This document shows positions 1-64,000 of a DNA stretch of 64,000 bases, piece after piece. Every line of letters begins with the position of its first letter. Positions within the stretch are counted from its first letter, which is position 1. The stretch is from assembly GCF_034480035.2 (NCBI RefSeq), contig NZ_CP118753.2, positions 1,893,426 through 1,957,425 on the forward strand. Direction: 5' to 3'. This DNA is from Methanosphaera sp. ISO3-F5 (lineage in GTDB: Archaea > Methanobacteriota > Methanobacteria > Methanobacteriales > Methanobacteriaceae). The translations under genes and the position numbers were made by a program. The notes under the pieces were generated by a model. That model worked only from the letters and a program-made list of their open reading frames with translations. It was not told where the DNA came from and ran no database searches.

Positions 1-406
1 TAAGGGTGAGCACGCTCTTAACATCATTACTTGTACGTGTAGCATACTTTTCAATCAAGTTACGGATAAGATCATAACTAACAATAATATCCCCATTAAG
101 CACGATGAAACTCTCATCAATATACTCTTCTGCACTACCAATAGCATGAGCAGTACCAAGCTGCCCATCCTGGATTGCATAGTTGATGTTAACACCAAAC
201 TCGCTACCATCACCAAAGTATTCTTCAATCACTTCTCTCTTATATCCTACTACTAATGTAATATCTTTGATACCTGCATCTCTTAAAGATTCAATATTGT
301 ATTGTATTAATGGTTTTCCACCAGTAATTAGCATAGTTTTTGGTCGTGTCGTGGTTAAAGGACGCATCCTAGTTCCTTCACCAGCTGTTAATATAACTGC
401 TTTCAT
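1..406 (-). CDS. Sugar-1-phosphate nucleotidyltransferase, GlmU-like (N-terminal part)
   Basis: The gene reads leftward and runs off the window. About 135 residues are visible, beginning MKAVILTAGEGTRMRPLT, the signature nucleotide-binding loop of the NTP-transferase family (GxGTRMRPLT). Further in are the substrate-binding LGTAHAI segment and a VLNGDIIV metal-binding stretch. Archaeal proteins with this start are usually bifunctional UDP-GlcNAc pyrophosphorylase/acetyltransferases or glucose-1-phosphate thymidylyltransferases. The part that would separate these (the C-terminal left-handed beta-helix) lies outside the window. LGTAHAI favours the UDP-sugar (GlmU) type, which would work with the GlmM mutase encoded at about 19-20 kb. 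The ATG is preceded by a good ribosome site (AGGTGACT). Confidence 0.85.
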   Translation of the reverse strand, partial: MKAVILTAGEGTRMRPLTTTRPKTMLITGGKPLIQYNIESLRDAGIKDITLVVGYKREVIEEYFGDGSEFGVNINYAIQDGQLGTAHAIGSAEEYIDESFIVLNGDIIVSYDLIRNLIEKYATRTSNDVKSVLTL

Positions 407-533
407 TAATAGTCACCTAAAATGTTATCTTAGTAATATCTTTATATGTTAACATATTTAGAGTTTTATCATGGGATTATAATAAGTATAAATAGTATAA
501 TAATTATAAAAAGTATTACTGGAGGAAATATTA

Positions 534-764
534 ATGTCAAAAACAATTAAAGTAAGTGATAGTGTTCATTACCAGTTAGGATTAAAAGGAAATAAAAATG
601 ATACTTATAATGATATAATTCAACGTTTAATCGATGAATCAAATGAAGAATTCACTGACGAAGAAGCAAAAGAATTTAATCGAAGAGTAAAAAAATTTGA
701 AAACGGGGATTATTCTGATACAAATAAATTAAATATCGAAGACGAATTAAAAAAATTAGGTTAA
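534..764 (+). CDS. Putative antitoxin of a RelE-type toxin-antitoxin pair
   Basis: This 76-residue protein is highly charged. It begins MSKTIKVSDSVHYQLG, a ribbon-helix-helix-like start (TIKVSD...L..LK) followed by a helix with DTYNDIIQRLIDES. That pattern is seen in small archaeal VapB/RelB-like antitoxins. The acidic C-terminal tail (DTNKLNIEDELKKLG) would be the segment that binds and neutralises the toxin encoded 4 nt downstream. A clear GGAGG ribosome site precedes the ATG. Such antitoxins usually repress their own operon by binding the promoter, but no operator repeat was identified here. The assignment rests on size, charge, N-terminal pattern and gene order. Confidence 0.7.
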   Translation: MSKTIKVSDSVHYQLGLKGNKNDTYNDIIQRLIDESNEEFTDEEAKEFNRRVKKFENGDYSDTNKLNIEDELKKLG

Positions 765-768
765 AATT

Positions 769-1038
769 ATGAGTTATTCAATATACGAACACAAAGAAGC
801 TACTAAGTTTCGTAAAAAACATAACAAAGATAAAAAATTATTGGAACGTATATTACATAAATATGATGAAATAAAAGAAAATCCACATGATTATCAATTC
901 AAACAATTACAAAGTTCTAAATGTCCACAATGCAAACGTGCCAGAGTTGGAAATTATAGAATAATCTTTTTCATTTCAGAAAAGGATATAGAAATAGTAT
1001 CAATAATTTCATGTAGAAACAATTATAAAAAATATTAA
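769..1038 (+). CDS. RelE/ParE-superfamily mRNA interferase toxin
   Basis: This is an 89-residue basic protein starting 4 nt after the antitoxin stop. The C-terminal half has the RelE-fold core: a strand with RARVGNYRIIFFIS, where Arg and Tyr fall at the usual catalytic and RNA-contact positions, followed by DIEIVSIISCRNNYKKY. The N-terminal helical part (KEATKFRKKHNKDKKLLERI) is typical. Family knowledge predicts ribosome-dependent mRNA cleavage. A CPQC pair in the middle is unusual for RelE and may bind metal or simply be lineage-specific. The frame is intact, so the module may be functional. Confidence 0.75.
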   Translation: MSYSIYEHKEATKFRKKHNKDKKLLERILHKYDEIKENPHDYQFKQLQSSKCPQCKRARVGNYRIIFFISEKDIEIVSIISCRNNYKKY

Positions 1039-1129
1039 TCAAACTTTTGGATAAGATAGTAATCCCATTGGGGCTCTGTAGAAATCATATGAAAATGCTG
1101 AAGAACAATATTCAACTTATCCATCAATA

Positions 1130-1555
1130 TAATTGCTAATGCACGTTTAACATGGAACCTATTAGAAAGATATAAATTATTGCATGAATCATATGATAAT
1201 CTTCATCAAACACGTTACAGATTCAACACAATTTTTACAGTTTATACAATTAATTTTTCTTTTCTTAAAAAGTGTTAATACACCAGCCTAAACAAGTACT
1301 CAGAGATTTGGTTCAAACATTTAATAATTTTTTCAAAGAAAATGATGATTTTCCTAAATTCAAGGCTAAAAAACATACACTATACTCGTTTAGATTACAA
1401 AATAACAATCATAGTATTTGAATACATGGATATAAAATCAAACTACCTCCATACATGGTGGGATAAAATTCAAAACAAGCAAAAAATACAAAAGAAAGAT
1501 TATCTAATTTCAAAATCAACAATGCTGTAGCAGAATTCAAAAATGAAAAATATTA
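1130..1555 (+). pseudogene. Decayed TnpB (IS200/IS605-family) transposase fragment
   Basis: Translation in shifting frames gives typical TnpB N-terminal pieces: ANARLTWNLLERYKLLHESY near 1135-1195, then LRDLVQTFNNFFKE, DDFPKFKAKK and a GYKIKLP-like piece from about 1293 to 1460. At least two stops and one frame break interrupt them. The RuvC-like catalytic half is absent. The fragment belongs to a different subgroup from the intact TnpB at 1904-3208, so it is a remnant of a separate insertion. A hairpin that may be the right end of this element follows at 1625-1651. Confidence 0.75.
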
Positions 1556-1624
1556 AGAACTGGTGAGATGTGGGGGGTAGCTTGGTAAATTTAAGTTTAT
1601 TATAACTTATAACCTACTGATCTT

Positions 1625-1651
1625 CATCTTCTACAAGATGGAGAGGTTCAA
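1625..1651 (+). repeat. Hairpin, possible right end of the decayed TnpB element
   Basis: CATCTT-CTAC-AAGATG forms a perfect 6-bp stem with a tetraloop, followed by GAGAGGTTCAA. A closely similar sequence (CTTCTATAAGAGGGAGAGG then CTCAA) stands alone at 8198-8227. IS200/IS605 elements end in subterminal hairpins that also form the 3' part of the TnpB guide RNA. Position about 70 nt after the tnpB remnant fits that role, but this is inference. Confidence 0.4.
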
Positions 1652-1894
1652 ATGAATTATCACTTATGGATTCCCTGATTAATTTTATACATGTTAATCA
1701 AGATAACCCTCATTAAGAAAGCATTATGAAAAATTATTAGTTATGAAGAGTACTTGACAAAATTATTTTTGATAGAAAAAAAAGTATTACTCCCATGGAA
1801 TAATCCTTTTAATCTTATAAAAATAATAATTGTCTTTGCAAAATCAAACTAACAATTATTACAAAAGAATTATGACATAATCATAATTTTTTTA

Positions 1895-1923
1895 GTAAAA
1901 TGTTTAAACGGGTTTAATTTTAC
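1895..1923 (-). repeat. Inverted repeat spanning the tnpB stop codon
   Basis: GTAAAAT...ATTTTAC encloses a second inverted repeat TTAAAC/GTTTAA. The whole structure overlaps the last codons and stop of the tnpB at 1904-3208. In TnpB systems the 3' end of the gene is also the guide-RNA scaffold and element end, so this is the best local candidate for such a structure. A simple transcription terminator is the alternative. Confidence 0.4.
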
Positions 1924-3208
1924 TTGGAGCGTACTGGACCCACTTATACAGTCGTTCAACATGGAATTTCTGCTTACATTTACGTATAATATTGGCAGCA
2001 GCATTTACATCGGCATTGATAAGTTTTCCTTTACTCGTTTTGTATAGTCCTCTTTTTATTCTTGTTCCTTTGAATTCATAAGATTTGTTATTGTTTGGCC
2101 GGTATTTAGGTAGTATGTCGTTGTCTAGGAAGCTACTTTTACTGGTATATGATTCTTCTTGAATTATTAGCGTTATGTCGTGTATTTTGCATTTGTTTTC
2201 TAGTTTTTCTTTGAATTTTTTGAATGCCATGTGTGCAAATATTTGATTTTGAGGTGGCCTCATATTGCTTTGGTTTTGAAAATCCTTGTTATATCCGAGA
2301 ACAATTGTACCAATATCCTGTTTTTCACATATACTTAGTATAAACCGAGTGACGTGATTTAAATAATTGTTTTGTATTTGTTTAAACTTGGTGTTTATCT
2401 TTATTATTCGTTGTGATTTTTTTAGACCTTGTTTATTTAATATTGATTGATAATGTGCACATTTTTTACTTTTGAAGGCTATTTGATTTTTTAGAAATCT
2501 CCCGTCCACAATAAATGGAGTCCCTTCCGTTGTAACCAGAGCTGCAAAATTATTAACACCCAAATCAATACCCATAACATTATCTTTATCCAAACCGAGT
2601 GGTTCTTTTTCTATTTGATAAGTAAAGTTTGCCTTAAACATTCTACCATTATCTATTGGTATAATTTCCACCTGAATAATCTTTTTATCACGTATATCCT
2701 CCGGAATTTTAATCCTAGGCCTACATTTCACATCATCTAATTCTTTCTTATATTTCCTACTAAGAGGTAATTCAATAAAACCCTCCGCAAGTTTCTTTTT
2801 AGAAGAGGTTATAGACTCTTTCGGTATAATAATATTATGTAAACGATTATCATGCTTTTTAGGACCATTAACCTCCCGATCAAATTCATTATCAATTTTT
2901 TTATTCAATAATGCAACATACCCATTAAAAGAACCCACATGCTTTTTAATAGCAGCATTTGCCAAATGAGCTTGAATAAAAGAATAAACATCACCATATT
3001 TAGATTTAACTTTATTAATAATGGTTTTATAATTTATTTTTTTATAATGTTTTTCATCACTTTTTTTGATTAAATGGGTTGTTTCTACAGTATAATTTCT
3101 TAAATCATTAAGTTTAGATGAAATATCCACTAAAACATTAAATTGCTTCTTAGAAAGCCCACGAACCAGAATACTCTTAGTCAAATACAAATTATCATCA
3201 ACACACAT
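1904..3208 (-). CDS. tnpB: TnpB-family RNA-guided nuclease (IS605 OrfB / IS1341 type)
   Basis: This 434-residue protein has all three RuvC catalytic segments intact: D in MGIDLGVNNFAAL, E in LIIQEESYTSKSSFLD, and D in LINADVNAAANIIRK. The helical linker with IVLGYNKDFQ and the RPPQNQIFAHMAFKKF segment, typical of TnpB, lie between. The four-cysteine zinc knuckle found in many TnpB proteins is absent; the ESYTSKSSFLD form lacks even the single Cys often seen there, as expected for one TnpB subgroup. No TnpA (Y1 transposase) gene is adjacent, so this is a stand-alone tnpB. Family members are RNA-guided DNA endonucleases that act at the empty donor site. Length is somewhat above the usual ~400. 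The frame is complete and presumably expressed (GGGGTGAA upstream of the ATG). Confidence 0.9.
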   Translation of the reverse strand: MCVDDNLYLTKSILVRGLSKKQFNVLVDISSKLNDLRNYTVETTHLIKKSDEKHYKKINYKTIINKVKSKYGDVYSFIQAHLANAAIKKHVGSFNGYVALLNKKIDNEFDREVNGPKKHDNRLHNIIIPKESITSSKKKLAEGFIELPLSRKYKKELDDVKCRPRIKIPEDIRDKKIIQVEIIPIDNGRMFKANFTYQIEKEPLGLDKDNVMGIDLGVNNFAALVTTEGTPFIVDGRFLKNQIAFKSKKCAHYQSILNKQGLKKSQRIIKINTKFKQIQNNYLNHVTRFILSICEKQDIGTIVLGYNKDFQNQSNMRPPQNQIFAHMAFKKFKEKLENKCKIHDITLIIQEESYTSKSSFLDNDILPKYRPNNNKSYEFKGTRIKRGLYKTSKGKLINADVNAAANIIRKCKQKFHVERLYKWVQYAPSKIKPV

Positions 3209-3552
3209 AACAAATAACTAAAAAAAATTCACCCCAATTTCAACTTTTATAAAAAAAAATCATAAAAGAGTAAACAATAACATAAAATATAAAATATACT
3301 TATAATTTATAAAATTATTGAATAAACTTATGATTTTATAATAATATTCTATACAAACACATATATAAATGTAATCCAGACATGATAACAAATAAAAGGG
3401 GAACTGATAACTAATATAAAACCCATAATCAAATAAATATAATAATAAACAAAAAAAGTCAAAATGATAAAAAGTATTACAAAAACAAATAAAAAGATAA
3501 TTATGTCAGATACTTATGGAATAAAAATATAATATTATTAAAGGTGATTTTG
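3209..3552. other. AT-rich intergenic stretch with a dispersed motif
   Basis: No reading frame with a ribosome site was seen. Around 3470-3525 it carries AAAAAGTATTAC followed about 35 nt later by ATTATGTCAGATACTTATGG. This resembles a segment at 5757-5815 and shorter matches elsewhere (see findings). Confidence 0.5.
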
Positions 3553-3846
3553 TTGATATATACAATTGATGAAATAAAATCTAAAACTACACCTCTTGCT
3601 AAAGAATATAACTTATTAAATTTACGTCTTTTTGGTTCTTATGCTAAAGGTATTGCTACAAATGATAGTGATATTGACTTAATTATGGATACGGGGGGGA
3701 TTATGAGGTATATTAAATATTCATCTTTATTACATAAATTAGAAGAAGTTTTTGAGTGTTCTGTAGATTTAATCACGAATGATTTTTCAAATAAGGATTT
3801 TCTTAAAAAAATAAAAAAAGATGAGGTTTTACTATATGAACGTTGA
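3553..3846 (+). CDS. MNT-type minimal nucleotidyltransferase (putative antitoxin)
   Basis: This is a 97-residue protein with the minimal nucleotidyltransferase signature LFGSYAKG followed by SDIDLIMD (the GS-x-A-x-G loop and the Asp-x-Asp metal ligands). A third acidic site lies in CSVDLITND. The TTG at 3553 is chosen as start because it gives MIYTIDEIKSK, matching the N-terminus of the paralogue at 18588-18884, and because AAGGTGAT lies at the right distance upstream. An in-frame GTG at 3544 lies within that ribosome site. MNT proteins pair with HEPN RNases and neutralise them by AMP transfer. The stop overlaps the downstream HEPN-like gene. Confidence 0.85.
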   Translation: MIYTIDEIKSKTTPLAKEYNLLNLRLFGSYAKGIATNDSDIDLIMDTGGIMRYIKYSSLLHKLEEVFECSVDLITNDFSNKDFLKKIKKDEVLLYER

Positions 3847-4057
3847 TGAAAAGCATACATTAGAATTAATTCTTCATTATTGTAATAAAATTGAAAGCCA
3901 TATTGAATATTTTGGGGATAATAAAGAAACTTATATGACAAATGAGCATTATCAAGTACATATTCAGCATAATTATTGGAACAGAATACAAAATTTATAT
4001 GAAAAAGAATATGTTGAAAAAGACAATGAATTCATAAAAGAAATGATGAGTATGTAA
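3836..4057 (+). pseudogene. Truncated HEPN (DUF86-like) toxin partner
   Basis: The ATG overlaps the end of the MNT gene, the usual MNT-HEPN arrangement. The first 40 residues look like a DUF86 HEPN start (EKHTLELILHYCNKIESHIE, then FGDNKETYMTNEHYQV). The remaining 33 residues do not continue the family pattern. The expected I-Q-I-G-E-L helix and the RNase motif R-x4-6-H are missing, and 73 residues is well short of the usual ~110. The simplest reading is an internal deletion that removed the catalytic helix. It is therefore unlikely to be an active RNase. A divergent protein is possible but less likely. Confidence 0.6.
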
Positions 4058-4116
4058 TGGTAATACTGCTTTGAAATTTAATTAACTTATAAAATAACTT
4101 ACTGGGAGGTAAAATT

Positions 4117-5487
4117 ATAACAGAAAATGCAAAAACAAAGGGAGTAAAAACAATACTCGGAGACCCAAGAATAGCCGTGCGAAAAATGAGCATACCCCTA
4201 ATAATATCCATGCTACTAGTAAGCATATACAACCTAGCCGACGCAGCATGGGTAGCAGGACTAGGAAGTGATGCACTAGCAGGAGTAGGATTTGTAACAC
4301 CATTATTCCTCATACTGGTAGGACTAGGAAACGGACTCGGAGGAGGAGCAACAAGCGCACTATCAAAATACATAGGACAGCAAAGAAAAGACAAAGCAGA
4401 CAATGGTGGACTACACGTAATAATACTAACCACCATAATCTCATTAATAATAACAGTACTGCTATTACTGGCACTAAAACCACTAGTAACCATGATGGGG
4501 GCCGGAAACACATTAAACTACGCATTAGACTATGGACAAATAATGTTTGCCGGATCCATACTATTCGTACTGCCAAACGCAATGTACGGAATACTAAGAG
4601 CAGAAGGTGACGTGAACAGGACAATGGTAGCAATGGCAATATCCGGTATATTAAACATCATAATAGACCCAATATTCATATACACATTAAACCTGGGAGT
4701 AAAAGGAGCAGCACTAGCAACACTACTCTCATCAGCACTAGTAATACTAATAATATCCTACTGGTTCTACATAAAAAAAGACACATACATAAAACCAACA
4801 AAAACAAACTTCAAATTCAGCAAGAAAATCAGCTACGACATACTAAAAGTAGGAATACCAGCAAGCCTGGAACTACTACTAACATCAATACTAATAACAG
4901 TACTATCAACAATACTCACCATGGTAGCAAGTACCGATGCAGTAGCAGTATACTCAACAGGATGGAGAGTAGTAAGCCTAGGAACAATGCCGATAATCGG
5001 AATATCTACAGCACTAGTAAGCATAGTAGGAGCAAACTATGGTGCCAAACAACTAGAAAACATAAAACTGGCCCACAGGTACAGTATGAGACTAGCCTTA
5101 CTAATAGCAATACTGACCGGGGCAATAATATACATATTCGCGCCACAAATAGTAGTTCTCTTCTCATATAGTGCGGGAAGTGCACACTTGGCAGGAACAA
5201 TGACTGACTTCCTAAGAAACATGACCTTATACTACCTGTTCATGGCGTTTGGTGCACCATCAACTTTCCTCTTCCAGGGAGTGGGAAAAGGATTAACTGC
5301 AATGGTACAGACACTGCTAAGAAATGTAGTATTCAGCATACTCTGTGCATACCTGTTCGCACTGGTACTGGGTATGGGAGAACACGGAGTATGGTATGGA
5401 ATAGTAGTCGGACAAATAATAGCAAGTATAGTGACCACAATATGGGCAAACACCTATATTAACAGACTAATTAGGTTAAACACCTAA
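4117..5487 (+). CDS. MATE family multidrug/cation efflux transporter
   Basis: A polytopic membrane protein of about 456 residues with twelve predicted hydrophobic segments. It has MATE signatures: RKMSIPLIISMLLVSIYNLA at the start, then GLGNGLGGGATSALSKYIGQ, with a second homologous half beginning near KVGIPASLELLLTSI. It should export drugs or metabolites using an H+ or Na+ gradient. The first standard start is GTG at 4177. However, the frame is open upstream and encodes TENAKTKGVKTILGDPRIAV, which matches the conserved N-terminus of methanogen MATE proteins. The ribosome site GGGAGGT (4104-4110) is correctly placed for an ATA (4117) or ATT (4114) start, so a non-standard or mutated start codon is inferred. 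Confidence 0.9.
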   Translation: MTENAKTKGVKTILGDPRIAVRKMSIPLIISMLLVSIYNLADAAWVAGLGSDALAGVGFVTPLFLILVGLGNGLGGGATSALSKYIGQQRKDKADNGGLHVIILTTIISLIITVLLLLALKPLVTMMGAGNTLNYALDYGQIMFAGSILFVLPNAMYGILRAEGDVNRTMVAMAISGILNIIIDPIFIYTLNLGVKGAALATLLSSALVILIISYWFYIKKDTYIKPTKTNFKFSKKISYDILKVGIPASLELLLTSILITVLSTILTMVASTDAVAVYSTGWRVVSLGTMPIIGISTALVSIVGANYGAKQLENIKLAHRYSMRLALLIAILTGAIIYIFAPQIVVLFSYSAGSAHLAGTMTDFLRNMTLYYLFMAFGAPSTFLFQGVGKGLTAMVQTLLRNVVFSILCAYLFALVLGMGEHGVWYGIVVGQIIASIVTTIWANTYINRLIRLNT

Positions 5488-5835
5488 TAACTAATTTTTT
5501 CTATATAATTTGTATCTAAAAGAATATGTGGGATTTATAATTAAAGACTTAACATTTTTAAAAAATATTTAAAAAAAGAATGTATTATTCTTTGAATGAA
5601 ATCTCTATCATTGGTTAAAATGACTATGGTTAATTTTTGGAACAAGTAAATTGGTATTTGAATATGGTAAGTATAGAATTGAATATCATTATCGTATTAT
5701 GCAAAAGTATATGAAATTTATTTCTAGTGTGGGATTTGTTGCACCTCTCAAAAAGATAAAAAAAGTATTATCCAACTACAAAAAAAGATTATGTCAAGTA
5801 CTCCAATAAAATAAGAAAGGAATAGAAGATGAAGA
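5488..5835. other. Intergenic region between convergent genes, with dispersed motif
   Basis: No supported gene was found. A short open stretch (about 5630-5750) reads GTSKLVFEYGKYRIEYHYR and may be a coding remnant of unknown origin. At 5757-5815 it contains AAAAAGTATTA and, 25 nt later, GATTATGTCAAGTACTCC, resembling sequences near 1741, 3470 and 18020. Confidence 0.4.
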
Positions 5836-7164
5836 TCATCTTTTCCTGTTGTAAATAAATGCTCCGATTGTAATAATAACGAATGATATGATTATGATTG
5901 CTCCGTTTTCTATTACTTTCAAGAGGTAACTGCCTGTTGCTTTTAGGAAGTCTATGATGGCTTGGATAAATGCCAATATTTGGTTGATTAATCCTAAAAG
6001 GAAATTTATTATGGCAAACAGCAATCCTAATATTTGCTGTATAAATGCAATGATTGCGGATATAATTCCAGCTAGGAATTTCAATATCAATCCAATTAGG
6101 TTTAAAAGCTGTTGTATCCTGTTAAGTATGATTGTAATTAATTTTAAAAGCCCATTAAGTTGTTTCCATACTGATTCAAGCATGATTAATAGTTTTTTAA
6201 GTGCATACATCAAGGTAGTTATTTCCTTCATGTAGTTTTCAGCCATCTTTACCATTTCTTCCAATGCATAGATAAACATCATTTCGTATTTTATCATTGT
6301 GTGTAGGATAGGTTCCCATGCTTCATAGAGTGAATCGGCAAGTAACAGTAAATAAGCGTATGCTTCCATTAGTAATGTTTCATTGGTCATGTTGGTAGCA
6401 TTGGTCATATTGGTTATATTGGTTGCATTGGTTATATTGGTTGCATTGGTCATGTTGGTAGCATTGGTTGTATTGGTTACATTAGTGGCATTGGTTATAT
6501 TGGTTGCATTGGTCATGTTATTGGTCTGAGCTATGTTTCCATCAGCACTGATTGTTCTCAATGATACTTTATATGCAAAATAATCTGATTCATTACCTGA
6601 TGCTGATTGTAAAACTTCAAAATCAAAAACAGCTTCGGTATGATTGTTTATTTTAACTACTTCGTGGTCACCTATTTTTTTGTTGGAAATTTCGGTACTG
6701 ATTTTTATAGGGGATGATCCACTTTTAACAATACTTGAGACTACACTCCCAACGGATCCTGCCCTGTTTTGTTTGTAGCATTCGATTATTGCCTGCTTGA
6801 GCAGGTTTGAATTGCCGGCCTTTGATGCAGAGGCATGTTTATATTTATCTCCACTTTTTGCAGCAGGTTTTGAATAATCCAGAATAAATCCTATAAAGCC
6901 GTCACTAAATCTGATACTATTTCCACTTCCCATGGCTAGAATATAGTTCCCTGATTTGTCCTCTGTTTTATTATCGTCTGTTTTATTATCCTCTGTTGTT
7001 TTGTTCTTGACTGTTGTATTCTTTTCTTTTGTCTGTTTTTTATCATGTTTATCTTTATGTGTTGTATTGTTATCATCAGGTGTGGCATTGTCTGCTACGG
7101 CAATGCTTATAAAACAAAAAGAAATTAATATAACAAAAATCAAGGTAACTGCTTTTTTGTTCAT
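5836..7164 (-). CDS. Asn/Thr-rich cell-surface protein with amphipathic tail and C-terminal membrane anchor
   Basis: This 442-residue protein has a clear signal peptide (MNKKAVTLIFVILISFCFIS, cleavage near AVADNA). A highly charged Thr/Lys/Asp/Asn segment (residues ~25-75) follows, then a globular middle. Next is an array of NATNMT/NITNAT units (residues ~215-265) in which nearly every third residue starts an N-x-T glycosylation sequon. The next ~150 residues are long amphipathic helices rich in Leu/Ile (such as LLKLITIILNRIQQLLNLIG). The end is a membrane helix followed by YNRKR. This is the layout of a secreted, glycosylated, membrane-anchored surface protein. No enzymatic motif was recognised. 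The gene is divergent from the DUF4013 gene at 7357. Confidence 0.75.
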   Translation of the reverse strand: MNKKAVTLIFVILISFCFISIAVADNATPDDNNTTHKDKHDKKQTKEKNTTVKNKTTEDNKTDDNKTEDKSGNYILAMGSGNSIRFSDGFIGFILDYSKPAAKSGDKYKHASASKAGNSNLLKQAIIECYKQNRAGSVGSVVSSIVKSGSSPIKISTEISNKKIGDHEVVKINNHTEAVFDFEVLQSASGNESDYFAYKVSLRTISADGNIAQTNNMTNATNITNATNVTNTTNATNMTNATNITNATNITNMTNATNMTNETLLMEAYAYLLLLADSLYEAWEPILHTMIKYEMMFIYALEEMVKMAENYMKEITTLMYALKKLLIMLESVWKQLNGLLKLITIILNRIQQLLNLIGLILKFLAGIISAIIAFIQQILGLLFAIINFLLGLINQILAFIQAIIDFLKATGSYLLKVIENGAIIIISFVIITIGAFIYNRKR

Positions 7165-7356
7165 AATATGCCTCGTTATTACTAATTTATATTATTACCA
7201 TTATATTAAAATTTAGTGTAATTATCGGTTATATTTAATTCAAACATTAAATATTGTGTTAGATAAGTTAAAATGTTTTAAATTATAATACTTTAAGTTT
7301 TAAATACTATTGTTTAAAAACATATATCTATCAAGCAGTCAATTTATGTGATAATT

Positions 7357-8160
7357 ATGAATTTGCGTGAAAATATACTGGATGCCATCAAATATCCTAT
7401 AAGCGATACTCGAAAATTTTTAATATTCTGTGCTTTAATTATTCTAATGACATTATCAACAGTTATTCCATCATACGGCATAAATAATGAAACTTTATCC
7501 ATCTTTCTAGCACTAGTCACTTTAATAGTCTTATTCATAGTACTAGGATACCTAATCGAAGTTATTAAATGCAGCACTGAAGGTGAAGATATCCTCCCCG
7601 ATTTCGACTATGTGAAACACTTCGTCATCGGAGTCAAAGCAATGATTTTAGACTTAATCTACTTTATCATACCACTAATCATAGCCATACTCGTAGCTTC
7701 AGCAACAGGACTATTCACTTCATTCACTAAAATCGTAGACAACAGTACTGAGGCAATAATAAATGGTGCAACCAATTTAACCATGATCATGGCAGCAATA
7801 CCAAAACCACTGATGAACACATTCTATAATGCATTAACCGTAACATTAATTGTTGCAATCATATTATTTATCATATTTTCATTCATATCCTTTACGGCAA
7901 TGGTCAGATTTGCAAAATCAGGAAGCGGTACCGAAGGTCTAAGATTTATTGAAATAATAAATGACATGAGAAAAATAGGAATTGTAAAAATTCTTGTTAC
8001 ATTAATTGCAATATACCTAATTGCATTAGCCATCATAGCCCTCATCGGACTAGTCGGATTAATCCCATATATCGGCGTTTTCATAGGCATCTATCTTGGC
8101 TTACCATTTATGCTCTTATTCGTATTTAGAGCTATCGGTTTATTGTATGCTAACACATAA
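7357..8160 (+). CDS. DUF4013 family integral membrane protein
   Basis: This 267-residue protein has about six hydrophobic segments. The pattern VLGYLIEVIKCSTEGEDILPDFD is characteristic of DUF4013: a membrane helix, then a short loop with G-E-D-x-L-P-x-F-D. The C-terminal helices carry GLVGLIPYIGVFIGIYLGLP. Function is unknown; family members occur in many Methanobacteriales. The start is placed at ATG 7357 because GTGATA just upstream acts as ribosome site; an in-frame GTG at 7348 lies within that site. The gene is divergent from the surface-protein gene at 7164, so their promoters share the 190-bp gap. Confidence 0.8.
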   Translation: MNLRENILDAIKYPISDTRKFLIFCALIILMTLSTVIPSYGINNETLSIFLALVTLIVLFIVLGYLIEVIKCSTEGEDILPDFDYVKHFVIGVKAMILDLIYFIIPLIIAILVASATGLFTSFTKIVDNSTEAIINGATNLTMIMAAIPKPLMNTFYNALTVTLIVAIILFIIFSFISFTAMVRFAKSGSGTEGLRFIEIINDMRKIGIVKILVTLIAIYLIALAIIALIGLVGLIPYIGVFIGIYLGLPFMLLFVFRAIGLLYANT

Positions 8161-8197
8161 TATTAAGTCAAAAAAAAAGAAGCTGGGAAAAAATGAA

Positions 8198-8227
8198 CCT
8201 CTCCTTCTATAAGAGGGAGAGGCTCAA
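8198..8227 (+). repeat. Solo hairpin like the one at 1625-1651
   Basis: CCTCTCCTT-CTAT-AAGAGGGAGAGG folds into an imperfect stem and is followed by CTCAA. It matches the 1625-1651 hairpin over about 25 positions. No transposase gene of the matching type is adjacent, so it may be a solo element end or a mobile hairpin used as terminator after the DUF4013 gene. Confidence 0.4.
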
Positions 8228-8446
8228 AATCACATATTATTCAAAGAACACCTCCCCTATCTTGCACAATCTATGCATGTTTTTTGAATCAATTCCCAAA
8301 TAAATACATTAAATTTGGAATAAAAACCATAAAATATTCTTATAAACCAAAGTTCTGCAGGGATCTAATACTTTTTTTCCTTCAAAAATTAATTTAGGTC
8401 AGCTATGATAATCCTTAAAAAATAGAGGCTGTAAATTTTTATAGGC

Positions 8447-9085
8447 TTAAACCATTTTTTCTTTTTTATCAGTCCAATCTATCATTTGATAATATAAATG
8501 GCTTAATATTCCATTTCTAGTTTTGTATCGTTTTTTAATTATTTCTGGATCAGTATTTCTATAGTAATTGTCTAGTTTATTGGATGTTTTTTCTATTTGG
8601 GGGTCTTTAAGGTATAATAAGTATCGGTCTATGAAATTAATGACGTGTTTTTCCATGAATTGTTGTAATACTTCTGGAATTTCTTCGTACCTATTTATAT
8701 ATTTTTCATATTTTTGTTTTGCTCTATAATAGTTTGTTTCGTGAAATATTTCGGTAAATTCTTTAGCATTAGCATATATTTTGTCTATTTCTTCTTCTGT
8801 TAATTTAGTTCTTCTTTTGTATCGTTTTAGTTTGGTGTATATTGTTCTTCTTAGATGTACTATGCATAATTGTTGTTTAATATTTAAATCATCAAGTATA
8901 TTTCTGTACATTGGATATAAATCTGTTGTTATTGCTATTTTAGGTTTATTTTGAAGGGATTCGTTGATAAACTGTTTAATTACTGAGGGTGATCTGTTTT
9001 TGACTATTTTTTCACTTATTGGAATCTCATAAACTGAGTCATAAATAGTTAATCTATAATGTTTTTTTCCGTTTAAACTTAAAAA
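8447..9085 (-). pseudogene. DDE-type transposase, 3' exon (split by a group II intron)
   Basis: This is the C-terminal ~212 residues of a transposase. Visible features are a catalytic-type Asp in AITTDLYPMYRNIL, the QQLCIVHLRR segment, and the C-terminal RNGILSHLYYQMIDW motif. These are characteristic of a MULE-like DDE transposase group found in many copies in Methanobacteriales. The open frame extends upstream into the intron, giving a spurious N-terminus (LEPYVGKLTRTVLRREEG...) translated from intron domains V/VI. The true exon begins at 9085 with FLSLNGKKHYRL, which joins the 5' exon ending SGYYLYDEQ at 11481. The gene as a whole is disrupted in the 5' exon. Confidence 0.8.
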
Positions 9086-9126
9086 GTCGGATAAGTCGAG
9101 GGGATTGCTCCCCTCTTCTCTCCTAA

Positions 9127-9160
9127 GAACCGTACGTGTCAGTTTCCCGACATACGGCTC
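9127..9160 (-). ncRNA. Group II intron domain V
   Basis: A 34-nt hairpin with the conserved AGC near the 5' side (GAGCCGTATG) pairing with CGTACGGTTC and a GAAA-type apical loop. It is the catalytic core of the intron RNA, lying 44 nt after the maturase stop. Confidence 0.9.
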
Positions 9161-9204
9161 AAGCATATCTGATATTAAGAGAATAAGTTAGGTTTAAAGC
9201 GAGT

Positions 9205-10815
9205 TTATTTGTCGTATAGTACTTCGATTGGTGTTTTATGCCATATTTTCTGTATATATTCTTTGAATTGGTGGTCATATGGTGTGGCTTTGTATTTTAT
9301 TTGTCTTGAGTAATTTATTTTGAACCAAGACATTTTGATTAGTTGAGTTTTATGGTTTTCTGGATCGGTTAGTATGTATTTGTCTTTATGTTGTCGGAAG
9401 ATGTCCGGATGGAAATATCTTTGTAGTATCCATTTCCATGGCTTTTTGGGGTGTCGTCGTTTTAGGTATTTGCGTGTTAATTGCCATTGGTAGTATGTTA
9501 TTTTGTTAAATGTTTCTGATGCTGATGTTTGACGCCAGTAGTGAGCTGTTCCTCTTATTGTATTGTTTGCTTTCTTAATAAGTTCTTCTATGGGTTTGGA
9601 TTTGTGTAGTTTGAATAGTAGTTTTAGTTTCTTCTTCAAGTTTTGTATTGATTTCTTAGATGGTTTTGTTAGTACTTTGAATCCCTTTTTCTTGTTGTCT
9701 CTGTATGCTCTGATATTAAATCCTAGAAAATCAAATCCATCTTTGATATGTGTAATCAGTGTTTTCTCTGGTGATAGTTCAAGTCCTCTCTCTGTTAAAT
9801 ATGGTTTCAGTAGATTTAATGCTTCTTTTGCGTCTTCTCTTGTTTTACATAGTACTATGAAGTCATCCGCGTATCTTATCATCACGTATCGTGATTTATT
9901 GACATATGATGTTCTCTTGTTTGTTTTATTGTATACTTTCTTGTATGTTATTCCAAGTGCTTTTTCCATCCCGTCAAGTGCTATATTAGCAAGCAATGGT
10001 GAAATTATACCTCCTTGAGGAGTTCCATCATCAGATGGATGAAAAATAGCATCTTCCATATAACCTGCTTTAAGCCATGAATGAATAATAGTTTTAGCAG
10101 GAAAATTTCCCAACTGTTTTATTATCCAGTCATGACTCAATGTATCAAAACATGATTTAAAATCACCTTCCAGTATCCAAGGACGCTTTAACCCCCTAGT
10201 AAAAGCATGTATTTTAGCTATAGCATGACCAGCATTACGCAAAGGTCTAAATCCATAACTAGTTGATTCAAACACAGCTTCAAAACGAGGTTCAAGTGCC
10301 AAATATACAATCATCTGCAGAACCCTATCAGTAATGGTAGGAATACCCAAAGGTCTTCTCTTCCCATTCGACTTCCTGATATAAGTTCTGCGAACTGGTA
10401 AAACATCAAAATCATTAATGTTTGTACCAAGGAGTTTATAGTAAAGTGCACGACGCTGAGCCTTAGTAGTGATAATCATATTATCAATACCAGCTGTTCT
10501 AGCACCTCTATTGAATTGAGTGACTCTTTTGATAGCATAAAGGATAGCTGAGCTACTTTTCATCAACAAAGATTCCAAATTACGCACCTTACGATAATCC
10601 CCTTCTCTTACCGCTTTAAATATTTGTGTTTGTAAATCGAAGATGTGCTCTTCAATCTGAGTCCAGGGAATCGCTTCCCATTCTTCTTCAAGTTGAGACT
10701 CATGTAATTCCGCATAAGTAAGAACATCCATATCCTTACCTCTTTCAACATGAACTACATTTTCAGCATTATCATTAATAATTCTTAACACCTCCTCCCT
10801 TATCTGATTTACCAT
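9205..10815 (-). CDS. ltrA: Group II intron-encoded reverse transcriptase/maturase (no endonuclease domain)
   Basis: This protein of about 536 residues has the reverse transcriptase order: TAGIDN region, RRPLGIPTITDRVLQM, SYGFRPLRNAGHAI, LEGDFKSCFDTLSHDW, GTPQGGIISPLLANIALDGM and the catalytic RYADDFIVL. The maturase (X) domain follows (KKANNTIRGTAHYWRQTSAS and the HPKKPWKWILQRYF region). It ends shortly after SPYD-type sequence (ATPYDHQFKEYIQK). The Cys/His HNH endonuclease found in LtrA is absent. It should splice this intron and reverse-transcribe it during retrohoming. The start is uncertain: ATG 10815 (MVNQIREEVL) is used, and a TTG at 10854 is possible. It is clearly related to the enzyme at 55228-56757. 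Confidence 0.93.
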   Translation of the reverse strand: MVNQIREEVLRIINDNAENVVHVERGKDMDVLTYAELHESQLEEEWEAIPWTQIEEHIFDLQTQIFKAVREGDYRKVRNLESLLMKSSSAILYAIKRVTQFNRGARTAGIDNMIITTKAQRRALYYKLLGTNINDFDVLPVRRTYIRKSNGKRRPLGIPTITDRVLQMIVYLALEPRFEAVFESTSYGFRPLRNAGHAIAKIHAFTRGLKRPWILEGDFKSCFDTLSHDWIIKQLGNFPAKTIIHSWLKAGYMEDAIFHPSDDGTPQGGIISPLLANIALDGMEKALGITYKKVYNKTNKRTSYVNKSRYVMIRYADDFIVLCKTREDAKEALNLLKPYLTERGLELSPEKTLITHIKDGFDFLGFNIRAYRDNKKKGFKVLTKPSKKSIQNLKKKLKLLFKLHKSKPIEELIKKANNTIRGTAHYWRQTSASETFNKITYYQWQLTRKYLKRRHPKKPWKWILQRYFHPDIFRQHKDKYILTDPENHKTQLIKMSWFKINYSRQIKYKATPYDHQFKEYIQKIWHKTPIEVLYDK

Positions 10816-11480
10816 ACACAAGTAAAATATTCCTATCTTTTTCTCAAAGTTCAATTAATACACCTGTTAAAGTGGGCATATCCCCCCATAGTTATAAAGT
10901 TGCTTCTATTTCCTATGTGCCTTTCGACAATAGTAGGGGCATTAGCTTTCTTAACATCCTTTACCCAACAAGGATTATCAGCATCCGCTCACGCAGTAGC
11001 CTTCCAAACTTGTAACATATCACTTGACTAGTACAATTTGGACCAATTGCTGGGCTTACCAAGTTTATCTTCTGTCAGATACGAATAAATTCAACTTAGG
11101 CTCTTCTTTTACACCAGTAAATCAACTATTGGGTTATGAATGGATGACACGTGAACAAAACCGTGCCTCACCAAGGATTTACAATACTCATAGGGTTACC
11201 AGTACTCATTCCTATAATTATACGTTGTGATGCTTAAAGAAGTTCATAAAATTTCTTAGTATTAGCCATTATTGATTCTTTCTCTAGCCCTTAACTTTCT
11301 TCCGAGTACTTCGAAAATTAATTAGGCACTTAACTCTCATGCAACCCACACCCCCCGTTACCAGAAAGTGCAGTTTCGAGCGAGAATAACCACCATAACC
11401 TAGGTTAACAAGAACAACCAATGATAATCATCGGTCTCTTGTACTGACTGCGAAGCAAAGAAGATAATTTCTTGTCGCAC

Positions 11481-12044
11481 TTGTTCATCATAAAGGTAAT
11501 AACCACTATATTTTGCTTTTTCATTGATTATTAGTATGTTTTCATCAATTTTTAATCAATTCTTAATTGTAGTATGAGATATATCTATGTTTAAGAATAT
11601 TTTGAAATAAGCTTTTATTTTTCTTAATGAATTATATCCTTTTTTCATTATTTCAGGTAATTTATCTGTAATTTGTTTAAAAAAGTATTTATCATCATCA
11701 AATAATGCTTTATTCTTAATTCCAAACTTTTTTATTACAACTTTTACATTGATATTGCTGTTCTTTAAATTCAACAGATTTTCCAAGAATATTTTGCTTA
11801 TTCTTAGTTATAGTACCTTTTTTAATTATTTTATGAGAACCACACTTAGGACATTCAGGATTAATGTATTTAAACGTGTTATTTTCATTTAATTCTAGAG
11901 AATAATCATTAGATAATGAGATTCTTGATTTAATTTTTTATTTAAAGTTTTTTTAAAAGTAGGTTTTCCATCCATAAAATCGAAAAGTTTAAGTTGAATG
12001 AAATGTATACTATTATTAGAGATAGATTCGTTTTTAGTTTGCAT
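11481..12044 (-). pseudogene. DDE-type transposase, 5' exon (two frameshifts and one stop)
   Basis: The ATG at 12044 gives MQTKNESISNNSIHFIQLKL. The frame then shifts near 11925 to LSNDYSLELNEN and a zinc ribbon (CPKCGSHKIIKKG ... YQCKSCNKK). It shifts again near 11735 to FGIKNKALFDDDKYFF and has a TGA at 11556-11558 where LKIDENILIINEKAKYSGYY should continue (Trp TGG to TGA is likely). It ends YYLYDEQ at the intron boundary. The zinc ribbon plus helix-turn-helix N-terminus is usual for DDE transposases of this type. The gene was inactivated independently of the intron. Confidence 0.8.
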
Positions 12045-12397
12045 ATATACTTATCTATCTCTTTTTAAATATATATTTAACGCTAATTTTAATTCAAATT
12101 CATGAAATAATAACTAATATTTTAAATATGCTATTTTTAATAATGAATTTATTTTGATTATAAAATTAAAGTTATAAAACTTTAGAAAAAAAATAGTAAA
12201 CTTGAAAATTTTTTTTGCAAAAAAGCCTATACAATTTTACAACTTCAAAATAAAATAGGGTTTTGGACATTGAATGGTTAATATTTGGAATATACAAATA
12301 TGATTATATCTAGAATAAATTATAATTAAATGATTATTAGCCATAATGTAAACAGTTTATTAATTATATAATGAGGATATGGGGTGGATGTGATATT
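12045..12397. other. Intergenic region upstream of the SNF2 gene and the transposase
   Basis: Extremely AT-rich. At 12075-12094 it contains ATTTAACGCTAATTTTAATT, whose exact reverse complement occurs at 38361-38380. Otherwise it holds the divergent promoters; no gene is supported. Confidence 0.5.
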
Positions 12398-15300
12398 ATG
12401 ATGGACTGGTTTGAAAACTTTTCTAAACAATATTTTAAGGAAAAATATGACTATTATTACCTGTATGATCATAATAAGGAGTTACACACCTATAAGAATA
12501 TACATAGTGTTAAGATTAAGGAGAATGTTCTGAGCGGATATATCAGTCATGGAAAATATGATAGTAACAGGATTAAAATTAAATTCAAAACATTTGATGA
12601 TGATGAGCTGGAAAAGTTAAATAAGATTATAGATGAAAACCCCATTAACAGGTTTAAGATTATAAACAAGACTTTACCAGACGATTTACTAAGAACAGAA
12701 ATTAAAATTTTACCGGAATCTCTGGATGAACTTGAAATAGAATGTTCATATGATGATGAAGAAGAGAATTTAATTGATGTTTTATCTATTCTAAAGGAAT
12801 TCAATAAACGTTTGATGAAAAATAATTTTCTAATATTTAAAATCAGAGGATTAAATTTAACCCGGACAATCACATACCCTGTTAAAACATTGGATGATAT
12901 TCTGGAATTTAAATTTAAAACAGTAAATGATGATGTAAACTTAATAAACTTGCATGATGCAAACAAGGTATTACTAAAAAACATGGAAAACCCTAATACC
13001 AGTTTTGATTTTATATATAATGAATTGTTCGAATTATTAAACGAGGAAATTAATAATATAACAAAAAATAACATGACCACATTATATGTGAATTATGATA
13101 ATGAAGATATGGTGGAGTTTAAATCAATAGAAGAAAAGGACAAGCATCTCCTTGAAAAGTGGGATGTTAAAAGCGAGGTAAATATAAATATTGATGATGA
13201 TTACAACATAACCAATACTGATCAGTTCAATAATTCGCAGAAACTATTCACTTTCTTAAATGAAATAAACATTACACGTATAAAGTGTAATGAAAAAATA
13301 ATCTTTTTAAAGCAGTTACTGGAATTAACATATACATTAGTCAGAAATTATTCGATTATGCCCGAAATTTTTAAAACTGAAAAATCATATAATATACGTT
13401 GGATTCCATCATTCTATAGTAGCAATGTCATAAACTATTGTAAAAAATATTATGGTAAATGTCCGGATAATCTGGTTACCCTAAATAATGAACCTCTTTC
13501 AAATCAAAATCAGGTCATAATATTAATCAGTTTGTTCATGAATGCTTTAATAACATACACAGTTCAAAAAAATCAAATTAAAGACTATCCATATATCAGT
13601 AATGTTGTCTTTAAATTATTCACCGGAGAGAAATTAAACAGGGAAAATGACCGATATCAGATTACTGCTGAAAATATATCAAAACAACTATCAGTATTCT
13701 ATTTAAATGAACAAACATACTCCTATGAAATGTTCATCGATGAAAATTTCTGTATTGAAATAAAAATAAGAGAAAAAGACACTATTAAAAACATAACAGA
13801 GGCTAACCTCGATGAACTCAAAAATATCAGTAAAATATATGATTTATTCAACTATTATAAAATAAAAAACACAATATACGAAAAAATCAGATTAAAAAAC
13901 AAAGATTTCATAATCTTCCACAACAACATAATAAATTTACTGCCCCTCATCAACGTCAAATTAAACAAACCATTCCAAATTATCGGGAGCAAAATAGACC
14001 TGATTTTAGATATCAAGACTAAAACAGATGATTTTCAACTAAAGAATCTTAAAAACTATTACTATTGGAAAATAAGATTGGAAGATACTGAAATCAAGCT
14101 AAAACATTTTGATACAATTACAGATGATATGAATGAAATCATAAAAATAGAAGATAAAATTTACCTCGTTGATGGACCATCATTCCGTCATATAAAACAA
14201 TACACATGGACACTTCTACAAAAAGATGAAAGCAATGAAATACTACAGTACGCAATCCTCGAAGAATATATTGGCTTAAAATTTAAATTAAGTGAAAATT
14301 TTAAGAAATTAATTAAAACATCAAATATCTATGAACAACCACAAACATTGAAGGGAAAGTTAAGACCATACCAGAAGATTGGTTATTCATGGCTAATACA
14401 GAACATTAAAAGCGGTTTCGGAAGCATCCTCGCAGATGACATGGGATTAGGTAAGACATTACAGGTATTAGCAGCCATCCTATACTTTAAGGAAAACAGC
14501 CAATTAGAATCCAACACATCATTAATAATTGTTCCACCAACATTACTATCAAACTGGCAGAGAGAAATAGAGAAATTCACACCAGAATTATCATATTATA
14601 TATACCATGGAACAAACAGAATTTTTCCCACACAACATTACGATATCATATTAACATCCTATGCAATAATACGCTCTGACTTGGAAATGTTCATAAATGA
14701 GTTCTGGTTCATCTGTGTACTGGATGAAGCTCAAAACATCAAAAACCCAAGCACACAACAAACAATCGCAATCAAAGAAGTATACGCATTCAATAAAATA
14801 GCATTAACAGGTACACCAGTAGAAAACAGATTAACAGACTACTGGTCAATATTTGACTTCGTTAATAAAGGATACCTGTCCAGCTTAGAAGATTTTAAAA
14901 CAAAATATGTTACTCCAATTGAAAAATTAGGTGATGAAGAAACATTAAACAATCTTAAAACAATAGCCAAACCCTTTGTTATGAGAAGACTAAAAAGTGA
15001 TGATGAAATCAGAAACGAACTACCAGAAAAGTTTGTTAACGACATCTACTGCAGCCTCACAAAAAAACAGGTAAACCTATACAATAACCTCTTAAAAGGT
15101 AATTTCGAAAAAATAATCGACACAAAAGGTATTGAAAGAAAAGGAAGTATCCTAAAATTAATAACCGCATTAAAGCAAACATGTAATCATCCAGCACAAT
15201 ACCTAAAATATGAAAAGATGAAAATCAACGAATCCGGTAAAATGGAATTATTAGCTAATCTTCTGGAAAATATCCTGGATATGAATGAAAAAGTGCTCAT

Positions 15301-15757
15301 ATTCACACAATACGTAGAAATGGGTAAAATAATAAAAGAATTAATATCACGAAAATTCAAGACAGAAGTACTGTTTTTACATGGTACACTCTCACGAAAA
15401 GAAAAATCCCGAATCATCGACACTTTCCAGGAAAATCCTGATTACAAAATACTGGTTGCAACTCTTAAAACCGGTGGAACAGGATTAAACTTAACCGCCG
15501 CACAAAATGTCATTCATTACGATTTATGGTGGAATCCTGCAGTGGAAAACCAGGCAACAGACCGTGTTCATCGTATAGGACAAGAAAATGATGTGATGGT
15601 ATACCGTTTCATTACAAAAGGAACACTTGAAGAAAGCATTGATCAAATGGTTAAAAACAAGATAGACCTAGCAAACAAAACAATCAGTACAGATAAAACA
15701 TTCATCACCGAACTGACAAATGAAGAATTGAAAGAACTGTTAAAATTAAGACTATAA
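12398..15757 (+). CDS. SNF2-family DNA translocase/helicase
   Basis: This large protein of about 1119 residues has a complete SNF2 motor in its last ~470. Motifs are RPYQKIGYSWL (Q motif), ILADDMGLGKTLQVLA (Walker A), LIIVPPTLLSNWQREIEKF, CVLDEAQNIKN (DEAQ box), ALTGTPVENRL, and in lobe 2 KVLIFTQYVEMG, ATLKTGGTGLNLTAAQN and ATDRVHRIGQ. The N-terminal ~650 residues are charged, with no recognised domain and no SWIM zinc finger. Family members remodel protein-DNA complexes using ATP. ATG 12398 is preferred over ATG 12371 because GGATGTGAT lies just upstream of it. A DUF6398 protein follows after 111 nt. Confidence 0.9.
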   Translation: MMDWFENFSKQYFKEKYDYYYLYDHNKELHTYKNIHSVKIKENVLSGYISHGKYDSNRIKIKFKTFDDDELEKLNKIIDENPINRFKIINKTLPDDLLRTEIKILPESLDELEIECSYDDEEENLIDVLSILKEFNKRLMKNNFLIFKIRGLNLTRTITYPVKTLDDILEFKFKTVNDDVNLINLHDANKVLLKNMENPNTSFDFIYNELFELLNEEINNITKNNMTTLYVNYDNEDMVEFKSIEEKDKHLLEKWDVKSEVNINIDDDYNITNTDQFNNSQKLFTFLNEINITRIKCNEKIIFLKQLLELTYTLVRNYSIMPEIFKTEKSYNIRWIPSFYSSNVINYCKKYYGKCPDNLVTLNNEPLSNQNQVIILISLFMNALITYTVQKNQIKDYPYISNVVFKLFTGEKLNRENDRYQITAENISKQLSVFYLNEQTYSYEMFIDENFCIEIKIREKDTIKNITEANLDELKNISKIYDLFNYYKIKNTIYEKIRLKNKDFIIFHNNIINLLPLINVKLNKPFQIIGSKIDLILDIKTKTDDFQLKNLKNYYYWKIRLEDTEIKLKHFDTITDDMNEIIKIEDKIYLVDGPSFRHIKQYTWTLLQKDESNEILQYAILEEYIGLKFKLSENFKKLIKTSNIYEQPQTLKGKLRPYQKIGYSWLIQNIKSGFGSILADDMGLGKTLQVLAAILYFKENSQLESNTSLIIVPPTLLSNWQREIEKFTPELSYYIYHGTNRIFPTQHYDIILTSYAIIRSDLEMFINEFWFICVLDEAQNIKNPSTQQTIAIKEVYAFNKIALTGTPVENRLTDYWSIFDFVNKGYLSSLEDFKTKYVTPIEKLGDEETLNNLKTIAKPFVMRRLKSDDEIRNELPEKFVNDIYCSLTKKQVNLYNNLLKGNFEKIIDTKGIERKGSILKLITALKQTCNHPAQYLKYEKMKINESGKMELLANLLENILDMNEKVLIFTQYVEMGKIIKELISRKFKTEVLFLHGTLSRKEKSRIIDTFQENPDYKILVATLKTGGTGLNLTAAQNVIHYDLWWNPAVENQATDRVHRIGQENDVMVYRFITKGTLEESIDQMVKNKIDLANKTISTDKTFITELTNEELKELLKLRL

Positions 15758-15868
15758 ATAACTACAACCTATGTATTAACAATAATATCTGATTAATGAA
15801 ATTATTCTATAATAATAATTCAATATCAATACTTTACATTATCAATTATTTAGTGAGGTTTAAATTTT

Positions 15869-16348
15869 ATGTCTGATAAAATTAAAGAAAAAGAAAAGAA
15901 ATTAATTGAAATGACTAACGCATTTTGTGATGCTGAACTAAACTCAGAATATAAAGCATTATGTGAAAAATTAGTGCATAAATTGGGAAGAAAACATGAT
16001 GTGCCATTTAAACGAGGAAAGCTCGAAAATTGGGCTAGCGGTATAGTGTATGCTATTGGCCAAATAAATTATCTGTTTGATAAGAACTTTGAACCTTATG
16101 CTACACCTGATGATATATGCAAATATTTCAAAACCAAAAAATCCACAACATCAAATAAGGCAAGAGATATTCGTCAGATGCTAAACTTAAAAATGGGTGA
16201 CAAGGAATTTTCAACAAAACACATCTTAGACAGTAATGTAAGAACCAATGATTTTAATGAAAAAACTCTTCGCGGAGCACAAAACAGGATGATGTTACAA
16301 ATGATTGGTGATACCATGAGGATAATGCATGAAAAAAAATTTAAGTAA
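15869..16348 (+). CDS. DUF6398 family protein
   Basis: This 159-residue protein has the conserved DUF6398 pattern ENWASGIVYAIGQINYLFDK, followed by a helix-turn-helix-like segment around DICKYFKTKKSTTSNKARDI. That segment resembles a putative DNA-binding helix-turn-helix. The function of the family is not known. It has its own ribosome site (GTGAGGTT) and lies 111 nt downstream of the SNF2 gene on the same strand, so co-transcription is plausible. Confidence 0.75.
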   Translation: MSDKIKEKEKKLIEMTNAFCDAELNSEYKALCEKLVHKLGRKHDVPFKRGKLENWASGIVYAIGQINYLFDKNFEPYATPDDICKYFKTKKSTTSNKARDIRQMLNLKMGDKEFSTKHILDSNVRTNDFNEKTLRGAQNRMMLQMIGDTMRIMHEKKFK

Positions 16349-16623
16349 AGCTTTGCTTGGATCTTACTTGATGTATAATAGTTTAAATGTGTAAACACAT
16401 CCGTTAACAGGTTATAAACATCTGGTTATGATAGTACTTTGTCAGCTGTTGGAAGCAGTGATGGTGAATGATTTGGTAGTGGATGTGGAGGAACCTTCTA
16501 AATCAAAACATTTCATCATCACATATATTTTTTTCTCGATTTTTTAGGAATTTAATTTTCTGAAATAAAATATTATATGATGTATAATATATATTAAATT
16601 ATGAAATATTCAAAGTGGTTATT

Positions 16624-17862
16624 TTGATAGTTAAAAGAGAATTATATTTAAAACGTATACGAAATCTAATTGATTCAGAAGATGTTAAAATAATTACTTG
16701 AATTCGTCGTTCTGGAAAAACTTGTATATTAAAAATGATTATAGATGAACTAAAAAATATTGGAGTAAAAGAAGAGAATATAATTTATATTTCCTTTGAA
16801 TCCAGTGTTTATGATAATATTTATACATATAAAGAACTAAACAAATATATTTTTAATTTAACAAAGAATTTGGACGGAAAAATATATTTATTATTTGATG
16901 AAATACAATCCGTTGTAAAATGGGAGAAAAGCATAACTTCTTTTAGAGTAGATCTTAATTCAGATATTTATATTACAGGTTCTAATTCAAAGTTATTATC
17001 TGGAGAATTAGCAACATTATTATCCGGAAGATACAAAACAATACAAATATATCCGTTTTCATATAATGAAATATTAGATTATTATTCAGAATTTGGAGAA
17101 TTATCTCCACAAAGAAAACAGGAATTATTTTGGGAATACGTAAATTATGGTGGATTTCCAGGTTTACTTAAATATGATTCATTTGAAAAAAAAGAATCTT
17201 TAAAGGACATATATCATTCTATTATACTAAAAGATATACTAAATCGTAGTAAAATAAAAAATAATAAATTATTGATGAAATTAATGGAATATATGATAAC
17301 TAACACTGGACAAATATTTTCATCAACAAATGTTATTAATTATATATATAGAAATAGACAATTACTGGGAGAAGAAGAACAAAAGAAGCCAAGTTCAAAT
17401 ACAATAATTAATTATGTGCATCATGCACAAGATGCATTTGTTTTATATGAAACAAAAAATGAAGATTTGGTAGGTAAAGAAATTTTTAAAGAATTAGAAA
17501 AATATTATGTGGTGGATCCTGGTTTTTATTATCTTTTTAGGGATGAAACTAGAAGATCAATGGGTAGTTTATTAGAAAGCATAGTTTATATTGAATTATT
17601 AAGAAGAAATTATGATGTAACAGTAGGAAGAATATATGATATTGAAGTAGACTTCGTATGTAAAAAATCTAATAAAATATGTTATATTCAAGTATCAGAA
17701 AGTATACTGGGATAAAAGACAAGACAAAGAGAGCTACGTTCATTAAAAAAAATCAGGGACAGTTATCCTAAATATATTTTAACCTTAGATTCTATGAAAC
17801 TACCAACTGAAGACATAATACATAAAAATATAATGGATTTTCTAACAGATGATGAAATATAA
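16624..17862 (+). pseudogene. DUF4143-type AAA ATPase with two nonsense codons
   Basis: One frame runs from TTG 16624 to TAA 17860 (412 codons) with two internal stops. The TGA at 16699-16701 falls inside Walker A, where IT-stop-IRRSGKT replaces the expected ITGIRRSGKT (GGA to TGA). The TAA at 17713-17715 falls where ESILG-stop-KTRQRELRSL is expected to carry Glu or Asp. The rest is a well-kept archaeal ATPase of the AAA_14/DUF4143 group: IYLLFDEIQSVVKWEKSI (Walker B), IYITGSNSKLLSGELATLLS (sensor), then the C-terminal nuclease-like IEVDFVCKKSNKICYIQVSE. The good preservation of the rest implies recent inactivation. Confidence 0.85.
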
Positions 17863-18264
17863 CTACTTAGGCAATATAGCATTAGTACATTGCAGTCACT
17901 TTTTGCAATGTTTTCTTTTCCATTTTGGTGTATGTGTAACAAATTCTGTTTTTATTCGTTATACAAACGTAAAACGAAACAAAAAAAATATAAAAAAAAT
18001 CAGCAACAATTCCAACACAAAACGATAATCATGACAAGTACTCATATCCTAAAAAAATAGTATTGGAGTTGATGGGGGATTATATTAGTTTTTCAAGGAA
18101 GTTTCTTGAAACTTCATTGATTTTTATCTAAGTGTTCTTGTGTTTTTCCTTCAGCTGTGATTCTAACATATTCATTACCGAAAAACCCATATCAATGCTA
18201 TGATTTTTATAGAATTATTGATGCTTAACTGTTATTAACTAATATGAATTATTATTCTTTTTTA
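17863..18264. other. Intergenic region containing a partial copy of the glmM 3' end
   Basis: The first part (17863-18050) is featureless AT-rich DNA with ATGACAAGTACTC at 18030, one of the dispersed motifs. From 18061 it carries the duplicated glmM tail described separately. Confidence 0.5.
18061..18176 (-). repeat. Duplicated 3' end of glmM
   Basis: About 115 bp match the true glmM end at 18959-19075, including identical runs such as TCTAAGTGTTCTTGTG and TTCCTTCAGCTGTGATTCTAA. Small substitutions and a 2-bp length difference separate the copies. This copy encodes only the last ~35 residues of GlmM and is non-functional. The two copies flank the HEPN/MNT pair at 18265-18884. Confidence 0.85.
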
Positions 18265-18601
18265 TTAATTATCTTTTTCTAATATTCTTTCTAACATTTT
18301 CTGTAATTCAGGAATATCTTCTTCCATTGTATCCCATAATTCTATGAAGTTTATACCCATATAATTGTGTGCAAATATATTTCTCATTCTTACAATATCA
18401 CTCCAAGGAATTTGTGGATGTTTTTCTAAATATTCCTTAGATAATTTATTTACAGATTCTCCTAAATCTATGATAACCATCGAAACAGCTAATTGGTATG
18501 CTTTATCTGTTATTAAGTCATGTATATGAATCTCCAAATCTGTCTTTTAAGTAATAAATATTATCACATAATTCAATCATGTATTCATCAGATTTTTTCA
18601 T
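18265..18601 (-). pseudogene. HEPN (DUF86) toxin, frameshifted
   Basis: The ATG at 18601 overlaps the MNT stop and encodes MKKSDEYMIELCDNIYYLKD, then RFGDSYT before a TGA. The family pattern continues in another frame from about 18515: DLITDKAYQLAVSMVIIDLG, then IPWSDIVRMRNIFAHNY. The R-x4-H RNase motif (RNIFAHNY) is intact, so one indel near 18515 is the only evident lesion. An internal ATG at 18537 could produce a 90-residue protein that keeps the catalytic helix but lacks the first helix. Its partner MNT is directly upstream. Confidence 0.75.
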
Positions 18602-18884
18602 ACAATAATACTCCTTCTTTTTTAATACGTTTGATGAACTCTTGATTATTTATCCCAGTGGAAATAGCATCAACAGAACATCCAAAAGCTTCTTCTAATT
18701 TGTTTATTAATGCAGCATGTTGTAATAATCCACGTAATCCTCCATTATCAAAATAAAAATCAATATCACTTTCTTCAGTTGCTTCACCCCTAGCATATGG
18801 TCCAAACAAACTTAAACTATCCACATCAAATGCTTTAGCAATAGGAACAGCTTTTTTTCTAATTTCATCAATGGTATAAATCAT
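18588..18884 (-). CDS. MNT-type minimal nucleotidyltransferase (putative antitoxin)
   Basis: This 98-residue protein starts MIYTIDEIRKKAVPIAKAF and has the family loop as LFGPYARGEATEESDIDFYFD. The two metal-binding Asp residues are kept, but the second position of the GS-loop is Pro instead of Ser. CSVDAIS supplies the third acidic site. It is paralogous to the protein at 3553-3846. The stop overlaps the start of the HEPN gene, as in other MNT-HEPN operons. Confidence 0.85.
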   Translation of the reverse strand: MIYTIDEIRKKAVPIAKAFDVDSLSLFGPYARGEATEESDIDFYFDNGGLRGLLQHAALINKLEEAFGCSVDAISTGINNQEFIKRIKKEGVLLYEKI

Positions 18885-18977
18885 AGTATCACTATATAAT
18901 CATAGGTGTAGAAAAATTATATAATTATTTAGTAATTAACACAATTTTCATAAAAAGTAATTGGGGTTAGTGGGGGA

Positions 18978-20336
18978 TTATATATGTTTTTCAAGGAATT
19001 TTGTTGAAACTTCACTTATTTTATCTAAGTGTTCTTGTGTTTTTCCTTCAGCTGTGATTCTAACGTATGGTTCTGTACCTGATGGTCTAACCAATACCCA
19101 GCTTCCATCAGTAAATAATACTCTGACTCCATCAATTGTCAATACTTCTTCCACATCACTGAATTCATCAACAAATGATTCTTCAACACTTTTCATAACA
19201 CTTTCTTTTTTATCATTACTGCATGTTATCTTTTCACGTATTGTTGGATAACTTTCAATGGCATCTAATTGTTCTGATAGTTTTCCATTCTTTTGGATAC
19301 ATCTTACTATTCTTAAACCGGATAGTAATCCGTCTGGGCACATGCAGAAGTCTGGATGAAGCCATGTTCCACTTGGTTCTCCACCGAATGTTGCATTGTT
19401 TTCATTGATGGATTCGGCTACGTGAACGTCTCCTACTGGTGTGCGTAATACTTTGCCTCCAAGTTTTTTCATCTCAGTATCTAGACATGCTGATGCATCA
19501 ACTGTAGTTACTACTGTTCCTCCGAATTCCTTGGCAATGACTGTTAGTAGTTTATCAAAATCGGATATGTAACCGTTTTCGTCGATTGCTATCATGCGGT
19601 CGGCGTCACCGTCATGGGCAAGGCCTACATCTGCGCCTAATACTTTTACGGTTTTCATAAGTTCTTGAAGGTTTGCACTGTTTGGTTCTGGGTTACGTCC
19701 TGGGAAGAATCCGTCTGGTTGTGCGTTAAGTGTTATTACTTCCATTCCTGCACGTCTTAGTGCTTCTGGTGATAGTTCTGAACCAGCACCACTTGCACAG
19801 TCAACAACTACTTTTAATGGTTTTGTTGGGTCAATTCCGGATACTTTTATGATATCATCCACGTATTCGTCCTTAAATGGTGTGATGTCATATTCTTTAC
19901 CTACTTTGTCCCATCCTACTTTTTCAAAGTCTTGTTCGTAGACGATTCTTTCGATTTCTCTTTCCTGGTTTTGTTTGTATGCTAGTCCGTCTGCATTCCA
20001 TAATTTTATACCATTATACTTTGATGGGTTGTGTGAAGCTGTGATCATTATACCTGCATCTGCACCTTTTTTTAGTGTGGCATATCCTACTGTTGGTGTT
20101 GGTACCATTCCTAGCAGTAATACGTCACATCCGCATTCTTGTAGTCCTGCTGATATGATGTTTTCTAGTATTTTTCCACTGGTCCTGGTGTCACGTCCTA
20201 GCACTACTTTTTTGCCACATCCTCCAATGTATTTTGCTAGTGCTCGTGCTACGTCTAATGCTAGTTCTGGTGTCACATCTTTCTGGTATTCTCCACGTAT
20301 TCCTGATGTTCCAAAGAGTTTTGGTATGTTTGTCAT
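18978..20336 (-). CDS. glmM: Phosphoglucosamine mutase (archaeal GlmM, phosphohexomutase family)
   Basis: This 452-residue protein has all the phosphohexomutase signatures: FGTSGIRGEY at the start, the active-site serine loop IMITASHNPSKYNG, the Mg2+ site GLAHDGDADRM, the sugar-binding FGGEPSGTW, and the phosphate-binding VRPSGTEPYVRI near the C-terminus. It should interconvert glucosamine-6-phosphate and glucosamine-1-phosphate for UDP-GlcNAc synthesis, feeding the GlmU-like enzyme at the window start. Archaeal members can also act on other hexose phosphates. The apgM gene lies upstream on the same strand. Confidence 0.93.
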   Translation of the reverse strand: MTNIPKLFGTSGIRGEYQKDVTPELALDVARALAKYIGGCGKKVVLGRDTRTSGKILENIISAGLQECGCDVLLLGMVPTPTVGYATLKKGADAGIMITASHNPSKYNGIKLWNADGLAYKQNQEREIERIVYEQDFEKVGWDKVGKEYDITPFKDEYVDDIIKVSGIDPTKPLKVVVDCASGAGSELSPEALRRAGMEVITLNAQPDGFFPGRNPEPNSANLQELMKTVKVLGADVGLAHDGDADRMIAIDENGYISDFDKLLTVIAKEFGGTVVTTVDASACLDTEMKKLGGKVLRTPVGDVHVAESINENNATFGGEPSGTWLHPDFCMCPDGLLSGLRIVRCIQKNGKLSEQLDAIESYPTIREKITCSNDKKESVMKSVEESFVDEFSDVEEVLTIDGVRVLFTDGSWVLVRPSGTEPYVRITAEGKTQEHLDKISEVSTKFLEKHI

Positions 20337-20448
20337 CTATTTTTTTCTCCTATGAAAGTGTAATTGTTTGAATCTTTTAAAAATAATATTTTTTATTAAT
20401 AGTCTAAAGAAATATGGGGGGGGTTAAGGATTTGTTTAGAGTAATGTT

Positions 20449-21681
20449 TTATGCTCCAAATTTGCTGGTTACATTCATCAGATCTCTAATCATTTGTAGT
20501 ACGTCTGATCCTCTGATACGGCATAGTCCTCCTTTTGCTGCTTGTCTTTCTCCGTATTCTGTGATGTCATCTACACGTAATCCGTCGGCTTTCATGAATA
20601 CTGGTACTGGGTCTCCTGTATGGTCTCCTACTCCTACTGGTGTGGAGTGGTCTGCTGTTACGAATAGTACGATGTCATCAAGTTGGCTTACTTCTTTCAT
20701 TATCACTGAATCAATTTTTTCTATGAAGTCTCTTTTACCGAATATGTCTCCGTCGTGTCCTGCTTCGTCTGCTCCGTCAACGTTTATGAGCATGAAGTCG
20801 TAGGTGTCGTCTTTCATGTATTTTATTATGTAGTCACGTACACTTTCTATGTCTGTGTTTATTCCTCCTGTTGCTCCTGGTATGTCTACTATGTCGAGTC
20901 CTGCTATTTTTGCTATTCCTTTGATTAGTCCGGTTTCTGCTACGCATACGCCTTTGAGTCCGTATTTTTCTTCGAATGATGGTACGTTTGGTACTGCTCC
21001 TACTCCTCTTGGTAGTACGATGTTTGCTGGGTTTTCACCATTTTTTATTCTTTCCTGGTTTACTGGGTGGTCTTTTAGTAGTTCGTAGGATTGTTTTACG
21101 AATTTGTTCACTAGGTCTGCGGTGTATTTTGCTTCTTCTGAGTCGTCTAATGCTTTTACTGTTTTTGGTTTGTTTCCTTCATGTTTTGGGTCTGCGTCAC
21201 TTATTTGGTCGGATAGTCCTTCGCCTCTTAGTACTAGTACTGCTCTGTGTGCGTCTGATTCTTTGAAGATTACTTCTACGTTGTCGTCTAGTTTCATTGT
21301 GTTGATTGTTTCTGCGATTTTGTCTGTTCCTTCCATTATTCTTCCTGCACGTCTGTCGATTACGGTGAGGTCATCTTCTGCTGTTGAGAAGTTACATCTG
21401 AATGCTACGTCTCCTGGTTTTACGTCAACGTTTACTCCTGCTGCTTCGAAAGGTCCTCTTCCAGTGTAAACTTCGTATGGGTCGTAGCCTAGTAGTGTGA
21501 GGTGTGCGGTGTCACTGCCGGGTCTTACTCCTGGTCTTATTGTATCCATTATTCCGGTTATTCCTTCTTCTACCATTTTGTTCATGTATGGTGTGTTTGC
21601 TGCTTCGAGTGGTGTTTTGTTGTCTAGTTCTTTTACTGGACGATCTCCCATTCCGTCTATTACAAATATAATTCCTTTCAT
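20449..21681 (-). CDS. apgM: 2,3-bisphosphoglycerate-independent phosphoglycerate mutase, archaeal type
   Basis: This 410-residue protein starts MKGIIFVIDGMGDRP, the alkaline-phosphatase-superfamily metal site of archaeal iPGM. It continues with GVRPGSDTAHLTLLGYDP (nucleophilic Ser region), PFEAAGVNVDVKPGD, INVDGADEAGHDGD and VTADHSTPVGVGDHTGDPVP (metal ligands). It interconverts 3- and 2-phosphoglycerate in glycolysis/gluconeogenesis. The DUF92 gene upstream ends 6 nt before this start, so the two are probably co-transcribed. Confidence 0.95.
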   Translation of the reverse strand: MKGIIFVIDGMGDRPVKELDNKTPLEAANTPYMNKMVEEGITGIMDTIRPGVRPGSDTAHLTLLGYDPYEVYTGRGPFEAAGVNVDVKPGDVAFRCNFSTAEDDLTVIDRRAGRIMEGTDKIAETINTMKLDDNVEVIFKESDAHRAVLVLRGEGLSDQISDADPKHEGNKPKTVKALDDSEEAKYTADLVNKFVKQSYELLKDHPVNQERIKNGENPANIVLPRGVGAVPNVPSFEEKYGLKGVCVAETGLIKGIAKIAGLDIVDIPGATGGINTDIESVRDYIIKYMKDDTYDFMLINVDGADEAGHDGDIFGKRDFIEKIDSVIMKEVSQLDDIVLFVTADHSTPVGVGDHTGDPVPVFMKADGLRVDDITEYGERQAAKGGLCRIRGSDVLQMIRDLMNVTSKFGA

Positions 21682-21687
21682 TTTATA

Positions 21688-22365
21688 TCATACTCCGATA
21701 CTTGTTATAATGATACCAACTAATGCTCCGACTACTGTGGCAGATAGGTTAACGTGTTCGTTGTTGAATAGTCCGCTACGTTCTAGTGTGGCTCCTAGCA
21801 AACTGTCTGCGAAGCATCCTATTGTTCCTGCAATTAATGCTATTATTATGCTGTTTGTCAGGTTTGGTGACACGTTTATTATGTATGAGCTTATTCCGAT
21901 TATTGTTGCTCCTATTATTCCTGCCGTAGTTCCGAGTACTGATATTCCTCCGTCAGTACCTGGTTTTACTTGTTCCCTACTTGTTATTAGTATAGGTTTG
22001 CTTAGTACTCCTATTTCACTTGCCATAGTATCTGCTGTTGCTGTTGCTATTGCTCCTATGAATCCTGCATAATTTCCGAATAATGCCATTATCACTGGAA
22101 CTATTCCATTGGATACTACGTTTCGTACTGTTCTTTTTTCGTGTTTAAGTCCGATTCTTTTCTTGTAATCTGATTTAAACTTTGTGAAAACTGAGCCTAA
22201 AAGTAGAAATAGTAAAAGTATTGCTAGCCAATTAAATCCTCTGTGTATTACTATAACTATTCCAATTATTGTTACAAATGCTGAGCCTAGTAGGTCTAGG
22301 GCTCCGCTTAGGTATACTATGATTCCGAATATTAGACAAATAATGAGGAATATTAATTGTATCAT
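21688..22365 (-). CDS. DUF92 family membrane protein
   Basis: This 225-residue polytopic protein has the DUF92 core: GNYAGFIGAIATATADTMAS followed by GVLSKPILIT and PGTDGGISVLGT. The family includes plant phytyl-phosphate kinase VTE6, so a polyprenyl-phosphate kinase role in archaeal lipid metabolism is possible but not shown by the sequence. It lies upstream of apgM with a 6-nt gap. Confidence 0.85.
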   Translation of the reverse strand: MIQLIFLIICLIFGIIVYLSGALDLLGSAFVTIIGIVIVIHRGFNWLAILLLFLLLGSVFTKFKSDYKKRIGLKHEKRTVRNVVSNGIVPVIMALFGNYAGFIGAIATATADTMASEIGVLSKPILITSREQVKPGTDGGISVLGTTAGIIGATIIGISSYIINVSPNLTNSIIIALIAGTIGCFADSLLGATLERSGLFNNEHVNLSATVVGALVGIIITSIGV

Positions 22366-22482
22366 ATAATAATTTTTGTGTTTTATTTATATAATAACTT
22401 TGGATATATTGTGTGTAAAAATAAAGAAAATTGGATGGAGGTTAAGTATTGTTTATTTTTTTCCTTTTATTAGTTGAAGTTT

Positions 22483-23058
22483 TTAGTTTAGTACTTTTGT
22501 TTTTATTGTTTCAACTTTTTTGAGTGGGTAAATTTTCTTTGCTTCGTGGTATATGTTTGATGCAAATTTACCTGAGATGATTTCTTTTACGAGTTCATCT
22601 AAGTTCTTTTCTGCTGCATTTTCAATAATCATTCTGTGCATTGTTTCTCTTATGAGTTTTTGTTGTGATGATTTTGCTCTTTTTACTGTGATTGCTAGCA
22701 TGTGTACGTTTAGTTTTTGTCCGTCTTTTGTAGTTGCATCAGTTATTGTGTCTATACGGCTGGTTCCTCTTCTGATCATACTACGTGTGTAGTCGGTTGT
22801 TACTTTGTGTCCTGTGAATTTTGTGTATGCTCTTTCTCCGCTTACGTGGTCTACTTCGAAGAATAGTTTTACGTATTGTCTGCTGAAGTCGCCGGTTATT
22901 TCACGCATTGAGGTTTCTATTTTTCTTCCCACTAGCATTTCTGGTTCTCTTGCTGGGCTTGTTCCTAAGCTTGCTTCTTCAAAGTCTGCTGGTGCTAATA
23001 TTTCGTACCATGTTTTTTCTCTCCAGGTGTCACGTACTCGTCTTCTTGCTTTTGCCAT
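22483..23058 (-). CDS. rps3ae: 30S ribosomal protein S3Ae (eS1)
   Basis: This 191-residue basic protein begins MAKARRRVRDTWREKTWYEI. FEEASLGTSPAREPEMLVGR, FTGHKVTTDYTRSMIRRGTS and the C-terminal IYPLKKVETIKTKVL match the archaeal/eukaryotic eS1 family. It is a component of the small ribosomal subunit. A strong ribosome site (GGAGATAATG) precedes the ATG. Confidence 0.97.
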   Translation of the reverse strand: MAKARRRVRDTWREKTWYEILAPADFEEASLGTSPAREPEMLVGRKIETSMREITGDFSRQYVKLFFEVDHVSGERAYTKFTGHKVTTDYTRSMIRRGTSRIDTITDATTKDGQKLNVHMLAITVKRAKSSQQKLIRETMHRMIIENAAEKNLDELVKEIISGKFASNIYHEAKKIYPLKKVETIKTKVLN

Positions 23059-23506
23059 TATATCATTATCTCCTTATATTTTTTTTTATTGTAATTTTGT
23101 TATTAGTTTGATTTATGTTACAGCAATGTTTCATTCCTTTTTTTTTGCTGTTATATTTTTTTTGGGATTTTTTTTGGGTATGTTTGATTAGTTCCCAATT
23201 CTAATCACTTTTTTTTATTGAAAATGTTTAAATCTATTAAGTTTGAAAAGAATCCGTCAGGTCGTGTTATGGTAAATAAAACATGGTTTGTCTTTTATAA
23301 AAAAATTTAGATACGCATGACTTCTTGTTGTCATATTTTCTTATAATAATCCGTTTATTATTTTTGGATTATAAATTACCATAGACCTAGTCTATATCTT
23401 ATTTTAATATTATATTTTTTATATAATAAATACTTGCCTATTGTCGGCGAGTAAAAAATTTTTGTTTAAAAGGAGTATACTGAAAGGAATCTTATGTTTG
23501 ATTTAA
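23059..23506. other. Intergenic region with one GC-richer hairpin
   Basis: About 450 bp of T-rich DNA upstream of rps3ae (its promoter) and downstream of the 23507 gene. The only structure seen is the hairpin at 23431-23453. Confidence 0.5.
23431..23453 (-). terminator. Possible terminator hairpin
   Basis: TACTTGCC-tattgtc-GGCGAGTA forms an 8-bp stem (one G-U pair), the GC-richest element in this gap. It lies 54 nt beyond the end of the minus-strand gene at 23507, so a 3' end/processing role is possible. Confidence 0.35.
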
Positions 23507-24349
23507 TCAGATATTGTCCCATATTTCTTCAAAATCATATTTTGAATCCTTTTCATGTGCATGAGTTTCCTTGTCCATGCTTATTATAAAATCATGTAAT
23601 TTGTCTGAATATTCATTTTCAGTTAAATGTTCTGTGTTAAAGTATTTGTTCTCACTATTTTTCATTATTTCCTCGTATGAGAAGTCTGGGTAGTATAACT
23701 GTACGTATAATCTGGAATGTTTGTTTTGTGTTCCTGGTAGTGGTACCAGTTGTGCGTATGGTTCTATGTTTTCAAATATGAGTGTGTTAAGTTCTAGTTT
23801 TTCCTGAACTAGTTTTAACAGGTTATAGTATGTTAAACTAGATCTTTTAAGTTTTAAATCCTTTTTTGGATAGTAAAGTAGGCATTCATTGTATCCGTTG
23901 AACATTAGGATTCCTTTGATGTTGAAGTGTGTTTTGAAGAAGTTGTATGTTTTTTGTGTTTCTATTATTATTTCTTTGTTAAATCCAAGGTTTATTGATC
24001 TTCTTATGAACATGAATTTTTGGATTTCGTTTAATTTTGAGACTTCTTCTTGGATTACGGATGTGTCCTGTCTGAATCGGAATAGTATGTAGTTTTTCTC
24101 TGCATATTCCTCGAATTTGTTTATGTTGGTGTTGTCCCATCGTATAATGTTTTCATCTGTAAGGTAATTGTATAGGCTGATGTAGAACTCTGTGTTTTTA
24201 AATTCGTTTATTTTTTCTGCTAGTTCTTCTAAGTTTAGTATAGGGTAATTGGTGTATCCGGTTTCATCGTTTCCTATTGTTATTAGTCGGTTGAATGTTT
24301 CCCCATATAATTTTTCATATAGTTTGAACCAGTTTTCATCTATTTTCAT
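23507..24349 (-). CDS. Uncharacterised protein, faint resemblance to archaeo-eukaryotic primases
   Basis: This soluble protein of about 280 residues has no confidently recognised domain. The middle has a strand pair GILMFNGYNECLLYYPK, about 45 residues before AQLVPLPGTQNKHSRLYV. That order recalls the S-G-x-K-G-x-H and R-L-P-G-T-x-x-K motifs of AEP primase/polymerase proteins, but the first Asp-x-Asp motif is not evident. The fit is therefore weak. The ATG at 24349 is chosen because AAAGGAGA precedes it. Confidence 0.6.
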   Translation of the reverse strand: MKIDENWFKLYEKLYGETFNRLITIGNDETGYTNYPILNLEELAEKINEFKNTEFYISLYNYLTDENIIRWDNTNINKFEEYAEKNYILFRFRQDTSVIQEEVSKLNEIQKFMFIRRSINLGFNKEIIIETQKTYNFFKTHFNIKGILMFNGYNECLLYYPKKDLKLKRSSLTYYNLLKLVQEKLELNTLIFENIEPYAQLVPLPGTQNKHSRLYVQLYYPDFSYEEIMKNSENKYFNTEHLTENEYSDKLHDFIISMDKETHAHEKDSKYDFEEIWDNI

Positions 24350-24563
24350 AATAGATTCTCCTTTCAATATATTTTTTATTGATTTTATTCTAAATTATTT
24401 TTAAGAGTGAATGCTTTTTTATTAGTTGTGATTTACTCTTTTAATTATAGATATTAATTGTATAGTCAATTTTGTTAAAATATAATTTAATTTTAATCTA
24501 GCAAACTTTAAAATGATGTTTTTCTGATTCAATAAAAATAAAAAATATATGTTTAGTGGGAGG

Positions 24564-24908
24564 TTAGAATTTAATGTTATCTCGTTTATTCTGGCGACTT
24601 ATGAATTCATCAAGGACTGCTTCAACAGACCCCTCTTCCTGGATGACCTTAATACCCATCTTTTCAACTTCAGCCTTAGCAACCATGCCCATTTTTTCAC
24701 AAATAACAATATCGCAATTCTTGATAGCATCAGCTGATTTTTCCCATTCTTCACCATCAGGCCTACGATCTTTTGAAGAGAAGATAACATTATCGTATTC
24801 AATATTATGACTTTTTTCATCATACTTATAAATAACAAAATATTCACAAATACCAAAATGTTCCAAACGTTTACCATTACTCTTAACAGCAACTCCAATC
24901 TTTTTCAT
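24564..24908 (-). CDS. NifX/NifB-like iron-molybdenum-cofactor-binding domain protein
   Basis: This 114-residue protein is a single dinitrogenase Fe-Mo cofactor domain: it starts MKKIGVAVKSNGKRLEHFG (the strand-loop with HFG), then ADAIKNCDIVICEKMGMVAK and GIKVIQEEGSVEAVLDEFI. Stand-alone members in methanogens bind Fe-S or Mo-Fe-S clusters and are not limited to nitrogen fixers. No nif structural genes are nearby, so a general metal-cluster role is more likely. It is divergent from the flavodoxin-like gene at 24986. Confidence 0.85.
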   Translation of the reverse strand: MKKIGVAVKSNGKRLEHFGICEYFVIYKYDEKSHNIEYDNVIFSSKDRRPDGEEWEKSADAIKNCDIVICEKMGMVAKAEVEKMGIKVIQEEGSVEAVLDEFISRQNKRDNIKF

Positions 24909-24985
24909 AAACTATCCCCCTTACTAATCTACACATATATTTTGTAAGTACTCCTTATTATTTTTAAGTTACAATATATAGTAGT

Positions 24986-25588
24986 ATGAAAAAAAGAGTT
25001 CATATAATATACTGTCATCCAAGTACAAAGTCAACAACCTACCTAATAAAAGAGGAGTATATTAAAGGATTAAAGAGTGCCGATATAGAGTATACAATAA
25101 CTGACTTATATGCATCTAAATTTAATCCGGACATATCGGAGGAGGAATATCTTCGAGAAAACAACAATATTCCACATAAATTATCAGAGGATGTTCTGTA
25201 TGAACAGGAATTAATAAACAATTCGGATATTCTTACATTCATATTCCCATTATTCTGGATGGATGCACCTGCAAAACTTGTAGGATATTTCTCCAGGATT
25301 TTTACAAAAGGCTTCAAATATGGTGTAAATGAATATGATGAAGGAAGAATGAAACAGGTAAGTCAAACAAATTTTCTGATAACTACGGGCAGCAGTTTTG
25401 ATGATTTAAAACGGGACGGAAAAATAAGTGCTCTGAAAACAATATTTGTGGATGATAGGCTTGCTGGTAAATCATTAAAAAATAGGATGTACTTCTTCTC
25501 AGAGACATCATATGAGAAAGAAAAAAGGTTACATAATAAGCAAAGATACGCAAAAAAAGCTAGAAGTATTGGAAGAAAAACTGTTTAA
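24986..25588 (+). CDS. Flavodoxin-fold NAD(P)H (quinone) oxidoreductase family protein
   Basis: This 200-residue protein starts KKRVHIIYCHPSTKSTTYLI (flavin phosphate loop of the Flavodoxin_2 family). LTFIFPLFWMDAPAKLVGYF is the hallmark W-x-x-P-A-x-L-K segment of the MdaB/KefF/NQO group. FLITTGSS is the second FMN-binding loop. It probably reduces quinone-like or electrophilic compounds with FMN/FAD; the physiological acceptor in a methanogen is not evident. Its stop overlaps by 4 bp the stop of the convergent DUF116 gene. Confidence 0.85.
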   Translation: MKKRVHIIYCHPSTKSTTYLIKEEYIKGLKSADIEYTITDLYASKFNPDISEEEYLRENNNIPHKLSEDVLYEQELINNSDILTFIFPLFWMDAPAKLVGYFSRIFTKGFKYGVNEYDEGRMKQVSQTNFLITTGSSFDDLKRDGKISALKTIFVDDRLAGKSLKNRMYFFSETSYEKEKRLHNKQRYAKKARSIGRKTV

Positions 25589-26256
25589 ACATAATCTTCC
25601 TTTTTATAATTTGTGGTAGGTTGTGTTTGATTAACTAATTCAATAACTTCATCTACATCAACCAATGTATTAATACAACCATCCTTTAAAAGATAAACTC
25701 CCTGAGGATTAAAAGAATTCAGAGAAGTCATTGCAAGATTTAAATCAACAGGACAGGCAACACCAATAACTCCCTTAAAAGGCCTTTTCTTAACAACATT
25801 TTTAATAAAAGTTGAACCCGGAACAATATAAACATCAAGACCCTTCTTATCACTAATATTCTTAATAGTACCAATAGAACATTTGCCACAACAAACACAT
25901 TCAATACCCTGTTCACCAAGTACAGCAGGACAATTAGTAGCCCTAAGACAATGAGGTAAAACCATAATCACATCAGTAGCATTCAGCTCACTGAATTTTT
26001 TCCTATTAACATTATTTCTAAGATCAATACCTATCTGATCAATAATCAAATCATTCAAATGTAATAATTGAAGCAATCTTTTAATAGTAGGATATGTTAA
26101 ATTAAGAGTAAACAGTAATAAGTTTGGAAATATTAATTTATTTCTACGAATAAGGTAAAAACCAAGAATTAATGTTATACTGACTAGTATTAGTAAAATA
26201 ATTAGTAAAATAACTACCAATTCGCCCAATAAGGTGTAAATATTTAAAGTTATCAT
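25585..26256 (-). CDS. DUF116 family membrane-associated Cys-rich protein
   Basis: This 223-residue protein has one or two N-terminal membrane helices. A conserved domain follows with VLPHCLRATNCPA, GIECVCCGKCSIG and FKGVIGVACPVDLNLAM. The Cys spacing (C-x5-C, C-x-C-C-x2-C) is typical of DUF116 and suggests a metal or Fe-S site. Function is unknown. Confidence 0.85.
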   Translation of the reverse strand: MITLNIYTLLGELVVILLIILLILVSITLILGFYLIRRNKLIFPNLLLFTLNLTYPTIKRLLQLLHLNDLIIDQIGIDLRNNVNRKKFSELNATDVIMVLPHCLRATNCPAVLGEQGIECVCCGKCSIGTIKNISDKKGLDVYIVPGSTFIKNVVKKRPFKGVIGVACPVDLNLAMTSLNSFNPQGVYLLKDGCINTLVDVDEVIELVNQTQPTTNYKKEDYV

Positions 26257-26453
26257 GATAATTCGAATAATATTTATTAATATATACCTTTGTATCTTCT
26301 TGTTAATAATAATTTATAGAAATCTTTTTATTGTTTGGAATAGATATATAATAAATACTATTCTAATAAGTCATATTATTCTAAAATATTAATAGGATAA
26401 TATATTTAATAGAATTCTTTATTTATAAAATAAAATATTAAAAAAAGTTTAAT

Positions 26454-26969
26454 ATGACTAAAATTGTAATTTATCATTCAAGAGAATGTGATCCTAAAAG
26501 ATGCACATCCATAAAACTTCAAAAGCAGAACAAGGTATCCATTACACATAACATGCGTAAAATACCTTACAATGCAATAATATTAGATGCTGAAGCAACA
26601 AAAGCAGTATCTATGGAAGATAAAGATAAAATTACAAAATATGGACTGTCAGCATTGGACTGTTCCTGGAAGAAATTAAAAAACTCATCATTTAATTTCA
26701 AATCCAAGAAAAATCACAGGTTACTTCCATTCTTAGTAGCAGCAAACCCTGTTAACTATGGAAAACCATGTATACTTTCAAGTGCTGAAGCATTAAGTGC
26801 TGCATTATATATTGTAGGTTATAAGGATGAAGCTCATGATTTAATGAATTCATTTAAATGGGGTCCACATTTCATTTCACTTAATGAAAACTTATTAGAA
26901 GCCTATAGTGAGGCAAAAAACAGTACTGAAATTGTAAAGGTACAAAATGAATTCTTAGGAGGAAACTAA
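26454..26969 (+). CDS. tsr3: 16S rRNA aminocarboxypropyltransferase Tsr3
   Basis: This 171-residue protein of the DUF367/Tsr3 family has ALDCSWKKL, then [20 protein letters not shown] and [14 protein letters not shown] (SAM-binding deep-trefoil knot region), and [14 protein letters not shown]. Tsr3 transfers the aminocarboxypropyl group of SAM to a hypermodified uridine in the small-subunit rRNA. The rpl40e gene starts 1 nt after its stop, so the two ribosome-related genes form an operon. No Shine-Dalgarno precedes this ATG, so leaderless translation is possible. Confidence 0.93.
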
Positions 26970-26970
26970 C

Positions 26971-27117
26971 ATGGCAAAATTTGAAGAAGCTGAAAACAGA
27001 ATGTTCAACATTAAAATTTGTTTAAAATGTAACGCAAGAAACCCAGCTACTGCAAAATCCTGTAGGAAATGTGGTTACACTGGTTTAAGATTCAAAGCAA
27101 AAGAACCAAGAGGATAG
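26971..27117 (+). CDS. rpl40e: 50S ribosomal protein L40e
   Basis: A small 48-residue protein: [20 protein letters not shown], then the second knuckle [19 protein letters not shown]. The two C-x2-C pairs form the zinc ribbon of eL40. The ribosome site AGGAGG lies inside the last codons of tsr3, showing translational coupling. It is easily missed because of its size. Confidence 0.95.
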
Positions 27118-27290
27118 ATTAATTGTACTAAACCCAAAGTACAATTTATTTTTTTCCTTAAACAAATTTTTAAGCTCCAAAAAAACAACAATACTATTTC
27201 TATTATATAATAAGTAAATACTAATACTTTCAAATATTAAATTATAACCAAACAAATAATTTTTAAACAGGTACAAAAGAGTAGATATCA

Positions 27291-28022
27291 ATGAATGTTG
27301 AAAATTATATTAATGAAACTTTAAAAGATCATAAATTACACTTCACACTAATCGATCCTGACGAACAAACACCAGAAGAAGCAGTAACCATAGCCAAAGA
27401 AGCCCAAAGAGCAAACAGTGACGGCATACTAGTAGGCGGTTCCATAACAGACCAGGACGATTTAAACCTCACAGTAAAAGCATTAAAAGAAAACGTGGAC
27501 TTACCAGTAGTACTATTTCCAGGAAATATTAGTGGAGTAAGCAAATATGCAGATGCACTACTATTCATGAGTTTACTAAACTCAACAAACCCATACTGGA
27601 TAACAGGAGCACAAGCATTATCCGCACCATCTATCAAAAAAATGGGCATAGAAACAATTCCAATGGGATACCTCATAATAGAACCTGGAGGAACAGTAGG
27701 ATGGGTAGGTGATGCAAAGCCAGTACCACGAAAAAAATCAGACCTAGCACTAGCATACTCCATGGCAGCAGAATTCATGGGAATGAGAGTAATCTACCTG
27801 GAAGCAGGTTCCGGAGCAGATTCACACATACCACTAGACTTCATTGTAAAAGTAAAAAAATTAACCAATCTCATAGTCATAGTGGGTGGAGGTATAAGAA
27901 CCGCAAAAGATGCACAGGAAGTCAGTCAAGCAGGTGCAGACATAGTAATCACAGGAACCGTTGTAGAAGAAACAGAGGATACCTATAACAAGATTAAAGA
28001 ATTAACTGATGCAATACATTAA
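27291..28022 (+). CDS. Geranylgeranylglyceryl phosphate synthase
   Basis: This 243-residue TIM-barrel protein of the GGGPS/PcrB family has FTLIDPDEQTPEEA, SDGILVGGSI, LPVVLFPGNISGVSKYADA, IPMGYLIIEPGGTVGWVGDA, VIYLEAGSGAD and IVIVGGGIRTAKDA (phosphate-binding loops). It joins geranylgeranyl diphosphate to glycerol-1-phosphate, the first ether bond of archaeal membrane lipids. It stands alone, with an AT-rich promoter region upstream. Confidence 0.95.
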   Translation: MNVENYINETLKDHKLHFTLIDPDEQTPEEAVTIAKEAQRANSDGILVGGSITDQDDLNLTVKALKENVDLPVVLFPGNISGVSKYADALLFMSLLNSTNPYWITGAQALSAPSIKKMGIETIPMGYLIIEPGGTVGWVGDAKPVPRKKSDLALAYSMAAEFMGMRVIYLEAGSGADSHIPLDFIVKVKKLTNLIVIVGGGIRTAKDAQEVSQAGADIVITGTVVEETEDTYNKIKELTDAIH

Positions 28023-28248
28023 TTCTCTAAAAATTTATTTTTTCTTCTTTTTTTAGCATTAGGTAGTGTAACAATTATCGTGTTTTTAGGATAATTGTTA
28101 TGGGCCACTTTAATTCAATTTTAATTTCAGTATTCTATTTCTTAATTTGTATTCATTATCAAGATAAAGAAATATAAGACACTCACTAATTAGTAGAGCT
28201 TGTAAAAATCAATATCATTTTTGATAAAATAAACTAATTAATTAATTA

Positions 28249-28908
28249 TTATCCCATTGTTTTCTTAATTTTAAGATATTCTTCATAATGATTAATATTT
28301 AATAATTCAAGTTCGTTTTCTTCTTTTATTGCATAGAATTCAACGTTATCCTTAATCATTTCTCTAAGTATTGGGTTTAGGTTATCATCTTTGTCATAAA
28401 TGTATCTGTATAATAGTTTTCCATAACAGCAGAATGGCATTCCAAGTCCCTCGGCCGTATCTAGTTTTCCTGTTTTTCTTCGTCTTAATATGCTTATAGT
28501 ATTCTCTGGGTGTTCTGATTCTCTTAGTACTTTTATCATATTGTTTATTGTTTTTGTTGTTAAGGTTGGCTGGTCTGCTGCTGCATATAAATAATACTTA
28601 TCCTGCCCGTTTTTCAAGGCATTTTCAATAGTTTTTGACAAGCCTACTTCTGGATTTTCATTAATGCTGATATTCACCTTGTCCTCTAGGGAATATTCTC
28701 GTAGTATGTTAAGTATTTCTTCCTTATGATGTCCTAAGCAAACAGTTACCTCTTCTATTTCTGATGCAAATATCTTTTCAAGAGTATGTACTAGTATCGG
28801 CTTATTGTTCAGTTCTAATCGTAGCTTATGCACGGGTTTCTTGTTCATCTTTTTAAAATCGTTTATCATTCTGGAGTTTTTACCAGCTGCTGTTACTATA
28901 GCATCCAT
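28249..28908 (-). CDS. MobA-like NTP transferase
   Basis: This 219-residue protein starts MDAIVTAAGKNSRM (nucleotide-binding loop of the NTP_transf_3 family), followed by LELNNKPILVHTLEKI and YLYAAADQPTLTTKTI, where AADQP is the metal-binding segment of MobA/MocA-like enzymes. It could be a molybdenum-cofactor nucleotidyltransferase or the archaeal cobinamide-phosphate guanylyltransferase type (CobY). The sequence alone does not separate these, so no symbol is given. Confidence 0.8.
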   Translation of the reverse strand: MDAIVTAAGKNSRMINDFKKMNKKPVHKLRLELNNKPILVHTLEKIFASEIEEVTVCLGHHKEEILNILREYSLEDKVNISINENPEVGLSKTIENALKNGQDKYYLYAAADQPTLTTKTINNMIKVLRESEHPENTISILRRRKTGKLDTAEGLGMPFCCYGKLLYRYIYDKDDNLNPILREMIKDNVEFYAIKEENELELLNINHYEEYLKIKKTMG

Positions 28909-28986
28909 ATTATATCACTCATAAAAAAAAATTTATATAAAAAAAGGTTTGTTTTTGGGGGGTTATCTATTTTTTTTTCTTATTAT

Positions 28987-30225
28987 TTATTCTGAAGTTG
29001 TGCTTACATCAGTAGTGTTGTTTGCACTTGTCGTGTTGTTCGCACTGGTTGAATTATCTACAAGTTGATAGACTTCAGTATGGATGGTAGTGTCTCCACT
29101 AGATCCTGTAGTCCACATTTTAACTATCACAGGGTAATCATTCACATTACTTAAGCCCACATCAATTGTTGGCCTGTATTCGTAGAGGATGGATTCATAG
29201 TCACCTGACATACCGACTGGTAATGGATTGTCTAATGATAACCATGCTTCTCTTAATGATCTTCCTGCCGGACATACACCGTGTGTAGCTGAACCTGATG
29301 CTGCTTCTGCTTCTGGGATAGATGTGAAGCTAACTCTATCTTTTCCGTGTGCTGTACTATTTCCTGGTACGAATGTACCATTCCATCCTCTTGCAAATTC
29401 TCTGGCATTTGCTGCACGAATTTCTGTAGGATATTCAGCTAGGTATTCAAGATAACTTGTTCCACTACTTACTTTAACTAATGATGCATTATTATCATAT
29501 ACTAGTACAGGGTTGCCTGGTGTGTAGTCAAGCATGTATTTGTAAACGTCTTCACCGAATAGGCGTGTGATGTTATCTTTACCGTGAACGCCTGGTCTGT
29601 TGTCACTAAATCCTCCAAGATAGTAATCTACTGTCATGTTACTACCTTCTTTAGCATCTTCTGCCCAGGATTTTATTTCGGCTGCTGATACGTAATCAAT
29701 AGGAACGGAGTCATTATTAATATCTTTAATAGCTACTGTGTTTATTGTTTCATTATTTTTAACTAATTTAATGTTTTCTCCGTCTTTAACTGCTACGGTA
29801 TCAGAATATTTGTGTGCCCAAAGGATTTCATTTGTCTTTTCGACAGTAATTTCCCCTTTTTCATCAACTACAGCTTTACCTATTCCATCTAGTTCATCGG
29901 ATATGTGTCCGTCTGATGTTATGTATTTTTCATTTTTTATAACATTTTTTGGTGCAGCACCGGTTATTATTGATGTTGCAAATGTTACCACATCTCCTCG
30001 TCCTAAAGGTCTGAGGATGTTCAGAGGATTGGAAGCTATAGGTTCTTTCCGGATGTTAGCATTATCTACTAGTACATCTCCTTTAACAACTGTAGATCCA
30101 TTTTCGACAAGTACTGCGTCATTTACAGGTGTTGAACTTGTAATTGTATGGCACAGAACTCCTGAAGCAAGCACTGTGATAATCAGTACTCCAATTAACA
30201 AATAAGGACTTGTTAGTTTTGCCAT
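28987..30225 (-). CDS. Predicted secreted/membrane-anchored protein of unknown function
   Basis: This 412-residue protein has an N-terminal membrane helix (YLLIGVLIITVLASGVLC) and an extracellular remainder with an N-glycosylation-rich tail (TSANNTTSANNTTDVSTTSE). The core contains two copies of an H-G-K-D motif (GVHGKDNITRLFG and STAHGKDRVSFTS), ANAREFARGWNGTF, and SATHGVCPAGRSLREAWL with a Cys next to His-Gly. These look like catalytic or binding residues, but no known family was recognised. It lies near the Mur ligase and other envelope genes, so a cell-surface role is plausible. Confidence 0.75.
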   Translation of the reverse strand: MAKLTSPYLLIGVLIITVLASGVLCHTITSSTPVNDAVLVENGSTVVKGDVLVDNANIRKEPIASNPLNILRPLGRGDVVTFATSIITGAAPKNVIKNEKYITSDGHISDELDGIGKAVVDEKGEITVEKTNEILWAHKYSDTVAVKDGENIKLVKNNETINTVAIKDINNDSVPIDYVSAAEIKSWAEDAKEGSNMTVDYYLGGFSDNRPGVHGKDNITRLFGEDVYKYMLDYTPGNPVLVYDNNASLVKVSSGTSYLEYLAEYPTEIRAANAREFARGWNGTFVPGNSTAHGKDRVSFTSIPEAEAASGSATHGVCPAGRSLREAWLSLDNPLPVGMSGDYESILYEYRPTIDVGLSNVNDYPVIVKMWTTGSSGDTTIHTEVYQLVDNSTSANNTTSANNTTDVSTTSE

Positions 30226-30346
30226 TTATTAATTAACCTCTTAAAAATGTATAATGTATTTAAAATTTTTTCATTAGTATATATTATATTGTTAATTATT
30301 TATATATTTATAGTGAATATATTAAAAAAAAAGATTAAACTGGGGC

Positions 30347-31570
30347 TTAATTCACCAGTTTAGATGTGATAAGGGTTATTTTTGACTGACCATTCCCGCC
30401 AATAAAAATCTTCTTATTATGCAGTGTTTCAATAAATTTAATGATGTCTTCAATATTTTTAATAACTCTTAAATCCTTATCATAACCCAACTTGTTAAGG
30501 TACTGAACATAATCATATGTAGTATCATCAAGTCCAGGGAATATTATTAAAGTGTCAGGGGAATATTTTTTAATGTAATCAAGAATATTAAACCTGCAAG
30601 TCTCATGTTTACGCGGAGTACCAATAATCACAGTATCAAAGCGTTCTTCATCCATAACTGCCCTAAGTGCATCAACATTATCAGTTTTTCCAGAAACTAT
30701 CTCATTGCTACCATAATCCAGTTTAACAGTTCTTCCCTCTACAGAGGTGAAAGATTCAAGAGATTTGATAATCCGAGTATCAGAAATTCCAAGCTCACAA
30801 CAAGCAATTCTTGCAGCCTCAGCATTCTGAAGATTAAACTTTCCAAACAAGTTCAATTCCCCATCATAACTATCAAAGAATAACGTTTTTGAACCCGTAT
30901 TTTCTAATTTTAAAAGATTATCATCATTACTGTTAAGAACTGCTACTTTGTCCTCGATAAAGCATCCAACTTCCTCAGTATAATGTTCAAGAGAATGATG
31001 AACATCCATATGATCAAAGCCAATATTAGTTACAACAACAAGATCAATATCAAATACATAATTACAGAAGTCAAGAGTCATATCACAAACTTCAATAACC
31101 ATATAATCATATTCATCCTCATTAGCCCTGAGCAGCAAATCATTATAACCGGAAAATCCTCCACCACCATTACCACCAAGAACCACATCATAACCTGCAT
31201 CAGAAAGTATCTGATAAATCATGTGACTGGTAGTGGTCTTACCATTAGTTCCCGTGACTGCAATGGTCTTAATATCTTTATGTTTGGTAAAAATATCACT
31301 AATAAACAGGCCACGATCAATAATGTTATGTGCAATTTCCTTATTAAACAGGCTCGGACTAACACTAACAGCATCAGACTTATAAATCTTGTCAAGATTA
31401 TGACTACCAATTTCCAAATCCAACAATTCATCATCAATACTGGCCTCATCTAGTAAATGTAAGTCAATATTCCTGTTAATATCTGAAGAATAAACATCAT
31501 AGCCTCTTTTTAATAAACTAATAGTTGCCTGTTGTCCCTCGACACCTAAACCAACAACACTAATGTGCAT
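30347..31570 (-). CDS. Mur ligase family protein, probably pseudomurein peptide ligase
   Basis: This 407-residue protein starts with a Rossmann loop (VVGLGVEGQQATISLLKRGY). The Mur ligase P-loop follows as TIAVTGTNGKTTTSHMIYQI, then VVVTNIGFDHMDVHHSLEHY (Mg2+-binding His) and GKFNLQNAEAARIACCELG. The C-terminal domain has the usual SFTSVEGRTVKLD. Bacterial homologues add amino acids to UDP-MurNAc. In Methanobacteriales, which make pseudomurein, homologues are thought to build the UDP-linked peptide. The exact amino acid added cannot be told from sequence. It is divergent from hypD. Confidence 0.88.
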   Translation of the reverse strand: MHISVVGLGVEGQQATISLLKRGYDVYSSDINRNIDLHLLDEASIDDELLDLEIGSHNLDKIYKSDAVSVSPSLFNKEIAHNIIDRGLFISDIFTKHKDIKTIAVTGTNGKTTTSHMIYQILSDAGYDVVLGGNGGGGFSGYNDLLLRANEDEYDYMVIEVCDMTLDFCNYVFDIDLVVVTNIGFDHMDVHHSLEHYTEEVGCFIEDKVAVLNSNDDNLLKLENTGSKTLFFDSYDGELNLFGKFNLQNAEAARIACCELGISDTRIIKSLESFTSVEGRTVKLDYGSNEIVSGKTDNVDALRAVMDEERFDTVIIGTPRKHETCRFNILDYIKKYSPDTLIIFPGLDDTTYDYVQYLNKLGYDKDLRVIKNIEDIIKFIETLHNKKIFIGGNGQSKITLITSKLVN

Positions 31571-31765
31571 TATTATTTACTCCTAAAAATATTATAATAT
31601 TATCTTTGCTACTACTCATATTTACATTTTAAACCAAAATACTAAAAGCCACATTTTAAATATATTGATTATAATAATAATTATCAGTGATTAAAGAATA
31701 AAACATAAACTAGTCATTCAATTATTTTAATAATTTAAAGAAATAATAGGGAGTTTTTGGTTTAA

Positions 31766-32815
31766 ATGAAAAATTTAACAAAAGATATTATAAAAAAAAT
31801 CAACGAAGTAAAACAACCAATGAAAATTATGCACGTATGCGGATCACACGAACACACAATAATGTATAACGGTATAAGATCAATGCTACCACCAGAAGTA
31901 GAAATAGTAGCAGGACCAGGATGCCCAGTATGCGTAGTACCAGCAAGAGAAATAGACGAATGCGTAGCACTAGCAGAACAAGGAGTAACAGTAACAATAT
32001 TCGGAGACATGCTCAGAGTACCAGGAACAGAAAAATCATTAGCAGACGCAAAAGCAGAAGGAGCAGATGTCAGAATAGTCTACGGAATAGGAAACGCAGT
32101 AGACCTGGCAAACGAAATAGACAATGATGTAGTATTCATGTCAGCAGGATTTGAAACAACAGCACCAACCACTGCAAGCGAAATGCTCAGTAATCCACCA
32201 GAAAACTTCTCAGTACTAAGCAGTCACAGACTAATACCACCAACACTAGACTTCCTAGTACACGACGAAGTAAAACTAGACGGACTAATAGAACCAGGAC
32301 ACGTATGTACAATAATAGGAACAAAACCATTCAATTACCTATCAGAAGACTACGGAATACCACAAGCAGTAGCAGGATTCAACCCACTAGACATACTATA
32401 CTCAATATACCTAATACTAAAACAGAAAAAAGAAGACAACCCAAGAGTACAAAACGAATACAAAAGAGCAGTACGTGAAGAAGGAAACGTAAAAGCAATA
32501 GCAGCAATGGACGAAGTATTCGAAGTAACAACCAAAGAATGGAGAGGATTCCCAGAAATACCAAACTCCATATACGAACTCAAAAAAGAATTCGATGACC
32601 ACAACGCCAGAAAAAAATATGACATGGACCTGCCAGACACACAAAACGTGCCACAAGGATGTATCTGCGGACCAATCCTAAGAGGAATGGCAAGACCAGA
32701 AGACTGCAAACTATTCCGCGGAGAATGCAACCCACTACACCCAATAGGAGCATGTATGGTAAGTAAAGAAGGAACATGTAACATAGCATACAGATACTCC
32801 AAGATGGATGACTAA
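31766..32815 (+). CDS. hypD: [NiFe]-hydrogenase maturation protein HypD
   Basis: This 349-residue protein has the HypD signatures: KIMHVCGSHEHTIM (catalytic Cys), VAGPGCPVCVVPAREI (redox Cys pair), FETTAPTTA, GFNPLDILYSIY, and the Fe-S ligands QGCICGPILRGMARPEDCKL with ECNPLHPIGACMVS. It is the scaffold on which HypC-bound iron receives its CN/CO ligands. HypE is encoded 18 kb away at 50892. A TldD/PmbA-family gene follows after 24 nt. Confidence 0.96.
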   Translation: MKNLTKDIIKKINEVKQPMKIMHVCGSHEHTIMYNGIRSMLPPEVEIVAGPGCPVCVVPAREIDECVALAEQGVTVTIFGDMLRVPGTEKSLADAKAEGADVRIVYGIGNAVDLANEIDNDVVFMSAGFETTAPTTASEMLSNPPENFSVLSSHRLIPPTLDFLVHDEVKLDGLIEPGHVCTIIGTKPFNYLSEDYGIPQAVAGFNPLDILYSIYLILKQKKEDNPRVQNEYKRAVREEGNVKAIAAMDEVFEVTTKEWRGFPEIPNSIYELKKEFDDHNARKKYDMDLPDTQNVPQGCICGPILRGMARPEDCKLFRGECNPLHPIGACMVSKEGTCNIAYRYSKMDD

Positions 32816-32839
32816 ACACAAAGTAGGAGAATAAAAAAC

Positions 32840-34150
32840 ATGGAAAATATAGTTGAAAACATAATAAACAAACTAACAAAACAAGTAGACTACTCAGAAG
32901 TATTCCTGGAACAAGAAAAATCAACAGAAGTATCAGTACTAAACGATGAAGTAAACTACGCAAAAGAAGAAGACATAACAGGGATAGGAGTACGAGTAAT
33001 AAACAACCAACAACAAGGATTCTCCTACACAACAAACATAAACAGGATAGATGAAGTAATACAACAAGCAATAAAAAACTCAAAACTAAACAATCCCGAC
33101 GAAAACCTCGCAATAATAGAAAAACCAGAAAAATACACAACAGTAAAAGGACTATATGACCCACGAATAGAAGACATCACACTACAAGAAGCAATACAAA
33201 CATGCAACAACATAATAAGCATGGTAAAAGAAGAAGAATGCCAGCCAACATCAGCAGAATATGAAGTAGCAACAGGAAAAACAATACTAGCAAACTCCAA
33301 TGGAGTATTCGTATCAGAAGAACAGACAAGCTCAGGAATATCAGTATCATTAAACGCCCCAGAAGATGAAGGATACTCAAGTGCATACGAATACGATGTA
33401 AGTCACACAACAGACCTCGACATAGAAAGAGTAGTACAGGAATCCACAAACCTCGCAAAAAACTCCAGGGGAGGAAAAGCAACACAAACAAGAACAACCA
33501 CAGTAATACTAGACTACTTCGCATTAACAGGACTACTTGGAACATTCTTCTCAGCACTAAGCAGTGAAAACACACAAAGAGGAAGATCATACTTCCAAGA
33601 CAAACTAGGACAACAAGTAGCAAACGAATCATTCTCATTATATGATGATGCAACAATACCAGGAGCAAACGCATCATCCAAATTTGATGATGAAGGAACA
33701 CCATCAGAAAAAACAGAACTAATCAAAGACGGAGTACTAAACAGTTTCATCTACGACACATACCATGCAAACAAGGAAGAAGGAAATGTTAAAACAACCG
33801 CAAACGCTTCAAGGTCCGGATTTAACTCAGTACCTCACGTTGGATTCACAAACTTACAACTGGACTTTAAAGAAAAAACAGACCTAACAGAAATCAAAGA
33901 AGCAATAACAGTAAACAGTGTAATGGGAGCACATACGGCAAACCCAATAACTGGTGACTTCTCAGTAGAAGCACGAAATGCTTTTGAAATAAAAAATGGT
34001 GAAATAAAAAATCCAATCAAAAAGGCAATGATATCTGGTAACATCTTTGACATAATAAAAACAGCAACAGCACTAAACAGTCAAACAAGACAGGTAGGAT
34101 CCTGTATAACACCGAAGGTAATTGCAGAAAATCTAAGAGTAATAGGATAA
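32840..34150 (+). CDS. TldD/PmbA family protein (TldE/PmbA-like subunit)
   Basis: This 436-residue protein has the PmbA/TldE pattern: GIGVRVINNQQQGFSYT, the domain with TVILDYFALTGLLGTF, IPGANASSKFDDEGTPSEKT, GVLNSFIYDTYHANKEE, and the ending SPITGDF-like NPITGDFSVEARNAFEIKNG. The HExxxH metalloprotease motif of TldD is absent, which identifies it as the non-catalytic TldE-type partner. TldD/TldE act together as a protease on modified peptides and proteins. No tldD is visible in the window. Confidence 0.88.
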   Translation: MENIVENIINKLTKQVDYSEVFLEQEKSTEVSVLNDEVNYAKEEDITGIGVRVINNQQQGFSYTTNINRIDEVIQQAIKNSKLNNPDENLAIIEKPEKYTTVKGLYDPRIEDITLQEAIQTCNNIISMVKEEECQPTSAEYEVATGKTILANSNGVFVSEEQTSSGISVSLNAPEDEGYSSAYEYDVSHTTDLDIERVVQESTNLAKNSRGGKATQTRTTTVILDYFALTGLLGTFFSALSSENTQRGRSYFQDKLGQQVANESFSLYDDATIPGANASSKFDDEGTPSEKTELIKDGVLNSFIYDTYHANKEEGNVKTTANASRSGFNSVPHVGFTNLQLDFKEKTDLTEIKEAITVNSVMGAHTANPITGDFSVEARNAFEIKNGEIKNPIKKAMISGNIFDIIKTATALNSQTRQVGSCITPKVIAENLRVIG

Positions 34151-34630
34151 TAAGAATATACATTAACCTTATTATACTCTTCTTTCACGGGAAGTAAATA
34201 ATTATTCCTTCTTCAACATCTCCTAATTCCAATAAAATCCCCATACATTTATTATTCAATAATGTTTCTAAACTCTAAAGTGTATGACTATTGTGATTAT
34301 TTTTTTACTTAACTAATATATTATATACATTAAATCACTTCCTTATAATATCCTATTTTTATTATATGATTGGAGAATATGTGCCCTTCTGAAGAATCTA
34401 GGATAATGAAAAATCCCTATTTTATTAGATTAATCAGAAATTTATACTAATTTTTAATTTTTTTAAACAAAAACATGAGAATTTAAATATTATAAAAAAT
34501 ATAATAATATGTAATATAAAATTCCAGTCATTAATATAAATGGATACAAACGTTCAGGGTAATAGATTTTTTAATAAATTTTATCCATATCATTTAACAA
34601 TATTTTAAACAACTAAAAGGAGTCGAGTAA
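34151..34630. other. Intergenic region, no feature seen
   Basis: 480 bp of AT-rich sequence between the TldE-like gene and the zinc-ribbon gene. No frame with a ribosome site or strong hairpin was found. The 3' part must contain the promoter of the downstream gene. Confidence 0.5.
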
Positions 34631-35995
34631 ATGTTTTGTAAAAAATGTGGGTCACAATTAAACGAAGGCGACGCATTCTGTGCTAAATGTGGAGCAAAAG
34701 TAAACGAAGAAATTAAAAAAGAAGAATATGATCCTCTAGTTGCACTAGACAAAGGAGAATCCATAGAAGAAGATGTAATATGGCAAGAAGCACCAATAGA
34801 TGAAGAATCAATCATAATAAAAAATACAGGAATTGAACCAAAAGCAGAACCAGTTATGGGCGAAATAGATGACTCATTACAAGTAGTTGAGAAAAAAGAA
34901 TCTAACTTCAAAGAAAATGTAAGTCAGGGAATAAGAGCAGCAAAAGCAACAATAGCAAATCCAATAAAACCAAGAAAAAGAAGTAAACCAACAACACCAA
35001 AACCATCAATAACTCCTGAAGAAGTAATAATCCCAGAAACAAAAACAGAAAACATACAAGAAACCATACCACAAGAAACAGTACAAACAACACAACAAGT
35101 AGTAACAGAAACAATACAAGAAGAACCAGTAGTAACAGAACCAGTAGTAACAGAAGCAGTACAAGAAGCACCAGTAGTAGAAGAAACTGTTGTAGAAGAA
35201 CCAGTAGTTACAGAAACAGTAACAGAAGAAGTTCCAACAGATACTGTAGTAGCAAATGATGAAGTTGTAGATATATTTGATGATTTTATAGTGGATGATT
35301 CATTTACACTAGAAGATGAATCACCACTAATAACACCAGATCATGTTGAGGAACCAGCTCCTGAACCAGTAGTGGAACAGGTACCAGAACCAGCAGCAGA
35401 ACCAGTACCAGAACCAGTACCAGAACCAGTACCAGAACCAGTAGTAGAACAGGCACCAATAATCGAAGAAGCACCAACACAAAAAATAGTACCACAAGAA
35501 GTCACACCAAAACAAGCAACATTCGAAGAAATACCAGAACCAGTCATAAAACAAGAACCAACAATCCAAACACCAAAACCAGAACCAATAATTCCAACAA
35601 TACAAAAACCAGAAACAAAACCAGAACCACAACCACAAACAGTACCAAAAGCAGTAACACCAACAAAAACAGAACCAGAACAAATAGACCTAGAAGAACT
35701 AGTAAACGAAGACAATGACACACCAATAATAAACTCAATAAAAGAATCAAGAAACCAAAACCAAGTAATCAAAAAGAAAACCACAAAACCACAAGTAGAA
35801 GTAAACGAAGCAGACGAGGAAATAAAATCCAAATTCAACACAAAACTAGACGATGAACTAATCGACGAATCATTTGACGTAGACGAAAACATCAACTCAA
35901 TAACAAGCAGAATAACAACAATACTAATAATAATACTCATACTAATAATCGCAGTAGTAGTAGCAACATTCCTATTACAAAACATAGGGTTATAA
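34631..35995 (+). CDS. Zinc-ribbon protein with long Pro/Glu/Val repeats and a C-terminal membrane anchor
   Basis: This 454-residue protein begins with a zinc ribbon (MFCKKCGSQLNEGDAFCAKC). A long disordered acidic region follows, dominated by EEPVVTEPVV and PEPVPEPVPEPV repeats (residues ~150-270), then PKPEPIIPTIQKPE. It ends in a single membrane helix (ITTILIIILILIIAVVVATF). The layout is that of a tail-anchored protein with a cytoplasmic zinc ribbon on a flexible stalk. Function is unknown. The repeats may vary in number between strains. Confidence 0.8.
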   Translation: MFCKKCGSQLNEGDAFCAKCGAKVNEEIKKEEYDPLVALDKGESIEEDVIWQEAPIDEESIIIKNTGIEPKAEPVMGEIDDSLQVVEKKESNFKENVSQGIRAAKATIANPIKPRKRSKPTTPKPSITPEEVIIPETKTENIQETIPQETVQTTQQVVTETIQEEPVVTEPVVTEAVQEAPVVEETVVEEPVVTETVTEEVPTDTVVANDEVVDIFDDFIVDDSFTLEDESPLITPDHVEEPAPEPVVEQVPEPAAEPVPEPVPEPVPEPVVEQAPIIEEAPTQKIVPQEVTPKQATFEEIPEPVIKQEPTIQTPKPEPIIPTIQKPETKPEPQPQTVPKAVTPTKTEPEQIDLEELVNEDNDTPIINSIKESRNQNQVIKKKTTKPQVEVNEADEEIKSKFNTKLDDELIDESFDVDENINSITSRITTILIIILILIIAVVVATFLLQNIGL

Positions 35996-36068
35996 AACCA
36001 AAAAAAGAATATTACCACCATCAAAACAATTTTTTTTTTTAAACAATAATCCCAAGATGTGATGAAAA

Positions 36069-37724
36069 ATGATATTCGAAGAAAGACGAAATGACATATC
36101 ACGTATAAACGAGATAGTACGTGTACTCATAAAATACGGATTCGAATCATTAACATCATACATCGTAAACAGAAACAAAGCACCATTCTCAAACGAAGAC
36201 ATATCAGAAGAAATACCAAACGACTACACAGTAAGAATAAGATACGTGCTAGAAGAACTGGGAACAACATTCATCAAACTAGGACAAACACTAAGCACAT
36301 ACCCAGAACTCATAGGATTTGAACTAGCAGAAGAACTAACCCACCTACAAGAATCAGCACCAATAGACGATTACGAAACAGTAAAAGAAATAATAGAAAC
36401 AGAATTTTCAAAACCAATAAATGAAATATTCGAAGACTTCAGCGAAGAACCAATAGCATCAGCAAGTGTAGGACAAGTACACACAGCACTCATAAACAAC
36501 GAAAAAGTAGCAGTAAAAGTACAACACCCAGGACTAGAACAAACACTAAAAAGTGACATACGCATAATGAAAATAATAGCAAACCGGATAGATAACAGTT
36601 TAGACATAGCAAAATCATACAACCTACCAGGATTAGTAGAAGTATTTGAAAGAGACATAAAAAAAGAAATAGACTACAAATTCGAGGCAATGAACGCAAT
36701 ACACCTGAGAGACCTACTAAAAAAAGATCCAGTATACATACCAGAAATACACATGGAATACACCACCAAAAAAGTACTAACAATGGAATACCTAGACGGA
36801 GTAAGCTTAAACAAAGTACTAAAATCAGACGATGAAAAATATGACAAAAAACAAATAGCACTACAAGGAGCAGACTCCTTCATCAAACAAATATTACTAT
36901 ACGGATTTTATCATGCAGACCCACACCCAGGAAACATATTTGTACTAGAAGACAACCAACTCTCATTCGTAGACTTCGGAATGATGGGACACTTAGACAA
37001 TGACCTAAGAGAAGACCTAGCACAACTATTCATATTCATATCCGAAGGAGACGCCAAACTACTCACAAAACAACTAATCTACATGGGAATAATAGAAGAC
37101 TCAGTAGAATACAAGGAAGTAGAATACGAGATAATGCAACTATTAGACCAATACTATGGAATGCAATTCAATGACATATCAGGAGTACTAAGAGGACTAA
37201 TCGAAAACGACCTACTAAACGAATACGGAGTAATCCTACCCCGAGACCTGATGATGGTAATAAGAACACTATCAATGATAGACGACATAGGAAAATCATT
37301 ATACCCAGACTTCAACACAACAGAAATAGTAAAACCATACGCACTACGAATGCTGGTAAACACACTACACCCAAAAAGAGCATTCCTCAAAGGAACATCC
37401 GCATTCATGGACATACAACACCTAGCCAAAAGACTACCAGAATCACTACTAAACTTCTTCAGCATAGTAGAAGAAGGACACCTGAAAATATCCATAGACC
37501 AAGCAGAACTAACAACAATCGACAGACTAGTATCCAGAATAGTAAACGAAGTCATACTAGCCATAATAACAGCAGCACTACTAATGGGATCATCACTCAT
37601 AATGGGCATAGAAACCGAACTAAAAATATGGGGATACCCAGTACTAGGATTCGTAGGATTCACATTCAGCGCAATATTCGGAGTAATACTGATGATCCTC
37701 ATCATAAGAGGCGGAAACTACTAG
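36069..37724 (+). CDS. AarF/UbiB (ABC1) family atypical kinase
   Basis: This 551-residue protein has the family motifs: LGTTFIKLGQTLSTYPELIG (KxGQ), PIASASVGQVHTALINN (Ala-rich loop), KVAVKVQHPGLEQTLKSDIR, YGFYHADPHPGNIFV (catalytic loop) and LSFVDFGMMGHLDNDLRE (DFG). Two C-terminal membrane helices anchor it. UbiB-like proteins in bacteria and mitochondria support ubiquinone synthesis. Methanogens lack ubiquinone, so the archaeal role is unknown, perhaps in isoprenoid lipid handling. Confidence 0.92.
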   Translation: MIFEERRNDISRINEIVRVLIKYGFESLTSYIVNRNKAPFSNEDISEEIPNDYTVRIRYVLEELGTTFIKLGQTLSTYPELIGFELAEELTHLQESAPIDDYETVKEIIETEFSKPINEIFEDFSEEPIASASVGQVHTALINNEKVAVKVQHPGLEQTLKSDIRIMKIIANRIDNSLDIAKSYNLPGLVEVFERDIKKEIDYKFEAMNAIHLRDLLKKDPVYIPEIHMEYTTKKVLTMEYLDGVSLNKVLKSDDEKYDKKQIALQGADSFIKQILLYGFYHADPHPGNIFVLEDNQLSFVDFGMMGHLDNDLREDLAQLFIFISEGDAKLLTKQLIYMGIIEDSVEYKEVEYEIMQLLDQYYGMQFNDISGVLRGLIENDLLNEYGVILPRDLMMVIRTLSMIDDIGKSLYPDFNTTEIVKPYALRMLVNTLHPKRAFLKGTSAFMDIQHLAKRLPESLLNFFSIVEEGHLKISIDQAELTTIDRLVSRIVNEVILAIITAALLMGSSLIMGIETELKIWGYPVLGFVGFTFSAIFGVILMILIIRGGNY

Positions 37725-38082
37725 AAAGTATTTAATTTCAATATTGAAGATACCAATTCACCTCCTTAAAAACTATTTTTAACACAAACAATGAAAAAGA
37801 CCAAAAACAAATACACAATCAATAATAGAGACAATAAACACATAGAATAAGAGAACGTAATCGTTATTGTTAATGATTATTTTTACGGATATAATAATAT
37901 TGTTAGTTTATTAGAACAAAATTATGTTTAAATAATATTGTAAGCAAAATAGAAGTATCATATTATTTGTAAATAAAGTTTAATCTATACAAATTCTAAT
38001 CAATGTAAACTATCAGTACTTTGTGATGGATATGAGTAAATTATTGTAAGAATAATTAATTGAAAACTTTCAGAAGATTATT

Positions 38083-38172
38083 CTATACTATCCCCAATAA
38101 TTTCAGAATAGTTACTATCTTGATAATAATATCTAAGATTAGTAGTAATTTCTGTAAGTCAGTGCAATACAT
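38083..38172 (-). CDS. Small hydrophobic ORF (29 aa) with perfect Shine-Dalgarno
   Basis: GGAGGTGAT (38176-38184, minus strand) is a complete match to the archaeal anti-Shine-Dalgarno and stands 3 nt before an ATG. The 29-codon frame encodes MYCTDLQKLLLILD followed by an Ile/Leu/Val/Lys-rich helix (IIIKIVTILKLLGIV). It could be a membrane peptide, a type I toxin-like peptide, or a leader peptide. The stop is TAG. No homologue is recognised by eye. Confidence 0.45.
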   Translation of the reverse strand: MYCTDLQKLLLILDIIIKIVTILKLLGIV

Positions 38173-38360
38173 ATAATCACCTCCACCAACGTACACCAAA
38201 CAGTACTAATCAAAGGGTTAAATTAGGTTTGGGAGAGGTTAGGCTTATTAAAGTCGATAGAATGATTAAAATGTATTAGAAATAAACATTTACTTACCCA
38301 GTAATGTTTTTGTTTTAAATAATATAAATAAAATTAGGAATAAGATATTTGAAATATTTT

Positions 38361-38413
38361 AATTAAAATTAGCGTTAAATCATATATGTAAAGATAGTAA
38401 AAAAATACTATCT
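38361..38413 (+). repeat. Solo copy of transposase upstream sequence
   Basis: AATTAAAATTAGCGTTAAAT (38361-38380) is identical to the reverse complement of 12075-12094, directly upstream of the decayed DDE transposase. In both places it is followed by A/T-rich DNA and a GATAG sequence. Here an AGATAGTA-AAAAAA-TACTATCT hairpin follows. It is probably a remnant end of the same type of element. Confidence 0.5.
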
Positions 38414-38781
38414 CTTTATATGATTACCCTTTGAAATATGTATCACACTGACTTGAACATATTCTGTATAATATTATGATTAATGTTAGTATTTATAGAT
38501 TATGTTATTTTCATACTCCTCTGTTTAGTTTTATGTTACTTAACCTGTTTTTGTTTTGTCGGATCATGTTTCATGAAATGTATAATTTTATATCCTAGTT
38601 ATTGTAGTTTTTTAATATATTTTGTTCATGTTTACCATTGTGATTACATTTCTTGTTTCGTGGTATTCTATATTATTATTGTTGTCTTATGTTATCAGTT
38701 ATGTTTTCAGTTAAATAATGGTTCCGAATTATTTTTCGTTAAATTCCACTATAACGAAGAAAAAAATGAAAGTTCCTCTAA

Positions 38782-38804
38782 CCTAGAAGTTAATTTTACT
38801 TCTA
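38782..38804. terminator. Hairpin CTAGAAGT/ACTTCTAG
   Basis: A perfect 8-bp stem with a 7-nt loop in the gene-poor region. Possible terminator or element remnant; no adjacent gene clearly uses it. Confidence 0.3.
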
Positions 38805-38871
38805 GATAATGAGGGTATAGGGTTTATAGTAAAAATAGTACTGTTAAAACAGCTTAAAAAAATAATAATTC

Positions 38872-38902
38872 TTTGAAGTTAAGTGGGGTGTTTAACTTCA
38901 AA
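38872..38902 (+). terminator. Hairpin TTTGAAGTTAA/TTAACTTCAAA
   Basis: A perfect 11-bp inverted repeat around a GC-rich loop (GTGGGGTG) is followed by TTTCTTTTTT. The arrangement resembles an intrinsic terminator on the plus strand, although no confident gene lies just upstream. Confidence 0.4.
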
Positions 38903-39129
38903 TTTCTTTTTTATTTTGGGATTTAATTATGTGTTTTTTCTTTTCTTATATAGTCTTTTATTTCTGGGACTTAATGAAGTTTAAATATTTTCTCTATAAT
39001 GTTTATATTATTTGATATAGGAGTGAGTAATCCCAATAAAAGATTAAATTTTATATTATTGTTTATATTGTCATCATCATTAACACCACCTTGATGTTCA
39101 AAAGGGAGAAAAGGGGAGAGTATCCCTTT

Positions 39130-39597
39130 TTATGTCATTACTTTGCTTATGCTGTTTTCTGTTGGTGCTTCTATTTTCACTAGTTTTCCATCCGGGATGT
39201 ATTGGAATTTGTATTGTTGTCTTCCATCATCCCTCTCGGTTTTGAAGTATCCGTCTTTACCGTTTATTGATTTTTTGGTGTAGCCGTAAGCGTTTATTGC
39301 TTGTACTGGTTTGCCGTTGTTGAGGACTCCTACTGTTAGTTCGAGTTTGTCTCCGTTGCTGTTTATGTATTCACGTGTTACTTTGTTGTCTACTCTTGTT
39401 CCGTCGATGTCTTCTACGTCTAGGCCGTCTTCGTCCATGTGTGTTGTGTCTACGTCGCTTTCGTGTGGGTTGAATCCGTCTAGTACTTTTAGGTTTATTC
39501 CATTTATATTTGTATCTTGTGCTGCGTTGACTGCTGTTATGAGTGAGCCTGCAGCTATTAGTATTAATCCGATCATTAATATGTTTTTCAGGTTCAT
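39130..39597 (-). CDS. Small secreted protein
   Basis: This protein of about 155 residues has a clear signal peptide (MNLKNILMIGLILIAAGSLI, cleavage near AVNAAQ). The mature domain is acidic with INLKVLDGFNPHESDVDTTH, GDKLELTVGVLNNGKPVQA and SINGKDGYFKTERDDGRQQY, likely a small beta-rich fold. ATG 39597 is chosen because GGTGAT lies 4 nt upstream; a longer reading would add a non-signal extension. The family is probably restricted to Methanobacteriales; function unknown. Confidence 0.75.
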   Translation of the reverse strand: MNLKNILMIGLILIAAGSLITAVNAAQDTNINGINLKVLDGFNPHESDVDTTHMDEDGLDVEDIDGTRVDNKVTREYINSNGDKLELTVGVLNNGKPVQAINAYGYTKKSINGKDGYFKTERDDGRQQYKFQYIPDGKLVKIEAPTENSISKVMT

Positions 39598-39971
39598 TAT
39601 CATCACCACTGATAATATTGTGTTTGATGGGTGTTTTTCTTTCCCATCTCTACTTATTAGTTTGTATTGGTTTTTATATAAATGTTTTCGACTGTAAGTG
39701 CTTACTTGCATCGTTAAAAAGAGATATAAAGGTTAGAAACAGGTTTGTTTATAATAAAAAATGTTTTTTTATGTTCTAAAAATGATATTGGATATTTTTT
39801 CATTTTTTTGTCAATTTATTGTAAGTTATACTTTTTGTTGATATGTTCATTCAGGTCCTGTTTTTATTATTGATTTTTAGATTATTTTTATCTAAGATTA
39901 ATTATTTGCTTCTATTGTTTAATATTCTTCGGGTATGGTTTAAATAAATTCATTTCTGCTTTTCTAAATAA

Positions 39972-39980
39972 TTTTATATA
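39972..39980 (+). promoter_or_regulatory. Possible TATA box of the adhesin-like gene
   Basis: TTTTATATA lies about 105 nt upstream of the ATG at 40085, implying a leader of roughly 80 nt. Assigned only from composition and position. Confidence 0.3.
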
Positions 39981-40084
39981 TTTAATAAGATAGATATAGG
40001 CTTAACTAATAATAAAACATTTTTATTCATTTTTAGGTTTTACTGTTAGTTTATATAAAAAAACAATTAAATAGTGTGATTAAA

Positions 40085-42349
40085 ATGCAGAAAAAATCTA
40101 TTAAAACTATTTTCTTGTTTTTAATGTTAATTATGGTGATGGTAGGGATAACAACAGTATCCGCAACAAATAACAATCATTCAACAAAAATATCAACTCA
40201 TGAAACAATAACACACGATACTGTACATATTACAGACCAATCCACTAATAATATTAAACAAGAAACAAAAACAATAAAAAATGATGAAGAAAACAAGATA
40301 AGCACTACAAATAAAACAATAAAAAAATACAAAAAACCAACAAAAAGTGCTAACGAAACAGACATTCCTGTGGGACCAGCAAAAAAAGATGCAAACTTAG
40401 GTATCTATTCTGAACCTAGTGTGGTAAGAATAGATGAAACAAGCAGCTTCACATTTAGGTTATCAGATGAAAACAATGAACCACTAACTCAACAAGAAGT
40501 AATATTCAAATTCAACAACGAAATTGGAACAACAACAGAGGAAACTTACCAAGCAGGATTATACACAAGCTCATATGTATTCAATGCACTGGGAACAAAC
40601 AATATATCAGTAACATTCACAGGAAATGATGAATACACTCCTTTAACATATAATTTCTCTGTAAATGTGAGAAAAACTAGTTTCCCAGGTTATGTGAGTA
40701 TCAGTAATGGTAAAATAGAATTAGGGGAATCAGTAAATTTAAGTGGTCAAGTATATGTGGATGATTCAACTTATGAGGATAAAACAGTAACATTTAACTT
40801 TAATAATAATAATTACACTACAAAAATAACCGATAACTGTTTCTCATATGAATTAACTCCTGAAGAACCAGGAGAATACTTGATTACTACTACAATTGAT
40901 GAAACAGAAAAATATGATAATTACAGAGCAGAAATTTCTTTTAAAGTAGTTAAAGGAAAAATAGTTGAAATATACCTTAAAGCAGATGAATATGTTAATA
41001 TCACAGAACAGGCTTATCTGAGTGGATTCTTATATGATAGGGAACATAATAGGATTCCTAACCAAAAACTTGTAATCCGTTATGATGAGGAAGAACATGT
41101 TATCAATTCTGATGATAATGGGGATTTCCTATTTAACCTAACAAGTGATGATGTAAAGTCTGCATGGATAAGTGTGGTTTATGAAGGAACTGAAGAATAT
41201 GCTCCTGTAGATGCTTCAGTATGGGTTAACTTTGTTGAACAAACAGATACTTCTATAATAACAATTGATAATATCACTAGTGTATATGGAGATAAAATTA
41301 CGTATGGTAATTTTATACGAATTGAAGGAACTTTAAAAGATTCTGAAGGAAATCCTATTCAATATGTATCCTTAAATAATGGTCAGGGTTTTACTGATGA
41401 AGAGGGACATTATTCCTTTTCAATGCCTGTAAATGATGTTGGATTAGTTAATGTAACAGTATTCTTCAATGGTAATGATAAGTTCAAAAAATCAAATGCT
41501 ACACAAACAATTATGGTTATTTGTCCTACTAGGGTGATTGTTGATCCTATAAGTGATGTTGAAGTAGGTGAAACTGTTCATATTACTGGAAAATTATGTG
41601 ATGTGCAGGATACTCCAGTTAAAAATGCTGGTGTAAATATACATGTTAATGGGGAGAATTTTTCGGCAGTAACTAATGATGAAGGAGTCTTCTCACTTGA
41701 GTACATTACCGTATTTGCTGGCTATAATGCTGTGTATGTTGTATATGATGGTGATGATATTTATACTGGTACAATAAGTGATCAAACTGGCTTTAATGTA
41801 AGTGATTCAAGGAAAGAAGTATCTTTAGGTATAAATTATATTGGTACTCAAACAATGGGTGATTCAATAAATGTTACAGGTTCATTATATTCTATAAATT
41901 ATGATGAAGAAGGAGAATATTATTATAATTTGGGGTTAGATAATGTTCCAGTAATCATAAAATTTGATGGTTCAAATTATACTGTTACTACAGATGAATA
42001 TGGGAATTTTGTACAAGAATTACATCTTGAAAAAGTAGGTATTTCCAAAGTTAACATAATTTATGAAGGAAATGAAACTTATCAAGCAACAACAACATAC
42101 TCCGTATTTGAAGTTATAAAAGAAAAAGTAACCAACCTGCATATAAAATATGATAACTATGTGAATGTGGGTGATTCAGCTATTATCACAGGTTACTTAT
42201 ATGATAAGGACAATAATAAAATACCTAATCAGAAATTACTAATCACCTATTCTGATGCTACTTATGAAGTAACTTCTGATGATAATGGTGATTTCATATT
42301 TGAATTTAATGATACAAGTGAAGTAAAATCATGTGGTGTATTGGTATAA
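40085..42349 (+). CDS. Adhesin-like surface protein, N-terminal part (frameshifted)
   Basis: The ATG at 40085 (GTGAT ribosome site just upstream) starts a signal peptide MQKKSIKTIFLFLMLIMVMV with cleavage near TVSATNN. A Thr/Asn/Lys-rich spacer follows, then tandem Ig-like beta domains of ~95 residues that recur as NITGxL-type units (VGDSAIITGYLYDKDNNKIP; FNGNDKFKKSNATQT). This is the architecture of methanogen adhesin-like proteins, thought to bind host or partner cells. The frame ends early at 42349, where the expected sequence of an Ig unit (YEGTEEYAP) continues in another frame, so one indel near 42330 separates it from the next entry. Confidence 0.85.
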   Translation: MQKKSIKTIFLFLMLIMVMVGITTVSATNNNHSTKISTHETITHDTVHITDQSTNNIKQETKTIKNDEENKISTTNKTIKKYKKPTKSANETDIPVGPAKKDANLGIYSEPSVVRIDETSSFTFRLSDENNEPLTQQEVIFKFNNEIGTTTEETYQAGLYTSSYVFNALGTNNISVTFTGNDEYTPLTYNFSVNVRKTSFPGYVSISNGKIELGESVNLSGQVYVDDSTYEDKTVTFNFNNNNYTTKITDNCFSYELTPEEPGEYLITTTIDETEKYDNYRAEISFKVVKGKIVEIYLKADEYVNITEQAYLSGFLYDREHNRIPNQKLVIRYDEEEHVINSDDNGDFLFNLTSDDVKSAWISVVYEGTEEYAPVDASVWVNFVEQTDTSIITIDNITSVYGDKITYGNFIRIEGTLKDSEGNPIQYVSLNNGQGFTDEEGHYSFSMPVNDVGLVNVTVFFNGNDKFKKSNATQTIMVICPTRVIVDPISDVEVGETVHITGKLCDVQDTPVKNAGVNIHVNGENFSAVTNDEGVFSLEYITVFAGYNAVYVVYDGDDIYTGTISDQTGFNVSDSRKEVSLGINYIGTQTMGDSINVTGSLYSINYDEEGEYYYNLGLDNVPVIIKFDGSNYTVTTDEYGNFVQELHLEKVGISKVNIIYEGNETYQATTTYSVFEVIKEKVTNLHIKYDNYVNVGDSAIITGYLYDKDNNKIPNQKLLITYSDATYEVTSDDNGDFIFEFNDTSEVKSCGVLV
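41264..41511 (+). repeat. Internal 248-bp repeat, copy 1
   Basis: It encodes DNITS-VYGDKITYGNFIRIEG to FKKSNATQTI. It is nearly identical in DNA to 42433-42680, 1169 bp downstream, far more alike than the other Ig-like units. The two copies bracket the frameshift. Confidence 0.85.
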
Positions 42350-45300
42350 ATTATGAGGGTACTGAAGAATATGCACCTACAAGTAATAATGCTTGGTTTG
42401 AAATAGTTGAACAAGCAGATTGTGTCTTAAATATTGACAATATCACTAGTGATTATGGAGACAAAATTACGTATGGTAATTTTATACGTATTGAAGGAAC
42501 ATTAAAAGATTCTGAAGGAAATCCTATTCCATATGTATCCTTAAATAATGGTCAGGGTTTTACTGATGAAGAGGGACATTATTCCTTTGGAATGCCTGTA
42601 AATGATGTTGGATTAGTTAATGTAACTGTGTTCTTTGATGGTAATGATAAGTTCAAGAAAACAAATGCTACACAAACAATCACAGTAGAAAAAGTTAATT
42701 ATAGCATCCATGTCAATGAGATTGGAGGCATATATCCAGGCGAGAATATCCAAATAATGGGTTATTTCCTAGATGATGTTGATCTAACTCTAAAAATAAA
42801 CAACAAAACAATCGACACTATACGTACTGATGAAAACGGTATTTTCAATTATAATTATACTGCTATGGTTAGTGGTGAAAATAATATTTCCCTAGAATTT
42901 GCAGGAAATGATTACTATCATCCAACATATTCAGAAACAACATTTTATGTATATAAAAAAGATACTATCTTAAATATTAATCAATTATCTAATGTTAAAG
43001 TAGGCGACTCTGTTTACATAACTGGAAATCTCACAGATAATGATGAAAATCCAATTTCAAATGAGGATATTGTTATAAAAATGTATGATAATACTTTTTA
43101 TACAAAAACCAATGAAAATGGTGAATTTTCACAGGAATACACAATAAAATATAGCTATAATTATATTAGAATTGATTATGAAGGTAATGATGATTATACG
43201 GCAACATATGATGATTATTCATTTTATGCATTAGATGATCGGGCTGAAGTTACTGTTAGAATATATATTGAAAATAATCAGAAATTAGGAAATACTCGTG
43301 AGATAAGTGGTTATATTTCAGAGGGTCATATAAATGAAACAGTTACTGTAAAGTATAATAATCAAAATTTCACGGCTATTGTTGATGAGAATAATTATTT
43401 CCATATTAATATAACTTTCAATAAACTAGGTCAAAATAATTTATATGTAGAGTATGAAGGAAATGAATTTTATCAAGCAGCACATGATATTACCTCATTC
43501 ACAGTTATTAAAGGAGATCAAATTAATTTAGATGTTGATATTGATAAGTATTATGTTGATGTCGGAGATAAGGTACTTATATCAGGATACTTGTATGATA
43601 ACAATTATACACGAATCCCAAATCAGAAAATAATAATTACAGTGAATAAGAATTATGATGTATTCATTAATGATGAAGTATTTACTGATGAAAATGGAAC
43701 ATTCTCTTATGAATTAACAGGGAACGAATTAGGATATTATGAAGCATACCTTAAGTTTGAAGAAACTGATGAATATGGTCCAACAGTAACAAAAGATGTT
43801 TCATATGAGATTGTTGAGAGAAAAGAATCTATACTAAAAATAGACAGTATGACTCCTAAAGACAACATAACATATTATTCTGAAATAATTATAAAAGGAA
43901 CAGTGACAGGTGAAGATGGAAACCCAATAGATTATGGACGTGTGGCGGATAATAAAAATTCTGGTTATTTTGAAAATGGTAAATTTGAATTAATAACAAA
44001 TGCAGATATTGGTAATGCAACATTAACGGTACGTTTTGATGGAAATAGGCAGTATAAAGGATCAAATGATACAATAACATATGAATCATTTAAAGCAATA
44101 CCTATTATTTCAGTGAATGCTAATCAGAGTACTGTTAAAGCTGGTGATAATTTAACAATTTCATTTGATGTGCCTGGTGATGAAGTAAGTTTAACCATTA
44201 ATAATAAGACTCCTGTTGTCCTAAATATAAGTGAAAATGGTTATGATTATATTTATCAAACAAGTATGGAAGACTTAGGAGAATTAAACATACTTCTTGA
44301 ATTTAACGGAAATGAATACTACTTAAGTGGTAATGCAACCAATACTACAATAGTATCAAACACTTTCATAACATTAGAAGAAATAGAAGATATCTATTAC
44401 GGTGAAACATTAAATATATCAGGAAATCTAAGCAGTCTTGAAGGAATTATTCCGAATGCTAATTTATCCATAGAAATATCTGGAGAAACATTCACAACAG
44501 TAACTGACTCAGAAGGTAAATTCTCCCTATCATACCAACCAGAAACATCCGGTTATGAAACTATAATATTATATTATGGTGGTGATGAGAAAAATTATCC
44601 TGCAGAACTTATTAAAACAGTATATGTGAATTATGAAGGATATTTGGGCACTTGGATAGAATTGAATAATACAAAACAAACCTATGATGTAGGTGATGTA
44701 TTAAATGTTAATGGTATAGTATATGTTCAAGAATGGGATGCTGAGGATAATATTTTGCGAGTAATAAATTCAAGCGTAATCCTAAAATTTGATGGTAACA
44801 ATTATACTGTTCCAGTAGATGAAAACGGAACATTCCAATATAATATTACATTAAACAAAACAGGAAACTATACTGTAAAAGTATTATATACTGGTGATGA
44901 TATGGTATATCCATCTTTAAGTCATTATACAATTAATGTAACAAAACGTGCAAGTCAACTTACAGTAAATCCTATAACCAATGTAAATGTAACAGATAAT
45001 GTTATAATAACTGGAACATTAACAACAAATAACACACTATTAAATGATAAAACTGTAACAATAGAAATAAATGGAAAGAATATTACAACAAAAACAAATG
45101 ATAAAGGAGAATATTCAATTTCATATACCGTAGTAGAAGTTGGAGTAAACAATGTAATAGTAACATTTGCTGAAGATGATCAAAACATTGGAAGCAATAC
45201 TAACACAACATTCACTGTAAACAAACTAACATCACAACTAACAGTAAACAATATACAAGACAACGAAATTGGTGATGAAATAAACATAACCGGTACTTTA

Positions 45301-47640
45301 AAAGATGCTAAAGGCAACAATATTAAACAAGCACCAATAATTATCTCAATAAACAATAACAACTACACAGCAAATACAGATAATAATGGTGTATACAGTA
45401 TCACATACAAAGCAAACACTATTGGAACAAATAATGTTAACCTAATATATGATGGAAACAACCAAGTAACAGGAACTACCCTAAAAACAACATTCAACAC
45501 AAGAAACATTACACAAAACACAACAACAGATTCAAACAAAACAGAAAGCAATCAAACAAATACTAATGGCACAAGCAATATAAACAATACAAACACTACA
45601 GGAAACAGTACAAATCCTCCACAAGGAAACAACACTGGTAACAGTACTGGAAATGGCACTGGAAACATCCCAGGAGGCAATACAGGAAACGGTACAAATC
45701 CTCCACAAGGTAATAGTACAGGTAATAGTACTGGAAACATCCCAGGAGGTAATACTGGTAACAACACAGGTAACAGCACAGGAAATAACACAGGTAACAA
45801 CACAGGTAACAACACAGGTAACAATACAGGTAACAGCACAGGAAATAACACAGGTAACAACACAGGTAACAACACAGGTAACAGCACAGGTAACAATACA
45901 GGAAATAACACAGGAAACAACACAAAACCTACACATGACAACATAACAAAACAAGACACAACAATAACAATCGAAGACATCACACCAACCAACTATGGAG
46001 AAAAAGTAACAATCACAGGAAAACTAACAGACAAAGAAAACAAACCACTAACAAACAACGAAATAAACATAACAATAAACAACAACACAAAAACAATAAA
46101 AACAGACAACAACGGAACATACAAATACACAATAACAGCAAACAAAGTCGGAACAAACAACATAACCATAACATACACTGGAAACAAAAACCACAACCCA
46201 ACAAACACAAACAAAACATTCACAGTAAACAAACAAGACATAAAAATAACAATAAACAAAATAAGCAAAACAAGATACACAGAAAACCTAACAATCACAG
46301 GAAAACTAACAGACAAAAACGGTAAAATAATCGCAGGAGCAAAACTCAAACTACAAATCAACAAAAACACAGCAACAATAAAAACAGACAAAAACGGAAC
46401 ATTCAAATACACAACCAAGGCAAGAGTAGTGGGAACAAACAACGTAACAATAACATACATTGGAAGCTACAGGTACAACAAAAACAATGCAAAAACAACA
46501 TTCAATGCAATAAAACAAAAAACCAACATCACAATAAACAAAATAAAAGCAGTATACAAAGACAACATAACAGTAACAGGAAAACTAACCGATAAAAACG
46601 GTAAAGCTTTAGCAAATTCAAAAGTAAAAATTACCATCAACAAAAATTCAGTAACAGTAAAAACAGACAAAAACGGAACATACAAATACAATACAAGAGC
46701 ATGGAACATAGGAACAAACAACCTAACAGTAAGATACGCAGGAAACACAAAATACACTTACAACATAACAAAAACAACATTCAAAACAACAAAAATACCA
46801 TTAAAAATATCCATCAACACGATTAAAACAACAAGATACACAGAAAACATCACAATCAAAGGAATATTCAAAGACAAAAACGGAAAACTCCTAGGAAACA
46901 GTAAAATAAAAATCACATTAAACGGTAAAAGCGTAACAGTAAAAACAGACAAGAAAGGAGTATACACTTACACTACAAAAGCAAGAAAAGTAGGAGTAAA
47001 CAACCTCACAGTAAGTCACCCAGGAAACAAAGTATACAACAAAATCACCAAGAAAACAACATTCAAAGTCATAAAACAAAACCTTAAAATAACAGTAAAC
47101 GCCACTAAAAAAATAGGATACGGATCCAAAGTATACGTAAAAGGTCAACTAACTGATAAAAACGGTAAAATCATAAGAAACACAGTAATCACTATAAACA
47201 TCAGCGGCAAAATCATCAGATCCAAGACAAACAGTAAAGGAATATACAATCATAGCCTCACAATCAATAAACTAGGAACCAACAATATCACAGTAAGCTA
47301 CCCAGGAAACAAAAACTACAATAAAATAACCAAGAAAACCACATTCACTGTAACCAAACAAAGCGTGAAAATCAAAATCACAGGGACAAAACAAGTAAAC
47401 AATACTCGGAAAGTAACAATCATTGGAAAACTAACAACCAAGGATGGAAAAGTACTAAGAAACAGTCAAGTAACACTAACAATAAATGGTAAAAACAAAA
47501 CAGCAAAAACAGATACAAAAGGAGTCTTCACACTCACAACAACAGCTAAAAAAGGAACAAATACATTAATACCAACTTATAAAGCAAATAAATACTATAA
47601 TCAGTACACTGGAACCGAACAAACTTTTAAAATAGCCTAG
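42331..47640 (+). CDS. Adhesin-like surface protein, C-terminal part (continuation after frameshift)
   Basis: This frame of 1769 codons continues the Ig-like array directly (INYEGTEEYAPTSN) and is best read as the rest of the gene starting at 40085; the intact product would be about 2,520 residues. After about a dozen Ig-like units a low-complexity linker of GNNT/GNST repeats (45577-45930) leads to seven more, shorter units of the TITGKLTDKNGKxxANSKVK type. There is no C-terminal membrane helix or pseudomurein-binding repeat, so the attachment mode is unclear. The ATG at 42331 has no ribosome site, so independent translation is doubtful. Confidence 0.85.
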   Translation: MWCIGINYEGTEEYAPTSNNAWFEIVEQADCVLNIDNITSDYGDKITYGNFIRIEGTLKDSEGNPIPYVSLNNGQGFTDEEGHYSFGMPVNDVGLVNVTVFFDGNDKFKKTNATQTITVEKVNYSIHVNEIGGIYPGENIQIMGYFLDDVDLTLKINNKTIDTIRTDENGIFNYNYTAMVSGENNISLEFAGNDYYHPTYSETTFYVYKKDTILNINQLSNVKVGDSVYITGNLTDNDENPISNEDIVIKMYDNTFYTKTNENGEFSQEYTIKYSYNYIRIDYEGNDDYTATYDDYSFYALDDRAEVTVRIYIENNQKLGNTREISGYISEGHINETVTVKYNNQNFTAIVDENNYFHINITFNKLGQNNLYVEYEGNEFYQAAHDITSFTVIKGDQINLDVDIDKYYVDVGDKVLISGYLYDNNYTRIPNQKIIITVNKNYDVFINDEVFTDENGTFSYELTGNELGYYEAYLKFEETDEYGPTVTKDVSYEIVERKESILKIDSMTPKDNITYYSEIIIKGTVTGEDGNPIDYGRVADNKNSGYFENGKFELITNADIGNATLTVRFDGNRQYKGSNDTITYESFKAIPIISVNANQSTVKAGDNLTISFDVPGDEVSLTINNKTPVVLNISENGYDYIYQTSMEDLGELNILLEFNGNEYYLSGNATNTTIVSNTFITLEEIEDIYYGETLNISGNLSSLEGIIPNANLSIEISGETFTTVTDSEGKFSLSYQPETSGYETIILYYGGDEKNYPAELIKTVYVNYEGYLGTWIELNNTKQTYDVGDVLNVNGIVYVQEWDAEDNILRVINSSVILKFDGNNYTVPVDENGTFQYNITLNKTGNYTVKVLYTGDDMVYPSLSHYTINVTKRASQLTVNPITNVNVTDNVIITGTLTTNNTLLNDKTVTIEINGKNITTKTNDKGEYSISYTVVEVGVNNVIVTFAEDDQNIGSNTNTTFTVNKLTSQLTVNNIQDNEIGDEINITGTLKDAKGNNIKQAPIIISINNNNYTANTDNNGVYSITYKANTIGTNNVNLIYDGNNQVTGTTLKTTFNTRNITQNTTTDSNKTESNQTNTNGTSNINNTNTTGNSTNPPQGNNTGNSTGNGTGNIPGGNTGNGTNPPQGNSTGNSTGNIPGGNTGNNTGNSTGNNTGNNTGNNTGNNTGNSTGNNTGNNTGNNTGNSTGNNTGNNTGNNTKPTHDNITKQDTTITIEDITPTNYGEKVTITGKLTDKENKPLTNNEINITINNNTKTIKTDNNGTYKYTITANKVGTNNITITYTGNKNHNPTNTNKTFTVNKQDIKITINKISKTRYTENLTITGKLTDKNGKIIAGAKLKLQINKNTATIKTDKNGTFKYTTKARVVGTNNVTITYIGSYRYNKNNAKTTFNAIKQKTNITINKIKAVYKDNITVTGKLTDKNGKALANSKVKITINKNSVTVKTDKNGTYKYNTRAWNIGTNNLTVRYAGNTKYTYNITKTTFKTTKIPLKISINTIKTTRYTENITIKGIFKDKNGKLLGNSKIKITLNGKSVTVKTDKKGVYTYTTKARKVGVNNLTVSHPGNKVYNKITKKTTFKVIKQNLKITVNATKKIGYGSKVYVKGQLTDKNGKIIRNTVITINISGKIIRSKTNSKGIYNHSLTINKLGTNNITVSYPGNKNYNKITKKTTFTVTKQSVKIKITGTKQVNNTRKVTIIGKLTTKDGKVLRNSQVTLTINGKNKTAKTDTKGVFTLTTTAKKGTNTLIPTYKANKYYNQYTGTEQTFKIA
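42433..42680 (+). repeat. Internal 248-bp repeat, copy 2
   Basis: Second copy of the near-identical segment at 41264-41511; it begins about 100 bp after the frameshift. Confidence 0.85.
45577..45930 (+). repeat. Low-complexity Gly/Asn/Thr array inside the adhesin gene
   Basis: A 12-nt unit close to GGTAACAACACA (Gly-Asn-Asn-Thr, with Gly-Asn-Ser-Thr variants) is repeated about 15 times from 45752. It is preceded by irregular PPQGN and IPGGN units. Every unit contains an N-x-S/T sequon. The array separates the two types of Ig-like domain and is a likely site of copy-number change. Confidence 0.85.
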
Positions 47641-47729
47641 ATAAATGTGAATAAGAATACCTATTTTCTTATTCACCCTATTTTTTTTGAAATAATATTT
47701 TTTTATACAAACTCTCAGCTTCCTGATAT

Positions 47730-47788
47730 TATCAACGTTATCAATTTTTGATTGAGCATATGGGTATTTTTGTTGACTATATTTTTTT
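47730..47788 (+). repeat. 59-bp direct repeat, copy 1
   Basis: It contains TCAATTTTTGATTGAGCATA and TGGGTATTTTTGTTGACTAT. Copy 2 is at 47921-47979, 191 bp downstream, differing at only about two positions. Confidence 0.8.
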
Positions 47789-47920
47789 GTATTTGTGTGT
47801 TATATTTTTGTGGGTTTGGTATTGTTTGTTGCTTTTTATTAAGTGTTTATTTTATTATTCTGTATTTCTTTTTATATGTTTGGTTTTTATTTTTTTTTGT
47901 GTTTCTTGTTTTATTGTTAT

Positions 47921-47979
47921 TGTCAACGTTGTCAATTTTTGATTGAGCATATGGGTATTTTTGTTGACTATATTTTTTT
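47921..47979 (+). repeat. 59-bp direct repeat, copy 2
   Basis: Second copy of the repeat at 47730-47788. The 132 bp between the copies show no gene; the pair may result from a local duplication downstream of the adhesin gene. Confidence 0.8.
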
Positions 47980-48390
47980 TGTTAGTCTTTTTATAATTTA
48001 CTGGTTTTCAAGTTTCATTAAATATTTATTATGTGTAATTGCCTTTTTTGAGTATTAATAATAATATTACAATTTATTCCTTATTTAATGGAGGATTTGT
48101 ATGAATGAACTGATGAAACCTCAAATAACAATGGAAATACTTTTATAAAGCATTTTTCGAATTATCTATAAAGTATGATTATTACTATTGTGGTATAATA
48201 ACCTAATAACAATAATAAATATTGCACCATGAATATACATAGATTCAAATCTGAAGATGGAATAATATTTAATAGAAAAAAATAAAAACATTAACAATGA
48301 ACTTGACTATCTATTCGAAGAATCATAAAACTATAATAAGAGATACATAACTTAACAAAAAGAGGATACTACAAATAATGGTTGATAATC

Positions 48391-48696
48391 ATGAAAAATA
48401 GGATGGAAATAGCAAAAAAATTTGCTCAATCAATTAAATCAAAGTACATTGAACAGATAATATTATATGGTTCCGTAGCAAGAGGAGAGGATAATGAAAA
48501 TTCAGATATAGATATCTTAATAATAACAGATAACTATGAAAAAATAGAAGATTTAATAGCTGAGGAAGTTTTAAACACAATTATTAAAGAAGAGGAATAT
48601 GTTTCTACTAATATTATGACAAAACAACGTTATGAAAAAACCAAAAATTTTTCATTTTTAGAGAATATAAGAAAAGAAGGTGTTATCCTTGGATGA
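48391..48696 (+). CDS. MNT-type nucleotidyltransferase
   Basis: This 101-residue protein has the loop QIILYGSVARGEDNENSDID and a following ILIITD. GSVARG and SDIDI are exact MNT-superfamily signatures. It belongs to a different subgroup from the proteins at 3553 and 18588: it has the longer GEDNENSDID form and C-terminal NIRKEGVILG. ATG 48391 is preferred over an in-frame TTG at 48382, which lies in the ribosome site. It overlaps a HEPN remnant, so it was once the antitoxin-type half of a two-gene module. Confidence 0.85.
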   Translation: MKNRMEIAKKFAQSIKSKYIEQIILYGSVARGEDNENSDIDILIITDNYEKIEDLIAEEVLNTIIKEEEYVSTNIMTKQRYEKTKNFSFLENIRKEGVILG

Positions 48697-48757
48697 GGTA
48701 TCAGAATTTTTCAAGAAAGCTCAACAGAAATTAGATTCAAGTAAATTATTATTGTGA
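48689..48757 (+). pseudogene. HEPN-domain protein stub
   Basis: TTG 48689 overlaps the MNT stop and encodes LDEVSEFFKKAQQKLDSSKL, a good match to the first helix of HEPN proteins (x-E-V-x-x-F-x-K-K-A-x-x-K-L). A TGA ends it after 22 codons. No continuation is visible in any frame before the convergent polB2 gene, so most of the toxin gene has been lost. Confidence 0.6.
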
Positions 48758-48887
48758 TGTTATAGTTTACTCGGATATTCTTAGTTTATAATGGTATAAT
48801 ATGTTTGCTTTTCTTGGTTTCTAATTTAGAGTAATGATTATTAAAATTTTTGTTATAAAATAAGATAAATTGTTTTTTTGTGGGGGT

Positions 48888-49538
48888 TTAAAAGAAGCTG
48901 TCGAGACTTGTTTGTCTTTCGTTGTTCATGATTTGTTCTTCGGAGTATCCTATGGATTCTAGTATTCGTAGTGTTGCTGGAAGTACTTGGTTTTGAATAT
49001 AGTATTCTGGGTCGTATTCTTTGTCTCCAACGTATTCTACTGGTTCTGCACGTCTGCTGATTGGCTGGTTGCCTTTGGTTATGACGTATCTTATTATTGT
49101 TCCACTTGTAACTTTTTGGCCGTGTAGTCTTAGTTTTTCGGCTGCTATTACGTGTGGAGCTATTTGTTTGTAGTTTTCTGGTTTTTTGGTTAGTTTTGTA
49201 TGAATTACTAGGTCTTCGATTGGTACATTACCACTGTTTAGTTTTTTGATAACGTTTTTCACTATCTTTTTTGCTTTGTTTGGTGATGCATCTTTCAGTA
49301 TTGCTTCTAACACGTCGTGTTGTGTGTTTTTTGCTACTGGTGCCCAGTCTCTTCTTACTAGTTCTAATCCTTTGACGGTGATTTCACCTTCGTATATGAC
49401 AGCGTATCTTTTCTTTGATACGAAGAATCCTCTGTCATAGTATCCTTCCAGTTCTAGTTCCATGTCGTCTGGAAGATCATGGTTTATGGAGCTGAGTAGC
49501 TCCGTTACCTGTTCTTCAATTATTTTTGGAATGCTCAT
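48888..49538 (-). CDS. polB2: Small subunit of the split family B DNA polymerase (PolB2)
   Basis: This 216-residue protein corresponds to the C-terminal palm/thumb part of an archaeal PolB. ELEGYYDRGFFVSKKRYAVI contains the KKRYA (K-x-Y) motif. VKGLELVRRDWAPVAKNTQH is the conserved R-R-D-W segment, and PVEYV...YDPEYYIQNQVLPA is typical of the thumb. The end QTSLDSFF is a PCNA-binding PIP box (Q-x2-L-x2-F-F). In Methanothermobacter the family B polymerase is likewise split, and the two proteins associate to form the replicative enzyme. The start overlaps the rps8e stop by 4 nt. Confidence 0.92.
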   Translation of the reverse strand: MSIPKIIEEQVTELLSSINHDLPDDMELELEGYYDRGFFVSKKRYAVIYEGEITVKGLELVRRDWAPVAKNTQHDVLEAILKDASPNKAKKIVKNVIKKLNSGNVPIEDLVIHTKLTKKPENYKQIAPHVIAAEKLRLHGQKVTSGTIIRYVITKGNQPISRRAEPVEYVGDKEYDPEYYIQNQVLPATLRILESIGYSEEQIMNNERQTSLDSFF

Positions 49539-49915
49539 TCGATTAATACACCGTTTACTATTCCTTTTTGACCTGGTCTTGAAGTTATTTTTGCTTTACC
49601 GATTTCGGTTTCTACTACTGCTCCTTTTGTGATGATGTTTCTTCTTACAAAGTGAGCGTTTGCAGAGTTTTCGAGTACGGTTTTTATTTCAACGTTTTTG
49701 CTGGAGTTATCTTTTGGGTCGATAACGTTGATTCTGTTTGCTACGGTTGCTCTTGCTTTTGTACCGTTTCCTCTTACGATAATTTCTTTTTTAACTTCTT
49801 CACCGATTCTGGTATCTGCTGGTGTTCTACCGAATTCAGCGTTTCTTTTGTTTCTGTTTCTTCTGGATCTTGCTCCAGTTGGTTTTCTTAATGAACTTCC
49901 TTGCCAAATAGCCAT
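49535..49915 (-). CDS. rps8e: 30S ribosomal protein S8e
   Basis: This 126-residue protein starts MAIWQGSSLRKPTGARSRRN, the conserved eS8 N-terminus. It continues EFGRTPADTRIG, NVIDPKDNSSKNVEIKTVLE, FVRRNIITKGAVVETEIGKA and TSRPGQKGIVNGVLIE. ATG 49915 follows a GAGGTGA ribosome site; a 3-residue extension is unlikely. polB2 follows with a 4-nt overlap, coupling a ribosomal and a replication gene. Confidence 0.96.
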   Translation of the reverse strand: MAIWQGSSLRKPTGARSRRNRNKRNAEFGRTPADTRIGEEVKKEIIVRGNGTKARATVANRINVIDPKDNSSKNVEIKTVLENSANAHFVRRNIITKGAVVETEIGKAKITSRPGQKGIVNGVLIE

Positions 49916-50143
49916 ATATTTCACCTCAAGTTTTATTGTCCATGTAATTACATGTGTTAATTATAATTAAAATCCGTATAATACTCGTATAATAGTTTAT
50001 TTTGATTATTTTTTGTAATCACTTGTTAATGAGTATTATCTTAGTATATACTATTTTACAATAATAATATAATATATCATTTCTTTAATATTTAAATTTA
50101 TTGATTAATATTCATAAAAAAATATTGAAGGTAAGGGGTGGTG

Positions 50144-50668
50144 TTAATATCTGTCTCCTCGGTAACGATGTTTATGACCCTTATGTGATGATGATGCAGT
50201 ACTTAATAAGTTGGATACAATATTTAATGCTGAACTGTTATTCTGTTGTGAACCGTTGCCTCTCTTAAGTGATGAATTATTAATCACTAAACCCAGAGCA
50301 CTTGATACTAGGCCATAATCTCTTTCAAGCTGGCCTGCTAACTTAACATACTTGGATAAGCTGCTTTTTCTTCTTGCTTGTCTTCTATGTCTCAGTTTGC
50401 CTTCCTTTATTTTCAGTTCATTCTTTTTAATTTGTGCTTGTTTTCTTATTAAGGATGCTCTCTTATGGTCATATTCTTTTCTTTTTTCTTTATCTATTAA
50501 TACATTATATGCTTCTGTGAGTATTCTGAATTTCTTAGCAGCATTTTCTGACTGGTTTACATCTGGATGATACTTTAATGCTAATTTTTTATATGATTTT
50601 TTAATGCTTTTATTGTCTGCATCCATTTTAACATTTAATATTTTATAATAATTTCTTTTAGGGTTCAT
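50144..50668 (-). CDS. J-domain (DnaJ-like) protein
   Basis: The protein has an N-terminal J domain: RNYYKILNVKMDADNKSIKK, ALKYHPDVNQ (the catalytic HPD), then FRILTEAYNVLIDKEKRKEY. A Lys/Arg-rich helix and a Ser/Asn/Gly-rich tail ending HKGHKHRYRGDRY follow. There is no Gly/Phe or zinc-finger domain, so it is a type III J-protein that would stimulate DnaK. The start used (ATG 50668) has AAGGAAAG upstream. The frame is open to 50800, and a longer N-terminus of up to 44 residues cannot be excluded. Confidence 0.8.
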   Translation of the reverse strand: MNPKRNYYKILNVKMDADNKSIKKSYKKLALKYHPDVNQSENAAKKFRILTEAYNVLIDKEKRKEYDHKRASLIRKQAQIKKNELKIKEGKLRHRRQARRKSSLSKYVKLAGQLERDYGLVSSALGLVINNSSLKRGNGSQQNNSSALNIVSNLLSTASSSHKGHKHRYRGDRY

Positions 50669-50891
50669 GGACTTCTTTCCTTCTAGTTTGTTTTTCATCG
50701 TGAATATTGATAATAATTGATTATGTTCTAGTTTTGTTCTTTTATTATAATTAATTTTATCCGTAAAATCATTAATTTTATTGGAATAGTTTTTTATCAT
50801 TTCTTATCTTTAATCCTATTTAAATGATGTATAAATAATATGAATAACATAAATATTATCAAATAAAATAAACAAATAGAAGGTTTTATGA

Positions 50892-51920
50892 ATGGCATAT
50901 AGTGATGATAAAATTAACATGGTTCATGGTGCAGGAGGAGAAGTCATGCAGGGCATGATTTCAGACATAATCCTGGGAAACCTGTCAAAAACTAGTGTAA
51001 ATGGTGGGATTGGATTAGAATCATTAGATGATAGTGCAACAATACCATTGGATGATGACCATGTGGTGGTTACAACAATAGATGCACATACTGTTCAACC
51101 ATTATTCTTCCCAGGGGGAGACATAGGAAGAATATCTGCTGCCGGAACATTAAACGATATCTCAGTAATGGGAGTAAAACCAGTATCATTAAGCAATGCA
51201 ATGGTAATAAGTGAAGGATTCGAAAGAGCAGACCTTGAAAAAATAATCAAATCAATGAACAAAACATGTGAAGAAGTCGACGCAGCAATAATCACAGGGG
51301 ACACAAAAGTAATAGACAGTGACAAGCTCGACAGCATGATAATAACAACAGCAGGAATAGGAATAGGTAAAAAAGAAGACATAGTAAGAGACTCCGGACT
51401 AGAAGTAGGAGACAAAGTCATAATCACAGGAAGCGTAGGAGACCATGGAATGGCAATCATGTCAAAACGTGAAGGATTCGGTTACGAAACAGAACTAAAA
51501 TCCGACGTAGCACCAGTATGGTCAATGGTCGAAGCAGCAAAAGAAGTAGGAACAATCACTGCAATGAAAGACCCAACACGTGGAGGAATAGCAAACGCAT
51601 TAAACGAAATGGCAACAAAAGCATCAGTAGGAATGCGTTTAGATGAAGAAAGAATACCTGTTAAATCAGAAGTAGAAGCTGTATCAGACATGCTAGGTAT
51701 TGACCCATTCGAAGTAGCAAACGAAGGAAAAATCGTGATGGGAGTTAAGGCAGACGATGCAGAAGACATCCTACAAGCAATAAGAAAAACAAAATATGGA
51801 AAAGATGCAGAAATAATAGGAGAAGTAACAGAAGGAAAACGTGTAATCATGGAAACTCTTATCGGTGGAGAAAGATTAATAGAACCACCTATAGCAGATC
51901 CAGTACCAAGAGTATGTTAA
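50892..51920 (+). CDS. hypE: [NiFe]-hydrogenase maturation protein HypE
   Basis: This 342-residue PurM/ThiL-fold protein has INMVHGAGGEVMQGMI, LDDSATIPL, VVTTIDAHTVQP, FPGGDIGRISAAGTLNDISV, IITGDTKVID and TRGGIANALNEMA. It ends PVPRVC: the C-terminal Cys that becomes a thiocyanate carrying the cyanide ligand for the hydrogenase iron. It acts with HypF and passes CN to HypC/HypD (HypD at 31766). RDD and serS genes follow on the same strand within 16 nt each. Confidence 0.96.
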   Translation: MAYSDDKINMVHGAGGEVMQGMISDIILGNLSKTSVNGGIGLESLDDSATIPLDDDHVVVTTIDAHTVQPLFFPGGDIGRISAAGTLNDISVMGVKPVSLSNAMVISEGFERADLEKIIKSMNKTCEEVDAAIITGDTKVIDSDKLDSMIITTAGIGIGKKEDIVRDSGLEVGDKVIITGSVGDHGMAIMSKREGFGYETELKSDVAPVWSMVEAAKEVGTITAMKDPTRGGIANALNEMATKASVGMRLDEERIPVKSEVEAVSDMLGIDPFEVANEGKIVMGVKADDAEDILQAIRKTKYGKDAEIIGEVTEGKRVIMETLIGGERLIEPPIADPVPRVC

Positions 51921-51936
51921 AAAAAAGAGGTGTCCT

Positions 51937-52350
51937 ATGGAACATTTCATATTAAGATTAAAAGCATTCATATTCGATTTTATAGTAGTAACATTATTCA
52001 CAGCATTAGTAAACAATATACTATACATATTATTAGTATCATTCAATAATCAACAATTACTATCATGGTACCCATATGCAGTATTAATAATTGTCACATT
52101 AGCATATTTCACAATATTAGAAGCTAAAACCAACAAGACAATAGGTAAAAAAATAGCAAAACTTTACGTGTCAGACTCAGAAGGATACATGAGTTATGCA
52201 AGAGCATTCATAAGAAATGTATCAAAAATATTCTGGGTACCACTAATAATAGATGTAATAATAGGAAAAGTATTAGGTTTCCCATCAAGACTATTTGATA
52301 AAATTGCTGGAACAGATGTATACAGAGACGATGAACTAGAACAAGTATAA
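51937..52350 (+). CDS. RDD family membrane protein
   Basis: This 137-residue protein has three membrane segments. The RDD pattern is visible as RLKAFIFDFIVV (Arg and Asp in the first helix), LEAKTNKTIGKKIAKLYVSD (loop with T-x-G-K-x) and ARAFIRNVSKIFWVPL. The function of RDD proteins is mostly unknown; some may be ion antiporters. It has a GAGGTGT ribosome site and sits 16 nt after hypE and 15 nt before serS, so an operon is likely. Confidence 0.88.
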   Translation: MEHFILRLKAFIFDFIVVTLFTALVNNILYILLVSFNNQQLLSWYPYAVLIIVTLAYFTILEAKTNKTIGKKIAKLYVSDSEGYMSYARAFIRNVSKIFWVPLIIDVIIGKVLGFPSRLFDKIAGTDVYRDDELEQV

Positions 52351-52365
52351 ATTGGGGTAATATTA

Positions 52366-53643
52366 TTGTTAGATATTAAAATATTTAGAGATAATCCTGA
52401 AACAGTATTTGAATCAGAAAAGAAAAGATTCAGAGAAACAACAAACGCAGAAAAAGTAATAGAATACGATAATTTATGGAGGGACGGACTTAAAAGATTA
52501 AACGATCTACGTTCAGAAAAAAATAAGTTATCAAAATCATTCAAACAAGCAAAAAAAGATGGTAACATCGAAGAAGTCATAACCAAATCAAAAGAAGTTG
52601 CCAATGAAATAAAAGAACTTGAACCAAAAATCGAGGAATACATTAAAATCCGTGACGATTACAGGTACAAGGTAGGTAACATCATTGATTCAGAAGTTCC
52701 AATCTCAGACACTGAAGATGATAATTTGATAGTGAAAGAGGAAGGAAACAAAAAATCATTCGATTTCACACCATTAAACCATGTTGATTTAATTCAAAAA
52801 ATTGACGGAGCTGACACAGAAACAGCATCAAGCATAGCAGGTTCAAGATTTTATTACCTGAAACAGGACATACTATTCTTAAACCTTGCATTAATACAAT
52901 TTGCATTAAATGAACTCAAACAACAGGGATACACACCACTACAAACACCATTCTTCGTTAAAAGTGAAGTAGCAGCAGAAACATCCGAACTAGGAGAATT
53001 TCAGGAAACACTATACAAAGTAGAAAACGAGGACTTATACCTCATAGCAACCGCTGAACAAACACTAGCAGCACTTCACCGGGACGAAATCATAAGCTCA
53101 GAAGACCTTCCACTACGTTACTGTGCATTATCAACATGCTTCAGAAAGGAAGCAGGATCACACGGTAAAGACACACTGGGAATATTCAGAGTACACCAGT
53201 TCGAGAAAATTGAACAGTTCATATACTCCACCCCTGAAGAATCAGTAAATGAACATAAAAGATTACTCGAAGTAACAGAGAACATATACAAAAAATTAGG
53301 ATTATCTTACAGGATAGTTTCAATAGTATCCTCAGCTTTAAATGATAATGCAGCAATAAAGTATGACCTCGAAGCATGGTTCCCAGGTTCTAATGCATAC
53401 AGGGAACTGGTTTCATGCACAAACTGTAAAGATTATCAGGCAAGAAAAACCAAAACTCGTGTAGGACAAGCAGGAGCAGGAGATGCCGTTACTTTACACA
53501 CACTTAACAGTACGGCTATTGCTACAGAAAGAACTATATGCTGTATTCTTGAAAACTATCAGCAAGAAGACGGTAGCATAAAAGTTCCAGATGTATTAGT
53601 ACCATACATGAATGGTAAAACAGTCATTGAAGCTAAAAATTAA
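52366..53643 (+). CDS. serS: Seryl-tRNA synthetase, common (bacterial-like) type
   Basis: This 425-residue protein has an N-terminal coiled-coil tRNA-binding arm (about residues 30-100: KRLNDLRSEKNKLSKSFKQA). Class II motifs follow: TPLQTPFFVKSEV, ALSTCFRKEAGSHGKDTLGI with FRVHQFEKIEQF (motif 2), and LNSTAIATERTICCILENYQ (motif 3). This is the widespread SerRS, not the rare zinc-dependent methanogen type. The start is TTG 52366 with GGGGTAAT upstream. A group II intron begins 15 nt after the stop, in a T-run. Confidence 0.95.
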   Translation: MLDIKIFRDNPETVFESEKKRFRETTNAEKVIEYDNLWRDGLKRLNDLRSEKNKLSKSFKQAKKDGNIEEVITKSKEVANEIKELEPKIEEYIKIRDDYRYKVGNIIDSEVPISDTEDDNLIVKEEGNKKSFDFTPLNHVDLIQKIDGADTETASSIAGSRFYYLKQDILFLNLALIQFALNELKQQGYTPLQTPFFVKSEVAAETSELGEFQETLYKVENEDLYLIATAEQTLAALHRDEIISSEDLPLRYCALSTCFRKEAGSHGKDTLGIFRVHQFEKIEQFIYSTPEESVNEHKRLLEVTENIYKKLGLSYRIVSIVSSALNDNAAIKYDLEAWFPGSNAYRELVSCTNCKDYQARKTKTRVGQAGAGDAVTLHTLNSTAIATERTICCILENYQQEDGSIKVPDVLVPYMNGKTVIEAKN

Positions 53644-54489
53644 CCCCCATTTTTTTTGGTGCGACGAGCGATTATCTTTAATTTTGTTCGCACATTAAAT
53701 TCTTTTTTTTGTGTTGGTATAGTATTTATTTGAACGGATACTTTTAACCTTGTTGTATGGGTTATTCTCCCTTGAAACTGTGTTACTGGTAACTGTGGGG
53801 GTAGTTTGCATGATAGGTAAAGCTTAATCTTATTCCTAGCATCCATGGAATGGAGGGCGAGAGAAAGACCAATAGTTGGGTTAATGTTAAATGAACTTTT
53901 ATAAGCATTGTGAAGTGGGCCAACATGTTAGGATGATTAAAGGATGTGTTGAAGATTGTAGGCAGGTTAGACGAAGTGAAAAAGGACGTCTATTGATTAC
54001 TACCTGTATGTCTGTCGGTGTAATGGGAGAGCCTAAGTTGTGTCGTAGTGTCTAACAGAAGATAAACTCGGTAAGTCCAGTAAAGTCTAATAACTATTAT
54101 TGGTAGGGGTTTCTGTGAGGAAATTCTAAGACTTTATTGGGTAAGGGATGTTGAGAAAAGCTAATGCCATCGTGAGTCGTTGAGACAGCAGGAATTTAAC
54201 AAAATTACGACTGTTTGATGGATATGCTGACTTCAACAGGTGTATAACATGATTATTAAAACGGATTTGTATTCATAGGGATGTGTGATGATATTATGAG
54301 TCAATTTTCAGTTGAAGAAAACTGTAGAAACTCTAGTGGTTTGTGTCAGTCCACGATAATTAGACAAACTCGACGAAGAATGGTCCAATATTAATTGGAA
54401 CTATGTTACTCGAAGCATACATCGGATACAATAGTGGAGAATTTATGCTGAAGAAACTAGTGAAGTTTCTTTAGATAACTAATATGCTT

Positions 54490-54523
54490 GAGCTGTATGT
54501 CTGGAAACGGACACGTACGGTTC
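54490..54523 (+). ncRNA. Group II intron domain V (outer intron)
   Basis: A fully paired 34-nt domain V of the outer intron. The inner intron starts 11 nt after it (54534), in the linker to domain VI. Confidence 0.9.
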
Positions 54524-55227
54524 TGAGGAGAGAGTGCGACAAGATAGGATCTCCAATTCCCATTGTTGTCAGTGAAACAAGGATATTGTTCTTGTTTTAA
54601 TCCTAGTCGTATTGGGATTTCATTATCTGAAACTTCTAATTGAGTGATTGGTTGGAAGGTTGCATGACGAAAAGTCTAATCAAATATCCTTATTTTCCAA
54701 AATATTATATATTCAAAGGGATGTTTGGGGGCTAAATGAAGAGTAAAATAATGGTTAACTTAAAGTGAATGGTTGTAAGCCTCGTCACAGATAACAATTG
54801 AATAATTTGAATAATACCTATTAAATAGGATTTTTGGAAATATAATTGTCTTATAAACAGGAAATAAGTATTTCTCTCATACTTAATTGTATACGACCCA
54901 CATGTTTATCGGGGTATAGACTGAACCTGCACTTACTCGTATCTGGCTGGAGATTAACTTGGTAAGCTTCTTATGGTCTCAAAGATTAGTTTTTTTGAGT
55001 AAGTGGATTGTGAATGAAGCCTAAATCCATAGGATGTAGAGGATTTTGGAGGAAGCTAATGCCGTTATTAACCGAAAGGTAGCAGAAAAGAAAGGGAATT
55101 AGAACTGTGAACGGATACCATTCCTTAATTTATGGATGGACTTGGAAACAAGGCAGACTTCCAAATGGTGAACAACACGTGAATAAAGCGTTTTTATTTA
55201 GTATTTACTGAAAGGATGGTGAATATA

Positions 55228-56757
55228 ATGATGAGTAACACCTGTAATAATAATTATAGGTCCACGACTCCATACACTACTGATTGGTCTTGTATTAAAT
55301 GGAATAGGATTGAAAAGTATGTAAGTAAATTACAGAAGCGAATATTTCGTGCCGAGCGTAATGGTAATTCTCATAAAGTACGTGATTTGCAACGAATGTT
55401 AGTTTATAGTGAATCAGCGTTACTTATGGCTATTAAAAGAGTTACTCAGATTAATAAAGGTAAAAGAACACCTGGAATTGATAATTTTCGTGCTTTATCG
55501 GATGAAGCACGTGGTGAACTTTTTGATTCGATGAAGTTAATGAATATTAAGAAACATAGGCCTAAACCCGCATATCGTACTTATATTCCTAAAAAGAATG
55601 GTAAATTACGTTCACTGGGTATACCTGCAATAGTTGATAGAATATATCAAGAAATTCTTCGTATGGCCCTTGAACCACAAGCAGAAGCTTATTTTGAGCC
55701 TACTAGTTATGGTTTCAGACCTAAAAGAGGTACTTTTGATGCTGCCGAAAGAATCTTTTATAACATCAGAAATGGAAAATGGAACTGGGTATTTGAAGGA
55801 GATTTTCGAGCTTGTTTCGATACACTTTCACATGATTTCATTTTAAAACAAATAAAGGGATTTCCCTTTGTTAAAGTTGTTGAACGATTTTTAAAAGCAG
55901 GATATGTGGATAATAAAGTATTTAATCCTACTAATGAAGGTACACCTCAAGGGGGCTTATTATCGCCATTGCTTGCAAATATTGCATTACATGGTATGGA
56001 AGAAATTTTAAACATATCCTATCATAAAAGAAATAGTATACGAAATGGAAAAGTATATGAATCCTTTGAAACTAAAGGAAAATATCGAATTGTTAGGTAT
56101 GCGGATGATTTTGTGATATTTGCCAGAAATAAGGAAGATATTTTAGAAGTAGATAATATTCTTCAACCTTATCTTAAAGACAGAGGTTTAACTCTTGCTT
56201 TAGATAAAACGAAGATTACAAATATTCATGATGGATTTGATTTTCTAGGTTTTGAATTCAAAAGACATAAAACTCATAATGGATTTAAATCTCTTATCAA
56301 ACCAGCTAAAAGTGGTATTCAGAAATTTATGAAAGAAATTGACCGAAGATTTAAAATTATGAATGGTAATAATGTTGATTCGTTAATTAATTTTATTAAT
56401 CCATTAATTCGAGGAACGGCTAATTATTGGAAACCCTTTATTTCTAGTCGTATATTTTCTAAAATGGATAATTACATTTGGAAAAAGACTTATAAATTTC
56501 TTAGAAGATTGCATCCACATAAAAGTTGGGGTTGGATTAAGAAGAAATACTTTCCACCTTATAATGATGGTAGACATAGGGATAATTGGATTTTAACTGG
56601 CCCTAACGATGGTCTTTGTTTGGCTAAAATGAGTTGGGTTAAGATTAAGAGACATATTATGATTAAACATGATTATAGTCCTTATGATGCTACTAAATCA
56701 GATTATTTTAATATGAGAAATCTTAAATATAAGAATATGCCCTTACATCTTGGATAA
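55228..56757 (+). CDS. ltrA: Group II intron-encoded reverse transcriptase/maturase (no endonuclease domain)
   Basis: This protein of about 509 residues has all the reverse transcriptase motifs: KRTPGIDNFRAL, GKLRSLGIPAIVDRIYQEIL, SYGFRPKRGTFDAAER, FEGDFRACFDTLSHDFI, EGTPQGGLLSPLLANIALHG and YRIVRYADDFVIFARN. The maturase domain follows (INPLIRGTANYWKPFISSRI and LHPHKSWGWIKKKYFP). The C-terminus ends after SPYDATKSDYFNMRN without an HNH endonuclease. ATG 55228 is chosen because GGTGA lies just upstream. It is homologous to the protein at 9205-10815 but clearly diverged. It probably serves the inner intron and possibly, in trans, the ORF-less introns around it. Confidence 0.94.
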   Translation: MMSNTCNNNYRSTTPYTTDWSCIKWNRIEKYVSKLQKRIFRAERNGNSHKVRDLQRMLVYSESALLMAIKRVTQINKGKRTPGIDNFRALSDEARGELFDSMKLMNIKKHRPKPAYRTYIPKKNGKLRSLGIPAIVDRIYQEILRMALEPQAEAYFEPTSYGFRPKRGTFDAAERIFYNIRNGKWNWVFEGDFRACFDTLSHDFILKQIKGFPFVKVVERFLKAGYVDNKVFNPTNEGTPQGGLLSPLLANIALHGMEEILNISYHKRNSIRNGKVYESFETKGKYRIVRYADDFVIFARNKEDILEVDNILQPYLKDRGLTLALDKTKITNIHDGFDFLGFEFKRHKTHNGFKSLIKPAKSGIQKFMKEIDRRFKIMNGNNVDSLINFINPLIRGTANYWKPFISSRIFSKMDNYIWKKTYKFLRRLHPHKSWGWIKKKYFPPYNDGRHRDNWILTGPNDGLCLAKMSWVKIKRHIMIKHDYSPYDATKSDYFNMRNLKYKNMPLHLG

Positions 56758-56767
56758 AAGTTTGCTC

Positions 56768-56801
56768 GAGCTGTATGTCTGGAAACAGACACGTACAGTT
56801 C
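56768..56801 (+). ncRNA. Group II intron domain V (inner intron)
   Basis: A 34-nt hairpin GAGCTGTATG...CGTACAGTTC starting 10 nt after the maturase stop. The catalytic AGC and the GGAAAC apex are present. Confidence 0.9.
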
Positions 56802-56943
56802 CAAAGAGAGTATGGGGGAGTAATCCTCCAATCTTATCTGACAGGAGTGAGCAATCACTCCGACTTATCAGACAACTAGTAAAATATCCTTACGACAATT
56901 ATATTCAAAGCCATCGATTAAAAGATGGATGATGTATCTCAAT

Positions 56944-57825
56944 TTAAGAATCATCCTCCTGAGGGGTTTCCGGAATCTCGCCAAACCAGTTGCTTCTATT
57001 TCCGATGTAATAAAGTAAGATACCGAAAATTACAGAGCCCATGGTTGAAATTATTAAATCAGCCATTTGTATTGTTGAGGTTGAGGATTGAATTCCGAAC
57101 ATGACCAGTAAGCTGAAGGATAAGTTATTTGCAGTATGGAATGCGGAACTGACTTCCAGACCATTGGCTTTCCATGCTAAAAATCCCATTACTAAACCTG
57201 AAATTATTATCCCAATGTTTCCTATACCATTGTATCCGTGGGTGAATCCAAAGATTATGGCTTGGAGAATGATTGCCAATAATGGTATGTTAAACCATGA
57301 CCCTAAGGTTTGCATAAGAAGTCCACGGTACACGTATTCTTCAGCAATACATTGTAGCGGCACTACAATTAGGAGGATTATAAATAACAGTATTGTAAAA
57401 TGATAATTTCCTCCATTACCTAGTATTATGGATTCAATAATTCCAACGACAAGGAATAAAATAAACGGGATTATAAATGCCTTGAGATAGAGTTGGGTGT
57501 TCCATCCTCCACGTGAAGAGGAGTATGAGGAAAACGGCCTATCCTTAACAATTTTATTTGCAAGGTACAAAGATGGAAGCATGATGACCACTCCCAAATG
57601 AGAATAGATTTCGCCTATCTCGGAGTTCATGACTTCATATCCTCCATGCAGGAGTTGGACCATAATGTTTTCTCCACATATTGCATAGAAAACGGCAATT
57701 AATAGTAGGTTGAGTATTAAAAATATTATTGTACCTATTATGAAAACTAGTATTGGCTTGTACCATCTGTATTTTTCAAAAGTTTTTGGAAATGTTATGT
57801 ATTCTGAAATCTCTTTACCTGTCAT
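56944..57825 (-). CDS. CPBP (CAAX/Abi-type) intramembrane glutamic protease
   Basis: This 293-residue polytopic protein has the family motifs: CIAEEYVYRGLLMQTL (E-E-x3-R, catalytic Glu), IFGFTHGYNGIG (F-x3-H) and SSAFHTANNLSF (second His, N-N). Members include Rce1-like prenyl proteases and bacteriocin-immunity proteins. The substrate here is unknown. The gene lies between the twintron and the single intron copy, on the opposite strand. Confidence 0.88.
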   Translation of the reverse strand: MTGKEISEYITFPKTFEKYRWYKPILVFIIGTIIFLILNLLLIAVFYAICGENIMVQLLHGGYEVMNSEIGEIYSHLGVVIMLPSLYLANKIVKDRPFSSYSSSRGGWNTQLYLKAFIIPFILFLVVGIIESIILGNGGNYHFTILLFIILLIVVPLQCIAEEYVYRGLLMQTLGSWFNIPLLAIILQAIIFGFTHGYNGIGNIGIIISGLVMGFLAWKANGLEVSSAFHTANNLSFSLLVMFGIQSSTSTIQMADLIISTMGSVIFGILLYYIGNRSNWFGEIPETPQEDDS

Positions 57826-57938
57826 ATGTACATATTTCTATTTATTTGCATATAATGTTATAGGAATAATATGTTTTATAGGTGTTTTTGTGAAAATTAT
57901 TCGTTAGATAAAATCTGATTTTTCAAGAATTTCAGTGA

Positions 57939-58301
57939 CTGCCAAATATTAAATTATATCTCAAGTATTTCGATTCACAAAAGACAGACAAGAAAACAAT
58001 AATAGATGCTAAAGCCAGTAAAGTTTCCAATTGTGTTGACTGGGGACAGGTATATTACAGAATAGCTAAATCATTAGGTTATGATGTGCAGTTTGTCCAT
58101 GTCAAATGCCGAGTCTCTGGAACTGGCCATATCAGATTAAGATTAAGACATAAGAAACATACTGGGGGAAACTGGATTAATCGTGATCCTGCTGCAGTAG
58201 CAGATACAACTTCAGGTAATGTCAGAGCAATCTGGTGTGAAGATGGATATGTGATAGCTTATGATCCATCCTGGATATTCACAGATTTGTACAGTAGTTA
58301 A
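57939..58301 (+). pseudogene. C-terminal fragment of a transglutaminase-like surface protein (PeiW/pseudomurein-peptidase type)
   Basis: The open part reads LPNIKLYLKYFDSQKTDKKT, then VSNCVDWGQVYYRIAKSLGY, CRVSGTGHIRLRLRHKKH, TGGNWINRDPAAVAD and WCEDGYVIAYDPSWIFTDLY. It resembles the C-terminal catalytic domain of methanogen transglutaminase-like/pseudomurein endoisopeptidase proteins. The presumed triad Cys (NCVD), His (TGH) and Asp (RDP) is complete. An in-frame TGA at 57936 and the lack of any signal peptide or N-terminal domains show that the gene has lost its 5' part. A short internal start (GTG 58086) would exclude the catalytic Cys. Confidence 0.75.
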
Positions 58302-58328
58302 CGTTAATGTTAAATCATTTTCTTTTTT

Positions 58329-59239
58329 GTGCGACGAGAAATCATCTTTAATTTTGTTCGCACCTTAAATTCTTTCTTTTTTGGTGTGTGTATGTATAGT
58401 ATTTATTTGAACGGATACTTTTAACCTTGTTGTATGGGTTATTCTCCCTTGAAACTGCGTTACTGGTAACTGTGGGGGTAGGTTGCATGATAGGTAAATC
58501 CTAATCTTATTCCTAGTATCCATGGAATGGAGGGCGAGAGAAAGACCAATAATTTGGTTAATGTTAAATGAACTTTTATAAGCATCGTGTAGTGGGCCAA
58601 CATGTTAGGATGATTAAAGGATGTGTTGAAGATTGTAGGCAGGTTAGACGAAGTGTAAAAGGACGTCTATTGATTACTACCTGTATGTCTGTCGGTGTAT
58701 TGGGAGAGCCTAAGTTGTGTCGTAGTGTCTAACATAAGATGAACTCGGTAAGTCCAGTAAAGTCTAATAACTATTATTGGTAGGGGTTTCTGTGAGGAAA
58801 TTCTAAGACTTTATTGGGTAAGGGATGTTGAGAAAGCTAATTCCATTGTGTGTAGTTAAGATGGCAGGAATTTAACAAAATTGTAACTGTTTGATGGATA
58901 TGCTGACTTCAACAGGTGTATAATATGATTATTAAAAGGATTTGTATTCATAGGGATGTGTGATGATATTATGAGTCAATTTTCAGTTGAAGAAAACTGT
59001 AGAAACTCTAGTGGTTTGTGTCAGTCCACGATAATTAGATAAACTCGACGAAGAATGGTCCAATATTAATTGGAACTATGTTACTCGAAGCATACATCGG
59101 ATACAATAGCGGATAATTTATGCTGAAGAAACTAGTGAAGTTTCTTTAGATAACTAATATGTTTGAGCTGTATGTCTGGAAACGGACACGTAAGGTTCTG
59201 AGGAGAGGAGGAGAGAGCAACCTCTCTAACTTATTTGAA
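58329..59239 (+). mobile_element. ORF-less group II intron, uninterrupted copy
   Basis: It starts GTGCGACGAG at 58329, 27 nt after the stop of the peptidase fragment, in a T-run. It is nearly identical to the outer intron at 53659 from its 5' end to domain V. Domain V is at 59165-59198 but has GTAAGGTTC where the other copies have GTACGGTTC, which breaks one G-C pair. Domain VI follows (GGAGAGAGCAACCTCTCT). The 3' end aligned to the outer intron reads CTTATTTGAA and lacks the usual AY terminus, so this copy may be defective. The end is uncertain by a few bases. Confidence 0.85.
59165..59198 (+). ncRNA. Group II intron domain V with a disrupted pair
   Basis: GAGCTGTATG is opposite CGTAAGGTTC; the C-to-A change creates a G-A mismatch in the lower stem compared with 54490-54523. 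Confidence 0.8.
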
Positions 59240-59386
59240 ATATATTTTTTTCTAACATTTTTATATAACTTCTAACATATCATTAAATAATTAAATAATT
59301 TACGAATAATAAAAGAAAAGTAATAGATTCATATTAATTATTCAGTAATTAATTCATTTATAACAGCAAATACAAGGTGATCAAAT

Positions 59387-60223
59387 ATGGAAATAAGCGA
59401 GATCATGACAGAAGAAGTACAAGCAGGATCAGTGCCAGGATCAGTACAAACTGTATATGAAATTTTCAGAGACAAGAAAATATCTGGAATTCCTATTGTT
59501 AAAAAACAAACAGGTGAACTGGTGGGAGTACTTACACGTTCTGATTTAATAAAAAATCCTGATGAGGATCAAATAGCAATGGTTATGACAAGAAATCCTA
59601 TAACGGCAGCTCCAGATGAAGATGTGATTTCAGTAGTTCATAAAATGATTAATAATAATATTAGAAGAGTACCTATAACAGAAGAAAACCAGTTAGTTGG
59701 TATAGTAACATCCTCTGATATTATTAACAAAGCATTATGGCAGATAAATAACACTGAACCTGTAGAAAAGTATATGGTACGTAATATACCAACAGTATGG
59801 GATAAGACTCCATTATCTGTTGCATATTCAATTTCACACAACTTTGATTTCAAATCAGTAATAGCATTGAATGATGAAAGTAAAGCTTCAGGTATATTAA
59901 CTGAAACTGACTTTATCAATGAAAGTCAAATAGTTGGTGAACAGGAAATTCATAATAGTTCAGTAAGTACTGAAGGAGATAAATGGACCTGGAACAGTCA
60001 GAGTGTAATGTACATCCTAAAGAATAAGCTTAAATTCTCAGATAAGTTAGTACGGGATGTTTCTGGTGAAAAATTAATATCAGTTACACGTAAAACATCA
60101 GTTAAAGAATGTGCAAACATTTTAAAGAAAAATAATATTGAACAGGTTCCTGTTTTAAACATGTCTGATGAACCTATCGGACTTATCAGGGCCAGTGATT
60201 TAATGAGGGCTATGATAGGGTAA
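59387..60223 (+). CDS. Protein with four CBS domains
   Basis: This 278-residue protein consists of four tandem CBS motifs with their typical ends: KKISGIPIVKKQTGELVGVL, NIRRVPITEENQLVGIVTSS, DFKSVIALNDESKASGILTE and NIEQVPVLNMSDEPIGLIRA. CBS pairs bind adenosine nucleotides or SAM and act as energy or ligand sensors. No attached catalytic domain is present. An AAGGTGAT ribosome site precedes the ATG. It lies downstream of the intron copy but has its own promoter gap. Confidence 0.9.
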   Translation: MEISEIMTEEVQAGSVPGSVQTVYEIFRDKKISGIPIVKKQTGELVGVLTRSDLIKNPDEDQIAMVMTRNPITAAPDEDVISVVHKMINNNIRRVPITEENQLVGIVTSSDIINKALWQINNTEPVEKYMVRNIPTVWDKTPLSVAYSISHNFDFKSVIALNDESKASGILTETDFINESQIVGEQEIHNSSVSTEGDKWTWNSQSVMYILKNKLKFSDKLVRDVSGEKLISVTRKTSVKECANILKKNNIEQVPVLNMSDEPIGLIRASDLMRAMIG

Positions 60224-60298
60224 AATTGGGAAGTATTTTCTTCTCAACTGTACCTATTTTTTCCTGACAATACTTCTTTTTTTTATTGGGGTTTAAAT

Positions 60299-60958
60299 TT
60301 ATTTTCTCAGTTTTTCTTGTTCTTTTAGGTTTTTTATGTATTTTATAACTTTTTTTGCGTCTAATGTTTTAATGTCGTATTTGTTCTTTTGGATATAGTT
60401 TAGTAATTTAGTGCTTTTTTTATCGTCTAGTGATGATTTTTTTATCACGTATTTGAATGATCGTTTAGGATAATATGTTTCTTTGGCTATTTCTAGTAAT
60501 TCTTTTAAATCCGGTTCCTCTATAACACCATCGTTCATGGCATCTGTGAGGTTGTATCTTATGTTGATTAGTGATTCTGACATTTGTTCTAGTGTTTCTG
60601 GGTTTAAGCTTACTGCTACATCGTCATCTGATTCTATTACTCCATTTTTATAGTCTTCGTATATGTTGCCTATTCCTATCATGCCGTATGGGTATAGTTC
60701 ACATGCACGTAGGGCGCCCATGCTTGAGCCTCCAACAACGGTTATGTTCTCTTTTAGTGCTCGTAGTATTTCTTTATGGCTTACGGCTGGGCTTTGATGG
60801 AATACTCCGTCTATTATTCCTATAATTTCTATGTCGTTACGTGTGTCTAGTAGTTTGTCTATGTCTCCTCGTTTGACTGGTGGCTTGTATTCTGCGTCAA
60901 GAATCTTTTGTGCTTCATTGAATGGTAATGATAGTCCTGTGAATATTATGGTACTCAT
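60299..60958 (-). CDS. tfuA: TfuA-like protein (thioamidation partner)
   Basis: This 219-residue protein has the TfuA core IIGIIDGVFHQSPAVSHKEI, then ENITVVGGSSMGALRACELY and GMIGIGNIYEDYKNGVIESD. In methanogens TfuA works with YcaO to convert a glycine of the methyl-coenzyme M reductase alpha subunit to thioglycine. No ycaO lies in the window. The gene overlaps the stop of the upstream HD gene by 4 nt, so they are translationally coupled. Confidence 0.92.
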   Translation of the reverse strand: MSTIIFTGLSLPFNEAQKILDAEYKPPVKRGDIDKLLDTRNDIEIIGIIDGVFHQSPAVSHKEILRALKENITVVGGSSMGALRACELYPYGMIGIGNIYEDYKNGVIESDDDVAVSLNPETLEQMSESLINIRYNLTDAMNDGVIEEPDLKELLEIAKETYYPKRSFKYVIKKSSLDDKKSTKLLNYIQKNKYDIKTLDAKKVIKYIKNLKEQEKLRK

Positions 60959-61458
60959 AGGGTATCACCTAGTAGTTCTTGGTGTAGGTTTATCAGCATG
61001 TTTATGGATTCTTGTTTCATGTTTTTGTTGTTCCATTTGTTTATCACGAAGTCTAGGTCTACCTTGGTTATGCCGTGTACTAGGTTGTCGGCGTGTGCGA
61101 CTATTTTTTCTTCTAGTGTTTCGGGGATGTAGTTGCGGTCTGGTAGTCCTAATTGTTTTGCTTCTTCTCTGGTTATTCCTGCGCCTATGTGTCTTTCTGT
61201 GATTAGGCATATTCTTTCGTCAATGTGGAGGTTTCTTAGCAGGTCTGCTCCTAGGTATGCGTGTTCTATGTTGTTTGTTATTGTTCGTCCAACGTCGTGT
61301 AGCATGCATCCTGCTTTTATCAGGTCTTGGTCAATGTTTTTGTAGTGTTTTGTTATGTCTTTTGATCGTTCGTATACTACTTTGCAGTGGTCTATTATGT
61401 AATCTGTACATTCTAGTTCCTGGTATACGTTTTCTATTAGTTTGTCTGTTGGGGACAT
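60955..61458 (-). CDS. HD-domain phosphohydrolase family protein
   Basis: This protein of about 167 residues has a small HD domain: YIIDHCKVVYERSKDI (first His), LIKAGCMLHDVGRTITNN (HD pair) and EEKIVAHADNLVHGI (final Asp). TERHIGAGITREEAKQLGLP is typical of an archaeal HD subgroup. ATG 61458 is chosen because GGAGA lies 8 nt upstream; a TTG at 61473 lies inside that ribosome site. It is coupled to tfuA. The substrate is unknown. Confidence 0.88.
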   Translation of the reverse strand: MSPTDKLIENVYQELECTDYIIDHCKVVYERSKDITKHYKNIDQDLIKAGCMLHDVGRTITNNIEHAYLGADLLRNLHIDERICLITERHIGAGITREEAKQLGLPDRNYIPETLEEKIVAHADNLVHGITKVDLDFVINKWNNKNMKQESINMLINLHQELLGDTL

Positions 61459-61519
61459 TAGGTTATTCTCCAAAAAAATTGTTTATGTGTTGTTAAAAAT
61501 AGTATGTTGAGGGGGGAGT

Positions 61520-62062
61520 TTATTCTTCATTTATTGTGTAGAAGGATTCTAAATTTTTTAAATCTTCGATTACGTCGCTGTTGTCTTTGAATTCTAGTTT
61601 TTCATTACATCTTGGACATATGAACTGGTAGTCTGTTGCTTCTTCAAATGGGTATCTGCAGCCGTTTGGGCAGACGAAGAACATGTTGTTTTCTTCGTAT
61701 TCGAGTGATTCTTGTATTTCTTCGTTATGACGATTGTATTCTTCTTCTAGTAGTTGTGCTGCTTTTCTTGAATCAAATCTCCAGTAGTATGTGAACCATT
61801 GGGTTTCTGGATCTTTTTTTCTTGTGTAGTTTGCTATTCCGACATCATACATTTTGTATAATACTTTTCTGACAAAGTTTAGTTTTATGCCTGTTGCTTC
61901 TGCTATTTGTTCGTCGGTAACTTCTGCTGTGAATAAGCAGTCTAGTATTTTTTCGCTAGTGTCAGCATCGTGTGTAACGTCATATGCTAGTCTTTTAACG
62001 TTTTTCTCATTTAAAAATTTAGAGTCATAATCAAAATTGTATATAATTTTTTTTCTAGCCAT
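61520..62062 (-). CDS. tfe: Transcription factor E (TFE alpha)
   Basis: This 180-residue protein has a winged-helix N-terminal half (ATGIKLNFVRKVLYKMYDVG and QWFTYYWRFDSRKAAQLLEE) and a C-terminal zinc ribbon (MFFVCPNGCRYPFEEATDYQ, then FICPRCNEKLEF). That is the archaeal homologue of TFIIE alpha. It stabilises open-complex formation with TBP, TFB and RNA polymerase. A GAGAGAT ribosome site precedes the ATG. Confidence 0.95.
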   Translation of the reverse strand: MARKKIIYNFDYDSKFLNEKNVKRLAYDVTHDADTSEKILDCLFTAEVTDEQIAEATGIKLNFVRKVLYKMYDVGIANYTRKKDPETQWFTYYWRFDSRKAAQLLEEEYNRHNEEIQESLEYEENNMFFVCPNGCRYPFEEATDYQFICPRCNEKLEFKDNSDVIEDLKNLESFYTINEE

Positions 62063-62248
62063 GATATCTCTCTTAATTATTCTCTACAATATGTACATAT
62101 TCACCATATTTTACTTAAATTGATTATGTTGTTTTATAGTCTTTTGTTATAGGGTGTGGTTAATAATCTTTTTTTTTTATTGTTTGATTTTAACCGTTTA
62201 TTATGTTATTGTCTATTTGTAGATAAGTAATATGTTATTATGTAGTTA

Positions 62249-63088
62249 TTAGTATAAATATTTACTTCTTATTATTACTGAGGGGATGTGTTTTACTTCC
62301 TCGAGCATTTTATCTGATACTTCATTAAAATCTGCTTCAAATGTATCTGTCATATTATATATTGTTTCAAAAAAGTTGGACAAATTATTTTCTTGACATT
62401 CCTCTGCAAGATTAGCATATTTGATGAGACTTTGTGCATCTTCCGTGAGTGTAGATGCAAGAGGAGTGGCACCAGCATACTCTGAAAAAAATCTTAAAAA
62501 ATAACCGAAAACACCAGTATCATTAACAATCCCCTCCACAGACAATGGAATACTAGTAAACAACCGACCCCTAAAACAATACGTTGGATCAGTATCAATA
62601 ACTAAAACATCAACATCAACACCAAACCTATCAAAAACCATACTCTTCACAAGATAAGCACTCTTAACAGGATCCCTAGGCAATAAAGAAACAAACTCAC
62701 CAGGAACATTACTTAAATCAACACCAGCATCACCACTCGGCATCAAAGCATGCTTCAAACCAAAATTCCTCAAAATAAACTCCTTATGAACACGAGCCTC
62801 AACAGGCATCTTCCTAAGATTACTGATAGTACGACTATTATAATTAAACAATGCCATAACATAACCCCAAAAAAACTTGCACCAAACCTCAGCAATCAAA
62901 AAACCCATAATCCCATAATCATACCTGCTCTCATCAACAACACTACCCTCAAGAATAGAAATAGGAGTCTCACTAATAACTACAATATCACCATCAACGG
63001 CAACACCACCAATAGACTCCACTAACTTTTCATAACCTTCACCAATACGGATATAATCACAAAACACGGGAATGCACATAAAACTCAT
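62249..63088 (-). CDS. CofE-like (F420-0:L-glutamate ligase family) protein
   Basis: This protein of about 279 residues resembles the F420 ligase fold: VDGDIVVISETPISILEGSV, NLRKMPVEARVHKEFILRNF, ALMPSGDAGVDLSNVPGEFV, LLPRDPVKSAYLVKS and VLVIDTDPTYCF. Several positions differ from true CofE, and methanogens carry a separate conserved CofE plus paralogues of this kind. It may therefore be a related amide-forming ligase rather than CofE itself. The start is uncertain (ATG 63088 or 63079). comA lies just upstream on the same strand. Confidence 0.7.
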   Translation of the reverse strand: MSFMCIPVFCDYIRIGEGYEKLVESIGGVAVDGDIVVISETPISILEGSVVDESRYDYGIMGFLIAEVWCKFFWGYVMALFNYNSRTISNLRKMPVEARVHKEFILRNFGLKHALMPSGDAGVDLSNVPGEFVSLLPRDPVKSAYLVKSMVFDRFGVDVDVLVIDTDPTYCFRGRLFTSIPLSVEGIVNDTGVFGYFLRFFSEYAGATPLASTLTEDAQSLIKYANLAEECQENNLSNFFETIYNMTDTFEADFNEVSDKMLEEVKHIPSVIIRSKYLY

Positions 63089-63148
63089 AACAATCAATAC
63101 ACAAAAAAAAATATAATAATAAAAAAAAAATAGGCGTATAACCTAAGA

Positions 63149-63907
63149 TTAAACTTTTCCTAAAGTATCACCACGTAAACCCCGCCTAAGAGTCTCCAGG
63201 GAGATAACATCATTAGTATTAACATTACCAATATTAACATCATTACCAAGATTAAGAATTAAATCAATCTGCTGATTCTTATTAGGAGCCTCCCACATAA
63301 TACGGTCACCATCAACACTACCCGAAATCTCCTTCAAATCATCAAGACGAACATTACCCTTATCATCATAAATACCAATATTCTTACCACTTTCACGACC
63401 CTCAATAATAACCATATCAGAACCACTATCCAAATCAGCATTAATTAAACTAATACGGTCACCAGTAGAATACTCATGATCCTTCTCAGGATTCTTCTTA
63501 CCAATCTCACTCAGAGTAAAAAAACCCAAATCCTTAGCCATACCAATAAACTCACTTCTAACATCAGCAGGTATCACAGTAGAACCATCAGAAATCTCCA
63601 CAGCACTAAAACCAAGCCTATCAGCTTCACTAAAAAACTCATCAACACTATTCTTGGAATTAGCTAACTCAAATAATGTTCCACCAGTATAACTCTTAAT
63701 ACCATAAGAATCATATAATTCATTCTTCTGTTTAATTATACTGTCATCATACAATATGGAAGTACCCCAACCATACTTTATGAAATTAAAATAATCACCA
63801 TTTACTCTGAGAAAATCCTCAACATACTCCGGACCTAAACCCTTATCAATAACCATCGTGTCAGCGTCAATACTATCAAACTTGTCTAGAAAATTAAATG
63901 CTCTCAT
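63149..63907 (-). CDS. comA: Phosphosulfolactate synthase (ComA)
   Basis: This 252-residue TIM-barrel protein has MVIDKGLGPEYVEDFLRVNG, FIKYGWGTSILYD, GIKSYTGGTLFELA, FSAVEISDGSTVIP, FTLSEIGKKNPEKD (catalytic-region Lys/Glu) and MVIIEGRESGKNIGIYD. ComA adds sulfite to phosphoenolpyruvate, the first step in coenzyme M biosynthesis in this order of methanogens. A CofE-like gene follows downstream. Confidence 0.93.
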   Translation of the reverse strand: MRAFNFLDKFDSIDADTMVIDKGLGPEYVEDFLRVNGDYFNFIKYGWGTSILYDDSIIKQKNELYDSYGIKSYTGGTLFELANSKNSVDEFFSEADRLGFSAVEISDGSTVIPADVRSEFIGMAKDLGFFTLSEIGKKNPEKDHEYSTGDRISLINADLDSGSDMVIIEGRESGKNIGIYDDKGNVRLDDLKEISGSVDGDRIMWEAPNKNQQIDLILNLGNDVNIGNVNTNDVISLETLRRGLRGDTLGKV

Positions 63908-64000
63908 TATTATTCAGTCCTATATAATTCTAATTATATAATAATCTACATTTCAACAATATTATAATTTTCATAACACCTTAAATATATTATAGCAGAA

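Follow-up and report, generated by a model that had tools for sequence, protein, structure and literature searches.

Two group II introns, one nested inside the other, lie directly behind serS in Methanosphaera sp. ISO3-F5, a gut methanogen, within the window analysed here (64,000 nucleotides of contig NZ_CP118753.2). The genome (G000; ~2.68 Mb, two contigs) looks complete, and its close relatives are also Methanosphaera, namely G121 from the same species and G126 from the same genus, both MAGs. The outer intron is intergenic: it starts behind a T-run, at a distance of 15 nt from the serS stop codon. This intron carries no ORF, opens with GTGCGACGAG at 53659 and closes with CTTATCAGAC at 56873. 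It is split after 54533 and picks up again at 56843, and the sequence in between is an inner intron with the termini GTGCGACAAG (54534) and ATCTTATCTGAC (56842). The features are listed below in window coordinates, with the evidence for each.

9086 to 11480, reverse strand: third window intron with its own protein (IEP) and an uninterrupted domain VI (DVI), used for sequence comparison
53659 to 54533, forward strand: 5' part of the outer intron (DI-DV and the basal 5' strand of DVI), 94% identical to the paralogue at 58329
53913 to 53919, forward strand: outer EBS2 (AAGTGGG), with its partner CCCATTT upstream of the intron; aligned with EBS2 of other introns
54490 to 54523, forward strand: outer domain V (DV), 34 nt; RF00029 match and helix counts
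54527 to 54533, forward strand: basal 5' strand of the outer DVI (GGAGAG) and a single loop base, together holding the inner IBS1 GAGAGA (54528-54533); compensatory changes and EBS1/IBS1 pairing of 6/6
54534 to 56842, forward strand: complete inner group II intron, 2309 nt; GTGCG...AC ends, DV-DVI, EBS sites and IEP
54786 to 54791, forward strand: inner EBS2 (CACAGA), pairing 5/6 with TCTGAG in the host; aligned position and pairing score
54873 to 54878, forward strand: inner EBS1 (TCTCTC), pairing 6/6 with GAGAGA of the host DVI; it lines up with EBS1 in further introns of the order
54917, forward strand: inner EBS3 (T), partner A at 56843 (+1); across the introns of the genome, this position and the +1 base co-vary
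55216 to 56757, forward strand: inner IEP, 513 aa, with RVT_N, RVT_1 (YADD) and GIIM; profile matches
56768 to 56801, forward strand: inner DV; RF00029
56805 to 56842, forward strand: inner DVI, with an unpaired branch-type A at 56836, 7 nt before the 3' end; DV-DVI alignment
56843 to 56873, forward strand: remainder of the outer DVI (upper hairpin, 3' strand, branch-type A at 56867); the rejoined DVI pairs as in 15 other introns
58329 to 59240, forward strand: uninterrupted paralogue of the outer intron with undivided DVI (empty-site control), 94% identical to the rejoined outer intron

The original prediction of nested introns at 53659-56873 and 54534-56842 proved exact, as intron ends, DV-DVI segments and the comparison with the paralogue all agree, and the same holds for the ORF-less state, DV position and 3' end that it gave for the outer intron. 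Its maturase reading frame is present and ends where predicted, but the start assigned to it, 55228, is an internal ATG. Removal of the inner intron had been expected to rebuild the outer one, and does so: the result is 906 nt long and aligns end to end with the paralogue. The Rfam model RF00029 matches DV-DVI of both introns at 52.5 bits (outer, at 54488) and 48.1 bits (inner, at 56766). Rfam models beyond the DV-type ones gave nothing useful for DI-DIV, so the completeness of these domains was judged by alignment with intact relatives.

DVI is undivided in all further IEP-bearing introns of the window genome, and one more weak DV match (L011) is followed by a decayed DVI. The outer intron is an exception among the genome's introns, with no pairing between its EBS3 and its +1 base. 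It has a third copy in the genome (L178, G000:C1:1843884-1844660), which is 92% identical but only up to position 771, the match lacking DV-DVI. The intron at 9086-11480 seems to break a small zinc-finger transposase-like reading frame. Four IEP introns (L012, L015, L016 and L017), which are 97-98% identical and lie on the chromosome and the second contig, occupy sites preceded by similar GG.GGA-type sequence, and their EBS2 changes together with the site. The ORF-less host intron and those related to it (53640-53659, 58310-58329, L095 and L037) sit directly after T-runs behind genes, which resemble archaeal terminators, and have an A-rich EBS1. These sites form an archaeal parallel to the terminator-targeting of IIC introns.

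Insertion point and probable target recognition in domain VI

The original prediction placed the insertion in the linker between DV and DVI, and this is refuted. The joiner of the outer intron consists of TGA only (54524-54526), and the GGAGAG that follows pairs with a CUUAUC strand around an unpaired A, 7 nt before the 3' end. The Rfam model shows this pairing, and so does the alignment of DV-DVI from 16 stretches. In this alignment the DVI helix is 94.8% paired, with two-sided changes in 10 of 12 pairs, compared with at most 47.5% of cells paired when the whole structure is slid along the alignment as a control. Two-sided compensatory changes occur in four of the five basal pairs and include exchanges from GC to AU and from AU to GC. 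Since these changes identify GGAGAGA as the basal 5' strand of DVI plus one internal-loop base, the insertion lies inside DVI and not in the joiner, dividing DVI at the boundary of its basal and upper helices.

Target recognition appears to rest mainly on EBS1. With hexamers chosen by eye from alignments and wobbles allowed, EBS1 pairs 6/6 with its own IBS1 in 12/12 introns, and 1/132 swapped combinations do so; this tally excludes L039, which pairs poorly, and L091 (5/6, one wobble). In the inner family, seven of the nine DVI sites read GAGAGA and pair 6/6 with EBS1; the imperfect ones are GAGAAG on contig C201 of G121 (5/6, one wobble) and GAGAGT in the inner intron itself (5/6). EBS2-IBS2 pairing in this family is weak, at 2-5/6 across sites. 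The inner EBS2 region at 54786-54795 (CACAGATAAC; CACGGATAAC in the G121/G054 type) comes close to complementing the 3' strand of DVI (TTATCTG, TTATCCG), and the two vary together, which may be chance.

The inner intron family and its hosts

The inner IEP matches PF13655, PF00078, PF08388 and TIGR04416, indicating that both reverse transcriptase and maturase domains are present; profiles for an endonuclease (En/HNH) domain gave no match to any En model. Its nearest solved structure is 6me0 (E 5e-93), the IEP of a T. elongatus IIB intron, and the match stops at residue 485 of 562 of 6me0_C. The inner intron looks like a mobile group II intron of IIB-like type, probably with a CL-like IEP; the IEP tree covers relatives from this order and one Ruminococcaceae row. 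With respect to group IIC introns, which have a class C IEP and insert behind a hairpin, the evidence is mixed: DV forms a hairpin 10 nt upstream of the insertion site, but the IEP fits 6me0 far better than the GsI-IIC RT, and the inner intron has relatives at coding-sequence sites.

In the IEP tree, the inner family is separated from the Methanosphaera host introns with support of 100/100, and its clade is drawn mostly from a single other genus group (g10; the one named case is Methanobrevibacter). Two relatives within this order, L029 and L035, occupy ORFs of other introns, inserted exactly where the codons for YADDF and FNFLGF end. These are cases of Methanosarcina-type ORF homing, whereas the inner intron of the window sits in DVI of an ORF-less host.

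The arrangement recurs in other genomes. A search of 151 genomes of the order with the inner 5'-end pattern, allowing up to two mismatches, returned ten places. Nine are exact, and all nine share one DVI column. They come from one Methanobrevibacter and three Methanosphaera genomes: the window, five contigs of G121 (C27, C28, C32, C113 and C201), two places in G126 and one in Methanobrevibacter G054. The reversed junction pattern, run as a control, matched once in the 151 genomes. As the same 5' junction is found in independent assemblies, chance or misassembly can be excluded as the source of the twintron. The tenth place, with one mismatch, lies in G043 behind GTCGAGGTAGTTCAA, and the same upstream sequence is found in a relative from a contig filed under Ruminococcaceae. 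For both relatives (L212 in G043, L211:3911 on that contig), the GTCGAGGTAGTTCAA-type site seems to lie behind a transposon-type gene.

The window has the sole copy that is complete and flanked by both parts of its host; the others stop at MAG contig ends. Supporting the junction from the other side, three further G121 contigs (C31, C36 and C59) carry the inner 3' end followed by AAGAGAGAGCAATCTCTC[C/T]GACTTATCCGAC, which is the remaining host DVI. Copies of the inner intron are 88-89% identical in G054 and 99% in G126, where the IEP equals that of the window over all 509 residues. The inner 5' ends at the five G121 loci are identical in sequence, pointing to recent mobility.

The hosts are diverse. 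They include the ORF-less intron of the window, the hosts on G121 contigs C27, C28, C32 and C201, several ORF-bearing types and the inner intron itself, which in G126 has been invaded in its own DVI after GAGAGT, giving a triple nest. A host type with a 570-aa ORF is found in G121 (C113) and G126, and G054 has a host resembling it; hosts other than this type differ strongly, at about 65-77% DNA identity. The C28 host of G121 is 97.6% identical to an uninterrupted intron of G000.

Among the genomes of 84,980 species, a global scan for DV with an intron start behind it matched only Methanosphaera and Methanobrevibacter contigs, one false positive in Brasilonema and one independent case on the Ruminococcaceae-filed contig. 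The Brasilonema candidate (L088) was rejected because DVI itself contains GTGCGAC there, as sister introns in that genome show. On the Ruminococcaceae-filed contig, an intron of the other IEP clade splits the host DVI after GGGA, four bases further upstream, and the host intron has a 5' end resembling the inner family. By its sequence, this is an independent DVI nest. Its contig has bacterial-looking genes with methanogen-like introns, which would fit either transfer or chimaerism. On the same contig, a DVI nest (L091, L211) is followed by another DV-half and DVI remnant. A search of IMG/VR viral contigs gave no match.

Probable homing, splicing and loss

We consider it very probable that the twintron arose by retrohoming of an endonuclease-less mobile intron into DVI of an ORF-less host, and that the inner family targets the DVI core. 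An inner RNP (lariat and IEP) would find the DV-DVI core in DNA through EBS1, aided by EBS2 and EBS3, and reverse-splice into it. The inserted RNA would then be copied by the reverse transcriptase of the IEP from a primer supplied by the replication fork; such priming is likely because the IEP lacks an endonuclease, as in the mobile endonuclease-less group II introns that are already known (PMC4424553). Homing at the DNA level and selection for a conserved target are both inferred. Nearly all group II introns of these methanogens would present the conserved core as a target, and insertion there would cost the cell little.

In the transcript, the inner intron would leave first, restoring DVI and its branch point, after which the host would splice. 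It is plausible that outer splicing occurs only after inner removal. Alternatives to this strict order would be hydrolysis of the host at its 5' splice site, or folding of DVI with a compact inner intron enclosed in it; a 2.3-kb insert need not block all host splicing. The ends of group II introns lie near each other in space, and with DI-DV intact upstream, the host could even splice first.

A different reading is that the inner intron landed in DVI but left a dead nest, in which neither intron now splices, or from which both leave as a unit, surviving as an intergenic fossil. Its position after serS is compatible with this, as the cell depends on no splicing there, and twintrons spliced as one unit have been reported in plant mitochondria (PMC8393795, PMC10012718). 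Nevertheless, the IEP is intact (YADD, maturase domain), as are DV, DVI and EBS1, and both the IEP identity with G126 and the identical 5' ends in G121 speak against decay, making this reading unlikely. It is more doubtful still that a single inherited twintron was copied along with its host intron, without specialisation of the family. Descent or transfer could account for the 570-aa-ORF hosts (G121 C113, G126) and for the one like them in G054, but the insertions into the ORF-less, C27, C28 and C201 hosts and into the inner intron itself cannot derive from one host, given their divergence. Least credible is DNA recombination between introns with crossovers in DV: conserved DVs are direct repeats that do seem to recombine in G121, but a DV crossover would not place a complete inner intron within an exactly rejoinable host DVI, and the junction is base-exact at several host loci, EBS1-matched and followed by the 3' part of the host DVI wherever this is visible.

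Retrohoming into DVI remains our preferred reading, with recombination apparently acting later, in loss. A scar intron in G121 (L180, G121:C197:26000-29932) consists of host DI, a DV that passes from host to inner, the inner DVI and then the remaining host DVI. On one side it borders on serS and on the other on the sequence found behind 59240 in the window, and it looks like the product of a DV-DV recombination that deleted the inner intron. Loss by this route would leave a hybrid intron. A second contig (C106) also ends in serS and an intron, so that a strain mixture in the G121 MAG is possible. The scar intron would gain a 3' extension or a shifted 3' splice site, reminiscent of the Bacillus introns with 3' extensions (PMC3261151).

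More broadly, and with confidence evenly divided for and against, the inner lineage may be regarded as a hyperparasite of group II introns whose EBS1 is set to the conserved DVI 5' strand. Loss through DV-DV recombination would swap the DV-DVI of the host, making nesting a route of 3'-domain and splice-site exchange. A DVI target would be hard for the host to mutate as an escape. Such a target provides a natural test of whether a DVI split by 2.3 kb can be restored through inner splicing, of self-target avoidance (the inner DVI has GAGAGT in place of GAGAGA), and of whether 3' ends are reshuffled among introns when nesting is followed by DV recombination. Interrupted, scarred and uninterrupted versions all occur within the same species.

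Relation to described twintrons

Nested introns of Methanosarcina acetivorans reportedly home into intron ORFs, judging by the title of a 2003 paper by Dai and Zimmerly. Unlike such ORF targets, the target here is the ribozyme core, inside DVI. The two systems are otherwise alike in being archaeal, in repeated homing into introns, in nesting at several levels and in lying outside host genes; in M. acetivorans, group II introns home repeatedly into other group II introns and form multi-level nests outside host genes, according to the summary in PMC4424553. In M. burtonii, copies of DV-DVI have been described both before and after the IEP (PMC8919778). It was considered as a further case and gave no match in the global scan.

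The novelty that the original prediction suggested stands in part. The literature search, which several key papers lie outside, found no family targeting DVI by EBS1 in many hosts and no prokaryotic precedent for homing into DVI, but insertions into the core are known. In Euglena, a twintron is said to be inserted in DV (the euglenoid plastid psbF case). In a complex euglenoid twintron, 3 nt separate the inner unit from the 3' end of the outer intron (PMC5572947). Euglenoid plastid twintrons thus share nesting with our case, including insertions near the catalytic core or 3' end, but they are degenerate introns, and no EBS-matched DVI-homing family was found among them in the literature searched (PMC5572947).

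In the Porphyridium plastid twintrons, too, a single inner intron occupies one site in two distinct outer introns, but the target is DIV, within an IEP remnant (PMC4476101). The Trichodesmium twintron likewise consists of two complete group II introns, with sequential splicing shown in vivo, but its inner intron lies in DI, at a single locus in a protein gene (PMC4649490). TeI3/TeI4 of Thermosynechococcus elongatus resemble the present family in using one conserved site in several hosts for one inner family, in EBS guidance and in targeting mobile elements; they differ in that insertion falls between two ATGs of the IEP ORF in DIV, the inner introns are ORF-less and the hosts are closely related (PMC2882425). 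In the literature searched, known prokaryotic twintrons thus occupy peripheral or coding parts of the host intron, whereas here the branch-point domain beside the catalytic helix is split. The case is both recurrent and targeted, which takes it beyond a single twintron.

Follow-up and report, generated by a model that had tools for sequence, protein, structure and literature searches.

A probably splicing-impaired, ORF-less group II intron copy carries the empty nested site of a twintron in Methanosphaera sp. ISO3-F5

In Methanosarcina acetivorans, nested group II introns have been described, with repeated site-specific homing balanced by deletion via homologous recombination (as outlined in PMC4424553). 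In archaea more widely, a survey of 296 genomes is summarised as showing that group II introns occur chiefly in Halobacterota and Thermoplasmatota (PMC8919778), and bacterial class C (IIC) introns are mentioned as inserting at intrinsic (rho-independent) terminator motifs (PMC8919778, PMC4424553). The listings of one literature collection held no paper on group II introns of Methanosphaera or Methanobrevibacter. The locus in this study resembles the Methanosarcina twintrons in being archaeal and nested, in its non-coding surroundings and in repeated homing into group II introns. However, the lineage differs, the nested site lies in the domain VI (DVI) 5' strand adjoining domain V (DV) in several host introns, and the outer family sits at T-tracts. 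The title of the original Methanosarcina paper reportedly speaks of homing into related intron ORFs. Class C introns and the outer family are both found just after genes, at terminators (candidate ones here), with coding sequence spared; the outer family, in contrast, matches its T-tract by A-rich EBS1 pairing, and the two are likened by their insertion position. Ribozymes without an IEP that occur alongside related RT-encoding introns are also known, and the copy studied here is alike, but it has DV and 3'-end lesions as well. We regard it as probably a defective member of a known archaeal nested-intron type, in which the pairing with T-tracts and the home site in DVI may be new features.

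The window is the whole analysed stretch of 64,000 nucleotides, and its genome consists of 2 contigs and is 99.99% complete. R denotes the intron copy at 58329-59239 (+), and L denotes the outer intron of the twintron, 53659-54533 plus 56843-56873. The genus genomes (20 including the window genome) are labelled G0xx, their contigs Cn and the intron loci Lnnn; G010, a MAG of 200 contigs, is counted with the window's species. The features of the locus are as follows.

52366-53643, +, serS (seryl-tRNA synthetase), the left of the two ancestral neighbours (annotation, synteny)
53659-54533, +, 5' part of L: D1-DV and the DVI 5' strand of the outer intron (alignment)
54534-56842, +, inner intron, of group II and with an RT gene, within DVI of L (junction comparison, Rfam)
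54872-54878, +, candidate EBS1 of the inner intron, a UUCUCUC loop in AAGTAT..ATACTT (complementarity read by eye)
55216-56757, +, reverse transcriptase/maturase of the inner intron (annotation)
56843-56873, +, 3' part of L: remaining DVI, ending AGAC (alignment)
56874-58328, no strand, segment of 1455 nt between the intron copies (genus search)
56944-57825, −, gene for a CAAX (Rce1-like) membrane protease, within the segment (annotation)
57981-58301 (remnant from 57943), +, remaining 3' part of a viral gene for a pseudomurein endopeptidase (similarity to vir323)
58321-58328, +, IBS1 region of R's 5' exon, a T-tract after a stop codon (EBS1-exon pairing)
58329-59239, +, R, a group II intron copy of 911 nt that has neither an ORF nor a nested intron (alignment, Rfam)
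58655-58662, +, EBS1 of R (GUAAAAGG), loop of the hairpin AGACG..CGTCT, 7 of 8 exon bases paired (consensus fold, pairing)
59165-59198, +, domain V of R, with C-to-A at 59193 opposite G59170 (DV comparison, hairpin prediction)
59199-59239, +, linker plus domain VI of R, closing with AA (59238-59239), not AY (3'-end comparison)
59208-59209, +, empty nested site, the junction that the inner intron occupies in homologous copies (alignment)
59260-59269, +, TATA-like element ahead of the CBS gene; G015, the closest relative that is free of the intron, has it at the corresponding position
59387-60223, +, gene for a CBS-domain protein, the right of the two ancestral neighbours (annotation, synteny)

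R is homologous to L over its full length, both ends included, which makes it a member of the twintron's outer family. In the pairwise alignment, L (906 nt) and R were identical at 859 of 904 positions, with 9 gap columns, and a similarity search with R positions 1-879 returned L at E = 0 and 95% identity. The 5' end of R at 58329 is GTGCGAC, which is common to the family and of the group II GUGCG type. With the inner intron set to 54534-56842, the last 40 nt of L and R aligned without gaps (31/40 identical), which places the nested site of R at 59208|59209. A reading made from the sequence alone had taken R for an ORF-less, empty-site copy of the outer intron and had proposed this alignment as a check, and we found the same: identity is high, the boundaries correspond and the inner intron is missing. 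That reading also held that R fixes the nested insertion point independently. The point itself stands, but its independence does not: seven changes that no other aligned copy shows are common to R and L, and a single acquired segment lies between the two. Judged from its bases, R displays the inner intron's target in the uncut state.

In all hosts compared, the inner intron begins after ..GGAGAGA or a close variant in the domain VI 5' strand. The UCUCUC of its candidate EBS1 complements the host end ..GAGAGA|, and the target in R, which ends ..GAGAGG, gives a wobble at the last base. The inner intron was found at the same DVI site in the window, in G010 (C27, C28, C32, C201 and C113), twice in G015 (C16), and also in a Methanobrevibacter contig (L027). 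Between G015 and the window, 2282 nt of the inner intron aligned with 7 mismatches and one gap, whereas identity between the same two species is 83.9% for serS and 87.5% for the CBS gene, and this suggests a recent between-species transfer. The MFE of the inner intron's 5' region was no better than that of shuffles, so we claim no structure there beyond the short EBS1 hairpin read by eye. The host intron on C28, at 97.6% identity to that of G000, was considered as one half of an orthologous empty/filled pair and rejected, because the flanks differ and the site is a different one. A triple nest was also observed (L026 5318-7650, G015:C16:1-2380), in which a host intron contains the inner intron and this contains a second inner intron at its own domain VI, the second being represented by its first 54 nt only, up to the contig end.

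Position 29 of DV is a C in 26 of the 27 distinct DV sequences among the loci compared. R is the sole exception: A59193, a C in L, faces G59170, and the G-A mismatch described from the sequence alone is real. The predicted DV hairpin has -10.8 kcal/mol in R versus -15.8 kcal/mol in L. The Rfam model RF00029 (Intron_gpII) matched DV/DVI of R at 59163-59234 with 39.1 bits, the gathering cut-off being 40 bits, and the other nine matches of this model in the genome scored 48.1-60.3 bits; the 52.5 bits of L come partly from inner-intron bases standing in for DVI, so L and R were not compared by Rfam score. The 3' end of R is CTTATTTGAA and that of the family is CTTATCCGAC. Among 19 scorable DV/DVI copies, 17 end in AY, L081 ends in GC and R ends in AA, in agreement with the earlier remark on a 3' end without the AY consensus, and for lack of this end we filed R as a probably defective copy instead of a working intron. 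The end at 59239 is backed by G010:C197: from ATATATTTTTTTC onward its 3' flank equals that of R, and its intron ends in TAC at that point.

The ribozyme body of R (D1-DIV) is intact. The consensus fold has 187 pairs in D1-DIV, and the numbers broken in R, L, G010:C197 and L003 were 3, 2, 5 and 2, respectively, with 9, 7, 9 and 6 private changes. The idea that R is more decayed overall than L was rejected, since the copies are alike in both respects. Because D1-DIV is no worse than in relatives, the case for impairment consists of two lesions and not of general decay. We believe that the DV mismatch and the AA end most likely leave R without splicing and mobility, or with poor ones, so that the impairment suspected earlier is to be considered probable. 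The opposite explanation, that R still splices because its lower DV helix tolerates a G-A pair and its 3' end a final A, with the help of an RT in trans, is unlikely. It would be in line with the intact D1-DIV structure, with other RT/maturase genes in the window (that of the inner intron and an RT at 9205-10854) and with the non-AY end of L081. However, C29 is constant in all 26 other distinct DVs, the DV model of R is weaker by 5 kcal/mol and both lesions occur together in R. Weak splicing of R might still be rescued in trans by an RT/maturase. The L/R pair offers an in-genome test of twintron splicing, with nearly the same ribozyme with and without the inner intron, and R adds single-base lesions for study.

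In 17 of the 19 other genomes of the genus, the CBS gene comes right after serS; in G019 serS was not found within the 1.5-kb flank of the CBS gene, and in G017 the contig starts too close. In the window, R and L form direct repeats that bracket the acquired segment between these two genes. The segment had no near-full match among the 19 other genus genomes, its absence from G010 being weak evidence because a short repeat-flanked contig could be lost from a 200-contig MAG. Partial matches occurred in G018 (best 73% over 158 nt), with very short ones in G016 and G019. The endopeptidase fragment (106 residues) has 91% amino acid identity to Caudoviricetes sp. vir323, a Methanobacteriales virus, and 80% DNA identity over 352 nt. 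Its missing 5' part did not turn up in this genome, and a search of viral contigs for the CAAX protein confirmed none. The seven shared changes and the single flanked segment link R and L by recombination or conversion, and the two copies are not simply independent insertions.

In G010:C197, serS, one intron and the CBS gene stand in a row. This intron has the 5' exon of L, the 3' flank and DVI of R, and inner-type DV/DVI before the site 59208|59209, an arrangement that fits both recombination between copies and a former occupation of this site. The end of G010:C197 shows a C-to-A run against the other serS copy, C106, and this run is likely to be sequencing errors; G010:C106 also ends in a serS-site intron. 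R has a tract of alleles in common with L003, which indicates a mosaic history and makes conversion among copies likely. An attempt to place the L-R crossover took G010:C197 for the parental type; the informative sites conflict and errors in C197 are likely, so we claim no breakpoint. Our view is that the segment between serS and the CBS gene likely came from recombination between intron copies, in which homologous recombination between outer-intron copies would have placed a segment with a virus gene remnant there; mechanism and direction are our inference. Intron copies may matter as recombination points that bring foreign segments into the genome, and R is chiefly useful as a natural record of the nested intron's landing site and of intron-driven genome rearrangement.

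If R were a retro-copy of L, made from RNA already rid of the inner intron, it would be a fossil of sequential twintron splicing. The seven changes found in L and R but in no other aligned copy and the precise absence of the inner intron would suit such an origin. However, the DVI of R (AGGAGAGAGCAACCTCTCT) is of the type of the G008 copies and G010:C197 and agrees with that of L at 23 of 31 positions, the 3' flank of R is the serS-CBS intergenic sequence, and the EBS1 of R is the allele of L003 and not that of L. A simple retro-copy of spliced L is thus disfavoured, since DVI and the 3' flank of R are those of the serS-CBS side, and we consider this origin very improbable. Another explanation is that R once had the inner intron and lost it precisely through recombination or conversion with an empty copy. 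In the same-flank copy G010:C197, inner-type DV and DVI sequence runs precisely up to 59208|59209, so the locus seems to have been occupied once in the species. R itself carries no scar, and the bases on both sides of its site are of the G008 type, as in a never-occupied copy; we hold such a loss to be possible but rather doubtful. An assembly artefact, in which repeat collapse or a mis-join made R or its position, is hardly credible: near-identical repeats at a distance of 4.7 kb are known to endanger assemblies, but the genome has 2 contigs at 99.99% completeness, R is set apart by private changes and by a 5' flank of its own, and on its 3' side it agrees with the flank of G010:C197.

R starts in a T-tract, 27 nt past the stop codon of the endopeptidase fragment, and the TATA-like element follows 21 nt beyond its end; this element should serve the CBS gene. 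As R lies between a dead fragment and the promoter-like element that the CBS gene has for itself, we infer that loss of splicing is tolerated, and R retained in a transcript would probably be without consequence. The consequence drawn in the reading from the sequence alone, a fixed RNA insert in the transcript downstream of the peptidase fragment, would matter little, because the fragment is 5'-truncated and viral and the CBS gene has its own TATA-like element. In the proposed course of events, recombination between outer-intron copies would have brought in the segment, and the RT-encoding inner intron would have homed into the DVI 5' strand of L and several other hosts, not R. R would be left as an orphaned ORF-less copy in which the lesions in DV and at the 3' end made splicing and movement lost or poor, and this loss would be tolerated between a dead gene fragment and the promoter-like element of the CBS gene. 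We are fairly confident of this account as a whole, in which R is orphaned, ORF-less and splicing-impaired, brackets together with L a segment placed by recombination, and is tolerated.

The position of R after a stop codon is shared by its family. Intron starts were located from the intron sequence alone, and not every copy of every genome was fetched; after 5' ends with identical last 15 exon bases were merged, 17 distinct 5' ends remained. L133 (G010:C106) is the serS site again, so these represent 16 independent sites. All 17 lie 15-87 nt past an ORF that has 60 or more codons and runs on the same strand; in 16 of the 17 there are at least 6 T among the last 8 exon bases, versus a background of 3.9% of window positions. 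Of the T-rich window positions, 23% lie within 90 nt after an ORF of at least 60 codons, compared with 17/17 intron ends; for ORFs of at least 100 codons, the values are 10% and 14/17 copies. The candidate EBS1 of the outer family is the loop of the hairpin AGACG..CGTCT in the consensus fold. In nine copies, with the register set by eye, 65 of 72 EBS1-IBS1 positions were paired, whereas shuffled partners gave a mean of 59.1 (p = 0.016), and R forms 7 of 8 pairs. The first bases of EBS1 track the exon, with GU facing an AC end in L003 and UAU facing an ATA end in G005.

In Methanococcus maripaludis, U-tracts have been tied to archaeal termination (as described in PMC8716108). We take the T-tracts at the outer family's insertion sites to be probable archaeal transcription terminators, which the family would recognise through its A-rich EBS1. 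In a wider scheme of two linked specialisations in gut methanogens, whose chances of being right or wrong seem to us about equal, the outer family would target U-tract terminators by an A-rich, co-varying EBS1, and the inner intron would target the domain VI base of group II introns, including its own relatives. If this targeting is true, every outer insertion would be a fresh home site for the inner intron, and R would be an unoccupied and disabled instance. The outer family suggests that group II introns persist in AT-rich archaeal genomes in a way that is safe for genes, by using T-tract exons after stop codons.

R-like sequence was found in 8 of the 20 genus genomes and in 27 of 150 genomes of the whole order (3 of 19 genera), the matches outside the genus being shorter and partial. 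The matching contigs include uncultured Methanosphaera and Methanobrevibacter records, and a plasmid collection searched with R gave no match. In G008, three outer-family copies of 2.29 kb have a 515-codon open frame that extends into domain IV, which makes the ORF-less form the probably derived one. An intact cognate RT of the outer family was not seen in the copies of the window's species (L, R, L003 and G010:C32): L and R have no RT, and L003 ends prematurely at position 776. In the copy on G010:C32 (L120), most of D1-D3 is deleted, with R positions 1-23 joined to about 784; the RT behind this deletion is broken over three frames, and the inner intron is in DVI. The outer-family copy L110 985-1761 (G000:C1:1843884-1844660) stops at position 776, directly 5' of a 966-codon open frame resembling a surface adhesin, and a stretch of G010:C70 orthologous to the L110 region is 98% identical. 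A separate group II intron with DV and a 549-aa RT (9205-10854) lies at 9086-10854 of the window on the minus strand and scored 60.3 bits with Rfam.
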